From the IMG/VR virus record IMGVR_UViG_3300034073_000429, positions 1 to 42,718 of that record: a stretch of DNA of 42,718 bases. One strand, 5' to 3'. The notes under the pieces were generated by a model. The model had not been told where the DNA came from. It was given only the letters and a program-made list of their open reading frames with translations, and ran no database searches. Positions 1 through 42,718 of the stretch are shown one piece after another. A program made the translations under genes and the position numbers. The DNA is from a virus. Within the stretch, counting starts at the first letter, position 1, and every line of letters begins with the position of its first letter.

Positions 1-43
1 TTCGGGTAGGATCGAAGAGGGAGAGAAAATTAGTCGGGATCAT
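1..43 (-). CDS. 5' end of the 42131-42544 gene (contig-end copy)
   Basis: First 14 codons of the hypothetical head-region gene, cut by the start of the window. It is the same gene as 42131-42544 on the closed circle. Confidence 0.85.
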   Translation of the reverse strand, partial: MIPTNFLSLFDPTR

Positions 44-217
44 TCTCTCTCCCCTTTCATGTTAATTAGGCGATAACGCTGTCGATAACTGCGCCCAGAT
101 CAGCCGAAACAACCTTGTGGTCGTAGGCCAGATTGGCTTCCAGAACTTCGGCAACACCGTCGATAGCCAGATAGTCACCACGATACGACTTGATCGCAAT
201 GCCATGGCCCGAAGCGT
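1..217. repeat. Terminal overlap, left copy (same as 42502-42718)
   Basis: Bases 1-217 match 42502-42718 at every position except 90 (T) versus 42591 (C). The difference falls in an Ala codon of the capsid gene and is silent. The simplest reading is that the contig was assembled from a circular or circularly permuted molecule and closes on itself, for a unit length of about 42,501 bp. The mismatch suggests strain variation or a sequencing error rather than a maintained duplication. Confidence 0.93.
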
Positions 218-1073
218 TTTGCAGTTCGTCCCAAGTGAAGGTGTAGCCAGCCGACGGGATCATCAGGCCCGAGGTACGCGGACGGTAGTAGAAAGCAGCC
301 AGCTTGCCACCAATGAAAGCGTTCGATTCGGTCAGACCTTCGGCAGCGGTGTTCTTCACCGTCTCCATGACCATGAACTCTTCCACACCGAAGATTTCAG
401 CCAGTTTGGCATCCGTCACCAGAGCGGTGTTCGTCACGGTCGCACCACCATTCAGGCGGGCAAGGATCGTGGGGTGGTTGACCAGAATGTCGCGCACTTC
501 TTTGCCCACAACCATCACATTGGGCTTGAAGCCGCCCGACTTGAGTTGCACGGCGCGCATGATGTTGGTCACGTCTTGGATCGGGGTCGAGGTCGAATAG
601 TTCGACCACTGGATAACCTGAACCGACGAGGGCGACGAGGCAACGCCATCCCAGTCCGTACCCCAGACACCGCCCTTGAAGTAGGTATCAGCCCACTTGA
701 TTTCACGGTCGATCAGGAGTTGGTGGGTCAGCATCTGAGCGCCAGCAGCGCGGATGTCCAGAGCAGCATCTTCGTTAGCCAGCGTCTCGAAGTCGAAGTC
801 GGTAGCCAGCGAGTACACGTCAGCCGAGTAGGTGTCGGTCGAGAGGGTCATACCCACACGCGGAGCCTGAGTGCGCGGAGCGCGGGCCTGCACCTGACCA
901 GTACGGTTGAAGTCTGCACGGTTGTAGATGTAATACTTGTCGGTCTTCTTAGCGACCGAAACCTTCGGGAACACGCGGTCAGCGATAAAGCCGTTGGCGT
1001 CTTGCAGGAAGGCAATCGTCAGGTTGGTAAGCGGGGCGTCAATATGAACGGCGCTCGGAGTCAGCATAGCCAT
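66..1073 (-). CDS. Major capsid protein
   Basis: 335-residue protein assigned as the major capsid subunit. The reasons are its length, a soluble alpha/beta composition rich in Ala, Thr and Val, and its position directly after the protease, scaffold and decoration genes and before the head-tail connector genes. It probably has the HK97 fold, which the sequence alone does not prove. An AAAGGA ribosome-binding site lies upstream of the ATG. The C-terminal third is repeated at 42567-42718 because the contig closes on itself. No long N-terminal delta domain is obvious, which fits a separate scaffold gene upstream. Confidence 0.85.
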   Translation of the reverse strand: MAMLTPSAVHIDAPLTNLTIAFLQDANGFIADRVFPKVSVAKKTDKYYIYNRADFNRTGQVQARAPRTQAPRVGMTLSTDTYSADVYSLATDFDFETLANEDAALDIRAAGAQMLTHQLLIDREIKWADTYFKGGVWGTDWDGVASSPSSVQVIQWSNYSTSTPIQDVTNIMRAVQLKSGGFKPNVMVVGKEVRDILVNHPTILARLNGGATVTNTALVTDAKLAEIFGVEEFMVMETVKNTAAEGLTESNAFIGGKLAAFYYRPRTSGLMIPSAGYTFTWDELQNASGHGIAIKSYRGDYLAIDGVAEVLEANLAYDHKVVSADLGAVIDSVIA

Positions 1074-1101
1074 TTTTGGTAATCCTTTATTAAACTAGAA
1101 A

Positions 1102-1470
1102 TTAGGCAGCAGCGGTTTCAGCGCGCGACAGTTCGATGGTGATGATCTGGTTGTCAACGCCAGCTTCCAGAGCATAGCCAAGGATGATGTCCGTCGAAGC
1201 GGCAGCAACAGCTTCACCATTCGCATCCGAAGCGACAGCAGCGCCACGGGTGATGGTGCCAGCAGCCTTGACAGTCACACGACCGTCGTAAGCAACCGTA
1301 ACGGCCTGACCAGCAGCGGAAGCAGCCGAGAGGGCCACACCACAAGCACGATCACCAGCACCGCAGGGATCAATCTGGCCATCCGAAGCGGGGCCAGCAA
1401 CAAAGGTGAATTGAGAAATGGCAGCGCCCGAGACGTAGGTGCGGGTAGCCATGTTTTCCGTAAATGCCAT
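1102..1470 (-). CDS. Head decoration / capsid cement protein
   Basis: 122-residue Ala/Gly/Val/Thr-rich beta protein without Trp. The pattern of short strands (for example AVTVAYDGRVTVKAAGTI) and a GAAVASDANGEAV segment is like DUF2190-type capsid decoration proteins. It lies 28 bp upstream of the capsid gene, the usual place for a cement protein that binds the expanded head. The start is ATG with GGAG upstream. The assignment rests on composition, pattern and position. Confidence 0.7.
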   Translation of the reverse strand: MAFTENMATRTYVSGAAISQFTFVAGPASDGQIDPCGAGDRACGVALSAASAAGQAVTVAYDGRVTVKAAGTITRGAAVASDANGEAVAAASTDIILGYALEAGVDNQIITIELSRAETAAA

Positions 1471-1484
1471 AATAGAGGCTCCTT

Positions 1485-2303
1485 TTACTTTTTGTAGGTT
1501 TCAAGCACGAGGGAACGACCCTCTGCGGTTTTGATGACAGCAGCATACGCTTTGTGGAAGTCTTTCTCTTTCTTCTCTTCCTGATAAGCCTTAACCATGT
1601 CGTTAAGTTTCTCAGTCGGAGTTTTCAGATCATTAGCTGCATCAGTTTTGCCGACTTCTTGGTAGATGCCCGCAAAGGCAGCGTCAGCGGCACGAAGGAG
1701 TGCAAGCAGTTCTTCGTCTTGCCCAATCGACTTCAACAGTTTACCACGCTCATCAGCAGTTCCCTTGAAGTTGGGGAGAACCTCTTCGGCGCGTTTACGG
1801 AGTGCTTCAACTTCGAGAGCCTTTTGCACATCTTCTAGTTTTTTCAGGATCGGTGCGGGGATAGCCGATTTAGCAATCATCTCACCTTCAACTTCGATCA
1901 TCTCTTCGGCAGGCTTTGCCTTTTCAACAGCAGCAGTTTCGAGTTCTGCGACCTTACCTTTGAGAGTTTCGATTTCTTCCAGAAGCATCTTGTTGACTTC
2001 TTCGAGTTCAAGGGCTTCATTCTTCCAAGACTTACGAGCGGGCTTCTTTTCGCCCATCATGTCGTCGTCCATCATTTCTTCTTCGTCGTCTTCCATGTCG
2101 TCCATCTTGTCGGACTTCATTTCTTCTTTGTAACCCTTTTCGGTCTCAGTTTCTTCAACCGTGTCGAGTTTTTCGACTTCTTCGTTTTCCATGTGTTCCC
2201 CTTCCGGGCTGCGCTTAAAGAGAGCGACCTTAGCGAGTGGGTCATCGCCCATATCGACCAAGGAAACCTCTTCAAGTTCCAAGTTTACGAGTTCGGTGGG
2301 CAT
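1485..2303 (-). CDS. Head scaffolding protein
   Basis: 272 residues, extremely charged. The N-terminus carries a conserved-looking segment (EEVSLVDMGDDPLAKVALF). Residues about 40-85 form a nearly pure Glu/Asp/Lys/Met tract, followed by long predicted coiled coil (about 95-150) and a Lys-rich helical C-terminus. This architecture and its place between protease and decoration/capsid genes indicate an internal scaffold that templates procapsid assembly and is then removed by the protease. Its ATG overlaps the stop of the upstream protease gene (TAATG), suggesting translational coupling. Confidence 0.7.
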   Translation of the reverse strand: MPTELVNLELEEVSLVDMGDDPLAKVALFKRSPEGEHMENEEVEKLDTVEETETEKGYKEEMKSDKMDDMEDDEEEMMDDDMMGEKKPARKSWKNEALELEEVNKMLLEEIETLKGKVAELETAAVEKAKPAEEMIEVEGEMIAKSAIPAPILKKLEDVQKALEVEALRKRAEEVLPNFKGTADERGKLLKSIGQDEELLALLRAADAAFAGIYQEVGKTDAANDLKTPTEKLNDMVKAYQEEKKEKDFHKAYAAVIKTAEGRSLVLETYKK

Positions 2304-3418
2304 TACACCATCTCCTTCAAAGCACGTCCCCCAATGGAGAACGCAGCCAGTTTACCGCTTTTAACATCTTGCCATACTTGGTCGTCATAGACCTTGATAG
2401 CGACTAGCCAGCCTTCGCGGTCAGACTGGATACCCAATGCCTTGGCAATTTCGTTAGTCAAGGGCATGGAATGGACAACTTCCCCGATCTTACCACCAGA
2501 GTGCATGGCTTTAGCGGTTCGCATGGAAAGCATAAAATTCGTTGCAGCTTTTGCAATTTGGTCAGGGCGAATAAACTCTTCGCTGTGGTCAAGGCTGATT
2601 TGACCGTTGACAGTCGAGACGTAAGCCCAACCAAAAGCAAGACGCTCTTCATCAAGTTGCTTGACGATCTGGCCTTCAACAGCCACCTTAGTCAGTTCTG
2701 AGACAGAGGTGTCACTTTCCCACATACGGCAGGACCAGTAACGAGCAGAAGTCTTGTCTGTGGCTGTGTCGCAAGAATGGCGAGAGCGGAAGTTAGCACG
2801 AGCATCAGGGTCATCACGACGAATCTCCATGTTAGGGTCGCCAAAGGTGACTTTCTTTACACGGTCGCCATCTTTGACGTAGACACCAAACTTCTTAGTG
2901 GAGCCAGCCGGAAGGCGGAAAGGCTTGTCGAGTTCAACGTCTCGGCCTTGATACTCTGCTTTTTCCACAGACTTAGAAGACATCGGATGACTTTCCGGCA
3001 GGAGGTCTGTGTCATGCTTCCCAGAACGGAACTTGCCATTTCGGATAGCCCGAAGGAAATTATTGACACGGGCCATAGCCCACTGTTCAGGAGAGGTCAC
3101 ATTAGGACGAACACTCTCTGGGTTAGTCCGGTAAGCGCCGATACCACGATCATAGACTTGACGGAGGGTTTCAGCAGTAACTCGGCCCTTGTCACCATAC
3201 TTTTCGTTGTGTTCTGTGGCCTTCTGACGAAGAGTGTCCATATTGACTTTTTCGACAGCTTGTTTAGCTTGTGACCACGCACCTGCAAAAGCACGGCCCT
3301 CCGACATGCCCTCTTGTTCCATCATGGAGTTAAAGACGTTGCGGAAAACAGATTGTTGATGTGCAGAGAGTTTATCACGAACTGCTTTCGGGAGGTCTTC
3401 ATTGCTACTGTACGGCAT
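2303..3418 (-). CDS. Prohead protease (XkdF type) with N-terminal ChaB-like domain
   Basis: 371 residues with at least two modules. Residues 1-55 (PYSSNEDLPKAVRDKL ... GRAFAGAWSQAK) match the ChaB fold pattern. The C-terminal 120 residues (AFGWAYVSTVNGQISLDHS ... AFSIGGRALKEM) match the XkdF/Peptidase_S78_2 putative serine protease family. Between them lies a region with a GAYRTNPESVRP motif that I cannot assign. Position before scaffold and capsid genes fits a maturation protease. ChaB-type domains occur in phage proteins but their role is not established. The gene overlaps the upstream structural gene by 14 bp. Confidence 0.75.
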   Translation of the reverse strand: MPYSSNEDLPKAVRDKLSAHQQSVFRNVFNSMMEQEGMSEGRAFAGAWSQAKQAVEKVNMDTLRQKATEHNEKYGDKGRVTAETLRQVYDRGIGAYRTNPESVRPNVTSPEQWAMARVNNFLRAIRNGKFRSGKHDTDLLPESHPMSSKSVEKAEYQGRDVELDKPFRLPAGSTKKFGVYVKDGDRVKKVTFGDPNMEIRRDDPDARANFRSRHSCDTATDKTSARYWSCRMWESDTSVSELTKVAVEGQIVKQLDEERLAFGWAYVSTVNGQISLDHSEEFIRPDQIAKAATNFMLSMRTAKAMHSGGKIGEVVHSMPLTNEIAKALGIQSDREGWLVAIKVYDDQVWQDVKSGKLAAFSIGGRALKEMV

Positions 3419-4133
3419 TGTTCCTCACCAAAATCATAGAAAAGTTTGTGGTAACTCGGGTGTTGTTCGTTTCGACCAAAGCAGATTGAACATCAAGGTC
3501 CGTCTTTTCAGGCATAGCAACAGGGGTTGCAAAGTCGTAACGATAAGTGTTTTCGTAAACTTCACCGATGTGAGCAATACGGAAGTTTTGACCAAACAGA
3601 CGGGTGTAGAAGCGAACCTGAGAGTCTTCACCCTTTTGAACACTGAAATTGCCAGTTACAATGTAAGCGGTGTGTCCAGCAGGGACGGTGTAGATGCCGT
3701 TCAGGGTCTGCCCGATACCATCTTCGATAAGGCCAATCGTATTGCCATTGGCAGCAAGAGTAATGTCACCAGCGTTGTTAGCAGCACCGTTCTTGTAGAA
3801 GGCAGAATTTACCCGTTTGAATTGCACAGAACCAGTAGAGGGAGTAAGCCCTGTGCAATCAATTTCTTCGGTGATCGGGTTAAAATCTGCGTCAAGGCCG
3901 CTAACCACAACAGAACCCGTGTCGGATGCAGAGGTGGAAACTACAGTGACAACCCGTGTGCTATCCCACACAGACCAAGGATACAACCCACCAGCAGCCC
4001 ACACAGTCTCAGCAGCGGCGGAGTCTACATCAGGGTTATAGCCAGTCACTTGAACAGCAGAATAGCCATCAAACTGCCCTTGGGCAATCGAGAAGTAGCT
4101 ATCTCGGATAAGGTAATGTCCCCAATCAGCCAT
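3405..4133 (-). CDS. Virion structural protein (unassigned)
   Basis: 242-residue beta-rich protein with many Thr, Val, Asn and Gly and no obvious signal or membrane segment. It sits between portal and protease genes and overlaps both neighbours by 8 and 14 bp, so it is made with the head proteins. The repetitive strand pattern (VVTVVSTSASDTGSVVVSGLD) suggests an Ig-like or jelly-roll surface domain, perhaps a head fibre or decoration protein. I do not recognise the family with confidence. Confidence 0.5.
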   Translation of the reverse strand: MADWGHYLIRDSYFSIAQGQFDGYSAVQVTGYNPDVDSAAAETVWAAGGLYPWSVWDSTRVVTVVSTSASDTGSVVVSGLDADFNPITEEIDCTGLTPSTGSVQFKRVNSAFYKNGAANNAGDITLAANGNTIGLIEDGIGQTLNGIYTVPAGHTAYIVTGNFSVQKGEDSQVRFYTRLFGQNFRIAHIGEVYENTYRYDFATPVAMPEKTDLDVQSALVETNNTRVTTNFSMILVRNNAVQ

Positions 4134-5472
4134 CTGCTACATCCTTTGCAGGTTTATTGAGTTTGGCTTCATACTTGCCACTATCAAACTCAATCTCAGC
4201 AATGTCCATAAGGTCAGCCACAACCTCGGTCTGATCTTGCAGTTCGATACCAGCGCCATTAATGTTACGCAGGAAGGAAGCAATTTCACGAAGATCGTGC
4301 GGAGCAACATCACCAGCTTTGAGTTTAGGCATCGTTGCCCAGTCAAGGCCATTCAACTGCCACAGACGTTCAACAAGTTGCTTGTTCAATACGTCTACAA
4401 TCGTGTTGATGTAGCTTTCGAGGCTTCTGAGGAAGAGGTCGGTCTTAGTCTTTGACAGAGCGTAAGAACCAGAGCCACTACCAAGCATGAGAAACTCAGC
4501 CATAAGGCTCCGAGCAATATCATGTTGATAACGCTTGACAACAGGGTCAATGTCGATAGAACGGGAGCCATTAGCAGTAATCAACTCCACATCCATGAGA
4601 CGCTGATTAGTGGGTTTGCCATCAGCATCCACATACAGGTCTGAGGGGAGAAGGGCATAACCTTGTTCGTTGTTCTTCAAGTCACGAAGGATACGCTCAA
4701 ATTGGGTGCGAAGAGCAGCCTGATCGGCAGTAGCATCTGCACTCAGATACTCCGCAGGCATACGGCCAACAGGAACCCCGTGAAGTTCTCGTTCAATAGC
4801 AATAGCTTCATATCCCTGAATCTTGTTGAGATATGTGTAAGAAACATAAGCGTTTCGTAGGACTGAACGGCCAGAGGGATCATTGTTGAGACTCGTTGTA
4901 CGATAATACAGGGACTTTTCGACAGGAATCATCGCGGGGCGTTTACCCCAAGCAGCCTCTTGATACATACCGAGGATTTCACCAGTATTCTGGTCAACTT
5001 CAAAAGTCTCGACAGTCCAAGGTGCGCGGATAGCAATCTTCTTTACGCCAATGCGGCCATCATCGTATTTCGAGTTCTTTTTCGGGGAACGGGCATCACC
5101 ACCACGAACCTTGTAGACAACCTCAAACCACGAAAAACCGTAGGTCAGATACGACAAAGCCTCAGAGACGTGATCGTCAAGGCTGTGGTCCATGTCTTCC
5201 AGAACCGACTTGAGGAAGTCTGCCTCTCTTTTAGCAGCTTCACTGTCGTCAGCGGGAACCACATCAATCCTTACGTCACGAAGGGTTTGTTCAACAGCAT
5301 ACATGATAGAGCCGACAATCGCATTATTGTCTCTCATTTCTCTGTACTTCTGGATTGCCTTCTTGCCTTTGAGTTCTTGAAGAAACTCGTCAGCACGAAT
5401 ATCGCCTGTGTAGGTGTTTTTACCGTAGACGCCCAATTCGATCTTGGCGGCGGTTTCACTTAGCTTCTTCAT
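4126..5472 (-). CDS. Portal protein
   Basis: 448 residues. Length, order (terminase then portal then head genes) and sequence style (REMRDNNAIVGSIMYAVEQ near residue 45; LTYGFSWFEVVYK near 110; a C-terminal helical region listing MAEFLMLGSGSGSYALS) fit the DUF935/SPP1-like portal group. This dodecameric ring sits at the capsid vertex, through which DNA is packaged and ejected. The gene start overlaps the end of the HNH gene by 17 bp. Confidence 0.85.
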   Translation of the reverse strand: MKKLSETAAKIELGVYGKNTYTGDIRADEFLQELKGKKAIQKYREMRDNNAIVGSIMYAVEQTLRDVRIDVVPADDSEAAKREADFLKSVLEDMDHSLDDHVSEALSYLTYGFSWFEVVYKVRGGDARSPKKNSKYDDGRIGVKKIAIRAPWTVETFEVDQNTGEILGMYQEAAWGKRPAMIPVEKSLYYRTTSLNNDPSGRSVLRNAYVSYTYLNKIQGYEAIAIERELHGVPVGRMPAEYLSADATADQAALRTQFERILRDLKNNEQGYALLPSDLYVDADGKPTNQRLMDVELITANGSRSIDIDPVVKRYQHDIARSLMAEFLMLGSGSGSYALSKTKTDLFLRSLESYINTIVDVLNKQLVERLWQLNGLDWATMPKLKAGDVAPHDLREIASFLRNINGAGIELQDQTEVVADLMDIAEIEFDSGKYEAKLNKPAKDVADG

Positions 5473-6007
5473 AGCGGTTGTTCTTTCTTACATTAACTTC
5501 CGCTGGCAAGACTTGTAGGTTCCACGGAACATGGAGACCACACACATTTTTACCGCGTATTGGTATAATGTGGTCAACATGGTATGGTTCACCTGTAACA
5601 ATCTGACAATCTTTTGCCAAAGAGTAGATGCCCGCGATCTCTGCTTTTTGTTCTGCACTTAGCCATTTCGGAGTAGCACAATTTTTTGTGGAGTAGTATC
5701 TGCGACAAGACTCGTTCATGCGCGACCTTACAGAAGGCAGTTTAGTGTGCAACCTTTGCTGAGCCTTAATCTCTTCTTTTCTTTCCAGAGAAAGGTTTTC
5801 TCGATATTTCCTAGTACGGAGTTTTGCCCCGTTAAGAAAATACTCTTCATCAGATGCTTTTTTATTTTTTAACATCTGATAAGCACAAGTCTTACATTTT
5901 GCAGAATGACCGTCTTTCCTGCTTTTATCTTTAGAGAAAAAAGATAGAGAAAGGTTTTGTTTACAAATTGTACACTTCTTATCCACGAGAAAGTAATCCC
6001 TTTGCAT
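5456..6007 (-). CDS. HNH endonuclease inserted between terL and portal
   Basis: 183 residues from the ATG at 6007; a TTG at 6019 would add four. An N-terminal zinc-binding segment has CxxC pairs at about residues 12/15 and 38/41. The middle is very basic (residues 50-115). The C-terminus carries an HNH signature (YHVDHIIPI, then WNLQVLP and N-rich residues), the betabeta-alpha-metal nuclease fold. It overlaps the 3' end of terL and the 5' end of the portal gene, so it is fitted exactly into the operon. It may be a free-standing homing endonuclease. HK97-type phages also place an HNH next to terL, where it assists packaging, so that role is possible too. Confidence 0.8.
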   Translation of the reverse strand: MQRDYFLVDKKCTICKQNLSLSFFSKDKSRKDGHSAKCKTCAYQMLKNKKASDEEYFLNGAKLRTRKYRENLSLERKEEIKAQQRLHTKLPSVRSRMNESCRRYYSTKNCATPKWLSAEQKAEIAGIYSLAKDCQIVTGEPYHVDHIIPIRGKNVCGLHVPWNLQVLPAEVNVRKNNRYEEAK

Positions 6008-7361
6008 CTGCGTAAGCAAGGTTCAACTCTGGTTTTGCAACACCTTTTAAGGCTAACTCTGTCACGCCCCACACCATAGCGTCAAGCCTGTCAGGTGAAC
6101 CAATAGAACCAAGGGGTTCCCACTGGACCATCTGATCTTCGAGGGCATCTAGACCTTTAACATGCTTAACTCGCCCTCTTTCATAGAGAGCAGAGACAGG
6201 TTCAGCACGAGCGAACTTACCACGGGATGCGTGTACGAGTTTAATAGGAATGGTTTCATCTACACTTTTGAATGTGTAACGGACCATTTCCCCACCTTGG
6301 TTACGTTCTGCCACAATACGATCTGCACCGTATTCATGGTAGAGTTCAATGGCTTTAGCAGCCCAACCTTCGGGGGTGTATCTGTCTGTGGCATCTTGAA
6401 GGATATAGCAGACACCGTTGATGTCTTGCCCTGCAACCACAATACCAGTCATATCACTTTCACTGTTGCTGGAAACAGCCGGATCGACTGATACCACAAC
6501 ACGAGCAAGTGTCTCTGCAAATTCTACGGGGTTATCAACTTCGACTTCACAAGTCGCTAGGAGTTGACGGTTCCACAAGGCACCAGAGGCTTCATCTAGG
6601 ACTTCTGCATAGAGTTCCTGACGACCAAGGCGAGTGCCTTCATATTGAGATTTAACTGCTTCAATGTAGGTTGATGCAAGGTTAGCAGAGTTATCGAATG
6701 TAGAACCGTAAGTCACAACAGTCTTAGGGTTCTTGAGAATGTCTCTAACGAGTTTAGTAGGTTTAGGGGTTGTGGTGACACAGACTTGAGGGTGTTTACC
6801 TAGACGAAGACAGAAGGCAAGCATGTCCCAAGTGTCTCGGTCTTTGTTCCAAGCAGCAAGTTCGTCACACCAAGCAGCCTCAAACTGAGGACCACGAAGA
6901 CGTTCAGGTTCTTCTGCGCTAAAGAACTGGACGTAGGCACCGTTCTCCCACGTCAACACACGTTTGGTTGGCGACCACACAGGCTTACCAAGAGGGACAC
7001 CTTTGTGGGTCTTGTCACCCTTCCAACAACGAGCAAGGAAGCCAGACTCCCCATTAATCATAACTCGTTCAATGTCAGAGTTTGTGGCAGCGATGGCAGC
7101 GATACGCTTTGCACCACCTTTAACCTTGGAGCGGACCCATTCAACACCAGCACGGGTTTTACCGAAACCACGACCAGCATTGATAAACCAAGTGTTCCAG
7201 TCACCCGTAGGGGCAATCTGTTGGGGTCTAGCCCAGAACTCCCAATTATAGATCAACTCTTCGGCTTTAGCGGGAGGAAGCTGTGCCAAAATACCTGACA
7301 CATCCTCACCCATTGCACGAAGGTCATCAGCGTGGATCGGGAGGCCATTCTTGCCAGCCAT
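5979..7361 (-). CDS. terL: Terminase large subunit
   Basis: 460-residue DNA packaging motor. The ATPase domain has a Walker A motif GRGFGKT at 63-69, an acidic pair DE at 166-167 that may serve as Walker B, and a TTTPKP coupling motif at 196-201. The C-terminal RNaseH-like nuclease has Asp293 (SVDPAVSS), Glu352 (IVAERNQGG) and Asp427 (PDRLDAMVWG) as likely metal ligands. It docks on the portal and cuts concatemers. Start ATG 7361 lies 35 bp after the small subunit gene. The last 29-41 bp overlap the HNH gene, depending on which HNH start is used. Confidence 0.93.
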   Translation of the reverse strand: MAGKNGLPIHADDLRAMGEDVSGILAQLPPAKAEELIYNWEFWARPQQIAPTGDWNTWFINAGRGFGKTRAGVEWVRSKVKGGAKRIAAIAATNSDIERVMINGESGFLARCWKGDKTHKGVPLGKPVWSPTKRVLTWENGAYVQFFSAEEPERLRGPQFEAAWCDELAAWNKDRDTWDMLAFCLRLGKHPQVCVTTTPKPTKLVRDILKNPKTVVTYGSTFDNSANLASTYIEAVKSQYEGTRLGRQELYAEVLDEASGALWNRQLLATCEVEVDNPVEFAETLARVVVSVDPAVSSNSESDMTGIVVAGQDINGVCYILQDATDRYTPEGWAAKAIELYHEYGADRIVAERNQGGEMVRYTFKSVDETIPIKLVHASRGKFARAEPVSALYERGRVKHVKGLDALEDQMVQWEPLGSIGSPDRLDAMVWGVTELALKGVAKPELNLAYADAKGLLSRG

Positions 7362-7396
7362 ACTTAAACACCTTTGTTACAAGACCTCAAACAGTT

Positions 7397-7789
7397 TTAG
7401 TCATTGTCCGAGGTTTTGTCATTACGTTTCTTACCAAGGAGTGCAAGAAGATCATCAATAGCCCCAGTGTCCTCTTTGACTTCTTCGGGGTCAACTTCTT
7501 CAACCTTGATTGTCGGGTTCCAACCAGCCTTACTACGAAGGAAGAGTTCAGCAGCCTTTAGGTCTCCATCCAAAGCCTTGTTTACCACAACAGTGCCAAC
7601 TAGTTCTTGGATTTCAGCCCTTGCTGTGGCGATGTCTTGACGATAAGTCTTGTACATACCGTTCATCGAAGACGGAGCGTTGTCGTATTTTTGAATTTCG
7701 TCAAGGATGACCTTCATTGCTACACCAGCCCGAATGGCCTTACGAATGTAGGTAGCAATGTGGAGATTGTGTTTCAGCTTCTCAGCCAT
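7397..7789 (-). CDS. terS: Terminase small subunit (probable)
   Basis: 130 residues from the ATG at 7789, which has AGAGG seven bases upstream. Longer open frame to 8041 reads through the promoter region and is not credible. The first 50 residues look like a helical DNA-binding region, the middle (AEIQELVGTVVVNKALDGDLKAAELFLRSKAGW) resembles the oligomerisation/homing core of small terminases, and the tail is acidic (VEEVDPEEVKEDTGAIDD). Position directly upstream of terL supports recognition of the packaging site. A palindrome-bearing promoter lies about 130 bp upstream. Confidence 0.75.
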   Translation of the reverse strand: MAEKLKHNLHIATYIRKAIRAGVAMKVILDEIQKYDNAPSSMNGMYKTYRQDIATARAEIQELVGTVVVNKALDGDLKAAELFLRSKAGWNPTIKVEEVDPEEVKEDTGAIDDLLALLGKKRNDKTSDND

Positions 7790-8000
7790 ATCTTTAACCT
7801 CTACAATGTAGATTTCTATTTCTCTTAGTAATGGAGAGAAGGTAGCAAGCCACATCGGCACCCATTTCGTAATAGAATGATTCGGTGAGAGAATGTGATG
7901 GTTGCGGCTTGCTCGTGTATATATAGTTGTAATTACAACTCTTGTCAAGGGGTAGAGTGATAAAAATACAACTTTATTTGCATTTTCTACCACAAAACCT
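7790..8000 (-). promoter_or_regulatory. terS leader region
   Basis: 211 bp without a gene. It contains the leftward promoter at 7920-7948 and a leader of about 120 nt before terS. I see no intrinsic terminator after the 8001-8510 gene, so read-through from upstream promoters is possible. Confidence 0.6.
7920..7948 (-). promoter_or_regulatory. Late promoter with palindromic operator (upstream of terS)
   Basis: On the minus strand TTGACA (7943-7948) and TATATA (7920-7925) are separated by exactly 17 bases. The spacer is occupied by a perfect 16-bp palindrome AGTTGTAATTACAACT (7925-7940). The core 28 bases are identical to the rightward element at 21050-21077. It is a strong sigma70-like promoter by sequence, whose spacer is ideally placed for a dimeric repressor or activator. 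Confidence 0.8.
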
Positions 8001-8510
8001 TCAGTTTCTGAATAAGATGGGCATAGTTTCGTCCCATTCATGCAGAGTTTTACCAGATTCTAACCACCGATCCCTAACCTCTATAGCCTTCTGTTTGCTG
8101 TAGGTACGATAGACAGCTTGTTCCGGTCCCCTCCTAACCACAAACAACTTGTTCAAGGTTCCAACATAGATGTGTTCTTCCTCGGTCTCAAGGTAGTAGT
8201 TCTTCTCAATGTTCCTCTTCGGGTAGATACCCTTGTGGTCTACCACAACAAGATTAGAGTATTTGAGATTGTAACGGTCCCCATCCTTACATTGAACCTT
8301 GTCCTTCGGATCAAGATAGTCATCAGTCATAATCATGATAGCTACCCTAGACAGGTTAAAGCACACTACCTTCTTGGTAACTGGGTTCCTGTAGGTGAAG
8401 GTCTTATCTACCACAACCTTACCACTCACCTTAGATGTAAACTCCCCTGTATCAGGATCATAATACAAGATAGATTTCAGATCATCTACTGTGTAACCAA
8501 GATAGTCCAT
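8001..8510 (-). CDS. Hypothetical protein, possibly HNH/homing-endonuclease related
   Basis: 169 residues. The N-terminus (DDLKSILYYDPDTGEFTSK) resembles the opening of phage HNH_3/AP2 endonucleases (YDPxTGxFxWK). The C-terminus (YRTYSKQKAIEVRDRWLESGK) resembles the helix that ends AP2-like DNA-binding modules. No complete HNH catalytic triad is visible, so it may be a degenerate or purely DNA-binding member. It is the first gene of the leftward arm and is preceded by two leftward promoter-like elements. Confidence 0.5.
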   Translation of the reverse strand: MDYLGYTVDDLKSILYYDPDTGEFTSKVSGKVVVDKTFTYRNPVTKKVVCFNLSRVAIMIMTDDYLDPKDKVQCKDGDRYNLKYSNLVVVDHKGIYPKRNIEKNYYLETEEEHIYVGTLNKLFVVRRGPEQAVYRTYSKQKAIEVRDRWLESGKTLHEWDETMPILFRN

Positions 8511-8673
8511 GTTGCTCTACCTTCCTAGAGTTTTGAGAATCTCTATATAGTAGATGATTAACTGTCTTTCAAGTGGAGAACCTGTAAGTATCTTTGTTGT
8601 GGTATGATCCAGCTAGGATAGTACCCTCTAGTATCTATATCATATTATAGATGATTATCTCTACCTGCTAGGA

Positions 8674-8691
8674 GAGTACCTTTTGGGGTAC
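8674..8691. repeat. Inverted repeat AGTACC/GGTACT
   Basis: Perfect 6-bp arms separated by six bases, within a stretch containing several related GTACC words. It could be an operator or a small RNA hairpin in the leader of the 8001-8510 gene. Confidence 0.45.
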
Positions 8692-8769
8692 TACCTTATA
8701 GGATAGAGAACCTCTTCCATCTACCTTATAGAATATATATCTCTCGGGGGTGGGGGAAAGACCTTTTAG

Positions 8770-8798
8770 TATATGGGTGTAATTATAACTGTTGTCAA
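8770..8798 (-). promoter_or_regulatory. Leftward promoter, diverged operator copy
   Basis: Minus-strand TTGACA (8793-8798), 17-base spacer, CATATA (8770-8775). The spacer carries a decayed version of the palindrome found at 7925-7940, matching mainly in the TGTAATTA core. It lies about 260 bp upstream of the 8001-8510 gene and within a 70-bp block related to 15010-15080. Confidence 0.6.
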
Positions 8799-8934
8799 GG
8801 GGCAACCCCTAAAAAATTTTGTTTTTTTTGTAGAAATCTGACAAGTATTTGATTTTTCTTTGTATTTTCTTGACCAATCAAATTTTTTCCTTTGGCTATA
8901 TACCGGGTTACGCTATCCCGAATCACCCCGCCGC

Positions 8935-8964
8935 ATAATACTGGGGGTCCCATGGGGGTGTCAA
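8935..8964 (-). promoter_or_regulatory. Leftward promoter with GGGG/CCCC palindrome spacer
   Basis: Minus-strand TTGACA (8959-8964), 18-base spacer, TATTAT (8935-8940). The spacer is symmetric around CCATGG, with runs of C and G either side. It is the strongest match to consensus in the control region and is well placed to start the leftward late transcript. Confidence 0.6.
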
Positions 8965-9159
8965 GAGGAAATTTCGCCTGTGATAAATTTGCCACAGTGG
9001 TCCGACAACGATAAAATGTGCAGAAAATTATCTTGACAAATCAAATTGTTGCGGGAGAGAGACGAATCGGCAGCCTTTTCAGCATAATCAGTCACATCCT
9101 TAAATATGCAGATAGGCGGCTTAAATATACGCTATGTTATACCATAACAGTATGACCAC

Positions 9160-9196
9160 AAAAGAAAAGCCCGACTCCTTTACATAGGAATCGGGC
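9160..9196 (-). terminator. Intrinsic terminator of the leftward accessory unit
   Basis: Minus strand: an 11-bp stem (arms 9169-9179 and 9186-9196, one mismatch) with a six-base loop, followed by a T-rich tract (TTTTCTTTT). It lies immediately after the 9202-9435 gene, so it closes the 10790-9202 transcription unit and insulates it from the late arm. Confidence 0.8.
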
Positions 9197-9201
9197 AGGG
9201 T

Positions 9202-9435
9202 TTATGCGACAAGGAATAAGCCCCTTCGAATGTCTCTTTCAATCGCTCCCCATGTTGCCGGATAGAATCCTTTGCGATAGAGGCGAACGGCTATTTGATT
9301 GCATCCTTTGAAGCTAGGGTATCCGCATTGCCCTTGTATTTCATCTATAGTCCATGTTTTCCAAACGTCCTTGGGTATGGGTTTGTTTTGCCTGCGTGAC
9401 CACAAACGGCCTTGCCTATCTTGAATGTAGAACAA
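9202..9435 (-). CDS. Hypothetical basic protein
   Basis: 77 residues from a TTG at 9435 with an AGGAAAGGGGAG ribosome-binding site. Rich in Arg, Lys and Trp with two Cys. Residues about 28-55 (WTIDEIQGQCGYPSFKGCNQIAVRLYRKG) could fold as a helix-turn-helix-like unit, which makes DNA binding possible, but I do not recognise a family. Last gene of the leftward accessory unit, directly before its terminator. Confidence 0.55.
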   Translation of the reverse strand: MFYIQDRQGRLWSRRQNKPIPKDVWKTWTIDEIQGQCGYPSFKGCNQIAVRLYRKGFYPATWGAIERDIRRGLFLVA

Positions 9436-9452
9436 GAGACTCCCCTTTCCTG

Positions 9453-10124
9453 TTAGCTTGCTGCGATTGCAGAGGCTTTCCGCTTGCTAGGGCCATGAGC
9501 CGGAAAACCGACAATCGAGTCGCGTTGTTTCTGGCATAGACCACAAGATGCACAAGATACCTCGTCGCGTTGCGTTGCGGGGCAGACAACAACCTTGCGG
9601 CCCTTGGGGGTAACTGTGTTCTGTGTCGCATCATGGGGCAGGACAACAACAACAGGAGCAATGCCTAGATCAACAAGGGTATCAGCATGATCTAGGGTAT
9701 TGCCTGACAGATTGACAGTAAACCCGCCCTTGTTAGCGTCTCTAATGGCGTCACGTTCAGCCTGCGTTGCAAGGGGCTTGTGGGTATAGGTAAAGCCGCG
9801 CTTGCCCTTGTTAGCCTTCACCAAGAGGGCCAAGGCTTGAACGTCTAGGCTATCGCCTTCCCCCACAAGGTCGCCCGCTTGATTATGCCGCCATAGCTGC
9901 CCCTTCATGAGCCGCGACACCTTATCCAAGAAAGCCCCATAGGAATCGCCTGCTAGGCCGTTAGTCACCTTGCGCCAGTGGATAGCCAAGGGGCCGGATG
10001 CGGCATAACAGCCGTTAGCGTTGTTGAAAGGGCAAGCTATAGGGCAAGACTCGGCGCTTGTGGTGGATACCGGAATCGGCCCCGTTTTGACGTTGCGAGA
10101 AACAAGAGTCAGATGCGTTTGCAT
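9453..10124 (-). CDS. Cys-motif phage protein of unknown function
   Basis: 223 residues, GC-richer than its surroundings. Two clustered cysteine regions: CPIACPFNNANGCYA at about residues 28-42, and near the C-terminus a lone Cys (VVCPAT) followed by CASCGLC and then IVGFPAHG. The spacing suggests a zinc or iron-sulfur site closed by the two ends of the chain. The middle has a TIM-barrel-like alternation of strands and helices (GFTVNLSGNTLDHADTLVDLGIAPVVVVLP), which recalls radical-SAM-like barrels, though no CxxxCxxC motif is present. I believe this pattern occurs in other phages, but I know no function. Largest gene of the unit. Confidence 0.75.
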   Translation of the reverse strand: MQTHLTLVSRNVKTGPIPVSTTSAESCPIACPFNNANGCYAASGPLAIHWRKVTNGLAGDSYGAFLDKVSRLMKGQLWRHNQAGDLVGEGDSLDVQALALLVKANKGKRGFTYTHKPLATQAERDAIRDANKGGFTVNLSGNTLDHADTLVDLGIAPVVVVLPHDATQNTVTPKGRKVVVCPATQRDEVSCASCGLCQKQRDSIVGFPAHGPSKRKASAIAAS

Positions 10125-10127
10125 GAT

Positions 10128-10337
10128 TTAGACAACCTTAGTTATCAGGCCATTGGCCATGGTGACGCTAGCGAAGAATTCACGGCCTAGGCCCGTGATA
10201 TGGGGCCGATTGGCTACAGTAAGAGTCCCATTGGGGCTATATTCAGGCCCGAAAAGGCTTGTTTCGATAAAGCGCAAGGGCTTTCCGATATTCTCTTTAA
10301 GGTCCTTTTTGGACGGGTATTTGACAACAAGAGTCAT
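10128..10337 (-). CDS. Hypothetical small protein
   Basis: 69 residues from ATG 10337 with a GGGAG ribosome-binding site. Mixed alpha/beta composition (KENIGKPLRFIETSLFGPEY ... GREFFASVTMANG), no Cys, no membrane segment. It lies between the Cys-motif gene (3 bp) and the 50-residue gene (14 bp) in the same GC-richer operon. Function unknown. Confidence 0.6.
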   Translation of the reverse strand: MTLVVKYPSKKDLKENIGKPLRFIETSLFGPEYSPNGTLTVANRPHITGLGREFFASVTMANGLITKVV

Positions 10338-10351
10338 GATAGTTTTCTCCC

Positions 10352-10504
10352 TTAAACCGCGTTGATATTGAGAACAAGGACAGGCTTTCCGGCTTGTGCC
10401 ATGCTATCGCGCAAGCTTTCCGCCTTGGCCAAGGTGAACGGGCCGAAGGGCATAACGCGAAGGCCGGTTTCGGTTTCGATTGCGAGTGCATAGGTTTTGA
10501 TCAT
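10352..10504 (-). CDS. Hypothetical 50-residue protein
   Basis: 50 residues, reading MIKTYALAIETETGLR... to ...VLVLNINAV. Two strands flank an amphipathic helix (LAKAESLRDSMAQAG), typical of small alpha/beta phage proteins. GC-rich codon use and tight spacing place it in the accessory operon. Function unknown. Confidence 0.6.
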   Translation of the reverse strand: MIKTYALAIETETGLRVMPFGPFTLAKAESLRDSMAQAGKPVLVLNINAV

Positions 10505-10516
10505 GTCGGGCTTCCT

Positions 10517-10711
10517 TTACAGAGTGTCAGAGTGAAGATTCAGGATAGCAGATTGCAGACCCTTGGGCAGGGTATGGAAAACCACCTTTTCGCCAAGGAT
10601 ATGCAAGGAAAGCACATCCACATCGGGCGGAATATCGTCAAAGCGCCCATAGGATGCGACAAATTCCACGCCCAAATCGTCGCTTGTATAAGTGGAATAA
10701 ACGGTTTTCAC
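10517..10711 (-). CDS. Hypothetical acidic small protein
   Basis: 64 residues from GTG 10711 with a GGGGGAAA ribosome-binding site. Acidic N-terminal half (TSDDLGVEFVASYGRFDDIPPDVDVLSLH), no recognised motif. Same operon as the Cys-motif gene. Confidence 0.55.
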   Translation of the reverse strand: MKTVYSTYTSDDLGVEFVASYGRFDDIPPDVDVLSLHILGEKVVFHTLPKGLQSAILNLHSDTL

Positions 10712-10724
10712 GGTGTTTCCCCCA

Positions 10725-10790
10725 TTATTCTGCGAAAATCACAAGGGCGGCAAAGCCCCAGATTGACAGGATCAAAAGCGCGACTTCCAT
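10725..10790 (-). CDS. Tiny membrane peptide
   Basis: 21 residues, nearly all one hydrophobic helix (MEVALLILSIWGFAALVIFAE), with an AAGGA ribosome-binding site eight bases before the ATG. It would be the first gene of the leftward accessory unit. The good start signal argues for translation; the size leaves doubt. Confidence 0.4.
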   Translation of the reverse strand: MEVALLILSIWGFAALVIFAE

Positions 10791-10836
10791 TTTCTGCGTC
10801 CTTGTTTTGTGCTGCGTTGGATTGTTTGTGGCATAA

Positions 10837-10851
10837 GCGAATCCGATTCGC
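10837..10851. promoter_or_regulatory. Palindrome GCGAAT-CCG-ATTCGC
   Basis: Perfect 6-bp arms with a three-base centre, between the leftward promoter (10889-10916) and the first gene of the accessory unit. A plausible operator for that unit. Confidence 0.5.
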
Positions 10852-10888
10852 AACAGGGCAAAACAAGAAAACCAAAAAAAATTTGCAC

Positions 10889-10916
10889 TATATAATATGG
10901 GGAAGGATTCTTGCAA
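10889..10916 (-). promoter_or_regulatory. Leftward promoter of the accessory unit
   Basis: Minus-strand TTGCAA (10911-10916), 16-base spacer, TATATA (10889-10894). It sits about 100 bp upstream of the tiny membrane peptide and is the only good leftward promoter match before the 10790-9202 genes. Confidence 0.5.
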
Positions 10917-10922
10917 AGGCGC

Positions 10923-10951
10923 TTGACAAGCTGGACCGAATCAGCCATATT
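10923..10951 (+). promoter_or_regulatory. Rightward promoter into the putative origin
   Basis: TTGACA (10923-10928), 17-base spacer, CATATT (10946-10951). It shares TTGACA-N8-CGAATCAG with the promoter at 11299. No convincing gene follows for about 400 bp, so it may transcribe the iteron region, for example to prime or regulate replication. Confidence 0.5.
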
Positions 10952-11035
10952 CAATTCATGAACCGGGCAAGGACTCGGCTGGGCAGCTTCATGGCGGTCG
11001 CATAAAACACCGAGGCTGCGCGGTCGGAATCTCTT

Positions 11036-11052
11036 GTAACAAATAATGTTAC
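11036..11052. repeat. Inverted repeat GTAACA-AATAA-TGTTAC
   Basis: Perfect 6-bp arms around five A/T bases, directly followed by TTGACT. Looks like a protein-binding site next to the iteron array. Confidence 0.5.
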
Positions 11053-11150
11053 TTGACTCGACGTGCGAATCGTGCGAGAGTGGAGAGTCATGCCTTGACC
11101 AAGACTAGAACGAATCAAGAACAGGGTTTGTGGTCGATTGCAGGGGTTCT

Positions 11151-11285
11151 GACCCCCTGTAGTGGAAAATGATCGTCTCGCAGTCGCTTGCGACGAGAAC
11201 TCGTCTGAACCCCCTATAGTGGAAATTGTTCAGGGAACCCCCCTGTAGTGGAAAAGCGCAGCTTTGAACCCTATCGTGGAAAATG
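11151..11285. repeat. Four iteron-like direct repeats (candidate origin)
   Basis: Four copies of a roughly 21-bp unit with consensus GAACCCCCTGTAGTGGAAAA start at 11151, 11207, 11235 and 11266. The starts are 56, 28 and 31 bp apart, close to multiples of 28. Copies 2 and 4 carry a few changes. A GTCGC-TT-GCGAC hairpin (11183-11194) lies between copies 1 and 2. Regular direct repeats in a gene-free region between divergent arms are typical of replication origins or multi-site operators. Which of these it is cannot be settled from sequence. Confidence 0.6.
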
Positions 11286-11298
11286 TTCGTCAAACTTC

Positions 11299-11327
11299 TT
11301 GACAACCACAAACGAATCAGTTAGATG
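11299..11327 (+). promoter_or_regulatory. Early rightward promoter
   Basis: TTGACA (11299-11304), 17-base spacer, weak TAGATG (11322-11327). It is immediately downstream of the last iteron-like repeat and about 30 bp before the first early gene. It shares TTGACA-N8-CGAATCAG with 10923. Confidence 0.55.
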
Positions 11328-11356
11328 ATGTACAACAGAAATGAAAGAGGTTGAAC

Positions 11357-11605
11357 ATGACAAACGAAGAGGCTATCCAACTGGTACGGGAACTCGGACA
11401 CATCTTCTCTGTTGCACTTACAGAGGTGACTGGTCAATCCATTGACGACAAGTCCGATGTAATGAACGGTCTTGCAGGTTACGAGATACTGGAACTTAAA
11501 GGTAAGTGGGACAAGGTAGACAAAGCTGTTGACATTGTGATGCGAATCATATATGACATGGCTATGGAACGGTTCGACAAGGACCAGATCAAGATCGGGA
11601 GATGA
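11357..11605 (+). CDS. Early protein, unknown
   Basis: 82 residues from ATG 11357, which has an AGAGG ribosome-binding site (an in-frame TTG lies two codons earlier). Helical throughout, acidic, no Cys, no membrane segment. First gene of the rightward arm, so probably made first after infection, when host-takeover proteins are made. No family recognised. Confidence 0.65.
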   Translation: MTNEEAIQLVRELGHIFSVALTEVTGQSIDDKSDVMNGLAGYEILELKGKWDKVDKAVDIVMRIIYDMAMERFDKDQIKIGR

Positions 11606-11609
11606 CCAG

Positions 11610-11789
11610 ATGAACTACGATGACATGACCACAAGTGAAATCAAGAAGATGCTGATCGACAAGATGCTTGAGCAGGAGAGTGTACATTACGTCCTTGGTT
11701 GGTTGAAGCTGTCTTACTTCAATCCCGGTGACGATGCACTTGAACGTGCTGTGGCAATCAAACAACTCAAAGAATATGGGGTGGTATAA
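11610..11789 (+). CDS. Early protein, unknown
   Basis: 59 residues, helical and acidic (MTTSEIKKMLIDKMLEQESVHYVLGWLK). Start ATG 11610 is 4 bp after the previous stop with GGGAG upstream. Its stop overlaps the next start (TAATG). Confidence 0.6.
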   Translation: MNYDDMTTSEIKKMLIDKMLEQESVHYVLGWLKLSYFNPGDDALERAVAIKQLKEYGVV

Positions 11790-12079
11790 TGTACGTCGAG
11801 AACATCATCCGTGACCTTCTGGACCTGATCCATGACGTTAAAGCTGCTGGTTGCCGTGCCTACGACAATCGCCGTGATGCTGATCGGACCTTTACTTGGG
11901 TTGTAGAGGGTCAAGAATATACTCAACATGGTTATGACACTGTTGCAACTGGTCTGGTAGAGGCATCACATGCTCTTGACAAAGCTAATGATGACTTCTT
12001 GAATATCGAACAGATGCTGTTGAAGATCATCGAAGACATCAAGATGGAAGAACTCTCATATAAGGTGCAATCGAAATGA
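11789..12079 (+). CDS. Early protein, unknown
   Basis: 96 residues, helical, with a central aromatic strand-like part (TFTWVVEGQEYTQHGY). It ends in VQSK, as does the product of 12366-12542, and the nucleotides at both gene ends are nearly the same. Its stop overlaps the next ATG. Confidence 0.6.
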   Translation: MYVENIIRDLLDLIHDVKAAGCRAYDNRRDADRTFTWVVEGQEYTQHGYDTVATGLVEASHALDKANDDFLNIEQMLLKIIEDIKMEELSYKVQSK

Positions 12080-12360
12080 ACACTAAACTTTACTTTAAAC
12101 TAAGAGAGAGGTCTCAGCAATTCTGGTCTACAGACAGGGAGTTAGAAGACAACAAACTCTTTCGAGAGGCTGCTGATGAAATATACTCTCTTGTAACAGA
12201 TATTGACCTTTTTGTGAAACATATCGAAGACAGGGTTAAGCACTACCAGCGGTCAGCGCAAGAAAAAGGTTCTGGGACGTCTCAACGTAGAGAAAAGTGG
12301 CGGGCTAAGGTGGCTTCTGACATTCTTGGTGGAGTTAGGTCAATACTAAAAAAGGAGTGA
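12076..12360 (+). CDS. Early protein, unknown
   Basis: 94 residues, charged and helical, with a basic C-terminal half (SQRREKWRAKVASDILGGVRSILKKE) that could bind nucleic acid. Four-base overlap with the upstream gene. Family not recognised. Confidence 0.6.
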   Translation: MNTKLYFKLRERSQQFWSTDRELEDNKLFREAADEIYSLVTDIDLFVKHIEDRVKHYQRSAQEKGSGTSQRREKWRAKVASDILGGVRSILKKE

Positions 12361-12365
12361 ACAAG

Positions 12366-12542
12366 ATGAAAGACGTGTTTGGATATACTGGACCGTGGAA
12401 GATTATGATCGTAAAGGATGTTGCCACAGAGGATGGAGGTGGGCCAACCTTCTTTGATGTAACCTATAAGTGCGAAACTCTTGAAGAGGCTCAAGCGTTT
12501 CTGGATGGGATCAAGTTTATGAAGAAAGTGCAGTCGAAATGA
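12366..12542 (+). CDS. Early protein, unknown
   Basis: 58 residues. ATG 12366 has GGAG eight bases upstream; a GTG at 12357 would add three residues. Strand-strand-helix pattern (WKIMIVKDVATEDGGGPTFFDVTYK then ETLEEAQAFLDGIK) typical of a small alpha/beta fold. Ends in VQSK. Confidence 0.6.
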   Translation: MKDVFGYTGPWKIMIVKDVATEDGGGPTFFDVTYKCETLEEAQAFLDGIKFMKKVQSK

Positions 12543-12751
12543 CTAACAAAACTTATCCAATGCACAGTAACATAAACGAAGCCTTAGCTGCTGCTGTGAA
12601 AGATGCTGAAGAGGCTGAGGCTTATGTAGAGGTGTTGGAAGCATCGCTTAATAAGGCTGTCGAGGCTCTAACTAAGATTACAGATGGGATATATGGTGAT
12701 GCCTACTTCATTGCTCACAATGCTTTGATTGAGATTGGGGAAATCAAATGA
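12539..12751 (+). CDS. Early coiled-coil protein
   Basis: 70 residues, Ala/Glu-rich helix with DAEEAEAYVEVLEASL, strikingly like DAKEAEAYAEELEKEI in the 16076-16258 product. Four-base overlaps on both sides. Function unknown. Confidence 0.6.
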   Translation: MTNKTYPMHSNINEALAAAVKDAEEAEAYVEVLEASLNKAVEALTKITDGIYGDAYFIAHNALIEIGEIK

Positions 12752-12942
12752 ACCTTGAAAACTTTGTGGTCGGTGAGAGATTGTACACGGTGTTCAATAC
12801 CAAAGGTAGGTATCAAGACACATGGCATGTCAAAGTAGAAACAGTTATGAAAAACAGACTGTTTGAAGAAAGACTGCTAAAGTTTTACACACTTGATGGT
12901 GCTGTAAGTTACATCAAAGCAATGAGGGATGAAGTCAAATGA
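12748..12942 (+). CDS. Early protein, unknown
   Basis: 64 residues, beta-rich first half (NFVVGERLYTVFNTKGRYQDTWHVKVETVM) then a helix (LDGAVSYIKAMRDEVK). Overlaps both neighbours by four bases. No family recognised. Confidence 0.6.
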   Translation: MNLENFVVGERLYTVFNTKGRYQDTWHVKVETVMKNRLFEERLLKFYTLDGAVSYIKAMRDEVK

Positions 12943-13136
12943 AATACTATCTTGGTTCTGTTGTAGGCGCAACTCTTGCGCTGTTTGTGAGGGCTTTTGT
13001 AACCACAACCGCTGTAATCTTGGCTATCTATGTTGTTGTTGACCCAAAGACTGTGGGGACGTGGCAGGCACAGGTAGAACAGGGCTTCTTTGAGGAAGCT
13101 GAACGGATTGGTTTGTGGGGTGACGAAAATGAGTAA
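12939..13136 (+). CDS. Small inner-membrane protein
   Basis: 65 residues with one long hydrophobic segment at about residues 5-33 (VVGATLALFVRAFVTTTAVILAIYVVV, an Arg in the middle) and an acidic soluble tail. Likely a membrane-anchored early protein. ATG overlaps the upstream stop. Confidence 0.6.
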   Translation: MKYYLGSVVGATLALFVRAFVTTTAVILAIYVVVDPKTVGTWQAQVEQGFFEEAERIGLWGDENE

Positions 13137-13479
13137 AGTAACATTCAACAAAGATACCAATATGTATGTGGCAAATGATCTAGAGTTCGATACAAAGCAA
13201 GAGGCCATGTATTTTGGTGTAATAGGTCTTTGTGGTTGTGGGAACCCCGATCAGGTCCATGAGTTGCTCATAGAGTGCCTAGAAACCTTTGAACCCCGTG
13301 AGTATGGGCTGCACAAACTTGTTGCTGTGGTTAAAGAGAAGCCAGAGGTTGTTGCAGAGTTTATTGCTCACTTTCTGGACAAGTTCTGGCTTATAGAACA
13401 TGGCAGCAATGTGTATGGGTCTTGGCTGACAGAAGAAGGTCGAGATTTTATTGAAGCTGGGCCTGTAGATTTCTGTTGA
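13129..13479 (+). CDS. Early protein, unknown
   Basis: 116 residues from ATG 13129, which overlaps the upstream gene by 8 bp. N-terminal strands followed by a helical region with CGCG and two further Cys. The C-terminus (WLTEEGRDFIEAG) looks like a winged-helix end but I cannot name a family. Last gene before a new promoter. Confidence 0.6.
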   Translation: MSKVTFNKDTNMYVANDLEFDTKQEAMYFGVIGLCGCGNPDQVHELLIECLETFEPREYGLHKLVAVVKEKPEVVAEFIAHFLDKFWLIEHGSNVYGSWLTEEGRDFIEAGPVDFC

Positions 13480-13508
13480 CGAATCAGTCTAGATCAGGTA
13501 TCTAGAAT
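13476..13508 (+). promoter_or_regulatory. Promoter with TCTAGAT/ATCTAGA operator
   Basis: TTGACG (13476-13481), 17-base spacer and TATCTA (13499-13504); TAGAAT at 13503 is an alternative -10. A perfect 7-bp inverted repeat TCTAGAT-CAGGT-ATCTAGA spans 13488-13506 and would cover the -10. A CGAATCAG word overlaps the -35. Confidence 0.5.
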
Positions 13509-13532
13509 ACAAGATGCAAAAGGAGATACACA

Positions 13533-13802
13533 ATGACCACCATCGACACTATCTCGCCCGTCGTTGTCAAAGACTTCATCAAGGGTCGTGGCACCCGTAT
13601 CGCTACTGTGACCTTCCTCAAGGCTGATGGCTCTGAGCGTGTTGCTAATGGTTTGTTTCGTCCCTCTAGCCATATCATTGGCTCTGAGCGTGGCTTCAAG
13701 CAGTCGGAACACATGAAGGCGATTGGGTTGCAGCCCTTCTACGATCTGCAAAAGAAGGCATGGATCAGCTTCTATCTGGACCGCGTACTTCACCTGAAAT
13801 GA
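13533..13802 (+). CDS. SH3-like beta-barrel protein (WYL_2/DUF2693-like)
   Basis: 89 residues. The pattern TVTFLKADGSERVANGLF in the middle and FYDLQKKAWISFYLDRV at the C-terminus fits the Sm/SH3-like beta-barrel family WYL_2 (DUF2693), common in phages and of unclear role, perhaps nucleic-acid binding. An AAAAGGAG ribosome-binding site and its own promoter imply strong expression. Codon use is more GC-rich than in the preceding small genes. Confidence 0.6.
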   Translation: MTTIDTISPVVVKDFIKGRGTRIATVTFLKADGSERVANGLFRPSSHIIGSERGFKQSEHMKAIGLQPFYDLQKKAWISFYLDRVLHLK

Positions 13803-13844
13803 GAAAACCACCCCACAAGGGTCTGACCACAAAAGGAAATCACT

Positions 13845-14087
13845 ATGGACAAATTGTCTGTATTTAGCCCCGAACACGAAGCCATTGACGATCAGTGGTC
13901 ACAGTTCTTCATTGAATATCAAGACAAGTTCCCGAAACATGCTACCTCTCTGACCCTTGGGGCAATCATCCTGACCTATCTGGAAATGTACAACCCCCCG
14001 GTAGAGGAAATTGGTCCTGTGATGATGGCTACTCTTGTTAGCTACGCTGAGAAGCAACAACCCAAATATGAGGGATACCTTAACTGA
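13845..14087 (+). CDS. Early protein, unknown
   Basis: 80 residues, helical (DDQWSQFFIEYQDKFPKHATSLTLGAIILTYLEMY), with an AAAGGAA ribosome-binding site. The stop overlaps the ATG of the SleB-like gene (TGATG), so the two are probably co-translated. Confidence 0.55.
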   Translation: MDKLSVFSPEHEAIDDQWSQFFIEYQDKFPKHATSLTLGAIILTYLEMYNPPVEEIGPVMMATLVSYAEKQQPKYEGYLN

Positions 14088-14455
14088 TGTTGTCAACTTT
14101 CTGTCTGGCCCTTGTGGTCTACACTGAGGCAAGGGGAGAACCTCTTGACGGTCAACTCCTTGTGGCAGAGGTAGTACTTAACAGGGTCCAGTCAGATATG
14201 TATCCTGATAGGGTCTGTGATGTTGCCTTTGACCACAAACAATTCAGTGGACTGGGCAAGCCCCTTGATCTAGAGACTCTCTTCGATGATCCTGCATGGG
14301 ATACCTCTGTAGAGGTTGCATATAAGGCCCTAGAAGGGGGTACTTTAGGTCTGGGGGCATCCCACTACCACAACACCAAAGTTACCCCCTACTGGTCAAA
14401 GAAGTTGACTGTTCTGGGCAAGTATGGTAAACACATCTTCTATCTGGAAGAATAA
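14087..14455 (+). CDS. SleB-like cell-wall hydrolase
   Basis: 122 residues matching the Hydrolase_2/SleB family: YTEARGE at 12-18 with the presumed catalytic Glu14, then VAEVVLNRV, CDVAFDHKQFS and an ASHYHN segment. Family members cleave peptidoglycan as lytic transglycosylases or amidases. The short hydrophobic start (MLSTFCLALVV) could be a weak signal or part of the first helix. Unusually it sits in the early arm, far from the lysis cassette, so it may serve a role other than final lysis. Confidence 0.75.
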   Translation: MLSTFCLALVVYTEARGEPLDGQLLVAEVVLNRVQSDMYPDRVCDVAFDHKQFSGLGKPLDLETLFDDPAWDTSVEVAYKALEGGTLGLGASHYHNTKVTPYWSKKLTVLGKYGKHIFYLEE

Positions 14456-14488
14456 TGCTCACTTCGTTGCGCATAGAGGAGAAGTAAC

Positions 14489-14686
14489 ATGTCTGCATCA
14501 GAGCATCCCACACCCAAGGAACAGTATCTAGTCCCTATTCATCTACTCATCAAACAGTTAGAACAAATGGCTAGTACATATGAGTGGGATGGAGAGTTCG
14601 ACAAATGTGATGCTGTTCTGCTAGAACTACAACACGTCAGGCATTACCAGATCACAACTGGTAGTCTGTGGTTTCCACTTCATTGA
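14489..14686 (+). CDS. Early protein, unknown
   Basis: 65 residues with a GAGGAGAAG ribosome-binding site. Helical (LIKQLEQMASTYEWDGEFDKCDAVLLELQHV), resembling small phage proteins that count helical repeats, but no family can be named. Confidence 0.55.
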   Translation: MSASEHPTPKEQYLVPIHLLIKQLEQMASTYEWDGEFDKCDAVLLELQHVRHYQITTGSLWFPLH

Positions 14687-14698
14687 TGAGGTATAGAC

Positions 14699-14839
14699 AT
14701 GATTAACATCCTGCAACGCTGTGCTTGCTGTGGTATCAAGATGGATGATGATTTGTTCATCTTGTGTGAACAATGCCAAGAAGAACAAGATGCTCAAGAA
14801 CCTGACTTCGATGAATATGAGGAAGATGACTATGAGTGA
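14699..14839 (+). CDS. Small zinc-ribbon protein
   Basis: 46 residues. Two Cys pairs, CACC near residue 8 and CEQC near 24, make a likely zinc ribbon; the rest is a strongly acidic tail (EEQDAQEPDFDEYEEDDYE). An acidic tail can mimic DNA or bind a host enzyme. Starts 13 bp after the preceding gene. Confidence 0.5.
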   Translation: MINILQRCACCGIKMDDDLFILCEQCQEEQDAQEPDFDEYEEDDYE

Positions 14840-14951
14840 GTCTATCAAACATCATCTTGGAGAGGATTGGATCATGATCTTCAATGTAGATGACTACTAC
14901 TACCTCATTGAGGACTTCCTTGAGGTAGAAGAGGAAGAAGAAGATTACTAG
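14832..14951 (+). CDS. Small acidic protein
   Basis: 39 residues ending in FLEVEEEEEDY, with about one residue in three acidic. ATG overlaps the zinc-ribbon gene by eight bases, with GAGGAAG upstream. Possibly a DNA mimic or host-protein inhibitor; this is inference from composition only. Confidence 0.45.
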   Translation: MSESIKHHLGEDWIMIFNVDDYYYLIEDFLEVEEEEEDY

Positions 14952-15024
14952 ATAGTGGATAATCAATGATCCTTTTCGTTCATCCTTGTAGGTATATGGA
15001 ACCTTGGCGGAAAGGACATTTTAG

Positions 15025-15053
15025 TATGTGGTTGTAATCACAAGTTCTGTCAA
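15025..15053 (-). promoter_or_regulatory. Diverged palindromic promoter copy, leftward
   Basis: Minus-strand TTGACA (15048-15053), 17-base spacer carrying GTTGTAATCACAAG, weak CACATA (15025-15030). It points against the early genes, so it is either an antisense promoter or is kept as an operator for the rightward promoter next to it. Confidence 0.45.
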
Positions 15054-15088
15054 GACCCCCAGAAAGAAAATTTTTGTTGTAATTATGC

Positions 15089-15117
15089 TTGACAACCCTG
15101 TAGAGACAACATAGCTA
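15089..15117 (+). promoter_or_regulatory. Candidate rightward promoter
   Basis: TTGACA (15089-15094) preceded by a GTTGTAATTATGC half-operator. The -10 is weak (TAGCTA after 17 bases). Would serve the 15149 gene, which has a GAGAGGAGAA ribosome-binding site. Confidence 0.4.
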
Positions 15118-15148
15118 GGATGCTGGACCCCTGAGAGGAGAACAACGA

Positions 15149-15517
15149 ATGACACGCTTCTTTACCTACGACCAGAACAACTCTGGTGGAGTATTCGATC
15201 TGACCGACGATCTTAGGTTTAAGGTCCACTATAGTGACGGCGCGTTTGAGGAGATCACTTTCATGGGCGACACCTACAAAGATTGGGTTTACCGCACCGT
15301 CCCCCTGCCGCTGACCCAAGACGTGATCGCATGGGAGAAGCTGCCTGATTGGGTTGAGACTGTGATGCGAGACGAGAATGGTAAAGTTTTTGCCTCATAC
15401 ACCAACTATCCGTTGAACGGCAGCGGCATCCGCATCGACGACTTCCCCGGCATCGTGCAGATCGGGACAGTGGATTGGAAAGAGTCTAAGATGAGGAGAC
15501 CTAGAAATGCTGAGTGA
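15149..15517 (+). CDS. Hypothetical protein
   Basis: 122 residues, beta-rich with many Asp, Thr and Trp (RFKVHYSDGAFEEITFMGDTYKDWVYR). Clearly GC-richer at third positions than the small genes before it, so it may have entered together with the HNH gene downstream. No family recognised. Confidence 0.6.
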   Translation: MTRFFTYDQNNSGGVFDLTDDLRFKVHYSDGAFEEITFMGDTYKDWVYRTVPLPLTQDVIAWEKLPDWVETVMRDENGKVFASYTNYPLNGSGIRIDDFPGIVQIGTVDWKESKMRRPRNAE

Positions 15518-16079
15518 AATCGCTGGCAATTTCTTGCGCTATGACCCCACTACGGGAAAGCTTTTCTGGAAAGAGAGAACTGACTACACCTCTTTCAAAG
15601 ACGGAATGGGTGGCCAAAAAGCAAACTGCAACCGCTGGAACGGGCATTATGCAGGCAAGGAAGCGTTCACCAGCAAAACATCATGGGGCCACCTTCACGG
15701 CGCTATCCAAGGGAAAAGTTATCTGGCCCATAGAGTGGCGTGGGCAATCTTCTACGAAGAAGAGCCTCCAAAATATATCGACCACATAAATGGTGATCCA
15801 TCCGACAACAGGATTGAAAACCTCAGGGCTGTAACTGCTGCTGAAAACTCTCAAAATCAGAAACTCCGCAGCGACAACGCAAGCGGAACGCAGGGGGTGA
15901 GTTGGGACAGCAAAAACAAGAAGTGGATGGCGGCCATGCGAATTAACGGAAAAAGCTTTTGGCTTGGAAGGTTTGAGACCAAAGAACAGGCAGAAGCGGA
16001 AGCGAACCTTGCAAGGTCAAGGCTGGGCTTTCACGAAAACCACGGAAAAGACAGCAAACAGCGGAGGCCAAGGGGATGA
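15507..16079 (+). CDS. HNH/AP2 homing-type endonuclease
   Basis: 190 residues. It opens with FLRYDPTTGKLFWK, followed by an HNH_3 core (LAHRVAWAIF, then IDHINGDPSDNRIENLR at about residues 90-108). It ends in an AP2-like DNA-binding module (GVSWDSKNKKWMAAMRINGKSFWLGRF, then TKEQAEAEANLARSRLG). This is the classic layout of free-standing phage homing endonucleases. It overlaps the gene before by 11 bp and the gene after by four. Confidence 0.9.
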   Translation: MLSEIAGNFLRYDPTTGKLFWKERTDYTSFKDGMGGQKANCNRWNGHYAGKEAFTSKTSWGHLHGAIQGKSYLAHRVAWAIFYEEEPPKYIDHINGDPSDNRIENLRAVTAAENSQNQKLRSDNASGTQGVSWDSKNKKWMAAMRINGKSFWLGRFETKEQAEAEANLARSRLGFHENHGKDSKQRRPRG

Positions 16080-16258
16080 CTGACGAAGAACTGGCGAAGG
16101 CGCTGCGCTGGAAAGCTGGTGCATATGCAAAACAAGCAGCCGACCGCATCAAAGCCTTGGCCGAACAACTCGAAGCCGCCCGTGCTGACGCCAAGGAGGC
16201 CGAGGCTTATGCGGAGGAGTTGGAGAAGGAGATTAAGCGGTGGCACCGTATGTGGTGA
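16076..16258 (+). CDS. Coiled-coil protein, unknown
   Basis: 60 residues, almost one Ala/Glu/Lys helix (RIKALAEQLEAARADAKEAEAYAEELEKEIKRW), possibly an Ead/Ea22-like fragment. It shares the DAxEAEAYxExLE core with the 12539 product. GC-rich. Truncation of a longer gene is possible, because coding-like sequence continues in another frame after its stop. Confidence 0.5.
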   Translation: MTDEELAKALRWKAGAYAKQAADRIKALAEQLEAARADAKEAEAYAEELEKEIKRWHRMW

Positions 16259-16271
16259 GACAGGCTTTGCT

Positions 16272-16379
16272 GTGTGTGTCCGTCTTGACAGCGGCCTTGC
16301 ATACCCGTGGCCCGCGCTGGACGAAGCAGATGAAATGACCCGCACCACGCTGGCCGAGATTGAGGGAGAGAAGCTGTGA
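16272..16379 (+). pseudogene. Possible gene remnant or frameshifted tail
   Basis: 35 codons from GTG 16272 read VCVRLDSGLAYPWPALDEADEMTRTTLAEIEGEKL. Composition is protein-like and GC-rich, but there is no ribosome-binding site, and it lies in a different frame immediately after the 16076-16258 stop. It may be the end of a gene whose start was replaced or shifted. Confidence 0.35.
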
Positions 16380-16398
16380 CGTTAGAGGGAGAGAAGAA

Positions 16399-16569
16399 AT
16401 GAGGTGGAAAGTTCTACCCTACGACTACTCAAGGTGCATCAGCAAGGACTGCCCCCTAGAGGGAACGTGTATGCGTAAGACACCGGGACACCCTACGTAT
16501 CAGACAGTGTTCTCACCGACACCAAGCAAGGACTGTCCGTATTACATCTTTATGGAGACTGACGAATGA
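16399..16569 (+). CDS. Small Cys-rich protein
   Basis: 56 residues with four Cys (CISKDCPLEGTC and DCPYY), which could bind a metal ion. ATG 16399 has GAGGGAGAG upstream. Four-base overlap with the next gene. Confidence 0.55.
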   Translation: MRWKVLPYDYSRCISKDCPLEGTCMRKTPGHPTYQTVFSPTPSKDCPYYIFMETDE

Positions 16570-16730
16570 GCGAGAAGCAGTTCTACTACCACGTAGAAGA
16601 AACATGGTCTCCACCCCAACATGCGTGGTTAGATAAGATGGGTAATGTAGGTTGGGAACTTGTGACTGTTCTTCGAGAGAAGCACAACAAAAGTTTCTTG
16701 TACACTGTCTACTTCAAGAAAGAGGTGTAA
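16566..16730 (+). CDS. DUF4177-like small protein
   Basis: 54 residues. The pattern YYHVEETW ... WLDKMGNVGWELVTVLRE ... YTVYFKK fits the small DUF4177 fold, strand, helix, GWELV strand, strand. Function of that family is unknown. ATG overlaps the upstream stop. Confidence 0.55.
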   Translation: MSEKQFYYHVEETWSPPQHAWLDKMGNVGWELVTVLREKHNKSFLYTVYFKKEV

Positions 16731-16731
16731 G

Positions 16732-16992
16732 ATGAAGATTAAGAGTGCAAGTCTGCAACCCCTTCGTAGTAAATACTACGAGACAGAGATTTTCGTTAAT
16801 GTAGATGACGAGAACGGTGACTACTACACAGTCCGTATTGATCTTACCGGACACTACCCTAAACCAAGCCAGCGAGAGATTGATGGTGGATGGGAGCCTG
16901 ACGAGGGTATGGACCATGTTGAACCAGAGGCTTGCCACCTTATCGCGGAAATGATTGTGGCTTGTCTGCAAAAGGAAATCGACGATGAATGA
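16732..16992 (+). CDS. Hypothetical protein
   Basis: 86 residues, beta-rich N-terminal half and helical C-terminus (ACHLIAEMIVACLQKEI). It starts one base after the previous stop and overlaps the next gene by eight. No family recognised. Confidence 0.6.
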   Translation: MKIKSASLQPLRSKYYETEIFVNVDDENGDYYTVRIDLTGHYPKPSQREIDGGWEPDEGMDHVEPEACHLIAEMIVACLQKEIDDE

Positions 16993-17209
16993 CACAAACG
17001 AAGTCTTTGACGACATCTTCTACATTGGTGTCGATAAGGTTGTAGAGCATGATGATGGTGGTGCTACTTATGCCTTCGACATGAACCACGCAGCCACTCA
17101 GGCTATGGCTCAGTATGGCCTTGAACTTGTCCTTGTTTGTGCAGCCTATGGTGTTGACATTCAGGATGCTCTAAACGCTGTACGAAATCTTGGGAAGAAA
17201 GATGGCTGA
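16985..17209 (+). CDS. Hypothetical protein
   Basis: 74 residues from ATG 16985. Acidic strand region (FDDIFYIGVDKVVEHDDGGATYAFDM) followed by a helical part ending in GLELVLVCAAYGVDIQDALNAV. This pattern is common in small phage replication-region proteins. Overlaps the primase-helicase start by eight bases. Confidence 0.55.
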   Translation: MNDTNEVFDDIFYIGVDKVVEHDDGGATYAFDMNHAATQAMAQYGLELVLVCAAYGVDIQDALNAVRNLGKKDG

Positions 17210-18818
17210 TGCACATGTAAACCGTCAACCTTGCCCTTATCCTGCTTGTGGCTCTTCTGATGCCTTTTCGTGGGAAACTGAGCGGCAGGTTGGCTTCTGT
17301 AATAGTTGTCGAAGGTCTTACCCCATGAAGGGGGAAATGAAGGGTGTTTATGACTGGGCCAAAGAAGTTTACCCACTTGATAAGAAAGAGAGGAAGCCTG
17401 TGCTATCGGTTGTAGAAGACATACTAGAACAGCCTGTAGAAACAGGTGTCTGGAAACATGTTGGTTGCCGCAAGGTCACTAGCAAGACTATGGAGTTCTA
17501 TGGGGTAAAGTCCTATGTAGAGGACGATCTTCCACAGAAACACACTTATGTGTACCCTGATGGAACCACAAAAACTAGGTATCTTCCCAAGGAGTTCTCT
17601 GCTGGGAAAGGGTTCAAGAGTGACAAGCTGTTTGGTATGGACAAGTTTCCTGCTGGATCAGCTAAGGCTATTACGATCACTGAGGGCGAACTGGACGCTA
17701 TGTCTGCCTTTCAGATGCTTGGGTCGAAGTACCCTGTGGTTTCTCTTCCTAGTGCAAGCCCCTCCAAGAAACTGTTGGAGAACTGCAAGGACTATCTAGG
17801 CTCCTTCGAGAAGATTTACCTTTCTCTGGATGCTGACGATAAGGCAGAGAAGTTTGCTATCACCCTTATGAACCTGTTCCCTAACAGGGTCTACAAGGTG
17901 CCTCATGATGTGTTCAAGGACGCTAATGAGTTTCTGATGGCAGATGCAGGTGACAAGTATCGTAACTGTTGGTACAGTTCTGGTATCTTTACCCCTGACA
18001 ACATCTATGCCTCAGAGGAAGACTTCCTTGAACTGTTGCATGACACCCCTGACCATTCCTATGTGCCTACCGGGATTGTTGGGTTGGACGATAAAATCCT
18101 TGGGATCATGCAAGGACACTTCACTGTTATCAAAGCCCCTACGGGTATTGGTAAATCTGAGTTCATGCGCTATCTGGAATACAACTTCATCAAGAACTAT
18201 CCTGAGGTGAAGTTTGCCACATGGCACTTGGAAGAAACTAAGCTACGTTCACTTCTTGGTGTGGTATCCTATTACCTTAACGACAACCTGACCCGGAAAG
18301 ACTTGATCCACGAAAAGAACCGCTTGCAAGATGTGGAACAAGCTATTAAATACATCACTGGGAACACTGGTTACATGCAGTTCCACCTTCGGGAAGAGGA
18401 TGGTCCTGACGAATTGATTGAACAGATCAGGGTTCTTACTCAGGTGTATGGTTGCAAGTATGTGTTCTTTGAGCCTATCCAAGACGTTGTGACAGTATCC
18501 AGTGACGAAAGCAAAGAAGCTATACTGGCTGATCTGTCTGTTCGTCTGTCTAAGCTGGCTGCTGATCTGAATGTTGGTATCGTTACGATTGGCCACACAA
18601 ACGACAATGGTGACTTCAAGTATTGTCGAATGATTGGTCAACGTGCATCTGTTATCATTGACCTTGAACGTGACAAAGAGGCCAGTGATATGCTAGAACG
18701 TAACACTACACGGCTTGTGGTTAAGAAGAACCGTCCGTGTGGTCTTGAAGGAAACGCTGGTGAACTTCTCTTTGATGGAGAAACCTTCACCCTAACTGAA
18801 AAAGGAGTAGGCTGGTGA
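17202..18818 (+). CDS. Primase-helicase (T7 gp4-like)
   Basis: 538 residues from ATG 17202 (GGGAAG upstream). An N-terminal zinc ribbon has Cys11, Cys16, Cys33 and Cys36. The TOPRIM primase domain has EGELDAM with Glu161 and a DxD at 210-212. The C-terminal RecA-like helicase has Walker A APTGIGKS at 312-319, and the EPIQDV and IGHTNDNGDF segments may be later motifs. It unwinds the fork and lays primers for the phage polymerase. It is close in length to T7 gp4 (566). Confidence 0.9.
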   Translation: MADAHVNRQPCPYPACGSSDAFSWETERQVGFCNSCRRSYPMKGEMKGVYDWAKEVYPLDKKERKPVLSVVEDILEQPVETGVWKHVGCRKVTSKTMEFYGVKSYVEDDLPQKHTYVYPDGTTKTRYLPKEFSAGKGFKSDKLFGMDKFPAGSAKAITITEGELDAMSAFQMLGSKYPVVSLPSASPSKKLLENCKDYLGSFEKIYLSLDADDKAEKFAITLMNLFPNRVYKVPHDVFKDANEFLMADAGDKYRNCWYSSGIFTPDNIYASEEDFLELLHDTPDHSYVPTGIVGLDDKILGIMQGHFTVIKAPTGIGKSEFMRYLEYNFIKNYPEVKFATWHLEETKLRSLLGVVSYYLNDNLTRKDLIHEKNRLQDVEQAIKYITGNTGYMQFHLREEDGPDELIEQIRVLTQVYGCKYVFFEPIQDVVTVSSDESKEAILADLSVRLSKLAADLNVGIVTIGHTNDNGDFKYCRMIGQRASVIIDLERDKEASDMLERNTTRLVVKKNRPCGLEGNAGELLFDGETFTLTEKGVGW

Positions 18819-19000
18819 ATATGGATGAAGCCTTTGAGAAATGGTTGGATGAACCACTAGAGGGTTCAAGCTACATCAGCAAAAACCGTAGAGAAATTTT
18901 TGAGAAACACAACCTCAATCTAAATGACTTTTATTGGGCATTTGGTAGTGGTTGGTTTCGTGGTCAAGAACAAGCAATCAAGGAGTTGCAGAATGTCTAA
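18815..19000 (+). CDS. Hypothetical protein
   Basis: 61 residues. GTG 18815 is preferred over ATG 18821 because GGAG sits seven bases before it and it overlaps the helicase stop. Acidic, aromatic (WLDEPLEGSSYI, FYWAFGSGWFRG). No family recognised. Confidence 0.55.
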   Translation: MNMDEAFEKWLDEPLEGSSYISKNRREIFEKHNLNLNDFYWAFGSGWFRGQEQAIKELQNV

Positions 19001-19187
19001 GGTAATGGTTGAACTAAGCCTTGACACTGTTGATGAAATCTTTCTCAATCAGGTCAACTATTGGTTGGAACACCACAAACAACAAGCGATGGGGACTGCC
19101 ACTTGGTTTGTTCACCCAGATGATCGTGAAGAGTCCATTGAATACTATGTGGCCTTCAAGAAGGTAAAGGAGTTCCTAGAAGCATGA
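18993..19187 (+). CDS. Hypothetical protein
   Basis: 64 residues from ATG 18993, overlapping both neighbours. Helical (LDTVDEIFLNQVNYWLEHHKQQ ... ESIEYYVAFKKVKEFLEA). This strand-helix-helix pattern occurs next to polymerase genes in T7-like replication modules. Function unknown. Confidence 0.55.
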   Translation: MSKVMVELSLDTVDEIFLNQVNYWLEHHKQQAMGTATWFVHPDDREESIEYYVAFKKVKEFLEA

Positions 19188-21043
19188 AAATCATTGTGCT
19201 GGACAGTGAAAGTGACGGTCTGTGGAAAGAGGCTACCAAACTTCATGTGGTTGCTTGGACGGAAGATGGGGAGACCTATCACCACACCAATGACTACGAA
19301 GTTATGAAGTCTCTGTTGTTGGAGAAAGATACCCGGATTGTTGCCCATAACGCTATCCGGCACGATCTTCCGACCTTCAACAAAATCCTTGGTGTCAATC
19401 TGAACCACACAAAGTTCATCGACACTCTGGCCTTGTCGTGGTACATCAACTTTGAACGTGCTGCACATGGTCTAGAGGGCTACGGCATCGAATACGGTGT
19501 CCCTAAGCCCAAGGTCGAGGATTGGTCTACTCTGACCTATGAAGAGTATACCCATCGCTGTGTGGAAGACGTTAAGATCAACTGGCGTCTCTGGAAAGAG
19601 TTGGAGACTAAACTCCTGAAACTCTATGGCAACTGGGAAGAAGCTGCTCGTCTTGTTGACTACCTTGGTTTCAAGATGGATTGTGCAAGGGAGGCAGAAG
19701 AGGTTGGTGTCCGCCTTGATGTAGAACGCGCACAGAAGAACTACGACGAACTTGACCGTCTCCAACAAGAGAAGTTCGAGGAACTCGTCAAGGCTATGCC
19801 TAAGCAACCTGTCTACAAGACCTTCAAGAAGCCTGCACAGAAGTTCAAGAAGGACGGGACTATGACCGAGGCTTGGAAGAAATGGATGAATATTCTCTTT
19901 CAATCCGAATTGCCATCTACCTTTGAGGGGGATCAGGTGGAAATGATCGTTGACTGGGAAGATGCCAACCCCAACAGCGACACTCAGGTCAAGGACTGGC
20001 TCTACAAACTTGGGTGGGACCCCCAGACGTGGAAATACGACAAGAACAAGCAGACTGGCGTAGAGAAGCGTATTGCCCAAGTGAGGAAGGATGGTCAACT
20101 TTGTGAAAGCGTTATCAAACTCAAAGAGGAAGCCCCCGGAGTAGAAATTCTGGAAGGTCTGACAGTGATCCGTCACCGTAAGGCTTTCTTCAAGGCCCTC
20201 TTGGATAGTCACACAGATGGTTGGCTTGTTGCTTCTGTGGCAGGTCTTACGAACACGTTCAGGTTCAAACATGCTAAACCTCTAGCTAATATCCCGAAGG
20301 TGGACAAGCCTTGGGGAGCAGAGATTAGAGGGTGCTTGATTGCTCCTGATGGTTTCGATCTTGTAGGGTCAGACATGGTGTCGTTGGAGGATACCACAAA
20401 ACGTCACTACATGAAGCCCTACGATCCTGCCTATGTAGAGGAAATGAGCCAACCGGGATTTGACCCCCACCTTAACCTTGCGGAGTTTGCTGGGGCCATC
20501 ACCGCAGAAGATGCAGCGAAACATGCCAGAGGGGAGATTAACCTCAAACCCATCCGGCAAAAATACAAGGCTGCTAACTATAGCTGTGTCTACGGTGTGG
20601 GTGCAGCTAAACTTGCCAGAGAGATTGGTGTGACCCCTAAAGAGGCTACAGCAATCATCAAGGCTTACTGGGAACGGAATCATTCTGTGGTCAAAGCAAC
20701 AGAGAGTTTCAAGGTCAAACTTGTGGGTAACTCTATGTGGCTACAGAACCCTGTCTCCAAGTTCTGGCACAATCTCCGGTCTGAAAAGGATCGGTTCTCT
20801 ACTGCTAACCAATCTACAGGTGTCTACTGCTTTGACACTTGGTTGTTCTACTGCCGACAGGCTAAGATCAAGATTGCTATGCAGTTCCACGACGAAGTTG
20901 GTTTCTATGTTCCTGAGACTACTTCGGAATACATTGGTGGTATCCTCAAGGGTGCTATCAAGAAGACTAACGACAAACTAAAACTCAATGTCCTGCTGGA
21001 TGTAGATGTGCAAGTCGGAAAAAACTATGCCGAAACACACTAG
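19184..21043 (+). CDS. Family A DNA polymerase with 3'-5' exonuclease
   Basis: 619 residues, the replicative polymerase. The exonuclease domain has the DxE pair Asp7/Glu9, Asn56 and Asp61, and Asp129; the usual Tyr of motif III (Tyr-x3-Asp) is not in place. The polymerase domain has motif A around Asp397 (GSDMVSLED, Glu402), motif B RQKYKAANYSCVYG at 458-471 and motif C HDE at 569-571. It is shorter than T7 polymerase (704), and motif A has DTTKR where T7 has LR, so the fingers/palm region deviates. Four-base overlap with the gene before. Confidence 0.9.
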   Translation: MKIIVLDSESDGLWKEATKLHVVAWTEDGETYHHTNDYEVMKSLLLEKDTRIVAHNAIRHDLPTFNKILGVNLNHTKFIDTLALSWYINFERAAHGLEGYGIEYGVPKPKVEDWSTLTYEEYTHRCVEDVKINWRLWKELETKLLKLYGNWEEAARLVDYLGFKMDCAREAEEVGVRLDVERAQKNYDELDRLQQEKFEELVKAMPKQPVYKTFKKPAQKFKKDGTMTEAWKKWMNILFQSELPSTFEGDQVEMIVDWEDANPNSDTQVKDWLYKLGWDPQTWKYDKNKQTGVEKRIAQVRKDGQLCESVIKLKEEAPGVEILEGLTVIRHRKAFFKALLDSHTDGWLVASVAGLTNTFRFKHAKPLANIPKVDKPWGAEIRGCLIAPDGFDLVGSDMVSLEDTTKRHYMKPYDPAYVEEMSQPGFDPHLNLAEFAGAITAEDAAKHARGEINLKPIRQKYKAANYSCVYGVGAAKLAREIGVTPKEATAIIKAYWERNHSVVKATESFKVKLVGNSMWLQNPVSKFWHNLRSEKDRFSTANQSTGVYCFDTWLFYCRQAKIKIAMQFHDEVGFYVPETTSEYIGGILKGAIKKTNDKLKLNVLLDVDVQVGKNYAETH

Positions 21044-21049
21044 ATACAG

Positions 21050-21078
21050 TTGACAAGAGTTGTAATTACAACTATATC
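21050..21078 (+). promoter_or_regulatory. Rightward promoter with palindromic operator (before ssDNA-binding gene)
   Basis: TTGACA (21050-21055), 17-base spacer, TATATC (21073-21078). The spacer contains the perfect 16-bp palindrome AGTTGTAATTACAACT (21058-21073). Its first 28 bases equal those of the leftward terS promoter at 7920-7948. It would boost the single-stranded DNA-binding gene and the nucleotide metabolism genes behind it. Confidence 0.8.
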
Positions 21079-21135
21079 AACCACCCGAAGACAGAATCAG
21101 TGTGATCTGTCCCGAACCCGACAAAGGAGAGTTAA

Positions 21136-21633
21136 ATGGCTAAGACCACCTACAAGGAAGTGACGACTGTTGGCCCGATTGAATGGGCTAAGATTTTTGA
21201 AGGCAACCGTGAAATGAACGGTTACGAAGGTGCCTACGACGACTGTGAAGGTGCCTACACGGTCACTCAAATCCTGACCAAAGACGAGTTTGCTAAACTG
21301 CAAAAGGCAGGCTCTCAGAAGAAGCCTATCCAGAAACGTCTTATGGAAGGTGAACTGGCTGTCAAGTTTGAACGTAAACATCTGGTCAAAGCTAAGAGTG
21401 GTGATGTGATTGCCCAAGCTGGTGGCGCACCGAAAGTTCTTGGCCCTGATGGTAAGACTTGGGATGTTGAAACTGATGGTCTGATTGGTAATGGCTCCAA
21501 GGCAGAAATCACTAACCTGATTACGACCTTTGCTGGTCAGGATGGTAAGATGATTTCTCGGACCTCTCTGACCAAGATCAAAATCCTTGAGCATGTCCAG
21601 TATGTTCGCCCTGAACAAGACGAGGCAGCATAA
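21136..21633 (+). CDS. Probable single-stranded DNA-binding protein
   Basis: 165 residues. Strand-rich OB-fold-like composition with basic residues, ending in an acidic tail (RPEQDEAA), as in T7 gp2.5-type proteins whose acidic C-terminus contacts polymerase and helicase. An AAAGGAGAG ribosome-binding site and its own promoter predict high expression, as expected for a stoichiometric coating protein. It lies directly after the polymerase. No decisive motif is visible. Confidence 0.6.
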   Translation: MAKTTYKEVTTVGPIEWAKIFEGNREMNGYEGAYDDCEGAYTVTQILTKDEFAKLQKAGSQKKPIQKRLMEGELAVKFERKHLVKAKSGDVIAQAGGAPKVLGPDGKTWDVETDGLIGNGSKAEITNLITTFAGQDGKMISRTSLTKIKILEHVQYVRPEQDEAA

Positions 21634-21827
21634 TGCGTTTTACCTTTGGTATGTACGACAACGGAGACGGTGATGATTATCGTGCTGTCAACATCGAAGT
21701 AGAGGCAGAGACGGTCCCAGAAGTTCTAGAGGCTTTCCTCTCCTTTATGAAAAGATGCAGCTACTCTTATGTGGACCAGATCGTAGCTGTGTATGACAAT
21801 GGACGAGAAGTAGGAACTCAACCTTGA
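21633..21827 (+). CDS. Hypothetical protein
   Basis: 64 residues, small alpha/beta protein (RAVNIEVEAETVPEVLEAFLSFMKRCSYSYVDQIVAVYD). TAATG overlap with the gene before and TTGA overlap with thyX after. Unknown role. Confidence 0.6.
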   Translation: MRFTFGMYDNGDGDDYRAVNIEVEAETVPEVLEAFLSFMKRCSYSYVDQIVAVYDNGREVGTQP

Positions 21828-22489
21828 CAAAGATCAATGCCCGACTGATTGGACTTACTCAACCAACAATCGAGGCTCGTATCCCTAACTCGGAGGCTCT
21901 AGTTGCGTATTGCGCTAGGGTCTCCAACCCTTCCAACCAAGACAACTTCGATACGGCAGAGAAACTCCTGAACTACTGTATCAAGAACAAACATTGGTCA
22001 GTCTTTGAAATGGTCAATGCTGTGGTCGAGGTGGAAGCGCCAAGGGATATTACCCGACAATTGTTGCGTCACCGCTCGTTCAGCTTCCAAGAGTTCAGTC
22101 AACGCTACTCTGACGAAATCGAGTTTACTGAACGTGAGTTCCGGCGGCAAGATAACAAGAATCGTCAGAATAGTGTTGATGATCTGCCTCCGTATACCCT
22201 AGAGACAATGCAAGAAGAGGTGAGAGGTGTCACAGGAGAGGCCAAGGCAGCTTACAAAAATGCCCTAGCACACGGGGTGGCTAAAGAGTGCGCTCGCGTG
22301 TTTCTCCCCGAAGGTCTTACCATGAGCCGCCTGTATGTCAATGGCACTCTTCGTAGTTGGTTGCACTATCTTGAAGTTCGTGATGATCCCGGTGTGACCC
22401 AGTGGGAACATGTTGTGATGGCCCGTAAGATCAAAGAGGTGCTGGTTCTAGCATTTCCCACAATCTTCAACCTGACAGGTAATGCGTGA
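21824..22489 (+). CDS. thyX: Flavin-dependent thymidylate synthase
   Basis: 221 residues. It carries the ThyX signature RHRx7S (RHR at 82-84, Ser92) and the family's C-terminal HxxEVRDD-like segment (WLHYLEVRDDPGVTQWE). It makes dTMP from dUMP with methylene-tetrahydrofolate, FAD and NADPH, so the phage need not rely on host ThyA. TTG start overlapping the upstream stop. Works with the class II RNR encoded downstream. Confidence 0.92.
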   Translation: MTKINARLIGLTQPTIEARIPNSEALVAYCARVSNPSNQDNFDTAEKLLNYCIKNKHWSVFEMVNAVVEVEAPRDITRQLLRHRSFSFQEFSQRYSDEIEFTEREFRRQDNKNRQNSVDDLPPYTLETMQEEVRGVTGEAKAAYKNALAHGVAKECARVFLPEGLTMSRLYVNGTLRSWLHYLEVRDDPGVTQWEHVVMARKIKEVLVLAFPTIFNLTGNA

Positions 22490-23205
22490 CAAAGCTAGTT
22501 CTAATTGACGCTGATCCACTAGCTTATCGTGCAGTATTCTCTAGTGAGGGTAATACGATCAAGGGCGTCTGTGATAAGATTGATGAACTCTTCAATCACA
22601 TCTTTGATGCCATGCGGGAGAGATACGGAAACGACTTCCGCTATATTGCTTTCTTGACGGGGGCTAACAACTTCCGTCACGAAGTCGCCAAGGACTACAA
22701 GGCTCAACGACCAAAGGAAAAGCCTGTGCTTCTGAACTTTGCTCGAAACTACATCACGGAAGAGTACAACACTATCTTGACGGAAGGGGAGGAAGCTGAC
22801 GATGCTATTGCGATCTTGGCAACCGAACACTTTCCAGATGCCGTGATTGTCTCTATCGACAAAGACTTCAAGCAAGTACCCGGTTTGTTGTATAATCCCA
22901 CAAAAGACGAGTGGACAGAGGTTAGTGAGGAAGAGGGTTTGTTGTTCTTCTACACACAACTGTTGACTGGTGATAGGGTTGACAACATCCAAGGTGTCAA
23001 TAAGGTTGGACCTGTAACGGCTAAGAAAATCCTTGATGGGGCTACCACAGAACAAGAAATGTGGAAACGCTGTCTTGAGGCTTATGAAGGCGACTATGAC
23101 CGTGCAGTAATGAATGGGAGACTGTTGTGGCTAAGACGGGAAAAAGACCAGTTGTGGGAACCCCCAAGTCTAGAGGATACCGATCTGGCTTTGAAGGTCG
23201 AATAG
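22486..23205 (+). CDS. 5'-3' exonuclease (FEN/PIN type)
   Basis: 239 residues. The acidic metal-binding pattern of flap endonucleases is present: DADPLAYR at the start, EGEEADDAIAIL near 100, SIDKDFKQ near 125, and a helix-hairpin-helix-like GVNKVGPVTAKKIL near 170. Removes RNA primers and degrades host DNA from 5' ends. GTG start; its 3' end overlaps the endonuclease I gene by 79 bp. Confidence 0.85.
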   Translation: MTKLVLIDADPLAYRAVFSSEGNTIKGVCDKIDELFNHIFDAMRERYGNDFRYIAFLTGANNFRHEVAKDYKAQRPKEKPVLLNFARNYITEEYNTILTEGEEADDAIAILATEHFPDAVIVSIDKDFKQVPGLLYNPTKDEWTEVSEEEGLLFFYTQLLTGDRVDNIQGVNKVGPVTAKKILDGATTEQEMWKRCLEAYEGDYDRAVMNGRLLWLRREKDQLWEPPSLEDTDLALKVE

Positions 23206-23534
23206 CCAAGCAACTAGAGCAACAGGGTGTGAAGGTCGAGTATGAAACAACAAAGATCAAGTACGTTATCCCAGAAAGCCTTCACACCTACACAGTCGAT
23301 TTCGTGCTTCCTAATGGGATCATGGTAGAGACTAAAGGTAGGTTTGTGGCAGAGGACAGAAAGAAACACCTTCTGATCCAGAAGCAACACCCTGAACTGG
23401 ACATACGGTTTGTATTCCAGAACTCCAAGGTCAAGATCAACAAAGGCTCCAAGACAAGCTATGCTGATTGGTGTCTCAAGAACAACTTCAAGTATGCAGA
23501 CAAAGAGGTACCCGACGAATGGTTAAGATCGTAA
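23127..23534 (+). CDS. T7-type endonuclease I (Holliday junction resolvase)
   Basis: 135 residues, PD-(D/E)xK nuclease. Glu23 (GFEGRIAK), Asp58 (YTVDFVLP), and Glu68/Lys70 (VETKG) correspond to T7 gp3 Glu20, Asp55, Glu65 and Lys67 with a constant offset of three. It resolves branched DNA before packaging. GTG start, inside the end of the exonuclease gene. Confidence 0.9.
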   Translation: MAKTGKRPVVGTPKSRGYRSGFEGRIAKQLEQQGVKVEYETTKIKYVIPESLHTYTVDFVLPNGIMVETKGRFVAEDRKKHLLIQKQHPELDIRFVFQNSKVKINKGSKTSYADWCLKNNFKYADKEVPDEWLRS

Positions 23535-23764
23535 ACGTCTTGAGTGGCCCTATCCATTCCTCTGAAATTCCTGATTGGGATATTGACGATGATGGGTTTG
23601 GGTTGCCGTATGGAGAAGGCTACGTCCTGACAGTAACCCTTCGGGATGAACGTGGAGTGCTACATGAGGAAGACCTGATCTTCCAAGACTTCTACGATGC
23701 CATGGAGATTGTGGACCACTTCTGCGATCAGATCATTCCTCTAGAATGGGAAGACACGTTTTGA
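23519..23764 (+). CDS. Hypothetical protein
   Basis: 81 residues from ATG 23519, very acidic (DWDIDDDGFGLPYGEGYVLTV, then FQDFYDAMEIVDHF). Overlaps the endonuclease I gene by 16 bp. No family recognised. Confidence 0.55.
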   Translation: MVKIVNVLSGPIHSSEIPDWDIDDDGFGLPYGEGYVLTVTLRDERGVLHEEDLIFQDFYDAMEIVDHFCDQIIPLEWEDTF

Positions 23765-24543
23765 CTAAGACTGTAATCGTCTATACTTGCGCTCATGCCC
23801 ATCCAGATGTAAGCAATGAACGCTTCACTTGGTTGGGTGACTTGATCGAAGATGTGAAGCCTGATTATGTGGTTGACCTCGGTGATGGGGCAGACATGCA
23901 ATCGCTTAACACCTACGACACTCGCTACCCGCAGGCTATTGTGGCACAATCTTACCAGAAGGATGTTGAAGCCTACAATGAGGCTCAGGACCGTATCTGG
24001 GGTCGCTACAAGATCAGCAAGAAGAAACGCCCCTTCCGCATCGGATTTGAAGGGAACCACGAAAACCGGATCAAGAAGGCAATCGCACATGACCCACGAC
24101 TAGAAGGTAGTAGATATGGAATATCATTTTCCCATCTTCAAACAGACTACTGGTTCGATGAATACCATGAGTATCGAAACTCAGGCCCTGCACTTGCTGA
24201 GTACGACGGTGTTCTATATGGCCACTACGTTAGTAGCGGTAACTTTGGCTCTGCTATGTCTACTAAGCATCATGGCTACAGCCTTGTCGAAAAGCTGGCT
24301 CATAGTTGCACTGTTGGTCATAGCCACAAGTTCCATTATTATCGGAAGGCGGATGCTCGTCCTACTCCGCTTAATGGCCTTGTTGCAGGATGTTTCAAAG
24401 GGTCTGAGGAACGATGGGCAGGACAAGCCAATGCAGAATGGTCAAAAGGTGTGGTAATCAAACGCTATGTCGAGAACGGTGACTACGATCTGCAATGGGT
24501 TTCTCTAAAGGCTTTGGAGAAAGAGTATGGTCAAGGACGTTAA
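23761..24543 (+). CDS. Calcineurin-like metallophosphoesterase
   Basis: 260 residues from TTG 23761 (GGGAAG seven bases upstream, TTGA overlap with the gene before); ATG 23746 is the alternative. Motifs: DLGDGAD (GDxxD type) near 42, GNHENR near 97, GHYVSSG, and VGHSHKF (GHxH) near 182. The opening motif reads TCAHAH where the family normally has DxH, so one metal ligand may be replaced. Phage members hydrolyse nucleotides or nucleic acid phosphates; the substrate is unknown here. Confidence 0.8.
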   Translation: MTKTVIVYTCAHAHPDVSNERFTWLGDLIEDVKPDYVVDLGDGADMQSLNTYDTRYPQAIVAQSYQKDVEAYNEAQDRIWGRYKISKKKRPFRIGFEGNHENRIKKAIAHDPRLEGSRYGISFSHLQTDYWFDEYHEYRNSGPALAEYDGVLYGHYVSSGNFGSAMSTKHHGYSLVEKLAHSCTVGHSHKFHYYRKADARPTPLNGLVAGCFKGSEERWAGQANAEWSKGVVIKRYVENGDYDLQWVSLKALEKEYGQGR

Positions 24544-24703
24544 AATCTTAGGGTACAGGGTCTATGTGGTAGATAAAGACTATCTGTACTATGACACAGA
24601 AGATACGGCTATTGCGGCAGCTAAATTGTTTGCCACAGAAAACCGAAAGACAAAGGCAACGGTAGTGATGGAAGTGGAGATTTACAACAGTGGGGAAACG
24701 TGA
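24527..24703 (+). CDS. Hypothetical 58-residue protein
   Basis: 58 residues, two strands, a helix (TEDTAIAAAKLFATENRK) and a final strand. Overlaps the phosphoesterase gene by 17 bp and the methylase-like gene by 14. No family recognised. Confidence 0.5.
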   Translation: MVKDVKILGYRVYVVDKDYLYYDTEDTAIAAAKLFATENRKTKATVVMEVEIYNSGET

Positions 24704-25223
24704 CAACGATAAGTTCGAGAGAAAGGGTCGTGACTTTTATGCCACAATCGACCCTGCTGCTGTAAATGCTCTGGTCGAACATCTGCCACTACCAACAGCC
24801 TTCATCGAACCTTGTGCTGGGGCTGGTGATCTGGTGAATGAACTCTGTAAGCATCATGGCATTATCTGTGTGGGTGCCATGGACATTGAACCACAAACAA
24901 AAGATGTGGAGCAACGTAACTGTCTTGCTCTCAGTTGGGTAGGACCAGAGGTCACTCACTTTATCACCAACCCACCCTTTACATGGGACATGCTAAAGCC
25001 TATCTTAGATCATCTGCCCACCCTACTACCAACTTGGTTGTTGTTGCCTGCTGACTATATGCACAATGTTCGTATGGGTCCCTATATGGCTAAATGTGCT
25101 AAGGTGGTCAGTGTAGGTCGGATGTACTGGGAACCTAACAAGAAGAAGGGTGTCGATAACTATGCGTGGTACCTCTTCACCAACAACGAGACTGAGACAA
25201 CATTCTATGGAAGAAAACCGTGA
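24690..25223 (+). CDS. DNA adenine methyltransferase-like protein
   Basis: 177 residues. SAM-binding motif EPCAGAGDL near 39 and catalytic-type NPPF near 94 match the N6-adenine/class I methyltransferase fold. A FYATID segment at the N-terminus resembles motif X of this group. There is no separate target-recognition domain, so it may rely on a partner or modify few sites. Modification could protect phage DNA from restriction. GTG start. Confidence 0.75.
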   Translation: MGKRDNDKFERKGRDFYATIDPAAVNALVEHLPLPTAFIEPCAGAGDLVNELCKHHGIICVGAMDIEPQTKDVEQRNCLALSWVGPEVTHFITNPPFTWDMLKPILDHLPTLLPTWLLLPADYMHNVRMGPYMAKCAKVVSVGRMYWEPNKKKGVDNYAWYLFTNNETETTFYGRKP

Positions 25224-25366
25224 ATAAGCAAGAAATCCTGAAACTCATCGAAGATCGTGGGTTTGTGACTATCTTGAAGGACCATGACCTAACTCTGTGG
25301 AAGGTACTTGAAATCCTAGATGATCTTGGTTATATCTTCCTAGAACGCTATGAGGATGACTACTAA
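25220..25366 (+). CDS. Hypothetical 48-residue protein
   Basis: 48 residues from GTG 25220: two helices around a short strand (EILKLIEDRG, LWKVLEILDDLGYIFLERYEDDY), with an acidic end. Overlaps both neighbours (GTGA and TAATG). Unknown. Confidence 0.5.
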   Translation: MNKQEILKLIEDRGFVTILKDHDLTLWKVLEILDDLGYIFLERYEDDY

Positions 25367-25755
25367 TGGCTAAGTGGGCAATGTACGATGAAGAGGATGA
25401 ACCCGTGATTAACGAAACGGATATTGAGGCACTTGCTTGGACCAGTGACTTTGACTGGTTTCAGAATGAGTGTCAGAAAACTGCGATCTACCCTAAACAA
25501 CAAGGTCTGGCCTATACTGCTTTGGGTCTAGCCTCTGAGGCAGGGGAATATGCAGGTAAGATCAAGAAGGGTATCCGTGATGGCACCTTTGACGATGTAG
25601 GTGCTGCTGCTGAACTTGGTGATGTGTTGTGGTATGTTGCCACGGCTGCACATGAACTGGGCTACACGATGGACGAAATTGCTCACGGGGTTATCAAGAA
25701 ACTTCGTGACCGCCAACAACGAAATGTTATCAAAGGAAGTGGGGATAACCGATGA
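25366..25755 (+). CDS. MazG-like nucleotide pyrophosphohydrolase
   Basis: 129 residues. The EAGEYAGKIKKGIRD and AAELGDVLWYVATAAHELG segments supply the ExxE...ExxD metal site of the all-alpha NTP-PPase fold. Phage MazG-like enzymes hydrolyse dNTPs such as dGTP and dCTP rather than ppGpp, which may help recycle host nucleotides. Located in the nucleotide metabolism block. Confidence 0.85.
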   Translation: MAKWAMYDEEDEPVINETDIEALAWTSDFDWFQNECQKTAIYPKQQGLAYTALGLASEAGEYAGKIKKGIRDGTFDDVGAAAELGDVLWYVATAAHELGYTMDEIAHGVIKKLRDRQQRNVIKGSGDNR

Positions 25756-25997
25756 TGAGTATTGATTCAACCCGCCTGACAACCTACCAAAACTATCTAG
25801 GGTTGAACAAGGTAGTCTACTCAGCTAAAGACACCTACTACAAAACTATTGAGGTCTGGAAAGAAACTCGCCAGAAGAAAGACTACACTACTTCGGACAA
25901 ACTTCGGGACATCTTGCGAGAGTTGGAGTGGTCTTTACTGTATTGGGGAGAAATCCTTGAGGAAGATACCCTCTTTAATGACGACCGCTTGAAATAA
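25752..25997 (+). CDS. Hypothetical protein
   Basis: 81 residues, helical, Tyr-rich. The segment TRQKKDYTTSDKLRDILRELEW resembles the end of cysteinyl-tRNA-synthetase-like helical domains (KDFxxSDxLRDxL), a motif also found in phage proteins of unknown role. Overlaps MazG-like gene by four bases. Confidence 0.55.
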   Translation: MMSIDSTRLTTYQNYLGLNKVVYSAKDTYYKTIEVWKETRQKKDYTTSDKLRDILRELEWSLLYWGEILEEDTLFNDDRLK

Positions 25998-26024
25998 TGA
26001 AACACAATGCCGGGAAAGAATAAC

Positions 26025-27926
26025 ATGAGTAACTACCTGCCAACCGACTACCAGTCCTTCATTCATACTTCTCGCTATGCTCGTTGGTTGGACGAAGAGA
26101 ACCGCCGCGAGAATTGGGGTGAGACTGTCTCTCGTTACATGACTAAGGTAGTTGTTCCCAAGACCCGTGACGAGATTGTCCTTGACGAACTGGAAGAGGC
26201 TATCCTCAATCTGGAAGTCATGCCCTCTATGCGGGCTGTAATGACTGCTGGCCCTGCCTTGGATCGTGACAACACGGCTGGCTACAACTGCTCCTATCTT
26301 CCTGTCGATGATCCTAAGTCCTTTGACGAGGCTATGTTCATCCTTCTGTGTGGCACTGGTGTTGGCTTCTCTGTGGAACGTCAATACATCAGCAAACTTC
26401 CCGAGGTTCCTGAACAGTTGTTCGGTTCTGAGGATGTTATTGTTGTCCACGACAGCAAGGAAGGTTGGGCTAAGGCTCTGCGTAAGCTGATTGCAATGCT
26501 CTATGCAGGGGAAATCCCTAAGTGGGATGTGTCTAAGGTTCGTCCTGCTGGTGCTAAACTCAAGACCTTTGGTGGTCGTGCATCTGGTCCTGCCCCTCTG
26601 GTGGAACTCTTCCAGTACACGATTGACAAGTTCAAGGGTGCTGCTGGTCGTAAGTTGTCGTCTATCGAATGTCACGACATTATGTGTAAGATTGGCGAGG
26701 TTGTTGTGGTTGGCGGTGTTCGTCGCTCTGCAATGATTTCTCTGTCGAACCTGTCGGATGATCGTATGCGTCACGCTAAGTCTGGCATGTGGTGGGAAGG
26801 TAATGCTCAACGGGCTTTGGCTAACAACTCTGTGGCCTACACTGAGAAGCCTGACATGGAAACCTTCATGCGTGAATGGCTCTCTCTTGTGGAAAGCAAG
26901 TCTGGTGAGCGTGGTATCTTCTCTCGTACTGCCTCTAAGAAACAGGCTGCTAAGAATGGTCGTCGTGATGCTAATCAAGAGTTTGGGACTAATCCTTGCT
27001 CGGAGATTATCCTTCGTCCCTACCAGTTCTGCAACTTGACTGAGGTTGTGGTTCGGGCTACGGACACCCTGAAAGACCTTGAGCGTAAAGTTAAGCTGGC
27101 TACGATCCTTGGCACTATCCAATCGACGTATACTCACTTCCCATATCTGCGTAAGATTTGGCAGAAGAATACTGAGGAAGAGCGTCTCTTGGGTGTGTCG
27201 TTGACTGGCATCATGGACAACAAAATGCTGTCTGGTGGTGCTGATCTTGCAAACATCTTGGAGCATCTTAAGAATGTGGCTGTGGACACTAACGCTGATT
27301 GGGCTAAACACCTTGGTATTCCTGCTAGTGCAGCGATTACTTGCGTCAAGCCGAGTGGCACAGTATCTCAACTCGTGGACTCTGCTTCTGGTATCCATGC
27401 TCGTCACAGCAACTATTACATCCGCACTGTTAGAGGTGATAACAAAGACCCTCTGACGCAGTTCATGAAGGATCAGGGTATCCCGAATGAGCCTTGTGTG
27501 ATGAAACCCGAGACTACCACAGTCTTTAGTTTCCCACAGAAGTCTCCCGAGGGGGCTATCACTCGGAACGACATGACTGCACTGGAACAGCTTGAGTTGT
27601 GGTTGATCTATCAGCGTCATTGGTGTGAACACAAACCTTCGATCACGGTTACTGTTCGTGACAATGAGTGGATGGAAGTTGGTGCTTGGGTCTATAAGCA
27701 CTTCGATGAAGTATCTGGTGTGTCCTTCTTGCCACACTCTGACCACAGCTACCAACAAGCCCCTTATCAGGAAGTTGGTCAACGGGAGTACGAAGACTTG
27801 CTTGCTATCATGCCACCTAAGATCGATTGGGCTAAACTGAGTGACTACGAGACTGAGGATACTTCCAAAGGTTCACAGACTTTTGCCTGTGTTGGTGGGT
27901 CTTGTGAAATTGTGGACTTGACTTGA
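26025..27926 (+). CDS. nrdJ: Adenosylcobalamin-dependent (class II) ribonucleotide reductase
   Basis: 633 residues from ATG 26025 (GGGAAAG upstream; ATG 26007 would add six). Contains the substrate-site Cys89 (AGYNCSY), CGTGVGFSVER at 109-119, the catalytic loop NPCSE at 323-327, and a C-terminal Cys pair Cys622/Cys627 (CVGGSC) for re-reduction. This is the monomeric, Lactobacillus-like class II type. It converts NTPs to dNTPs and needs vitamin B12, so the host must make or import cobalamin. A glutaredoxin gene follows and may regenerate it. Confidence 0.9.
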   Translation: MSNYLPTDYQSFIHTSRYARWLDEENRRENWGETVSRYMTKVVVPKTRDEIVLDELEEAILNLEVMPSMRAVMTAGPALDRDNTAGYNCSYLPVDDPKSFDEAMFILLCGTGVGFSVERQYISKLPEVPEQLFGSEDVIVVHDSKEGWAKALRKLIAMLYAGEIPKWDVSKVRPAGAKLKTFGGRASGPAPLVELFQYTIDKFKGAAGRKLSSIECHDIMCKIGEVVVVGGVRRSAMISLSNLSDDRMRHAKSGMWWEGNAQRALANNSVAYTEKPDMETFMREWLSLVESKSGERGIFSRTASKKQAAKNGRRDANQEFGTNPCSEIILRPYQFCNLTEVVVRATDTLKDLERKVKLATILGTIQSTYTHFPYLRKIWQKNTEEERLLGVSLTGIMDNKMLSGGADLANILEHLKNVAVDTNADWAKHLGIPASAAITCVKPSGTVSQLVDSASGIHARHSNYYIRTVRGDNKDPLTQFMKDQGIPNEPCVMKPETTTVFSFPQKSPEGAITRNDMTALEQLELWLIYQRHWCEHKPSITVTVRDNEWMEVGAWVYKHFDEVSGVSFLPHSDHSYQQAPYQEVGQREYEDLLAIMPPKIDWAKLSDYETEDTSKGSQTFACVGGSCEIVDLT

Positions 27927-28078
27927 TGTTCCTTGATCTGGTACAAATCGCAATCTTGTTCGTTCTAGCCTATCTGACATATCGCCAGAATGATCGTATT
28001 GATGATCTGGAAATGATGGTTGGATACATCCTTGGCAATCTTGGTGATAAAGATGTTCTACCTGATAACGAAGGATGA
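27926..28078 (+). CDS. Small membrane-anchored protein
   Basis: 50 residues. Hydrophobic helix at residues 5-19 (LVQIAILFVLAYLTY) followed by an acidic soluble part. ATG overlaps the RNR stop (TGATG). Unknown role. Confidence 0.5.
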   Translation: MFLDLVQIAILFVLAYLTYRQNDRIDDLEMMVGYILGNLGDKDVLPDNEG

Positions 28079-28286
28079 TTGCCCTTGGTGTGATCTTGCC
28101 AAGGAACTCCTACAACAACGGAAGGCCCCCTTTGGGGCTTTCCACTACAAAGAACACCCTATGATGGTTAAACTCATGTTCAAGGCTGGGCTTAAGACAG
28201 TCCCACAAATCTGGTATGAGGGAGAACACATTGGTGGCTATGAAAATCTTGTAGAATGGTTGAATAACAATGAACCCCAAACGTGA
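28053..28286 (+). CDS. Glutaredoxin
   Basis: 77 residues from ATG 28053. The active site is CPWC at 10-13, with TVP (cis-Pro) near 49-51 and a GGYENL glutathione-side motif, all standard for a small glutaredoxin/NrdH-like protein. Likely electron donor for the class II RNR. It overlaps the membrane gene before and the phoH-like gene after. Confidence 0.85.
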   Translation: MFYLITKDDCPWCDLAKELLQQRKAPFGAFHYKEHPMMVKLMFKAGLKTVPQIWYEGEHIGGYENLVEWLNNNEPQT

Positions 28287-28992
28287 TGCCCCACTTGAGA
28301 AGCCCAAAGGTAAGCGACAGTCTCGGTATAAGCAATCAGATGCAGAGGCTATCAGTAAGATTGTAGGACTAGAACCCTACAACGAAAATCAGAGGCTCTA
28401 CATCAATGCCCTGAACACAAGCGATCAGGTTATTGTTTGTGGTTACTCGGGGACTGGTAAGACCTACATCGCTGCCACATACGCTGCCAATGCCTATCTG
28501 GAACGCAGGGTAGATAAGATCATCCTGACACGACCCAATGTGTCTGTGGGTAAAGACTTGGGCTACTTCCCCGGAGACCTGAATGAGAAGTTTGCACCTT
28601 GGGCTGCACCTGTCCTTGATGTTCTCGAAGAACAACTTGGAAAAGGGGTACTTGAAACTGGCATCAAGAATGGCAATATTATCCTTTCTCCCCTTTCCAC
28701 AATGAGGGGACGGTCCTTCAAGAACGCCTTCGTTATCTTGGATGAAGCACAGAACACCTCTGTAGCAGAAATCAAGATGTTCCTGACCCGTATAGGTCAA
28801 GGCACAAAGGTGGTTATCAACGGGGACATTCGCCAATCAGACATCCGAGAGACTTCTGGGTTGTCTAAGATCATCACAATCGCAAAGAAGCACATGATGA
28901 GCATCCCAATCGTAGAGTTTGGTGTCGAAGACATTGTTCGATCTGACATCTGTAAGGATTGGATCATTGCTTTCGAGAAAGAGGGCATCTGA
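28270..28992 (+). CDS. phoH: PhoH-like ATPase
   Basis: 240 residues. Walker A GYSGTGKT at 58-65, Walker B AFVILDEAQN near 153-162, and the family segment TRPNVSVGKDLGYFPGD. PhoH-like proteins are frequent in phages of marine bacteria; the fold is a helicase/ATPase, but the biological role is unsettled. Confidence 0.9.
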   Translation: MNPKRDAPLEKPKGKRQSRYKQSDAEAISKIVGLEPYNENQRLYINALNTSDQVIVCGYSGTGKTYIAATYAANAYLERRVDKIILTRPNVSVGKDLGYFPGDLNEKFAPWAAPVLDVLEEQLGKGVLETGIKNGNIILSPLSTMRGRSFKNAFVILDEAQNTSVAEIKMFLTRIGQGTKVVINGDIRQSDIRETSGLSKIITIAKKHMMSIPIVEFGVEDIVRSDICKDWIIAFEKEGI

Positions 28993-29285
28993 TGGACAAC
29001 CTAGAATACTACTCCCCCATGGATGTAGTGAACGAATACCACAAAGAGAAATGGGATAAGATGGAAAAAGACGCAGTAAACAGCCCTGCACACTACAACA
29101 CTGGTGGTATCGAGTGCATCGACTATCTCAAGGACAACATGTCGTGGGAAGGCTATACTGGCTATCTGGAAGGCAACACCAAGAAGTATCTTCACCGTTG
29201 GCGCTACAAGGCAAAACCCCTTGAAGACTTGAAGAAGGCTCGGTGGTATCTGGATCGTCTTATCAAAGAACTGGAATCAGACTAA
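28992..29285 (+). CDS. DUF3310 protein
   Basis: 97 residues from ATG 28992. The C-terminal 65 residues (VNSPAHYNTGGIECIDYLK ... KYLHRWRYKAKPLEDLKKARWYLDRLI) match DUF3310, annotated in phages as a nucleotide-kinase-like protein without proof. The N-terminal extension is acidic. Confidence 0.85.
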   Translation: MDNLEYYSPMDVVNEYHKEKWDKMEKDAVNSPAHYNTGGIECIDYLKDNMSWEGYTGYLEGNTKKYLHRWRYKAKPLEDLKKARWYLDRLIKELESD

Positions 29286-29488
29286 TGGTCACTCTTCTCT
29301 TCCTAGTCTGCAACACAATGACTGGCATGTGTTACCCCACAACATCAGGTGTTATCTATGACACTGAGAAAGAGTGCCAAGAGAGTGCTGTAGAGATTAT
29401 CGCAAGGGTCCAAGAGGATCAGCGACAAGGTAAGGCACCACCAGAACAGGCTGTCTACATCTGCTACAACTGGGGTGATCCTGCATGA
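29285..29488 (+). CDS. Small exported protein
   Basis: 67 residues from ATG 29285 (TAATG overlap). A hydrophobic N-terminus (MVTLLFLVCNTMTGMC) suggests a signal or anchor, followed by a soluble Cys-containing part (ECQESAVEIIARVQEDQ ... AVYICYNW). Possibly periplasmic. Family not recognised. Confidence 0.55.
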   Translation: MVTLLFLVCNTMTGMCYPTTSGVIYDTEKECQESAVEIIARVQEDQRQGKAPPEQAVYICYNWGDPA

Positions 29489-29553
29489 TTGCTTCTCTTC
29501 TTTTCTTAGCTTTTGTTCTGGCTGTCGTCTGGTACTGCTACGAAGCCGATTAG
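29485..29553 (+). CDS. Tiny membrane peptide
   Basis: 22 residues, one hydrophobic helix (IASLLFLAFVLAVVWYCY) with an acidic end. Its ATG overlaps the previous stop (ATGA), as with most genes of this arm, which supports translation. Last gene of the rightward arm. Confidence 0.45.
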   Translation: MIASLLFLAFVLAVVWYCYEAD

Positions 29554-29557
29554 AAAT

Positions 29558-29600
29558 AAAAAAAACCCCGTTCAGGATTGATTTCCTGAGCGGGGTTCTC
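29558..29600. terminator. Bidirectional intrinsic terminator
   Basis: A hairpin with 14-bp arms (29564-29577 and 29584-29597, one wobble/mismatch) and a six-base loop, flanked by an A-run on the left and T-rich sequence on the right. It can end both the rightward early transcript and the leftward late transcript, which converge here. Confidence 0.9.
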
Positions 29601-29618
29601 TTTTGTGTGTTGTTGTGG

Positions 29619-29858
29619 TCAGGGGTGATCGGGATCACGCTTATATAATTCGATGATGTCCCGTTTCACTTCCTTGAGGTCAGTCTTGATTTCATTCATA
29701 ATCTCACGATCCTCTTGACGACGAAGATCACGGGATCGGATTTCAGCCTGCATCAAAGCAATCTGTTTCTCATTAGTCAAGACCCTACGGATTAGCCAAG
29801 TAATACCAGAGAAGATAGCTGCCACGGCACTTCCTATGATGTACTCAAGATAATTCAT
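29619..29858 (-). CDS. Small membrane coiled-coil protein (lysis-associated)
   Basis: 79 residues. A membrane helix at about 5-27 (EYIIGSAVAAIFSGITWLI) is followed by a long charged coiled coil (NEKQIALMQAEIRSRD ... EIMNEIKTDLKEVKRDIIEL). This resembles small phage membrane proteins of the XhlA/DUF2730 type found with lysis genes. Could be a holin accessory or an inner-membrane spanin. Last gene of the late arm. Confidence 0.55.
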   Translation of the reverse strand: MNYLEYIIGSAVAAIFSGITWLIRRVLTNEKQIALMQAEIRSRDLRRQEDREIMNEIKTDLKEVKRDIIELYKRDPDHP

Positions 29859-30178
29859 TTCTTAAATAGCCCTCGTATCCATCTTGCAATTTCGTTGGGG
29901 GATGGTAGTAACCACCCAAGGATAAGGAGGACTAGTACCCACAGAGGTGTCTGTTGGATATTCACGTCCCTTATTTCTTGTGCAACAACAGGATTAGTTT
30001 GTTGTACAAGGTCTCGTCCAGCTTCTGTTCTTTGCTGTACTGCTACAGCTTGTTGTGTATTCTCTTTACCAGCTTGTACGTTGGCAGCTACATTAGGGCC
30101 ACCACCCGTTAGGAGGCTCAAGGGGCCACCACCACAACCAGCTAGGGCTAGGAGGGCCACCAAGAGTAAGATACGCAT
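29855..30178 (-). CDS. Candidate unimolecular spanin (lipoprotein with C-terminal membrane helix)
   Basis: 107 residues. N-terminal lipoprotein signal LLVALLALAGC with Cys15 as the likely lipidated residue; a Gln/Asn/Val-rich periplasmic stretch; and a C-terminal membrane helix (PLWVLVLLILGWLLP) with a basic cytoplasmic end (RGLFKK). Outer-membrane lipid at one end and inner-membrane helix at the other is the defining layout of u-spanins such as T1 gp11, which fuse the two membranes. Directly after the endolysin gene. Confidence 0.7.
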   Translation of the reverse strand: MRILLLVALLALAGCGGGPLSLLTGGGPNVAANVQAGKENTQQAVAVQQRTEAGRDLVQQTNPVVAQEIRDVNIQQTPLWVLVLLILGWLLPSPNEIARWIRGLFKK

Positions 30179-30179
30179 C

Positions 30180-30653
30180 CTACAGCCCTTTCATGCAGAG
30201 ATTGACCTTACTATCAGCCCTGCGGTTCTCTAGACCCCTGACAGTCCTAACACCAGCTTTGACCCACTTACCAAGTTCATTGCAGGCTTCTTTGAACTTG
30301 CCTTGGTTAGCGAGACGCATCATGGTAGACTTACAAACAGCACCAGTCCCTACATTGTAGGCCAGTTCCAGCATAGAGGCTTGAACACCCACAGGGATGG
30401 TAGGGTTAGTCATGCAAGGTTGCAGTTTGGTGTAGAACTCAGTTACACCTCGCTGTAGCATTGCTATACACTGTTCTCTAGTGTAAGTATCACCCATCTT
30501 GACCCCACGAGTTTCCCCGTAGCAGACAGTAGGAACTCCCACAATGTCCCTGTAGGCTTTAGTCTCTAGACCTTCCCATTTAGCAATGAAAGGTGTGGCA
30601 GTTGCGATAACTACAGCCGCAGCACCAGCAGCTACTTTCTTTCTGAGAGACAT
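30180..30653 (-). CDS. SAR endolysin (GH24 lysozyme)
   Basis: 157 residues. Catalytic triad spacing E-x8-D-x5-T with Glu27, Asp36 and Thr42 (WEG ... YRD ... PT) identifies a T4/P22/R21-like lysozyme. A weakly hydrophobic Ala/Gly-rich N-terminal helix (VAAGAAAVVIATATPFIA, residues 7-24) directly precedes the catalytic Glu, typical of a signal-anchor-release domain exported by Sec. It cleaves the MurNAc-GlcNAc bond. Several Cys may control activation. Confidence 0.88.
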   Translation of the reverse strand: MSLRKKVAAGAAAVVIATATPFIAKWEGLETKAYRDIVGVPTVCYGETRGVKMGDTYTREQCIAMLQRGVTEFYTKLQPCMTNPTIPVGVQASMLELAYNVGTGAVCKSTMMRLANQGKFKEACNELGKWVKAGVRTVRGLENRRADSKVNLCMKGL

Positions 30654-30665
30654 TGTGGTAATCCT

Positions 30666-30884
30666 TTAGATGAAAATTAGAGGGATTACGGTTGAAGCAC
30701 CAACAACAGTAATAACAAAATCCCATTTATCTCGTGTACCGTAACCAAAACTATCGTAGACTTCTTTAGCCCCCGCAATAAAAGAAGAGACTAAGAAGGC
30801 CACTACTGGGGAGATACCATAAGCTACCGCCGTAGAAGCGATAGCCGCACCCGCCCAGAAGTGAGCCTGCTTGTCGATCTGCAT
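30666..30884 (-). CDS. Small membrane protein, holin candidate
   Basis: 72 residues from ATG 30884, whose codon overlaps the upstream stop. Two hydrophobic stretches (AHFWAGAAIASTAVAYGISPVVAFLVSSFIAGA and WDFVITVVGASTVIPLIFI) are separated by a charged loop KEVYDSFGYGTRDK. Position just before the endolysin suggests a holin or pinholin, as used with SAR endolysins. The DKQAHFWAGAAI motif also appears in uncharacterised phage membrane proteins. Confidence 0.55.
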   Translation of the reverse strand: MQIDKQAHFWAGAAIASTAVAYGISPVVAFLVSSFIAGAKEVYDSFGYGTRDKWDFVITVVGASTVIPLIFI

Positions 30885-31069
30885 CAGTCCGCCTCTTGGA
30901 TCACCAGAGTGCCAGCGTCCACCTGTGCCATGATCTCGTCGTAGTGGCGGTTGCCGGGCTGCAGAGGGACAAAGCACTCTCGCTCGTCTATGGTGGCAGA
31001 GATGGAGGCGTTCTCCCCGCTAATGGGGTTCTTAACGTATTTGGCCGAGGTGATGGTCATAGTGTTCAT
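30884..31069 (-). CDS. Small tail-fibre-associated protein
   Basis: 61 residues from ATG 31069 (GGAG eight bases upstream). Composition (ITSAKYVKNPISGENASISATIDERECFVPLQPGNRHYDEIMAQVDAGTL) resembles short proteins encoded directly after tail fibres, possibly a fibre chaperone or accessory. Evidence is position and pattern only. Confidence 0.55.
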   Translation of the reverse strand: MNTMTITSAKYVKNPISGENASISATIDERECFVPLQPGNRHYDEIMAQVDAGTLVIQEAD

Positions 31070-31071
31070 GG

Positions 31072-32319
31072 TCAAAGCTCCGAATCTGCGTAAATGACAG
31101 CAGTAGAGACCCAGTTAGAATTGTTGTTGTTGAAGTATACAGCACTTTCCGAGGCAAAAGCCCCAGTAAAGCCTGAGCCACCAGTTATCGTTGCGGGCGC
31201 TCGTTTTGTCACGCGATAGTCCCATTTGGCCCAGTAAACCGTTCCACCATAAAGAGTTGATATAAGGTTGTAGTTAATGGAAGTCTGCAAAGGCAGCACT
31301 TCATAATACCGCTGACACCGCGCCAACTCAGGCCCCAATTCGGGCTGCTTGTAGAGGTCCGTCGCCGCCGTGGTGTGAGTGCCAACCTTGATGTGGACGC
31401 CCCACAGGTCAACCCCGATGGTCTGGAGGCCGAGGCTGTTGGTGTTGGAGTTGTAGTCGCTGCCACCACTAGTCCAGATGTTCAATGCGAGATAGTCGTT
31501 GCCGTTGGTTCCGAGCGTCTTGCCCGCAATCGACGGAACAGAGAACGTCAAAGCAAAAGCTGCCCACGAAGAGGTAAGCGTCACGGTCTGACCCGCGCCA
31601 TAGACACCAGAAGACGGTGACCCGCCAGTGCCAAACGCCTGCTCGACATTCAGTGCCATATTGCCAGAGCCAGACGACCGACGCGCCCAACCAAGGACTG
31701 TGATGGTCTGACCTGCATAAGAGCGGACGCCTTCAACGCGTTGGGAAACAAGAGCAAGTTGAGATGACGTGCTTTGTCCGCTTACTGTTTGGCGAAGGAA
31801 GTAAGTCGGGCTATTGCTACCGAGCGTGTCACCCAAGGTAAACGCCTGACGAGACATAGTAACGGTGCCTCCGGCAACACCATTAATCCACCGATCTGCC
31901 CCATAGGCATTAGCCGTAAAGCTCGTCCCCCGCTGCCAGAAGTCGAAGGCCCCGTTGATGATGCGGTTCTCAGGGTCAATATAGTTCTTCGGGTTGGCCA
32001 AGATGGCAGGTGCCAAAGTTGTGTCAGCCCCGTCAACCACGTTCAACTCAGCCGCCGAAGCGGTAACACCTGTCAGGGCCGGAACGCTAAACGTCTTCGC
32101 GACCTGATCCAGAGTGCCAAGCGTGATCCAGTTGGCGTTGGCCTCATCCCGCATCTTCAGGAGATTGTTGGCGTCATCATACCAAAGCTGATTGGCATAG
32201 GTAGTGGAGGGGGCCGAAGCCCCCGAAGAATTAGACGCCAATGCAACAAGGGCATCATTCAAATCACTACGAAAAGCCGGGAAACCTTGGTTAGCGATGT
32301 TAAAGTCATGTTGACTCAT
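31072..32319 (-). CDS. Tail fibre protein
   Basis: 415 residues from ATG 32319 (AAGGA upstream). N-terminal virion-attachment-like part (FNIANQGFPAFRSDLNDALVALASNSSG), then GVTASAAELNVVDGAD, a motif common in fibre shafts. A C-terminal beta-sandwich-like domain (NRIINGAFDFWQRGTSF ... ) resembles carbohydrate-binding modules. The whole gene is GC-richer than the adjacent J gene, consistent with exchange of host-range modules. It overlaps nothing and follows the hub gene by one base. Confidence 0.8.
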   Translation of the reverse strand: MSQHDFNIANQGFPAFRSDLNDALVALASNSSGASAPSTTYANQLWYDDANNLLKMRDEANANWITLGTLDQVAKTFSVPALTGVTASAAELNVVDGADTTLAPAILANPKNYIDPENRIINGAFDFWQRGTSFTANAYGADRWINGVAGGTVTMSRQAFTLGDTLGSNSPTYFLRQTVSGQSTSSQLALVSQRVEGVRSYAGQTITVLGWARRSSGSGNMALNVEQAFGTGGSPSSGVYGAGQTVTLTSSWAAFALTFSVPSIAGKTLGTNGNDYLALNIWTSGGSDYNSNTNSLGLQTIGVDLWGVHIKVGTHTTAATDLYKQPELGPELARCQRYYEVLPLQTSINYNLISTLYGGTVYWAKWDYRVTKRAPATITGGSGFTGAFASESAVYFNNNNSNWVSTAVIYADSEL

Positions 32320-32320
32320 A

Positions 32321-35188
32321 TTAAAGTCCTTTTCCGTAGCCTTTGGCCACATAGTCGAGTGTTACAGAATTTGTGGCAACTCCACCACCACTATCATAGA
32401 CAGTCAAAGTGAAACCTTGTGGTGTCTTACTTGTAATTGCATACCTTTGACCATTTTGCAAGTTCGCCAAGGAAACCCCAATAGCAGGTGTTGCTTTGAA
32501 AGGATAGGGGTAAGTAACATTGATTGAACCCGTAAAAGACAAGTCACTTTGAGATTCTACTCTATCTGGCATATCTACAGAAGCAATCAACTCTGTTATC
32601 GCAGGAGACGCTGTAAGGTCTTCACTGATTAACAAAGCCCTAAAGCGAATTGCTCTAGCCGAAATATCAGCAACGAAGAAGTCTTGCCAAGGACTCCAAG
32701 TTGGTGTACCAGCAGGGTCATCATCTGTATAAGAGACCTGAGTTCTTACAGATGTGGTGTCAAAGGTCTCAGGATCACCATCAAACAAACCTTCACGAAG
32801 ATCAAAGTCACCAGATGTTGAATCGAAAGTATTTACATAATCAACCCTAGTTACTTTCAAATCTACAGAGACCCTAGATAGATACTTGTCACCAAGATCA
32901 ACATAGTTGCTGAACTCGTAAATTCCAAGGGCTTTAACACCTTCCCCTAGGTCAAACAACCCAAGTGTATCGTCAAAATTCCCCGGAGCACTATCAAACA
33001 AGCCAACACTGTCTAGAATAAGTGCAGACACACCCCCCACATTTGTGGCAACTACATCTGTCTTTGATCCGCTAAAAGTGGGGTTCTCTTGGAGAGTTTC
33101 AACTACGTTTAGGTTTTCAACTTCACTGACCTCTGTAAAAACAACCACAGAAGTTGGCAACAAAGAGCCATTACCAAGTTTATCATAAGCCCTGATAAAA
33201 TAAGTCCCAGTTCTAGCAGGAACCACCACAGTATTAGCTGGACGGGCAATCTTAGAGACTACATCCACAGCATTAGAATAAGTGGCCCCAGTTGTCAAAC
33301 TGGAATATCGGACTTTATAGTGTGACAAGTCTAGGTCGGCAACAGGTTTCCAAATTAGGTGAACGTTTGCTCCCACAACATTGGCAAAGAAGTCTTCCAC
33401 ATTTGCAGGAGGATCAATAAAGGGAGAGACAAACCAGTTATTGATTGTGGTCCAGTCACCACGAACACCCAGTTGATTTACAGCCCTTGCACGAACATCA
33501 TAATAACCATCTATAACACCAACAACCTCTAGTCTAGTTGTATCTGTCCTACCACCTTTTACCCAAATGTTTGAAGAGGACACTTTATACTCTACTTCAA
33601 CATAATCAACATAAGCACTGGTATAAGACAGGTCAATATTCATAATCCCGAGAACTTGCTCGTTGATAACACGAAGTTCGTCTGAGATATTTACACCGAC
33701 AGGTGCAACACTAAAGGGGCTGGGGAGGTTTGTGTTGTTCTGTTCAAAAACTGTTGCAGATTGCTCAGTGAACACAGAAGAACTAATTTCTCGGAGTGTC
33801 ATCTGAACTTGTAAATCAAGCCCATCAGTCAAACCAAAAGTCCAGCCTGTTACTTCAAAGGGTTTGTTAGACCAACCAAATCTTGTGTTGTTGATATAGA
33901 TAAAATCACCAACATCAACTTGGAAAGCCTTGAGACCAAAAGAAGCAGAGAAGGTCAACTGTTCACGATTACGACGAAGGGCAATATTAGCAATACGCTG
34001 TGCAGTCTTCGAGGAAGTCGTAAAGGGTAACGGGAAGTCAAGGGTGTTGATAAGACCATTGTCAGCAGATATAAATGTGGGATCGCTTACAACCGGATAA
34101 TCAGCCTCTTGCCAATCGCTTTCAGGCCCTTTGAACTTGCCTTTGATGGTGTTAAAGTTGCTTCTGCGAGAGTGACGTGTAGAAAGACTAATACCACTAC
34201 GAAGATCATCCTCGTCAAGAGTGATAGTTGGTGTGGTATAGTTAGCGGCTTTTATCCGCCACTTGCCTTGAGAGTACCACAACAAACCGCCCATAGAGGA
34301 AAGCATGTCTGAAAGTATTTGACTGGGTTCAAAACTTGTTAAAAAACTTCCATTACAAGTGTATCTCTTTTCCCCACTAACAACTTCATCACAAATATTT
34401 GCAGCCGCGATAACAAGATTGTCCTCAACCTTACTACCGTCCTGAAAGAGGCCATATTCAGAAGTTATATAGTCTCTCAAACACAGTGCCGAATTATCAG
34501 ACCAAGTTTCACCATTGGTTCTGGGGTCAAAAACCTTTTTGCCACGAATCTTAGCTGAAATAGCTGGAACACCGTTGGGAAAAGCGTCAGCACTATACTT
34601 AAAGCGCACATACAAATACGCGATACCTTGAAGACGATGATCTGTGGTCCACCTTCCGTCTGTAAGATCAGATGTCTCACTTACAAGATCGGGGTCTGCC
34701 GTTTGTGAAGTAGTTCCCAAATACTGTTTAACTCTGACAAAACCGTTATAACGGGCTGGCGAAGTCACATTACCATTAACATCTAAGGTGACAACCTCAT
34801 CATTAAGATAAATTTGTTGATAACCGTCAATTTCGTGGCCTGTAAAAGCTACAATACGGTGTAGAAACTCGTTATCAACACCAGTAGAAGAATCATAGAC
34901 ACGGACACCACCAACACGGGCTTCACCATAAACAATCTGATGATCCAAGGCTGCACCACTTTCACCAGCGATGCTATAACCACGGGAAGAAGAGTTGGTA
35001 AGACCTGCCAAGTTAGGTTTAGGTGTCAGAGCGTTAAGGGCTGCGCCCATTGCAGTTGAGACAAGAAAACTTGTAGCAACAGCGGCAAAACCCGTCATCC
35101 CCAAGAAGGAAAATGCTGCAATCCCCCCTGCGGTTGTTGCAACAGCCGTAGCAGTAGAGACCAGTGCGATAATTGCAGATGCAGCCAT
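32321..35188 (-). CDS. Tail tip hub / host specificity protein (J-like)
   Basis: 955 residues, the second-largest role in the tail after fibre attachment. Hydrophobic Ala-rich N-terminus (residues 5-55), then a typical J-type region (SGAALDHQIVYGEARVGGVRVY, LHRIVAFTGHEIDGYQQIYLNDE), a GKWRIKAANYTTPTITL segment, and C-terminal fibronectin-type repeats (about 590-690). It closes the tail and contacts the receptor. Position after minor tail proteins and before the fibre is standard. Confidence 0.88.
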   Translation of the reverse strand: MAASAIIALVSTATAVATTAGGIAAFSFLGMTGFAAVATSFLVSTAMGAALNALTPKPNLAGLTNSSSRGYSIAGESGAALDHQIVYGEARVGGVRVYDSSTGVDNEFLHRIVAFTGHEIDGYQQIYLNDEVVTLDVNGNVTSPARYNGFVRVKQYLGTTSQTADPDLVSETSDLTDGRWTTDHRLQGIAYLYVRFKYSADAFPNGVPAISAKIRGKKVFDPRTNGETWSDNSALCLRDYITSEYGLFQDGSKVEDNLVIAAANICDEVVSGEKRYTCNGSFLTSFEPSQILSDMLSSMGGLLWYSQGKWRIKAANYTTPTITLDEDDLRSGISLSTRHSRRSNFNTIKGKFKGPESDWQEADYPVVSDPTFISADNGLINTLDFPLPFTTSSKTAQRIANIALRRNREQLTFSASFGLKAFQVDVGDFIYINNTRFGWSNKPFEVTGWTFGLTDGLDLQVQMTLREISSSVFTEQSATVFEQNNTNLPSPFSVAPVGVNISDELRVINEQVLGIMNIDLSYTSAYVDYVEVEYKVSSSNIWVKGGRTDTTRLEVVGVIDGYYDVRARAVNQLGVRGDWTTINNWFVSPFIDPPANVEDFFANVVGANVHLIWKPVADLDLSHYKVRYSSLTTGATYSNAVDVVSKIARPANTVVVPARTGTYFIRAYDKLGNGSLLPTSVVVFTEVSEVENLNVVETLQENPTFSGSKTDVVATNVGGVSALILDSVGLFDSAPGNFDDTLGLFDLGEGVKALGIYEFSNYVDLGDKYLSRVSVDLKVTRVDYVNTFDSTSGDFDLREGLFDGDPETFDTTSVRTQVSYTDDDPAGTPTWSPWQDFFVADISARAIRFRALLISEDLTASPAITELIASVDMPDRVESQSDLSFTGSINVTYPYPFKATPAIGVSLANLQNGQRYAITSKTPQGFTLTVYDSGGGVATNSVTLDYVAKGYGKGL

Positions 35189-35189
35189 T

Positions 35190-35633
35190 CTAATTCAACC
35201 TCTTCTCAAATTTGGTCTCGACCTTGATGTACCCAAGCCTAGACAAGAGGCTAGAAATATCAAACCTCTCTGTGTAAGTCACTTGCAACTGTTCAAACCC
35301 ATCGTCTTGAAGACACCTTTCCACGAACTTAAACAACTTTGTTCCAATAAGCCCTTTTCTGTGGTCAGGGTGCAAAAAGATAACATCATTAGCGACAATG
35401 AATTTACCTTTAGAGTGAAGGCTAGGACTTATCACAACAGAAAAATAGCCCACAAGTTTTCCGTCAGACCTTACAGTAAATATCTTTAAGGCTTCATTAT
35501 CCTCTAAAACTTGATAAAGTTCCCAGTCTGGATCAAGAGGAAATCTCCCCACCTCTGACCAATCAAGGGACAGAAGTTCAGAGACCTCTGGTATAACCTT
35601 AAAAAGAGGTTCTTGTTGATAGGTAATAGGCAT
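35190..35633 (-). CDS. GNAT-family N-acetyltransferase
   Basis: 147 residues. The GNAT core is visible: VGYFSVVIS strand, then NDVIFLHPDHRKGLIGTKLFKFVERCLQ (motif A, acetyl-CoA binding, with RKGLIG as the pyrophosphate loop). It lies between tail-tip genes, one base from the hub gene, an arrangement seen in other siphoviruses. Target unknown. Confidence 0.8.
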   Translation of the reverse strand: MPITYQQEPLFKVIPEVSELLSLDWSEVGRFPLDPDWELYQVLEDNEALKIFTVRSDGKLVGYFSVVISPSLHSKGKFIVANDVIFLHPDHRKGLIGTKLFKFVERCLQDDGFEQLQVTYTERFDISSLLSRLGYIKVETKFEKRLN

Positions 35634-35648
35634 GTCGGGTGCCTTTCT

Positions 35649-36203
35649 TTAACTGGCTTTTCTTCCCCAGAAGATTTCTTTGTCTTGTAAAGAGGCCACA
35701 TATTCAAGCCCCCTATCTCCGGGGAAACGAGATTTTTGATCCTCATTCGTAAAGCGTCTGACAACCGGGCGTTCAAGTTTAATAAGGACGTTTTCAACAG
35801 TTACAGAGATTGTTGCTGTAGAAGACTCTTCTGAAATGTTCATCTGGTCAAGTTCACCAGAAAAGACTTCTATATAGTCGCTGGGTGCGCCAGTCATACC
35901 AAAGTAGATACGACACTCACGACCTTGATAAGGCTCCGTAAGGGCTAATGATAAGAAAACTGAGGGGATACCACTCATCGTAATGGTAGCACCTTTAGCC
36001 TCAATTTCTGTAGTTTCCTCAACAGAGGACACATTCAAAAGTTGACCAACACCAAGGTATGTCTTAGAACCAATCGTCAGATCACCATAACCTGACCACA
36101 CATACAAAGGGCCACTAGAGAAGTCAATGTCAATGGCAAAGAAGGGATAAACCACTTCATCATCAAGAGAGGCAAGAAGACTTGCAGACAGGTCTCTACT
36201 CAT
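35649..36203 (-). CDS. Minor tail protein (tail-tip distal component)
   Basis: 184 residues from ATG 36203, which overlaps the upstream stop. Beta-rich (FFAIDIDFSSGPLYVWSGYGDLTIGSKTYLGVGQLLNV), similar in style to the DUF2163/distal tail families of tail-tip proteins. Ends in a basic tail. Assigned by pattern and position. Confidence 0.65.
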   Translation of the reverse strand: MSRDLSASLLASLDDEVVYPFFAIDIDFSSGPLYVWSGYGDLTIGSKTYLGVGQLLNVSSVEETTEIEAKGATITMSGIPSVFLSLALTEPYQGRECRIYFGMTGAPSDYIEVFSGELDQMNISEESSTATISVTVENVLIKLERPVVRRFTNEDQKSRFPGDRGLEYVASLQDKEIFWGRKAS

Positions 36204-36784
36204 AGGGCCTCCACACAATCGAAGGTGATGCCATACGAACTAATCTCGTTGATGCTCCACTGAGTAACATTCTCTTTAAGACGGAACCTTCCTTTAGCTT
36301 CTGTGAGGTCTACAGCAGCATCTGTGACACTTTCACGAAGAGCAGGCCAGATTTCAATAGTACCACTACCAGAACGATCTTGAACAACCTTGTGAAGACG
36401 AGTAGATGAACCAGAACCCAGAGAGATATAATCACCAGCCAACAAAGTGCCAGTCATAGTGATTGTGGGAGAAGTGCTTCCAACAGACCCCGTAAGAGTA
36501 GCCGAAGTAGCAGTACCACGAGGGGCAGGGCAGTTAGGGTCAGACAACAAGAAAGTCCCAACCTGACCATAGAGGCTCAGAAGGAAAGCAACCCAACTCT
36601 CAGCATCCACCCTCTTCATCGGTGGGAGAGAGATAGATGCAGCCCACCTTTGACCGGGATGGGCTACAATCTGTTGTTGGAACGTGAAGGGGGATTGACT
36701 AATAGCTACAGCATTTTCAGCCATAAGAGTAATGTTGGCAATACCAATATTAGTCGGGGTATTAACTGGGTACGTAATAGCCAA
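36200..36784 (-). CDS. Minor tail protein (distal tail)
   Basis: 194 residues. Strand pattern and the segment FQQQIVAHPGQRWAASISLPPMKRVDAESWVAFLLSLYGQVGTFLLSDP are typical of phage proteins encoded straight after the tape measure, likely the distal tail ring. Contains an Ig-like insert (TATSATLTGSVGSTSPTITM). Name is by position and style. Confidence 0.65.
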   Translation of the reverse strand: MAITYPVNTPTNIGIANITLMAENAVAISQSPFTFQQQIVAHPGQRWAASISLPPMKRVDAESWVAFLLSLYGQVGTFLLSDPNCPAPRGTATSATLTGSVGSTSPTITMTGTLLAGDYISLGSGSSTRLHKVVQDRSGSGTIEIWPALRESVTDAAVDLTEAKGRFRLKENVTQWSINEISSYGITFDCVEAL

Positions 36785-36795
36785 TTATTTTCTCC

Positions 36796-38673
36796 TCATG
36801 AGAAAGCTGCTTTCATTTGACCACCACGAAGACGGGCATCAATAACAGCAGCTTTTGTAGCGTTAGTAATCTGTGGGATCATCTTAGCAACTTCGGCACG
36901 AACCATAGCAGCGTCACTACCAGTCACAGTGATGTTGTTTTGAACAGTGACACCACCAGAACCACCAGCAGCATTAGCAGTCTGATTAGCATTGACAACA
37001 GTGCCAGAGTGACGAGGGATAACCAGTTCAGGGCCATTCTCACCCACAAGGTAAGACCTACCCGGAATCATAGAACCACCAGAAGCATTAGCCCCACCGA
37101 AGGTCAAACCAAGGAAACCTGTTGAACCCCCAACAGCGCCAGAGATAGCCCCCACAAGGCGTTGAATCACAAGAACACGATACAGTTCTTTGAGGATTTC
37201 AGCGGCCATACTCTTGAAGGCGTCTTTAACAGACTTAGTTCCATCAACCATAGACATGAAACCATCTTCAAGAGAACTTTTGACGCTATCCATCACTTGT
37301 TTACGCTGTTTCTCAAGTTCAACCAGCTTGTTGATTTCTTCTTGTTGTTGAACCAAACCTGCAACTATTTCAGGGTTTGTGGTCTTGAAAGTGTCACCAA
37401 GAGTTCTACGAACTTTCTGATAGGCTTCCGAAGTGCCAAGGAGTTCTCTTTCGAGTTCCAACTGCTTCTGGAAATTTGCCAGAACGTCTGTTTTAGCCCC
37501 ACCACGAGACCTTCTTGGTTTGGCTGGATTGTCTGGCATAGCCCCCGGCATTTCAATAGGGGCGTTGGCATCTGTCGTAAACCCTGCACCACCAAGACCA
37601 ATACTGTTAAGTGCAGCAGGCGGCAAAGCACCTGTCTTAACCCCGGTGTAAACAGAACGTTCACCCGGAGACATTTCCGAAAGTCGGCCAATCTCGCTGG
37701 CAAGCCCAACTGAAATACCAAGATTAGCAGCAAGGATTTGAGCGTTCAGAGCAGCATCAGAAATGTTTGCCAGATCAATGCCTGCAAGTTTCATGGCCTC
37801 AATAGTAGACTGACTAAGACCTTTTTTAAGAAGTTCTTGCTCTGTGGCAAACCTTTCTGCTTCATCAGCAGCATCAGACATAGCCCTGATGGTTTCAATA
37901 GCCCCGTCCACAACAGCTTGTTGAGCGACTATTTCCTGATCTTTAAGACGTAGAGCGGCACCGACTTGTTGATAGGTCATCGAGGCTATCTTTGCGCGCT
38001 CTGCCTCAAGTATGTTTAACTCTCCGATTTTAACTGCAAGATCATCATAGAGTCTTTTTTGCTCTGCACTTGCAAAACCACCTTGGGCAACACTGAGTTC
38101 AAACTCTTGTTCTTTTAGGCTCTCTCTAGCCTTGTCAAGAGAGTCTTGAAAGGTTTCTACGCCCTCAGAAGCCCGAGTAAATGCAATGTAAGCTGCACCA
38201 CCAATAGCTGCAACAGCACCAACAACAGCACCCCAAGGACCACCAAAGAAACCTGCCAACTGGGCAAACTGTTGCGTAAAGGCAACCATTGGGCTAGTGC
38301 CAGAGGCAATTTGAACAAAGAAGTCACCAACCTGATAACCAGCTTGTTGTGCAGCTAGACCAAATCTGGCAAAACCTTTTTGGCTTTCTTGCAGACCACG
38401 ACCAAGGTTGTTCAAAGTTTGAATGTTAGCGCCTTTGATGGCATTACCAAAACGAATAATCTCTTTCTCAGCCTGTTGCGTATCAACAGCAAAGCGGTTC
38501 ATTCGTTTAGAGACGTTGGCGAGAGCCTTGTCGTACTGTTGTTCTGTAATGATCCCTCTTTGACGAGCCTTCTCTAGCCTAACAAGTTGGTTCTCAAGTT
38601 TGTTGACTTGACCAATGGCCATTTGAATTTGGCTTGAATTAACAGGGATTGTAATTGGTTCAAGACTGGCCAT
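36796..38673 (-). CDS. Tail tape measure protein
   Basis: 625 residues, long helical protein. Coiled coil at residues 20-75, Ala/Gly-rich hydrophobic region (VVGAVAAIGGAAYIAFT) near 160, a helical centre, then a C-terminal GGSMIPGRSYLVGENGPELVIP motif found in many tape measures. It sets tail length; at about 1.5 angstrom per residue it predicts a tail near 90-95 nm. The start overlaps the end of the frameshift product, as is usual. Confidence 0.9.
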   Translation of the reverse strand: MASLEPITIPVNSSQIQMAIGQVNKLENQLVRLEKARQRGIITEQQYDKALANVSKRMNRFAVDTQQAEKEIIRFGNAIKGANIQTLNNLGRGLQESQKGFARFGLAAQQAGYQVGDFFVQIASGTSPMVAFTQQFAQLAGFFGGPWGAVVGAVAAIGGAAYIAFTRASEGVETFQDSLDKARESLKEQEFELSVAQGGFASAEQKRLYDDLAVKIGELNILEAERAKIASMTYQQVGAALRLKDQEIVAQQAVVDGAIETIRAMSDAADEAERFATEQELLKKGLSQSTIEAMKLAGIDLANISDAALNAQILAANLGISVGLASEIGRLSEMSPGERSVYTGVKTGALPPAALNSIGLGGAGFTTDANAPIEMPGAMPDNPAKPRRSRGGAKTDVLANFQKQLELERELLGTSEAYQKVRRTLGDTFKTTNPEIVAGLVQQQEEINKLVELEKQRKQVMDSVKSSLEDGFMSMVDGTKSVKDAFKSMAAEILKELYRVLVIQRLVGAISGAVGGSTGFLGLTFGGANASGGSMIPGRSYLVGENGPELVIPRHSGTVVNANQTANAAGGSGGVTVQNNITVTGSDAAMVRAEVAKMIPQITNATKAAVIDARLRGGQMKAAFS

Positions 38674-39019
38674 CGGTATTAACCTTTATGAAAATCATGT
38701 CAAGCCTTTTGATTGCGGTAACTTCCCAAGGTCGCAAAGGCGTATTGTAAAGTTTCGACCACGCAACAATTTCTTGGAAGGTGATCGGGTTTGGCCCCAT
38801 ACCGGATTGACGGGAGGTGTTCAAATCAATAAAGGCAGACCAGACATTTTCCATAAAGGGTGGGGGATCAGGCCCCTCCAATTCTTTAGGAGTTTGTCCA
38901 GACTGCCTTTCTACAGCTTCTAAATGTTCGCGTCTTGTAGCCTTATCTGTCCCAGAGGTCGGGAGGTTTAGCCGAAACTCATGTTCAGCAAAGTCCTCTA
39001 GTTCAGAAATCAGGCCGTC
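38660..39019 (-). CDS. Tail assembly chaperone T domain (made by -1 frameshift)
   Basis: Open frame of 119 codons without its own good start, joined to the upstream gene by a -1 shift at the T-run at 39020-39026. It reads DGLISELEDFAEHEFRLN... through a Pro-rich linker (ELEGPDPPPFM) to ...FIKVNTDGQS. The fusion would be about 254 residues. In lambda-like phages the G-T fusion binds the tape measure during tail assembly. The stop overlaps the tape measure start. Confidence 0.75.
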   Translation of the reverse strand, partial: DGLISELEDFAEHEFRLNLPTSGTDKATRREHLEAVERQSGQTPKELEGPDPPPFMENVWSAFIDLNTSRQSGMGPNPITFQEIVAWSKLYNTPLRPWEVTAIKRLDMIFIKVNTDGQS

Positions 39020-39423
39020 AAAAAAAGTGCGTTATCTGCTACAGCCTCCTGAATTTGCTCAACAATCCAAGGAAACTCCTTGTAAAGTTCAGCAGCTTTA
39101 GCAAGAGTGAATTTGGGTTTTGTACCGTTCAGTTGAATGTGCCAGTCTTTCGTGGTTTTTGCCAGACGTTCAATACTGAAGTCTTCGAGTTCCTGCACAG
39201 TGAACTTGTACTTTTTGTTCTTTTGCATCTTTTCAAGTTGACGATTACCTTGCTCGTGTACGACCTCTTTATAGTTCAAAGAGTGAGGGGCATAGATTTC
39301 AATCGTCATATCTTTACCCTCTTCGGTTTTGAGGGTCTCAAAGGTTGCAGGGTGATAAAGAGTGACAACAATAGTGTCAGATTTAGGTTTAAGGTCTTTC
39401 AGGTCCATGTCGGGTATGTCCAT
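39010..39423 (-). CDS. Tail assembly chaperone G
   Basis: 137 residues. Charged helical protein located between tail tube and tape measure, the position of lambda gpG. The end of the gene contains seven T residues read CTT TTT TTG, giving the slippery heptamer T-TTT-TTG, two codons before its stop. Confidence 0.75.
   Translation of the reverse strand: MDIPDMDLKDLKPKSDTIVVTLYHPATFETLKTEEGKDMTIEIYAPHSLNYKEVVHEQGNRQLEKMQKNKKYKFTVQELEDFSIERLAKTTKDWHIQLNGTKPKFTLAKAAELYKEFPWIVEQIQEAVADNALFLTA
39020..39027 (-). other. Programmed -1 frameshift site
   Basis: Minus strand CTTTTTTT followed by G. In the zero frame this reads CTT TTT TTG, and T-TTT-TTG fits the X-XXY-YYZ slippery rule. Slippage lets ribosomes bypass the stop at 39010 and continue for 119 codons to 38660. 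Confidence 0.75.
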
Positions 39424-39525
39424 TTGTAGTCGGGATTAAAAGATAAACGGGTGAGCCAACCCCCGACAAGCCAGCCCACCCTAGCCCCTATTGGGGATTA
39501 CGTAGTGGTTCTCGCTACGCTGCGA

Positions 39526-40449
39526 TTACACAGAACGAGTAAGTTTGATGTTCGTGGCTTCCGTGGCGTCATACAGTGCCACAAACGGCAGAGTGATGAT
39601 ACGCGAAGTCGGATTGTCCACAGGAACGTCAGCACCGTTGATCTTCACACGCGGGAAGAAGAAGGTGTAGTCCGAGGAACCCGTAGGATCGTCCACAGAA
39701 ACTTCCAGAGCAGTCTCAGTCTCGTTCAGGAAGCGGTTAATCAGTGCAGCATCCTCGAAGTAGGCGGTAATGGTACCTTCAACGGTGGCCATGCCATACT
39801 CAAGCTGCGGGGTGGTCGAAGAGCCAACCACAAACGTAGGTGCAAGAGCATTGTTGATGGAGAAGTCAATGCCAGTCACGATAGCAGCCGTAGCAAGCAC
39901 ACCACCAGCATCAGCAATCTTCAAAGCACCCGAATAAGCATCGAAGGGTTGGTTGCCCGAAGAAGCAGTCTTAGTACCATCGACCGAAGTGCCGCTGATC
40001 GACATGTTCTTACCGATCATGGAGAAGGTGCCAGTGACCATCTGGTTCGGACGGATCGAAACAGCCAGCGAAGACACCGACATACCAGTGAACAGACGGA
40101 ACTGGGTAATGTCAGTTGCAGCATCTTCAATGGAGAAGAACTTCGGGGTGGTGCCAACTTTAAGCACATTGGTCGAGAAAGTGTTGAAGAAGGCACTTTC
40201 AAGGAAGGCATCGTAGTCGCCTTTACGAAGGTCAGCCACAATGTCACCAGCCGCAGTACGGTTGCCATGACGGTCAACACGAGGCATACGGTCAGGCTGA
40301 ATGTCAGTACCCGTCACACGCTCCTTCGAGAGGTTCAGCGAGTGGGTGGTGTAGGGGAGTTGGATAAGCGAGGGAGTGTCAGGGGTGGTGCCGAAAGTCG
40401 ATTCAACGACATACGAAAGGCCAGCGCGAGAACCTTGAGAAAAAGCCAT
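39526..40449 (-). CDS. Major tail tube protein
   Basis: 307 residues. Starts MAFSQGSRAGLSYVVESTFGTTPDTP and continues with beta-strand repeats (GTFSMIGKNMSISGTSV, MATVEGTITAYFEDAALINRFLNE), typical of phage tail tube proteins with an Ig-like insert. It lies between the tail terminator and chaperone genes and has GC-richer, more biased codons, consistent with high expression, like the capsid gene. Confidence 0.85.
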   Translation of the reverse strand: MAFSQGSRAGLSYVVESTFGTTPDTPSLIQLPYTTHSLNLSKERVTGTDIQPDRMPRVDRHGNRTAAGDIVADLRKGDYDAFLESAFFNTFSTNVLKVGTTPKFFSIEDAATDITQFRLFTGMSVSSLAVSIRPNQMVTGTFSMIGKNMSISGTSVDGTKTASSGNQPFDAYSGALKIADAGGVLATAAIVTGIDFSINNALAPTFVVGSSTTPQLEYGMATVEGTITAYFEDAALINRFLNETETALEVSVDDPTGSSDYTFFFPRVKINGADVPVDNPTSRIITLPFVALYDATEATNIKLTRSV

Positions 40450-40464
40450 TTTAAGTTTCCTTTA

Positions 40465-40869
40465 TCAGTTATATACATACCACGCGATAGTCACGGGAGT
40501 GCAGTAGAAGGGGGAGTCAAGGAAACTTGTCCTGACTTCTGAGTAATCAATAGAGATTGTAAGGCCGCTGACAGAAATGTCTGTGGTTGCATTGAAGCGG
40601 TCAAGCAACAAGTCAGCAATGTCGTAACCAGCACCCGGCCCCATATTCTCTGGTGTACAAATCAGGATACTGTAGAGGCCATCATATCGTTGTTGTGGGT
40701 TCAAACCACGAACAGCAGGACGACGAGAAGTGGGAACCATATCGACTTTGATGAAAGGGGTTCCTGTGGTCGGTTCGTAAGGGACGTTCTGATAGGCTAC
40801 AGCAGGTAGACCAACTGTGCCTGCTAGGTGAGTGTCCAGACAGGCTCTAATGTCATTAATGATACTCAT
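40465..40869 (-). CDS. Tail terminator protein
   Basis: 134 residues, alpha/beta. IRACLDTHLAGTVG at the start and YSILICTPENMGPGAGYDIADLLLDRFN in the middle fit the DUF4128/gpU-like terminator pattern. Stops tail tube growth and joins the neck. Four-base overlap with the preceding gene. Confidence 0.75.
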   Translation of the reverse strand: MSIINDIRACLDTHLAGTVGLPAVAYQNVPYEPTTGTPFIKVDMVPTSRRPAVRGLNPQQRYDGLYSILICTPENMGPGAGYDIADLLLDRFNATTDISVSGLTISIDYSEVRTSFLDSPFYCTPVTIAWYVYN

Positions 40870-41288
40870 TGTGAGCCTTTCACTTTATTGACTGCATCAG
40901 CCAAGTGTAATCCAGCACGGTTTCTGACTGAACTGTAAACATTGTATCCATGCTTATATTCGACAATGTTTGCGTGAGGTGAATTGTTGGTGATAAACAC
41001 TTGTGTTTGATCTTTGGGGAGGCCAGCAATGTCTCCCATCAACTGAGAGAGTGCCTCTGCACCTTTAGCGTTAGGGTCTTGACCTTTCGGCTTGTTATCA
41101 GAACTTCTTCCTCTACCTGCCCCACGAGAAGTAGTAATAGAGTGAGAGGTGATATAAGCACCAGTGTCCACAAAAGGTTTAGAGGTGTTTACCAAATCTT
41201 CTGCAACATTAGTAAGAAATTCTGTCCTTACCCTATCCAAGTCTTGTTCAATCTTGTTGATAACGGCTGTGAGTGATCTTTGAACCAT
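40866..41288 (-). CDS. HK97 gp10-like head-tail joining protein
   Basis: 140 residues. Helical start (INKIEQDLDRVRTEFLTNVAEDLVN), then PFVDTGAYITSHSI and ITNNSPHANIVEYKHGY, the marker pattern of HK97_gp10-type neck proteins (Y.E.G....). Order between head closure and tail terminator agrees. Confidence 0.75.
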   Translation of the reverse strand: MVQRSLTAVINKIEQDLDRVRTEFLTNVAEDLVNTSKPFVDTGAYITSHSITTSRGAGRGRSSDNKPKGQDPNAKGAEALSQLMGDIAGLPKDQTQVFITNNSPHANIVEYKHGYNVYSSVRNRAGLHLADAVNKVKGSQ

Positions 41289-41289
41289 G

Positions 41290-41661
41290 TCACTCCCTCA
41301 CTTGCAGCAAGTAGCACATCGTTCCGCTACCAGACTTAATCTCCATCACCTTGACAATGTTGACTGTATCACCAAGACCAATGATTTGATCTGTGGCATC
41401 AGGCTCAGGGGTGGCAGACCCATTGGTGAGTTTGTTGTCAAGAACAACCCTACGATCACCACGAAGGATGGAACTGCCATCAATCATGTCTGGCGTATAG
41501 TCGTAGAAATAGCCCCGTACAGCGTAGTCTGTGTTTGTCTGGGTCACAGCACCCGTAGCAGCATTATACGCACCAGCGGCTCTCTTACGAAGCGTGAGGG
41601 CTATTCCATGCTCCTTAATCATCTGTCGCAGAGTGTAGGGGTCAAACGCCATTGGGTTCAT
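41290..41661 (-). CDS. Head closure / head-tail connector protein
   Basis: 123 residues, beta-rich (ALTLRKRAAGAYNAATGAVTQTNTDYAVRGYFYDYTP, then VNIVKVMEIKSG). Length and place between the adaptor and gp10-like genes fit a head-closure ring protein. Overlaps the adaptor gene by 20 bp. Confidence 0.65.
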   Translation of the reverse strand: MNPMAFDPYTLRQMIKEHGIALTLRKRAAGAYNAATGAVTQTNTDYAVRGYFYDYTPDMIDGSSILRGDRRVVLDNKLTNGSATPEPDATDQIIGLGDTVNIVKVMEIKSGSGTMCYLLQVRE

Positions 41662-42115
41662 CAGGGATATACTGTTCCCCTGCCTCTACATTGTCGAACT
41701 GGTCAATAGCAAATGCAGGCTTGACACGATCCGGGTCTTCGTTAGCAACTTGCATCTGAGACGCCGAGTAACCACCACCAAAAACCCCGAGAGCTTTACC
41801 AGAGGTCTTCTTACCCTGTGCTTCAACCTGAGAGGCCAGTTGCTGATATTGTTTAGCGCGATCAGAGTATTTTGCACTCAAAGCACCATCAAGAGTGGTG
41901 TCAACCATTCGGCTGAACTTAGCAGCAATGGTACGGCAGACCCAAGCAGCAGCGTAGTAGATATTGTCATTAGCCTGCGACAAGCCAAAGACAATCTCTT
42001 CGTTTTGAACCAACTGGTCAGTCGTATCCGTATCTCCCACAAGCAGACGGACAGAGTTGCGGCGACCAGAGGCAGTCGTAGTATTCAAATCGGTAGGATC
42101 ATATGACCAAGCCAT
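41642..42115 (-). CDS. Head-tail adaptor protein
   Basis: 157 residues. N-terminal WSYDPTDLNTTTASGRRNSVRLLVGDTDTTDQLVQNEEI is the common opening of phage connector (gp6-like) proteins, followed by helices (IYYAAAWVCRTIAAKFSRMVD) and a disordered end. Docks on the portal ring. Confidence 0.75.
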   Translation of the reverse strand: MAWSYDPTDLNTTTASGRRNSVRLLVGDTDTTDQLVQNEEIVFGLSQANDNIYYAAAWVCRTIAAKFSRMVDTTLDGALSAKYSDRAKQYQQLASQVEAQGKKTSGKALGVFGGGYSASQMQVANEDPDRVKPAFAIDQFDNVEAGEQYIPDEPNGV

Positions 42116-42130
42116 CCAGTCGCCCTCTCA

Positions 42131-42544
42131 TCATTCAAACAGTTTCCTATGAGTGTCACGCCAGAACTTGATCCGACGAACTTGTGTCTCAACGTCCTTC
42201 GGGACTTTAGGACATTTCTTCTCTCGAAATTCTTTTGCAGTCTTAGCCTTTTCGTGGAACTTCTCATTGAGTTTGTCAATGTAAGCGTGAAGTTCGGTAA
42301 GGCTCATGCCATCAAGGTTCTTGTTGAATACATCAGCAAAAACTTCTTTTTCTTCTTCCTCATTGTCTTGGTGATAGAAGAAGTCTTGATTGAACAGGGT
42401 CAGGATCGTTTGATACGATTCACCAGCACCTCTCCAATCGTAGTATTCACCCCTCTTACGGAGCCTACCACTAAGATGCACATCCTTTTTGATGTACAGC
42501 TTTCGGGTAGGATCGAAGAGGGAGAGAAAATTAGTCGGGATCAT
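42131..42544 (-). CDS. Hypothetical head-region protein
   Basis: 137 residues, charged and helical, with an EEEEKEVF stretch and a basic C-terminus (RRIKFWRDTHRKLFE). An AAAGGGGAGAG ribosome-binding site precedes the ATG. It lies between the capsid and adaptor genes, where phages often carry a small accessory. The first 14 codons also appear at 1-43 because of the terminal overlap. Function unknown. Confidence 0.6.
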   Translation of the reverse strand: MIPTNFLSLFDPTRKLYIKKDVHLSGRLRKRGEYYDWRGAGESYQTILTLFNQDFFYHQDNEEEEKEVFADVFNKNLDGMSLTELHAYIDKLNEKFHEKAKTAKEFREKKCPKVPKDVETQVRRIKFWRDTHRKLFE

Positions 42545-42718
42545 TCTCTCTCCCCTTTCATGTTAATTAGGCGATAACGCTGTCGATAACCGCGCCCAGA
42601 TCAGCCGAAACAACCTTGTGGTCGTAGGCCAGATTGGCTTCCAGAACTTCGGCAACACCGTCGATAGCCAGATAGTCACCACGATACGACTTGATCGCAA
42701 TGCCATGGCCCGAAGCGT
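42502..42718. repeat. Terminal overlap, right copy (same as 1-217)
   Basis: This is the right-hand copy of the terminal overlap. It includes the start of the 42131-42544 gene and the last 50 codons of the major capsid gene, cut by the contig end at 42718. It should not be counted as a second capsid gene. Confidence 0.93.
42567..42718 (-). CDS. Major capsid protein, C-terminal part (contig-end copy)
   Basis: Last 50 codons and stop of the gene annotated at 66-1073, seen again because of the terminal overlap. Its N-terminal side is truncated by the end of the sequence. Confidence 0.9.
   Translation of the reverse strand, partial: ASGHGIAIKSYRGDYLAIDGVAEVLEANLAYDHKVVSADLGAVIDSVIA

Follow-up and report, generated by a model that had tools for sequence, protein, structure and literature searches.

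Phage-type-specific promoter spacers and an apparently nuclease-dead HNH-AP2 protein as their candidate regulator in siphovirus-like phages

According to our analysis of IMG/VR record IMGVR_UViG_3300034073_000429 (42,718 nucleotides, hereafter the window), four promoters probably form one regulon, whose spacers carry a phage-type-specific code predicted to be read by the product of the gene at 8001 to 8510 on the minus strand. The evidence taken from the sequences consists of a spacer code common to the promoters of one genome, its covariation with this gene, the homology of the encoded protein to HNH-AP2 proteins, and the replacement of its catalytic Asp-His pair. The record looks complete, with a direct terminal repeat of 217 bp, and the phage is siphovirus-like as judged by its tape measure gene and equipped with a T7-like replication module. 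The features referred to below are as follows.

P_terS: 7920 to 7948, minus strand; TTGACA-AGAGTTGTAATTACAAC-TATATA, facing terS/terL and the late genes
P_ssb: 21050 to 21078, plus strand; TTGACA-AGAGTTGTAATTACAAC-TATATC, facing ssb, ThyX, exonuclease, and RNR
P3: 8770 to 8798, minus strand; TTGACA-ACAGTTATAATTACACC-CATATA, preceding the candidate regulator gene
P4: 15025 to 15053, minus strand; TTGACA-GAACTTGTGATTACAAC-CACATA, antisense to the last part of the rightward early operon
P5 (tentative): 15089 to 15117, plus strand; pointing toward the replication genes and divergent from P4, with a core that is degenerate in the window
P_L: 8935 to 8964, minus strand; strong sigma-70 promoter (TTGACA-18-TATTAT, 11/12 consensus), upstream of P3
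Terminator-like hairpin: 9169 to 9196, minus strand; between the DUF7227 gene and the P_L operon (one found against 1.9 in shuffles, weak alone)
terS: about 7397 to 7789, minus strand; next to terL, probable start at 7789 with a GAGG Shine-Dalgarno sequence
gp2.5-like single-stranded DNA-binding protein gene: 21136 to 21633, plus strand; phrog_112 (E 4e-5), followed by ThyX, exonuclease, and RNR
Candidate regulator gene: 8001 to 8510, minus strand; 169 amino acids, nuclease-dead HNH part (about residues 1 to 92) and AP2-like beta-beta-beta-alpha domain (about residues 113 to 151)

The inverted copies at 7921 to 7948 and 21050 to 21077 are identical at 28 of 28 positions and, the terminal repeat aside, constitute the longest exact match in the window; by our own arithmetic, about 2.5e-8 matches of this sort are expected by chance. 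Both promoters read TTGACA-AGAGTTGTAATTACAAC-TATAT(A/C) with a spacer of 17 bp, and both contain a perfect 16-bp palindrome (7925 to 7940 and 21058 to 21073), the final base of which is the first base of the −10 element. The original prediction had described this pair, leftward from 7948 and rightward from 21050, together with the palindrome and with the genes downstream, namely terS and the packaging/late genes on one side and the single-stranded DNA-binding gene and nucleotide metabolism genes on the other, and we confirm each of these points. Its two copies are real, but two leftward promoters, P3 (from 8798) and P4 (from 15053), had been missed: when the whole window was scanned for the palindrome with up to three mismatches, it occurred at four places only (0.21 expected; none of 100 shuffles reached four), and the two further places, 8775 to 8790 and 15030 to 15045, each lie inside the spacer of one of these TTGACA promoters. 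P3 and P4 also share the early leader ACTAAAANGTCCTTTCCGCC, corresponding to the first approximately 20 transcribed bases. P4 and P5 are divergent and 35 bp apart (window 14900 to 15125), and in the relative G022 the P5 core has one mismatch to the type core. The leftward transcript of P4 would run antisense into the early operon and is a possible antisense RNA. A function of the spacer itself as RNA is unlikely, since it lies upstream of the expected transcription start; an Rfam search gave no match.

Relatives were collected by IMG/VR scans with TerL and with DNA polymerase (80 loci each). Among the closer relatives, TTGACAA and ACAACTATAT are retained in the promoters of terS and of ssb, and it is the middle of the spacer that differs. 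An 11-bp core, defined as spacer positions 3 to 13, is near-identical within one genome and different between phages, with at least 12 versions. The type spacers are AGAGTTGTAATTACAAC in the window, AACCCTGTGGATACAAC in G004, AAAGCCAACTGTACAAC in G022, AGAACCAACAATACAAC in G029, AGAACGAGCATTACAAC in L021, AGACTTGTAACTACAAC in G026, and AAGTAGTTGATACAATC in G009, and more distant phages carry others. Since most core versions are asymmetric (CCCTGTGGATACAAC, GCCAACTGTACAAC, ACCAACAATACAAC, and others) and the perfect palindrome is limited to the type of the window, neither the palindrome, expected by the original prediction to be conserved in related phages, nor the dimeric regulator deduced from it is the conserved feature, and we rejected the 16-bp palindrome in that role.

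Across types, the flanks of P_terS are 75 to 100% identical and its core 27 to 73%. Cores of P3 and P_terS agree at 10.0 of 11 positions within a genome against 3.7 between genomes (permutation p = 1e-5, 10 types). For P_terS and P_ssb, which are unlinked and 13 kb apart in the window, the corresponding values are 10.7 and 5.6 (exact p = 1/720, 6 types, where the two sites lie on contigs from different samples for L021/L098 and on two contigs of a single sample for L226/G028), and for P4 and P_ssb they are 9.4 and 4.9 (p = 1/120). Four loci with new core types, retrieved by protein search and outside the first test, match internally at 10 to 11 of 11 positions. In the close clade (window, G004, G022, and G029), sites within two mismatches of the type core are found at TTGAC promoters only. 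A core that is common to promoters 6 to 13 kb apart within each phage and differs between phages bears out the earlier claim of selection and strongly supports that of one regulator for both arms. P_L is kept in relatives across core types and has no type-specific core.

No near-identical DNA was found among phage isolates, the nearest isolate being CRP-6 (L210). There, a different element, AAATC(A/G)GACGTCATACATA, is common to two promoters, one ahead of ssb (8013 to 8094) and the other in the stretch before terS (about 41,980 to 42,700). As CRP-6 has this shared element and is without an ortholog of the 8001-8510 gene, another regulator must exist in that phage; its gp66, of 50 amino acids, is faintly AP2-like. 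P_L of the window, whose spacer is of the GGGACCC type and which is closely followed by GATTC, resembles a CRP-6 promoter.

While the original prediction held that no gene for the regulator is recognizable, the gene at 8001 to 8510 is a strong candidate. It is located between P3 and P_terS, at one fixed locus in relatives, and wherever a shared-core pair was found in a relative, an ortholog lies between the two promoters, down to 30% identity. Among 13 close genomes, the distance between copies of this gene correlates with core distance (Mantel r = 0.82; partial r = 0.89 given terL), while the distances of terL, portal, and terS do not correlate significantly. The gene ranks first of 34 genes for core correlation (r = 0.80) and has no similar copies between types (minimum distance 0.26), whereas nearly every other well-covered gene has near-identical copies across some core types. 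G004 and L008, for instance, show a terL distance of 0.00, a core distance of 0.68, and a distance of 0.40 in this gene. G018, complete-looking at 42.6 kb, is without the gene, and its two promoters are without a common core. Because P3 and P_terS flank the gene, the covariation could partly reflect exchange of a cassette; P_ssb and P4 are unlinked to it, but provide fewer cases than P3/P_terS. Covariation of operator and regulator is a mark of phage repressor-operator immunity systems, and it is present here between the putative operators and the putative regulator gene. The temperate lifestyle of such systems has no counterpart, as no match to an integrase (PF00589) or to HTH_3 (PF01381) was found in the window.

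The AlphaFold2 model of the protein (pLDDT 88.8, pTM 0.54) is HNH-type in its N-terminal half and beta-beta-beta-alpha in its C-terminal half. Its top fold match in the PDB is I-HmuI (probability 0.99, E 2.6e-3, TM about 0.41), and of the 48 viral fold matches at E < 1e-3, the named ones are mostly HNH. PHROG_99 is matched by 20 of 25 family members. With HHalign, the protein is colinear over its full length with an intact HNH-AP2 family (probability 95%), which includes the product of window 15507 to 16079 (plus strand), an intact HNH_3 and AP2 protein and likely active homing endonuclease encoded in the same genome. The AP2-like half alone gave no significant profile match and no match to Pfam AP2. 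Every aligned member has other residues (QC, VC, IY, and others) in place of the catalytic Asp-His, and the protein is therefore not classed as an active homing endonuclease. A search of the genome collection with alignment A2 returned no homologues. The best explanation for these sequence features is that the gene encodes a domesticated, nuclease-dead homing endonuclease, homologous to the HNH-AP2 homing endonucleases. Type-diagnostic residues occupy 7 of 19 positions in the beta-hairpin at residues 35 to 53 against 10 of 150 elsewhere (Fisher p = 7e-4), and none falls in the AP2-like half, the most conserved part of the protein. This pattern would fit a protein that reads its site in two parts, the core, which varies, and ACAAC, which does not.

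In the mechanism that we propose, sigma-70 RNA polymerase would contact the constant −35 and −10 elements, while the 8001-8510 protein would bind the 11-bp spacer core, probably as a monomer on an asymmetric site, with the variable N-terminal beta-hairpin reading the variable core and the conserved AP2-like domain reading the constant ACAAC beside the −10. P_L, which lies upstream of P3 and has no type core, can supply the protein early, and the regulator would probably be produced first from this strong promoter. It would then limit its own promoter P3 and hold back the packaging and late promoter P_terS, the ssb and nucleotide metabolism promoter P_ssb, and the antisense promoter P4. Release might come about, speculatively, as replication multiplies the operators and dilutes the regulator, and P4, once released, would yield transcripts antisense to the last part of that early operon. 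Of the two possible signs of regulation, we lean toward repression, since a protein bound in the spacer would sit within the footprint of the polymerase and these promoters combine a perfect −35 with 17-bp spacing.

In the main rival reading, which we judge to be distinctly less probable, the protein is instead an activator, made early from P_L, binding beside the −10, aiding sigma-70 in opening the middle and late promoters, and driving its own promoter in a positive feedback loop. In favor of this, none of the four sites belongs to an early promoter, several −10 elements are weak (CATATA, CACATA, CACTTA, and TAACTA), and GcrA provides the precedent of a sigma-70 cofactor in Alphaproteobacteria (PMC7987155). 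The perfect −35 and the 17-bp spacing speak against activation, as does G018, which keeps an equally good P_terS without the regulator gene; moreover, fast switching of types would be harder if an activator were essential. GcrA and like factors, acting at sigma-70 promoters in Alphaproteobacteria, could also suggest that a host transcription factor reads the spacer, the more so as the phage early promoters carry GANTC. We regard this as very improbable, given that the core differs among phages with terL 95 to 100% identical and tracks a phage gene, and that the exact promoter pattern of the window is absent from a genome collection of 84,980 species.

A different phage protein might read the core, the HNH-AP2 gene only traveling with it in a cassette. 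The gene at 14721 to 14951 also correlates with the core (r = 0.76, in 6 genomes only), CRP-6 has its shared element without the HNH-AP2 gene, and the window encodes, at 13533 to 13802 (plus strand), an 89-amino-acid WYL_2-domain protein that is a plausible DNA-binding protein. The WYL gene is kept across core types and was rejected as the regulator since it is 97% identical to that of a phage of another core type; ssb and nearly all well-covered genes are likewise almost identical between some different core types, and only the HNH-AP2 gene accompanies every shared-core P3/P_terS pair, G018 being without both, so that we consider this explanation unlikely. Finally, the 28-bp identity and the inverted orientation could be taken for recent promoter duplications or recombination sites of no regulatory meaning, which we find scarcely credible: promoter flanks are orthologous between types and the core alone is replaced, jointly at four places, and this variation of the core within conserved flanks refutes such a reading.

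For the reading that we prefer, a repressor derived from a homing endonuclease, known systems offer partial parallels. I-TevI of phage T4 (PMC2988022) is a homing endonuclease that binds an operator overlapping its own promoter and lowers transcription. It is, however, an active, intron-encoded GIY-YIG enzyme acting on its own promoter, whereas the protein considered here is HNH-AP2, apparently nuclease-dead, and free-standing, and its candidate site recurs in phage promoters that are unlinked to its gene. CapR of PLE (PMC10448857) is a repressor descended from the DNA-binding domains of T5orf172 homing endonucleases and acts on phage genes, but its gene is carried by a satellite and directed against the helper phage, while here the gene is the phage's own and belongs to another endonuclease family. 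In the cluster A mycobacteriophages, the L5 and TipsytheTRex repressors, monomers with two DNA-binding domains, and their asymmetric 13-mer stoperators diversify together among close phages (PMC6550527, PMC9283540); those phages are temperate, their repressors are of the HTH type, and the sites number more than 20, in contrast to the four to five sites found here, all in promoter spacers, in a window where integrase and HTH_3 protein were not found. With the HNH-AP2 (IPA-HNH) homing endonucleases, the protein shares full-length colinear homology to an HNH-AP2 protein, but its Asp-His is lost and its gene is fixed between two promoters with covarying spacers. Thus I-TevI, CapR, and cluster A each share part of the arrangement, and none is an HNH-AP2 protein controlling the promoter spacers of its own phage; a literature search, mostly outside subscription journals, did not find such a protein either. 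An HNH-AP2 case would add to the few homing endonucleases turned regulators.

Plant AP2/ERF factors (Magnani 2004, as cited in PMC10448857) stand beside the HNH-AP2 homing endonucleases among the closest known systems. Tentatively, an HNH-AP2 endonuclease that lost its nuclease and kept its DNA-binding parts might have become the master regulator of a lineage of apparently lytic siphophages, with many mutually orthogonal codes by which a resident phage would silence superinfecting phages of its own type; the origin proposed for plant AP2/ERF factors would then have a counterpart among viruses. The data suggest an immunity-like diversification in phages without sign of lysogeny. With a dozen or more matched pairs of promoter type and candidate regulator among otherwise very similar phages, they offer a natural series in which one can test directly how DNA-binding specificity evolves, and the pairs would supply small orthogonal transcription parts.

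GANTC, the CcrM methylation site, is strongly depleted across the window (65 sites against about 190 in Markov simulations), yet 12 of these sites cluster within the 800 bp of early promoters at 10801 to 11600. Several early promoters, also in relatives, have CGAATC about 15 bases past TTGAC, which suggests that early promoters may depend on host GcrA/CcrM; a spacing rule for GANTC in the early promoters was not significant (5 against 2.1 expected, simulation maximum 7). An open reading frame between terL and portal (window 5456 to 6019, minus strand), absent or just 38 to 46% identical in relatives, is possibly an inserted nuclease gene, and window 24690 to 25223 (plus strand) encodes a short DNA methyltransferase-like protein (phrog_799).
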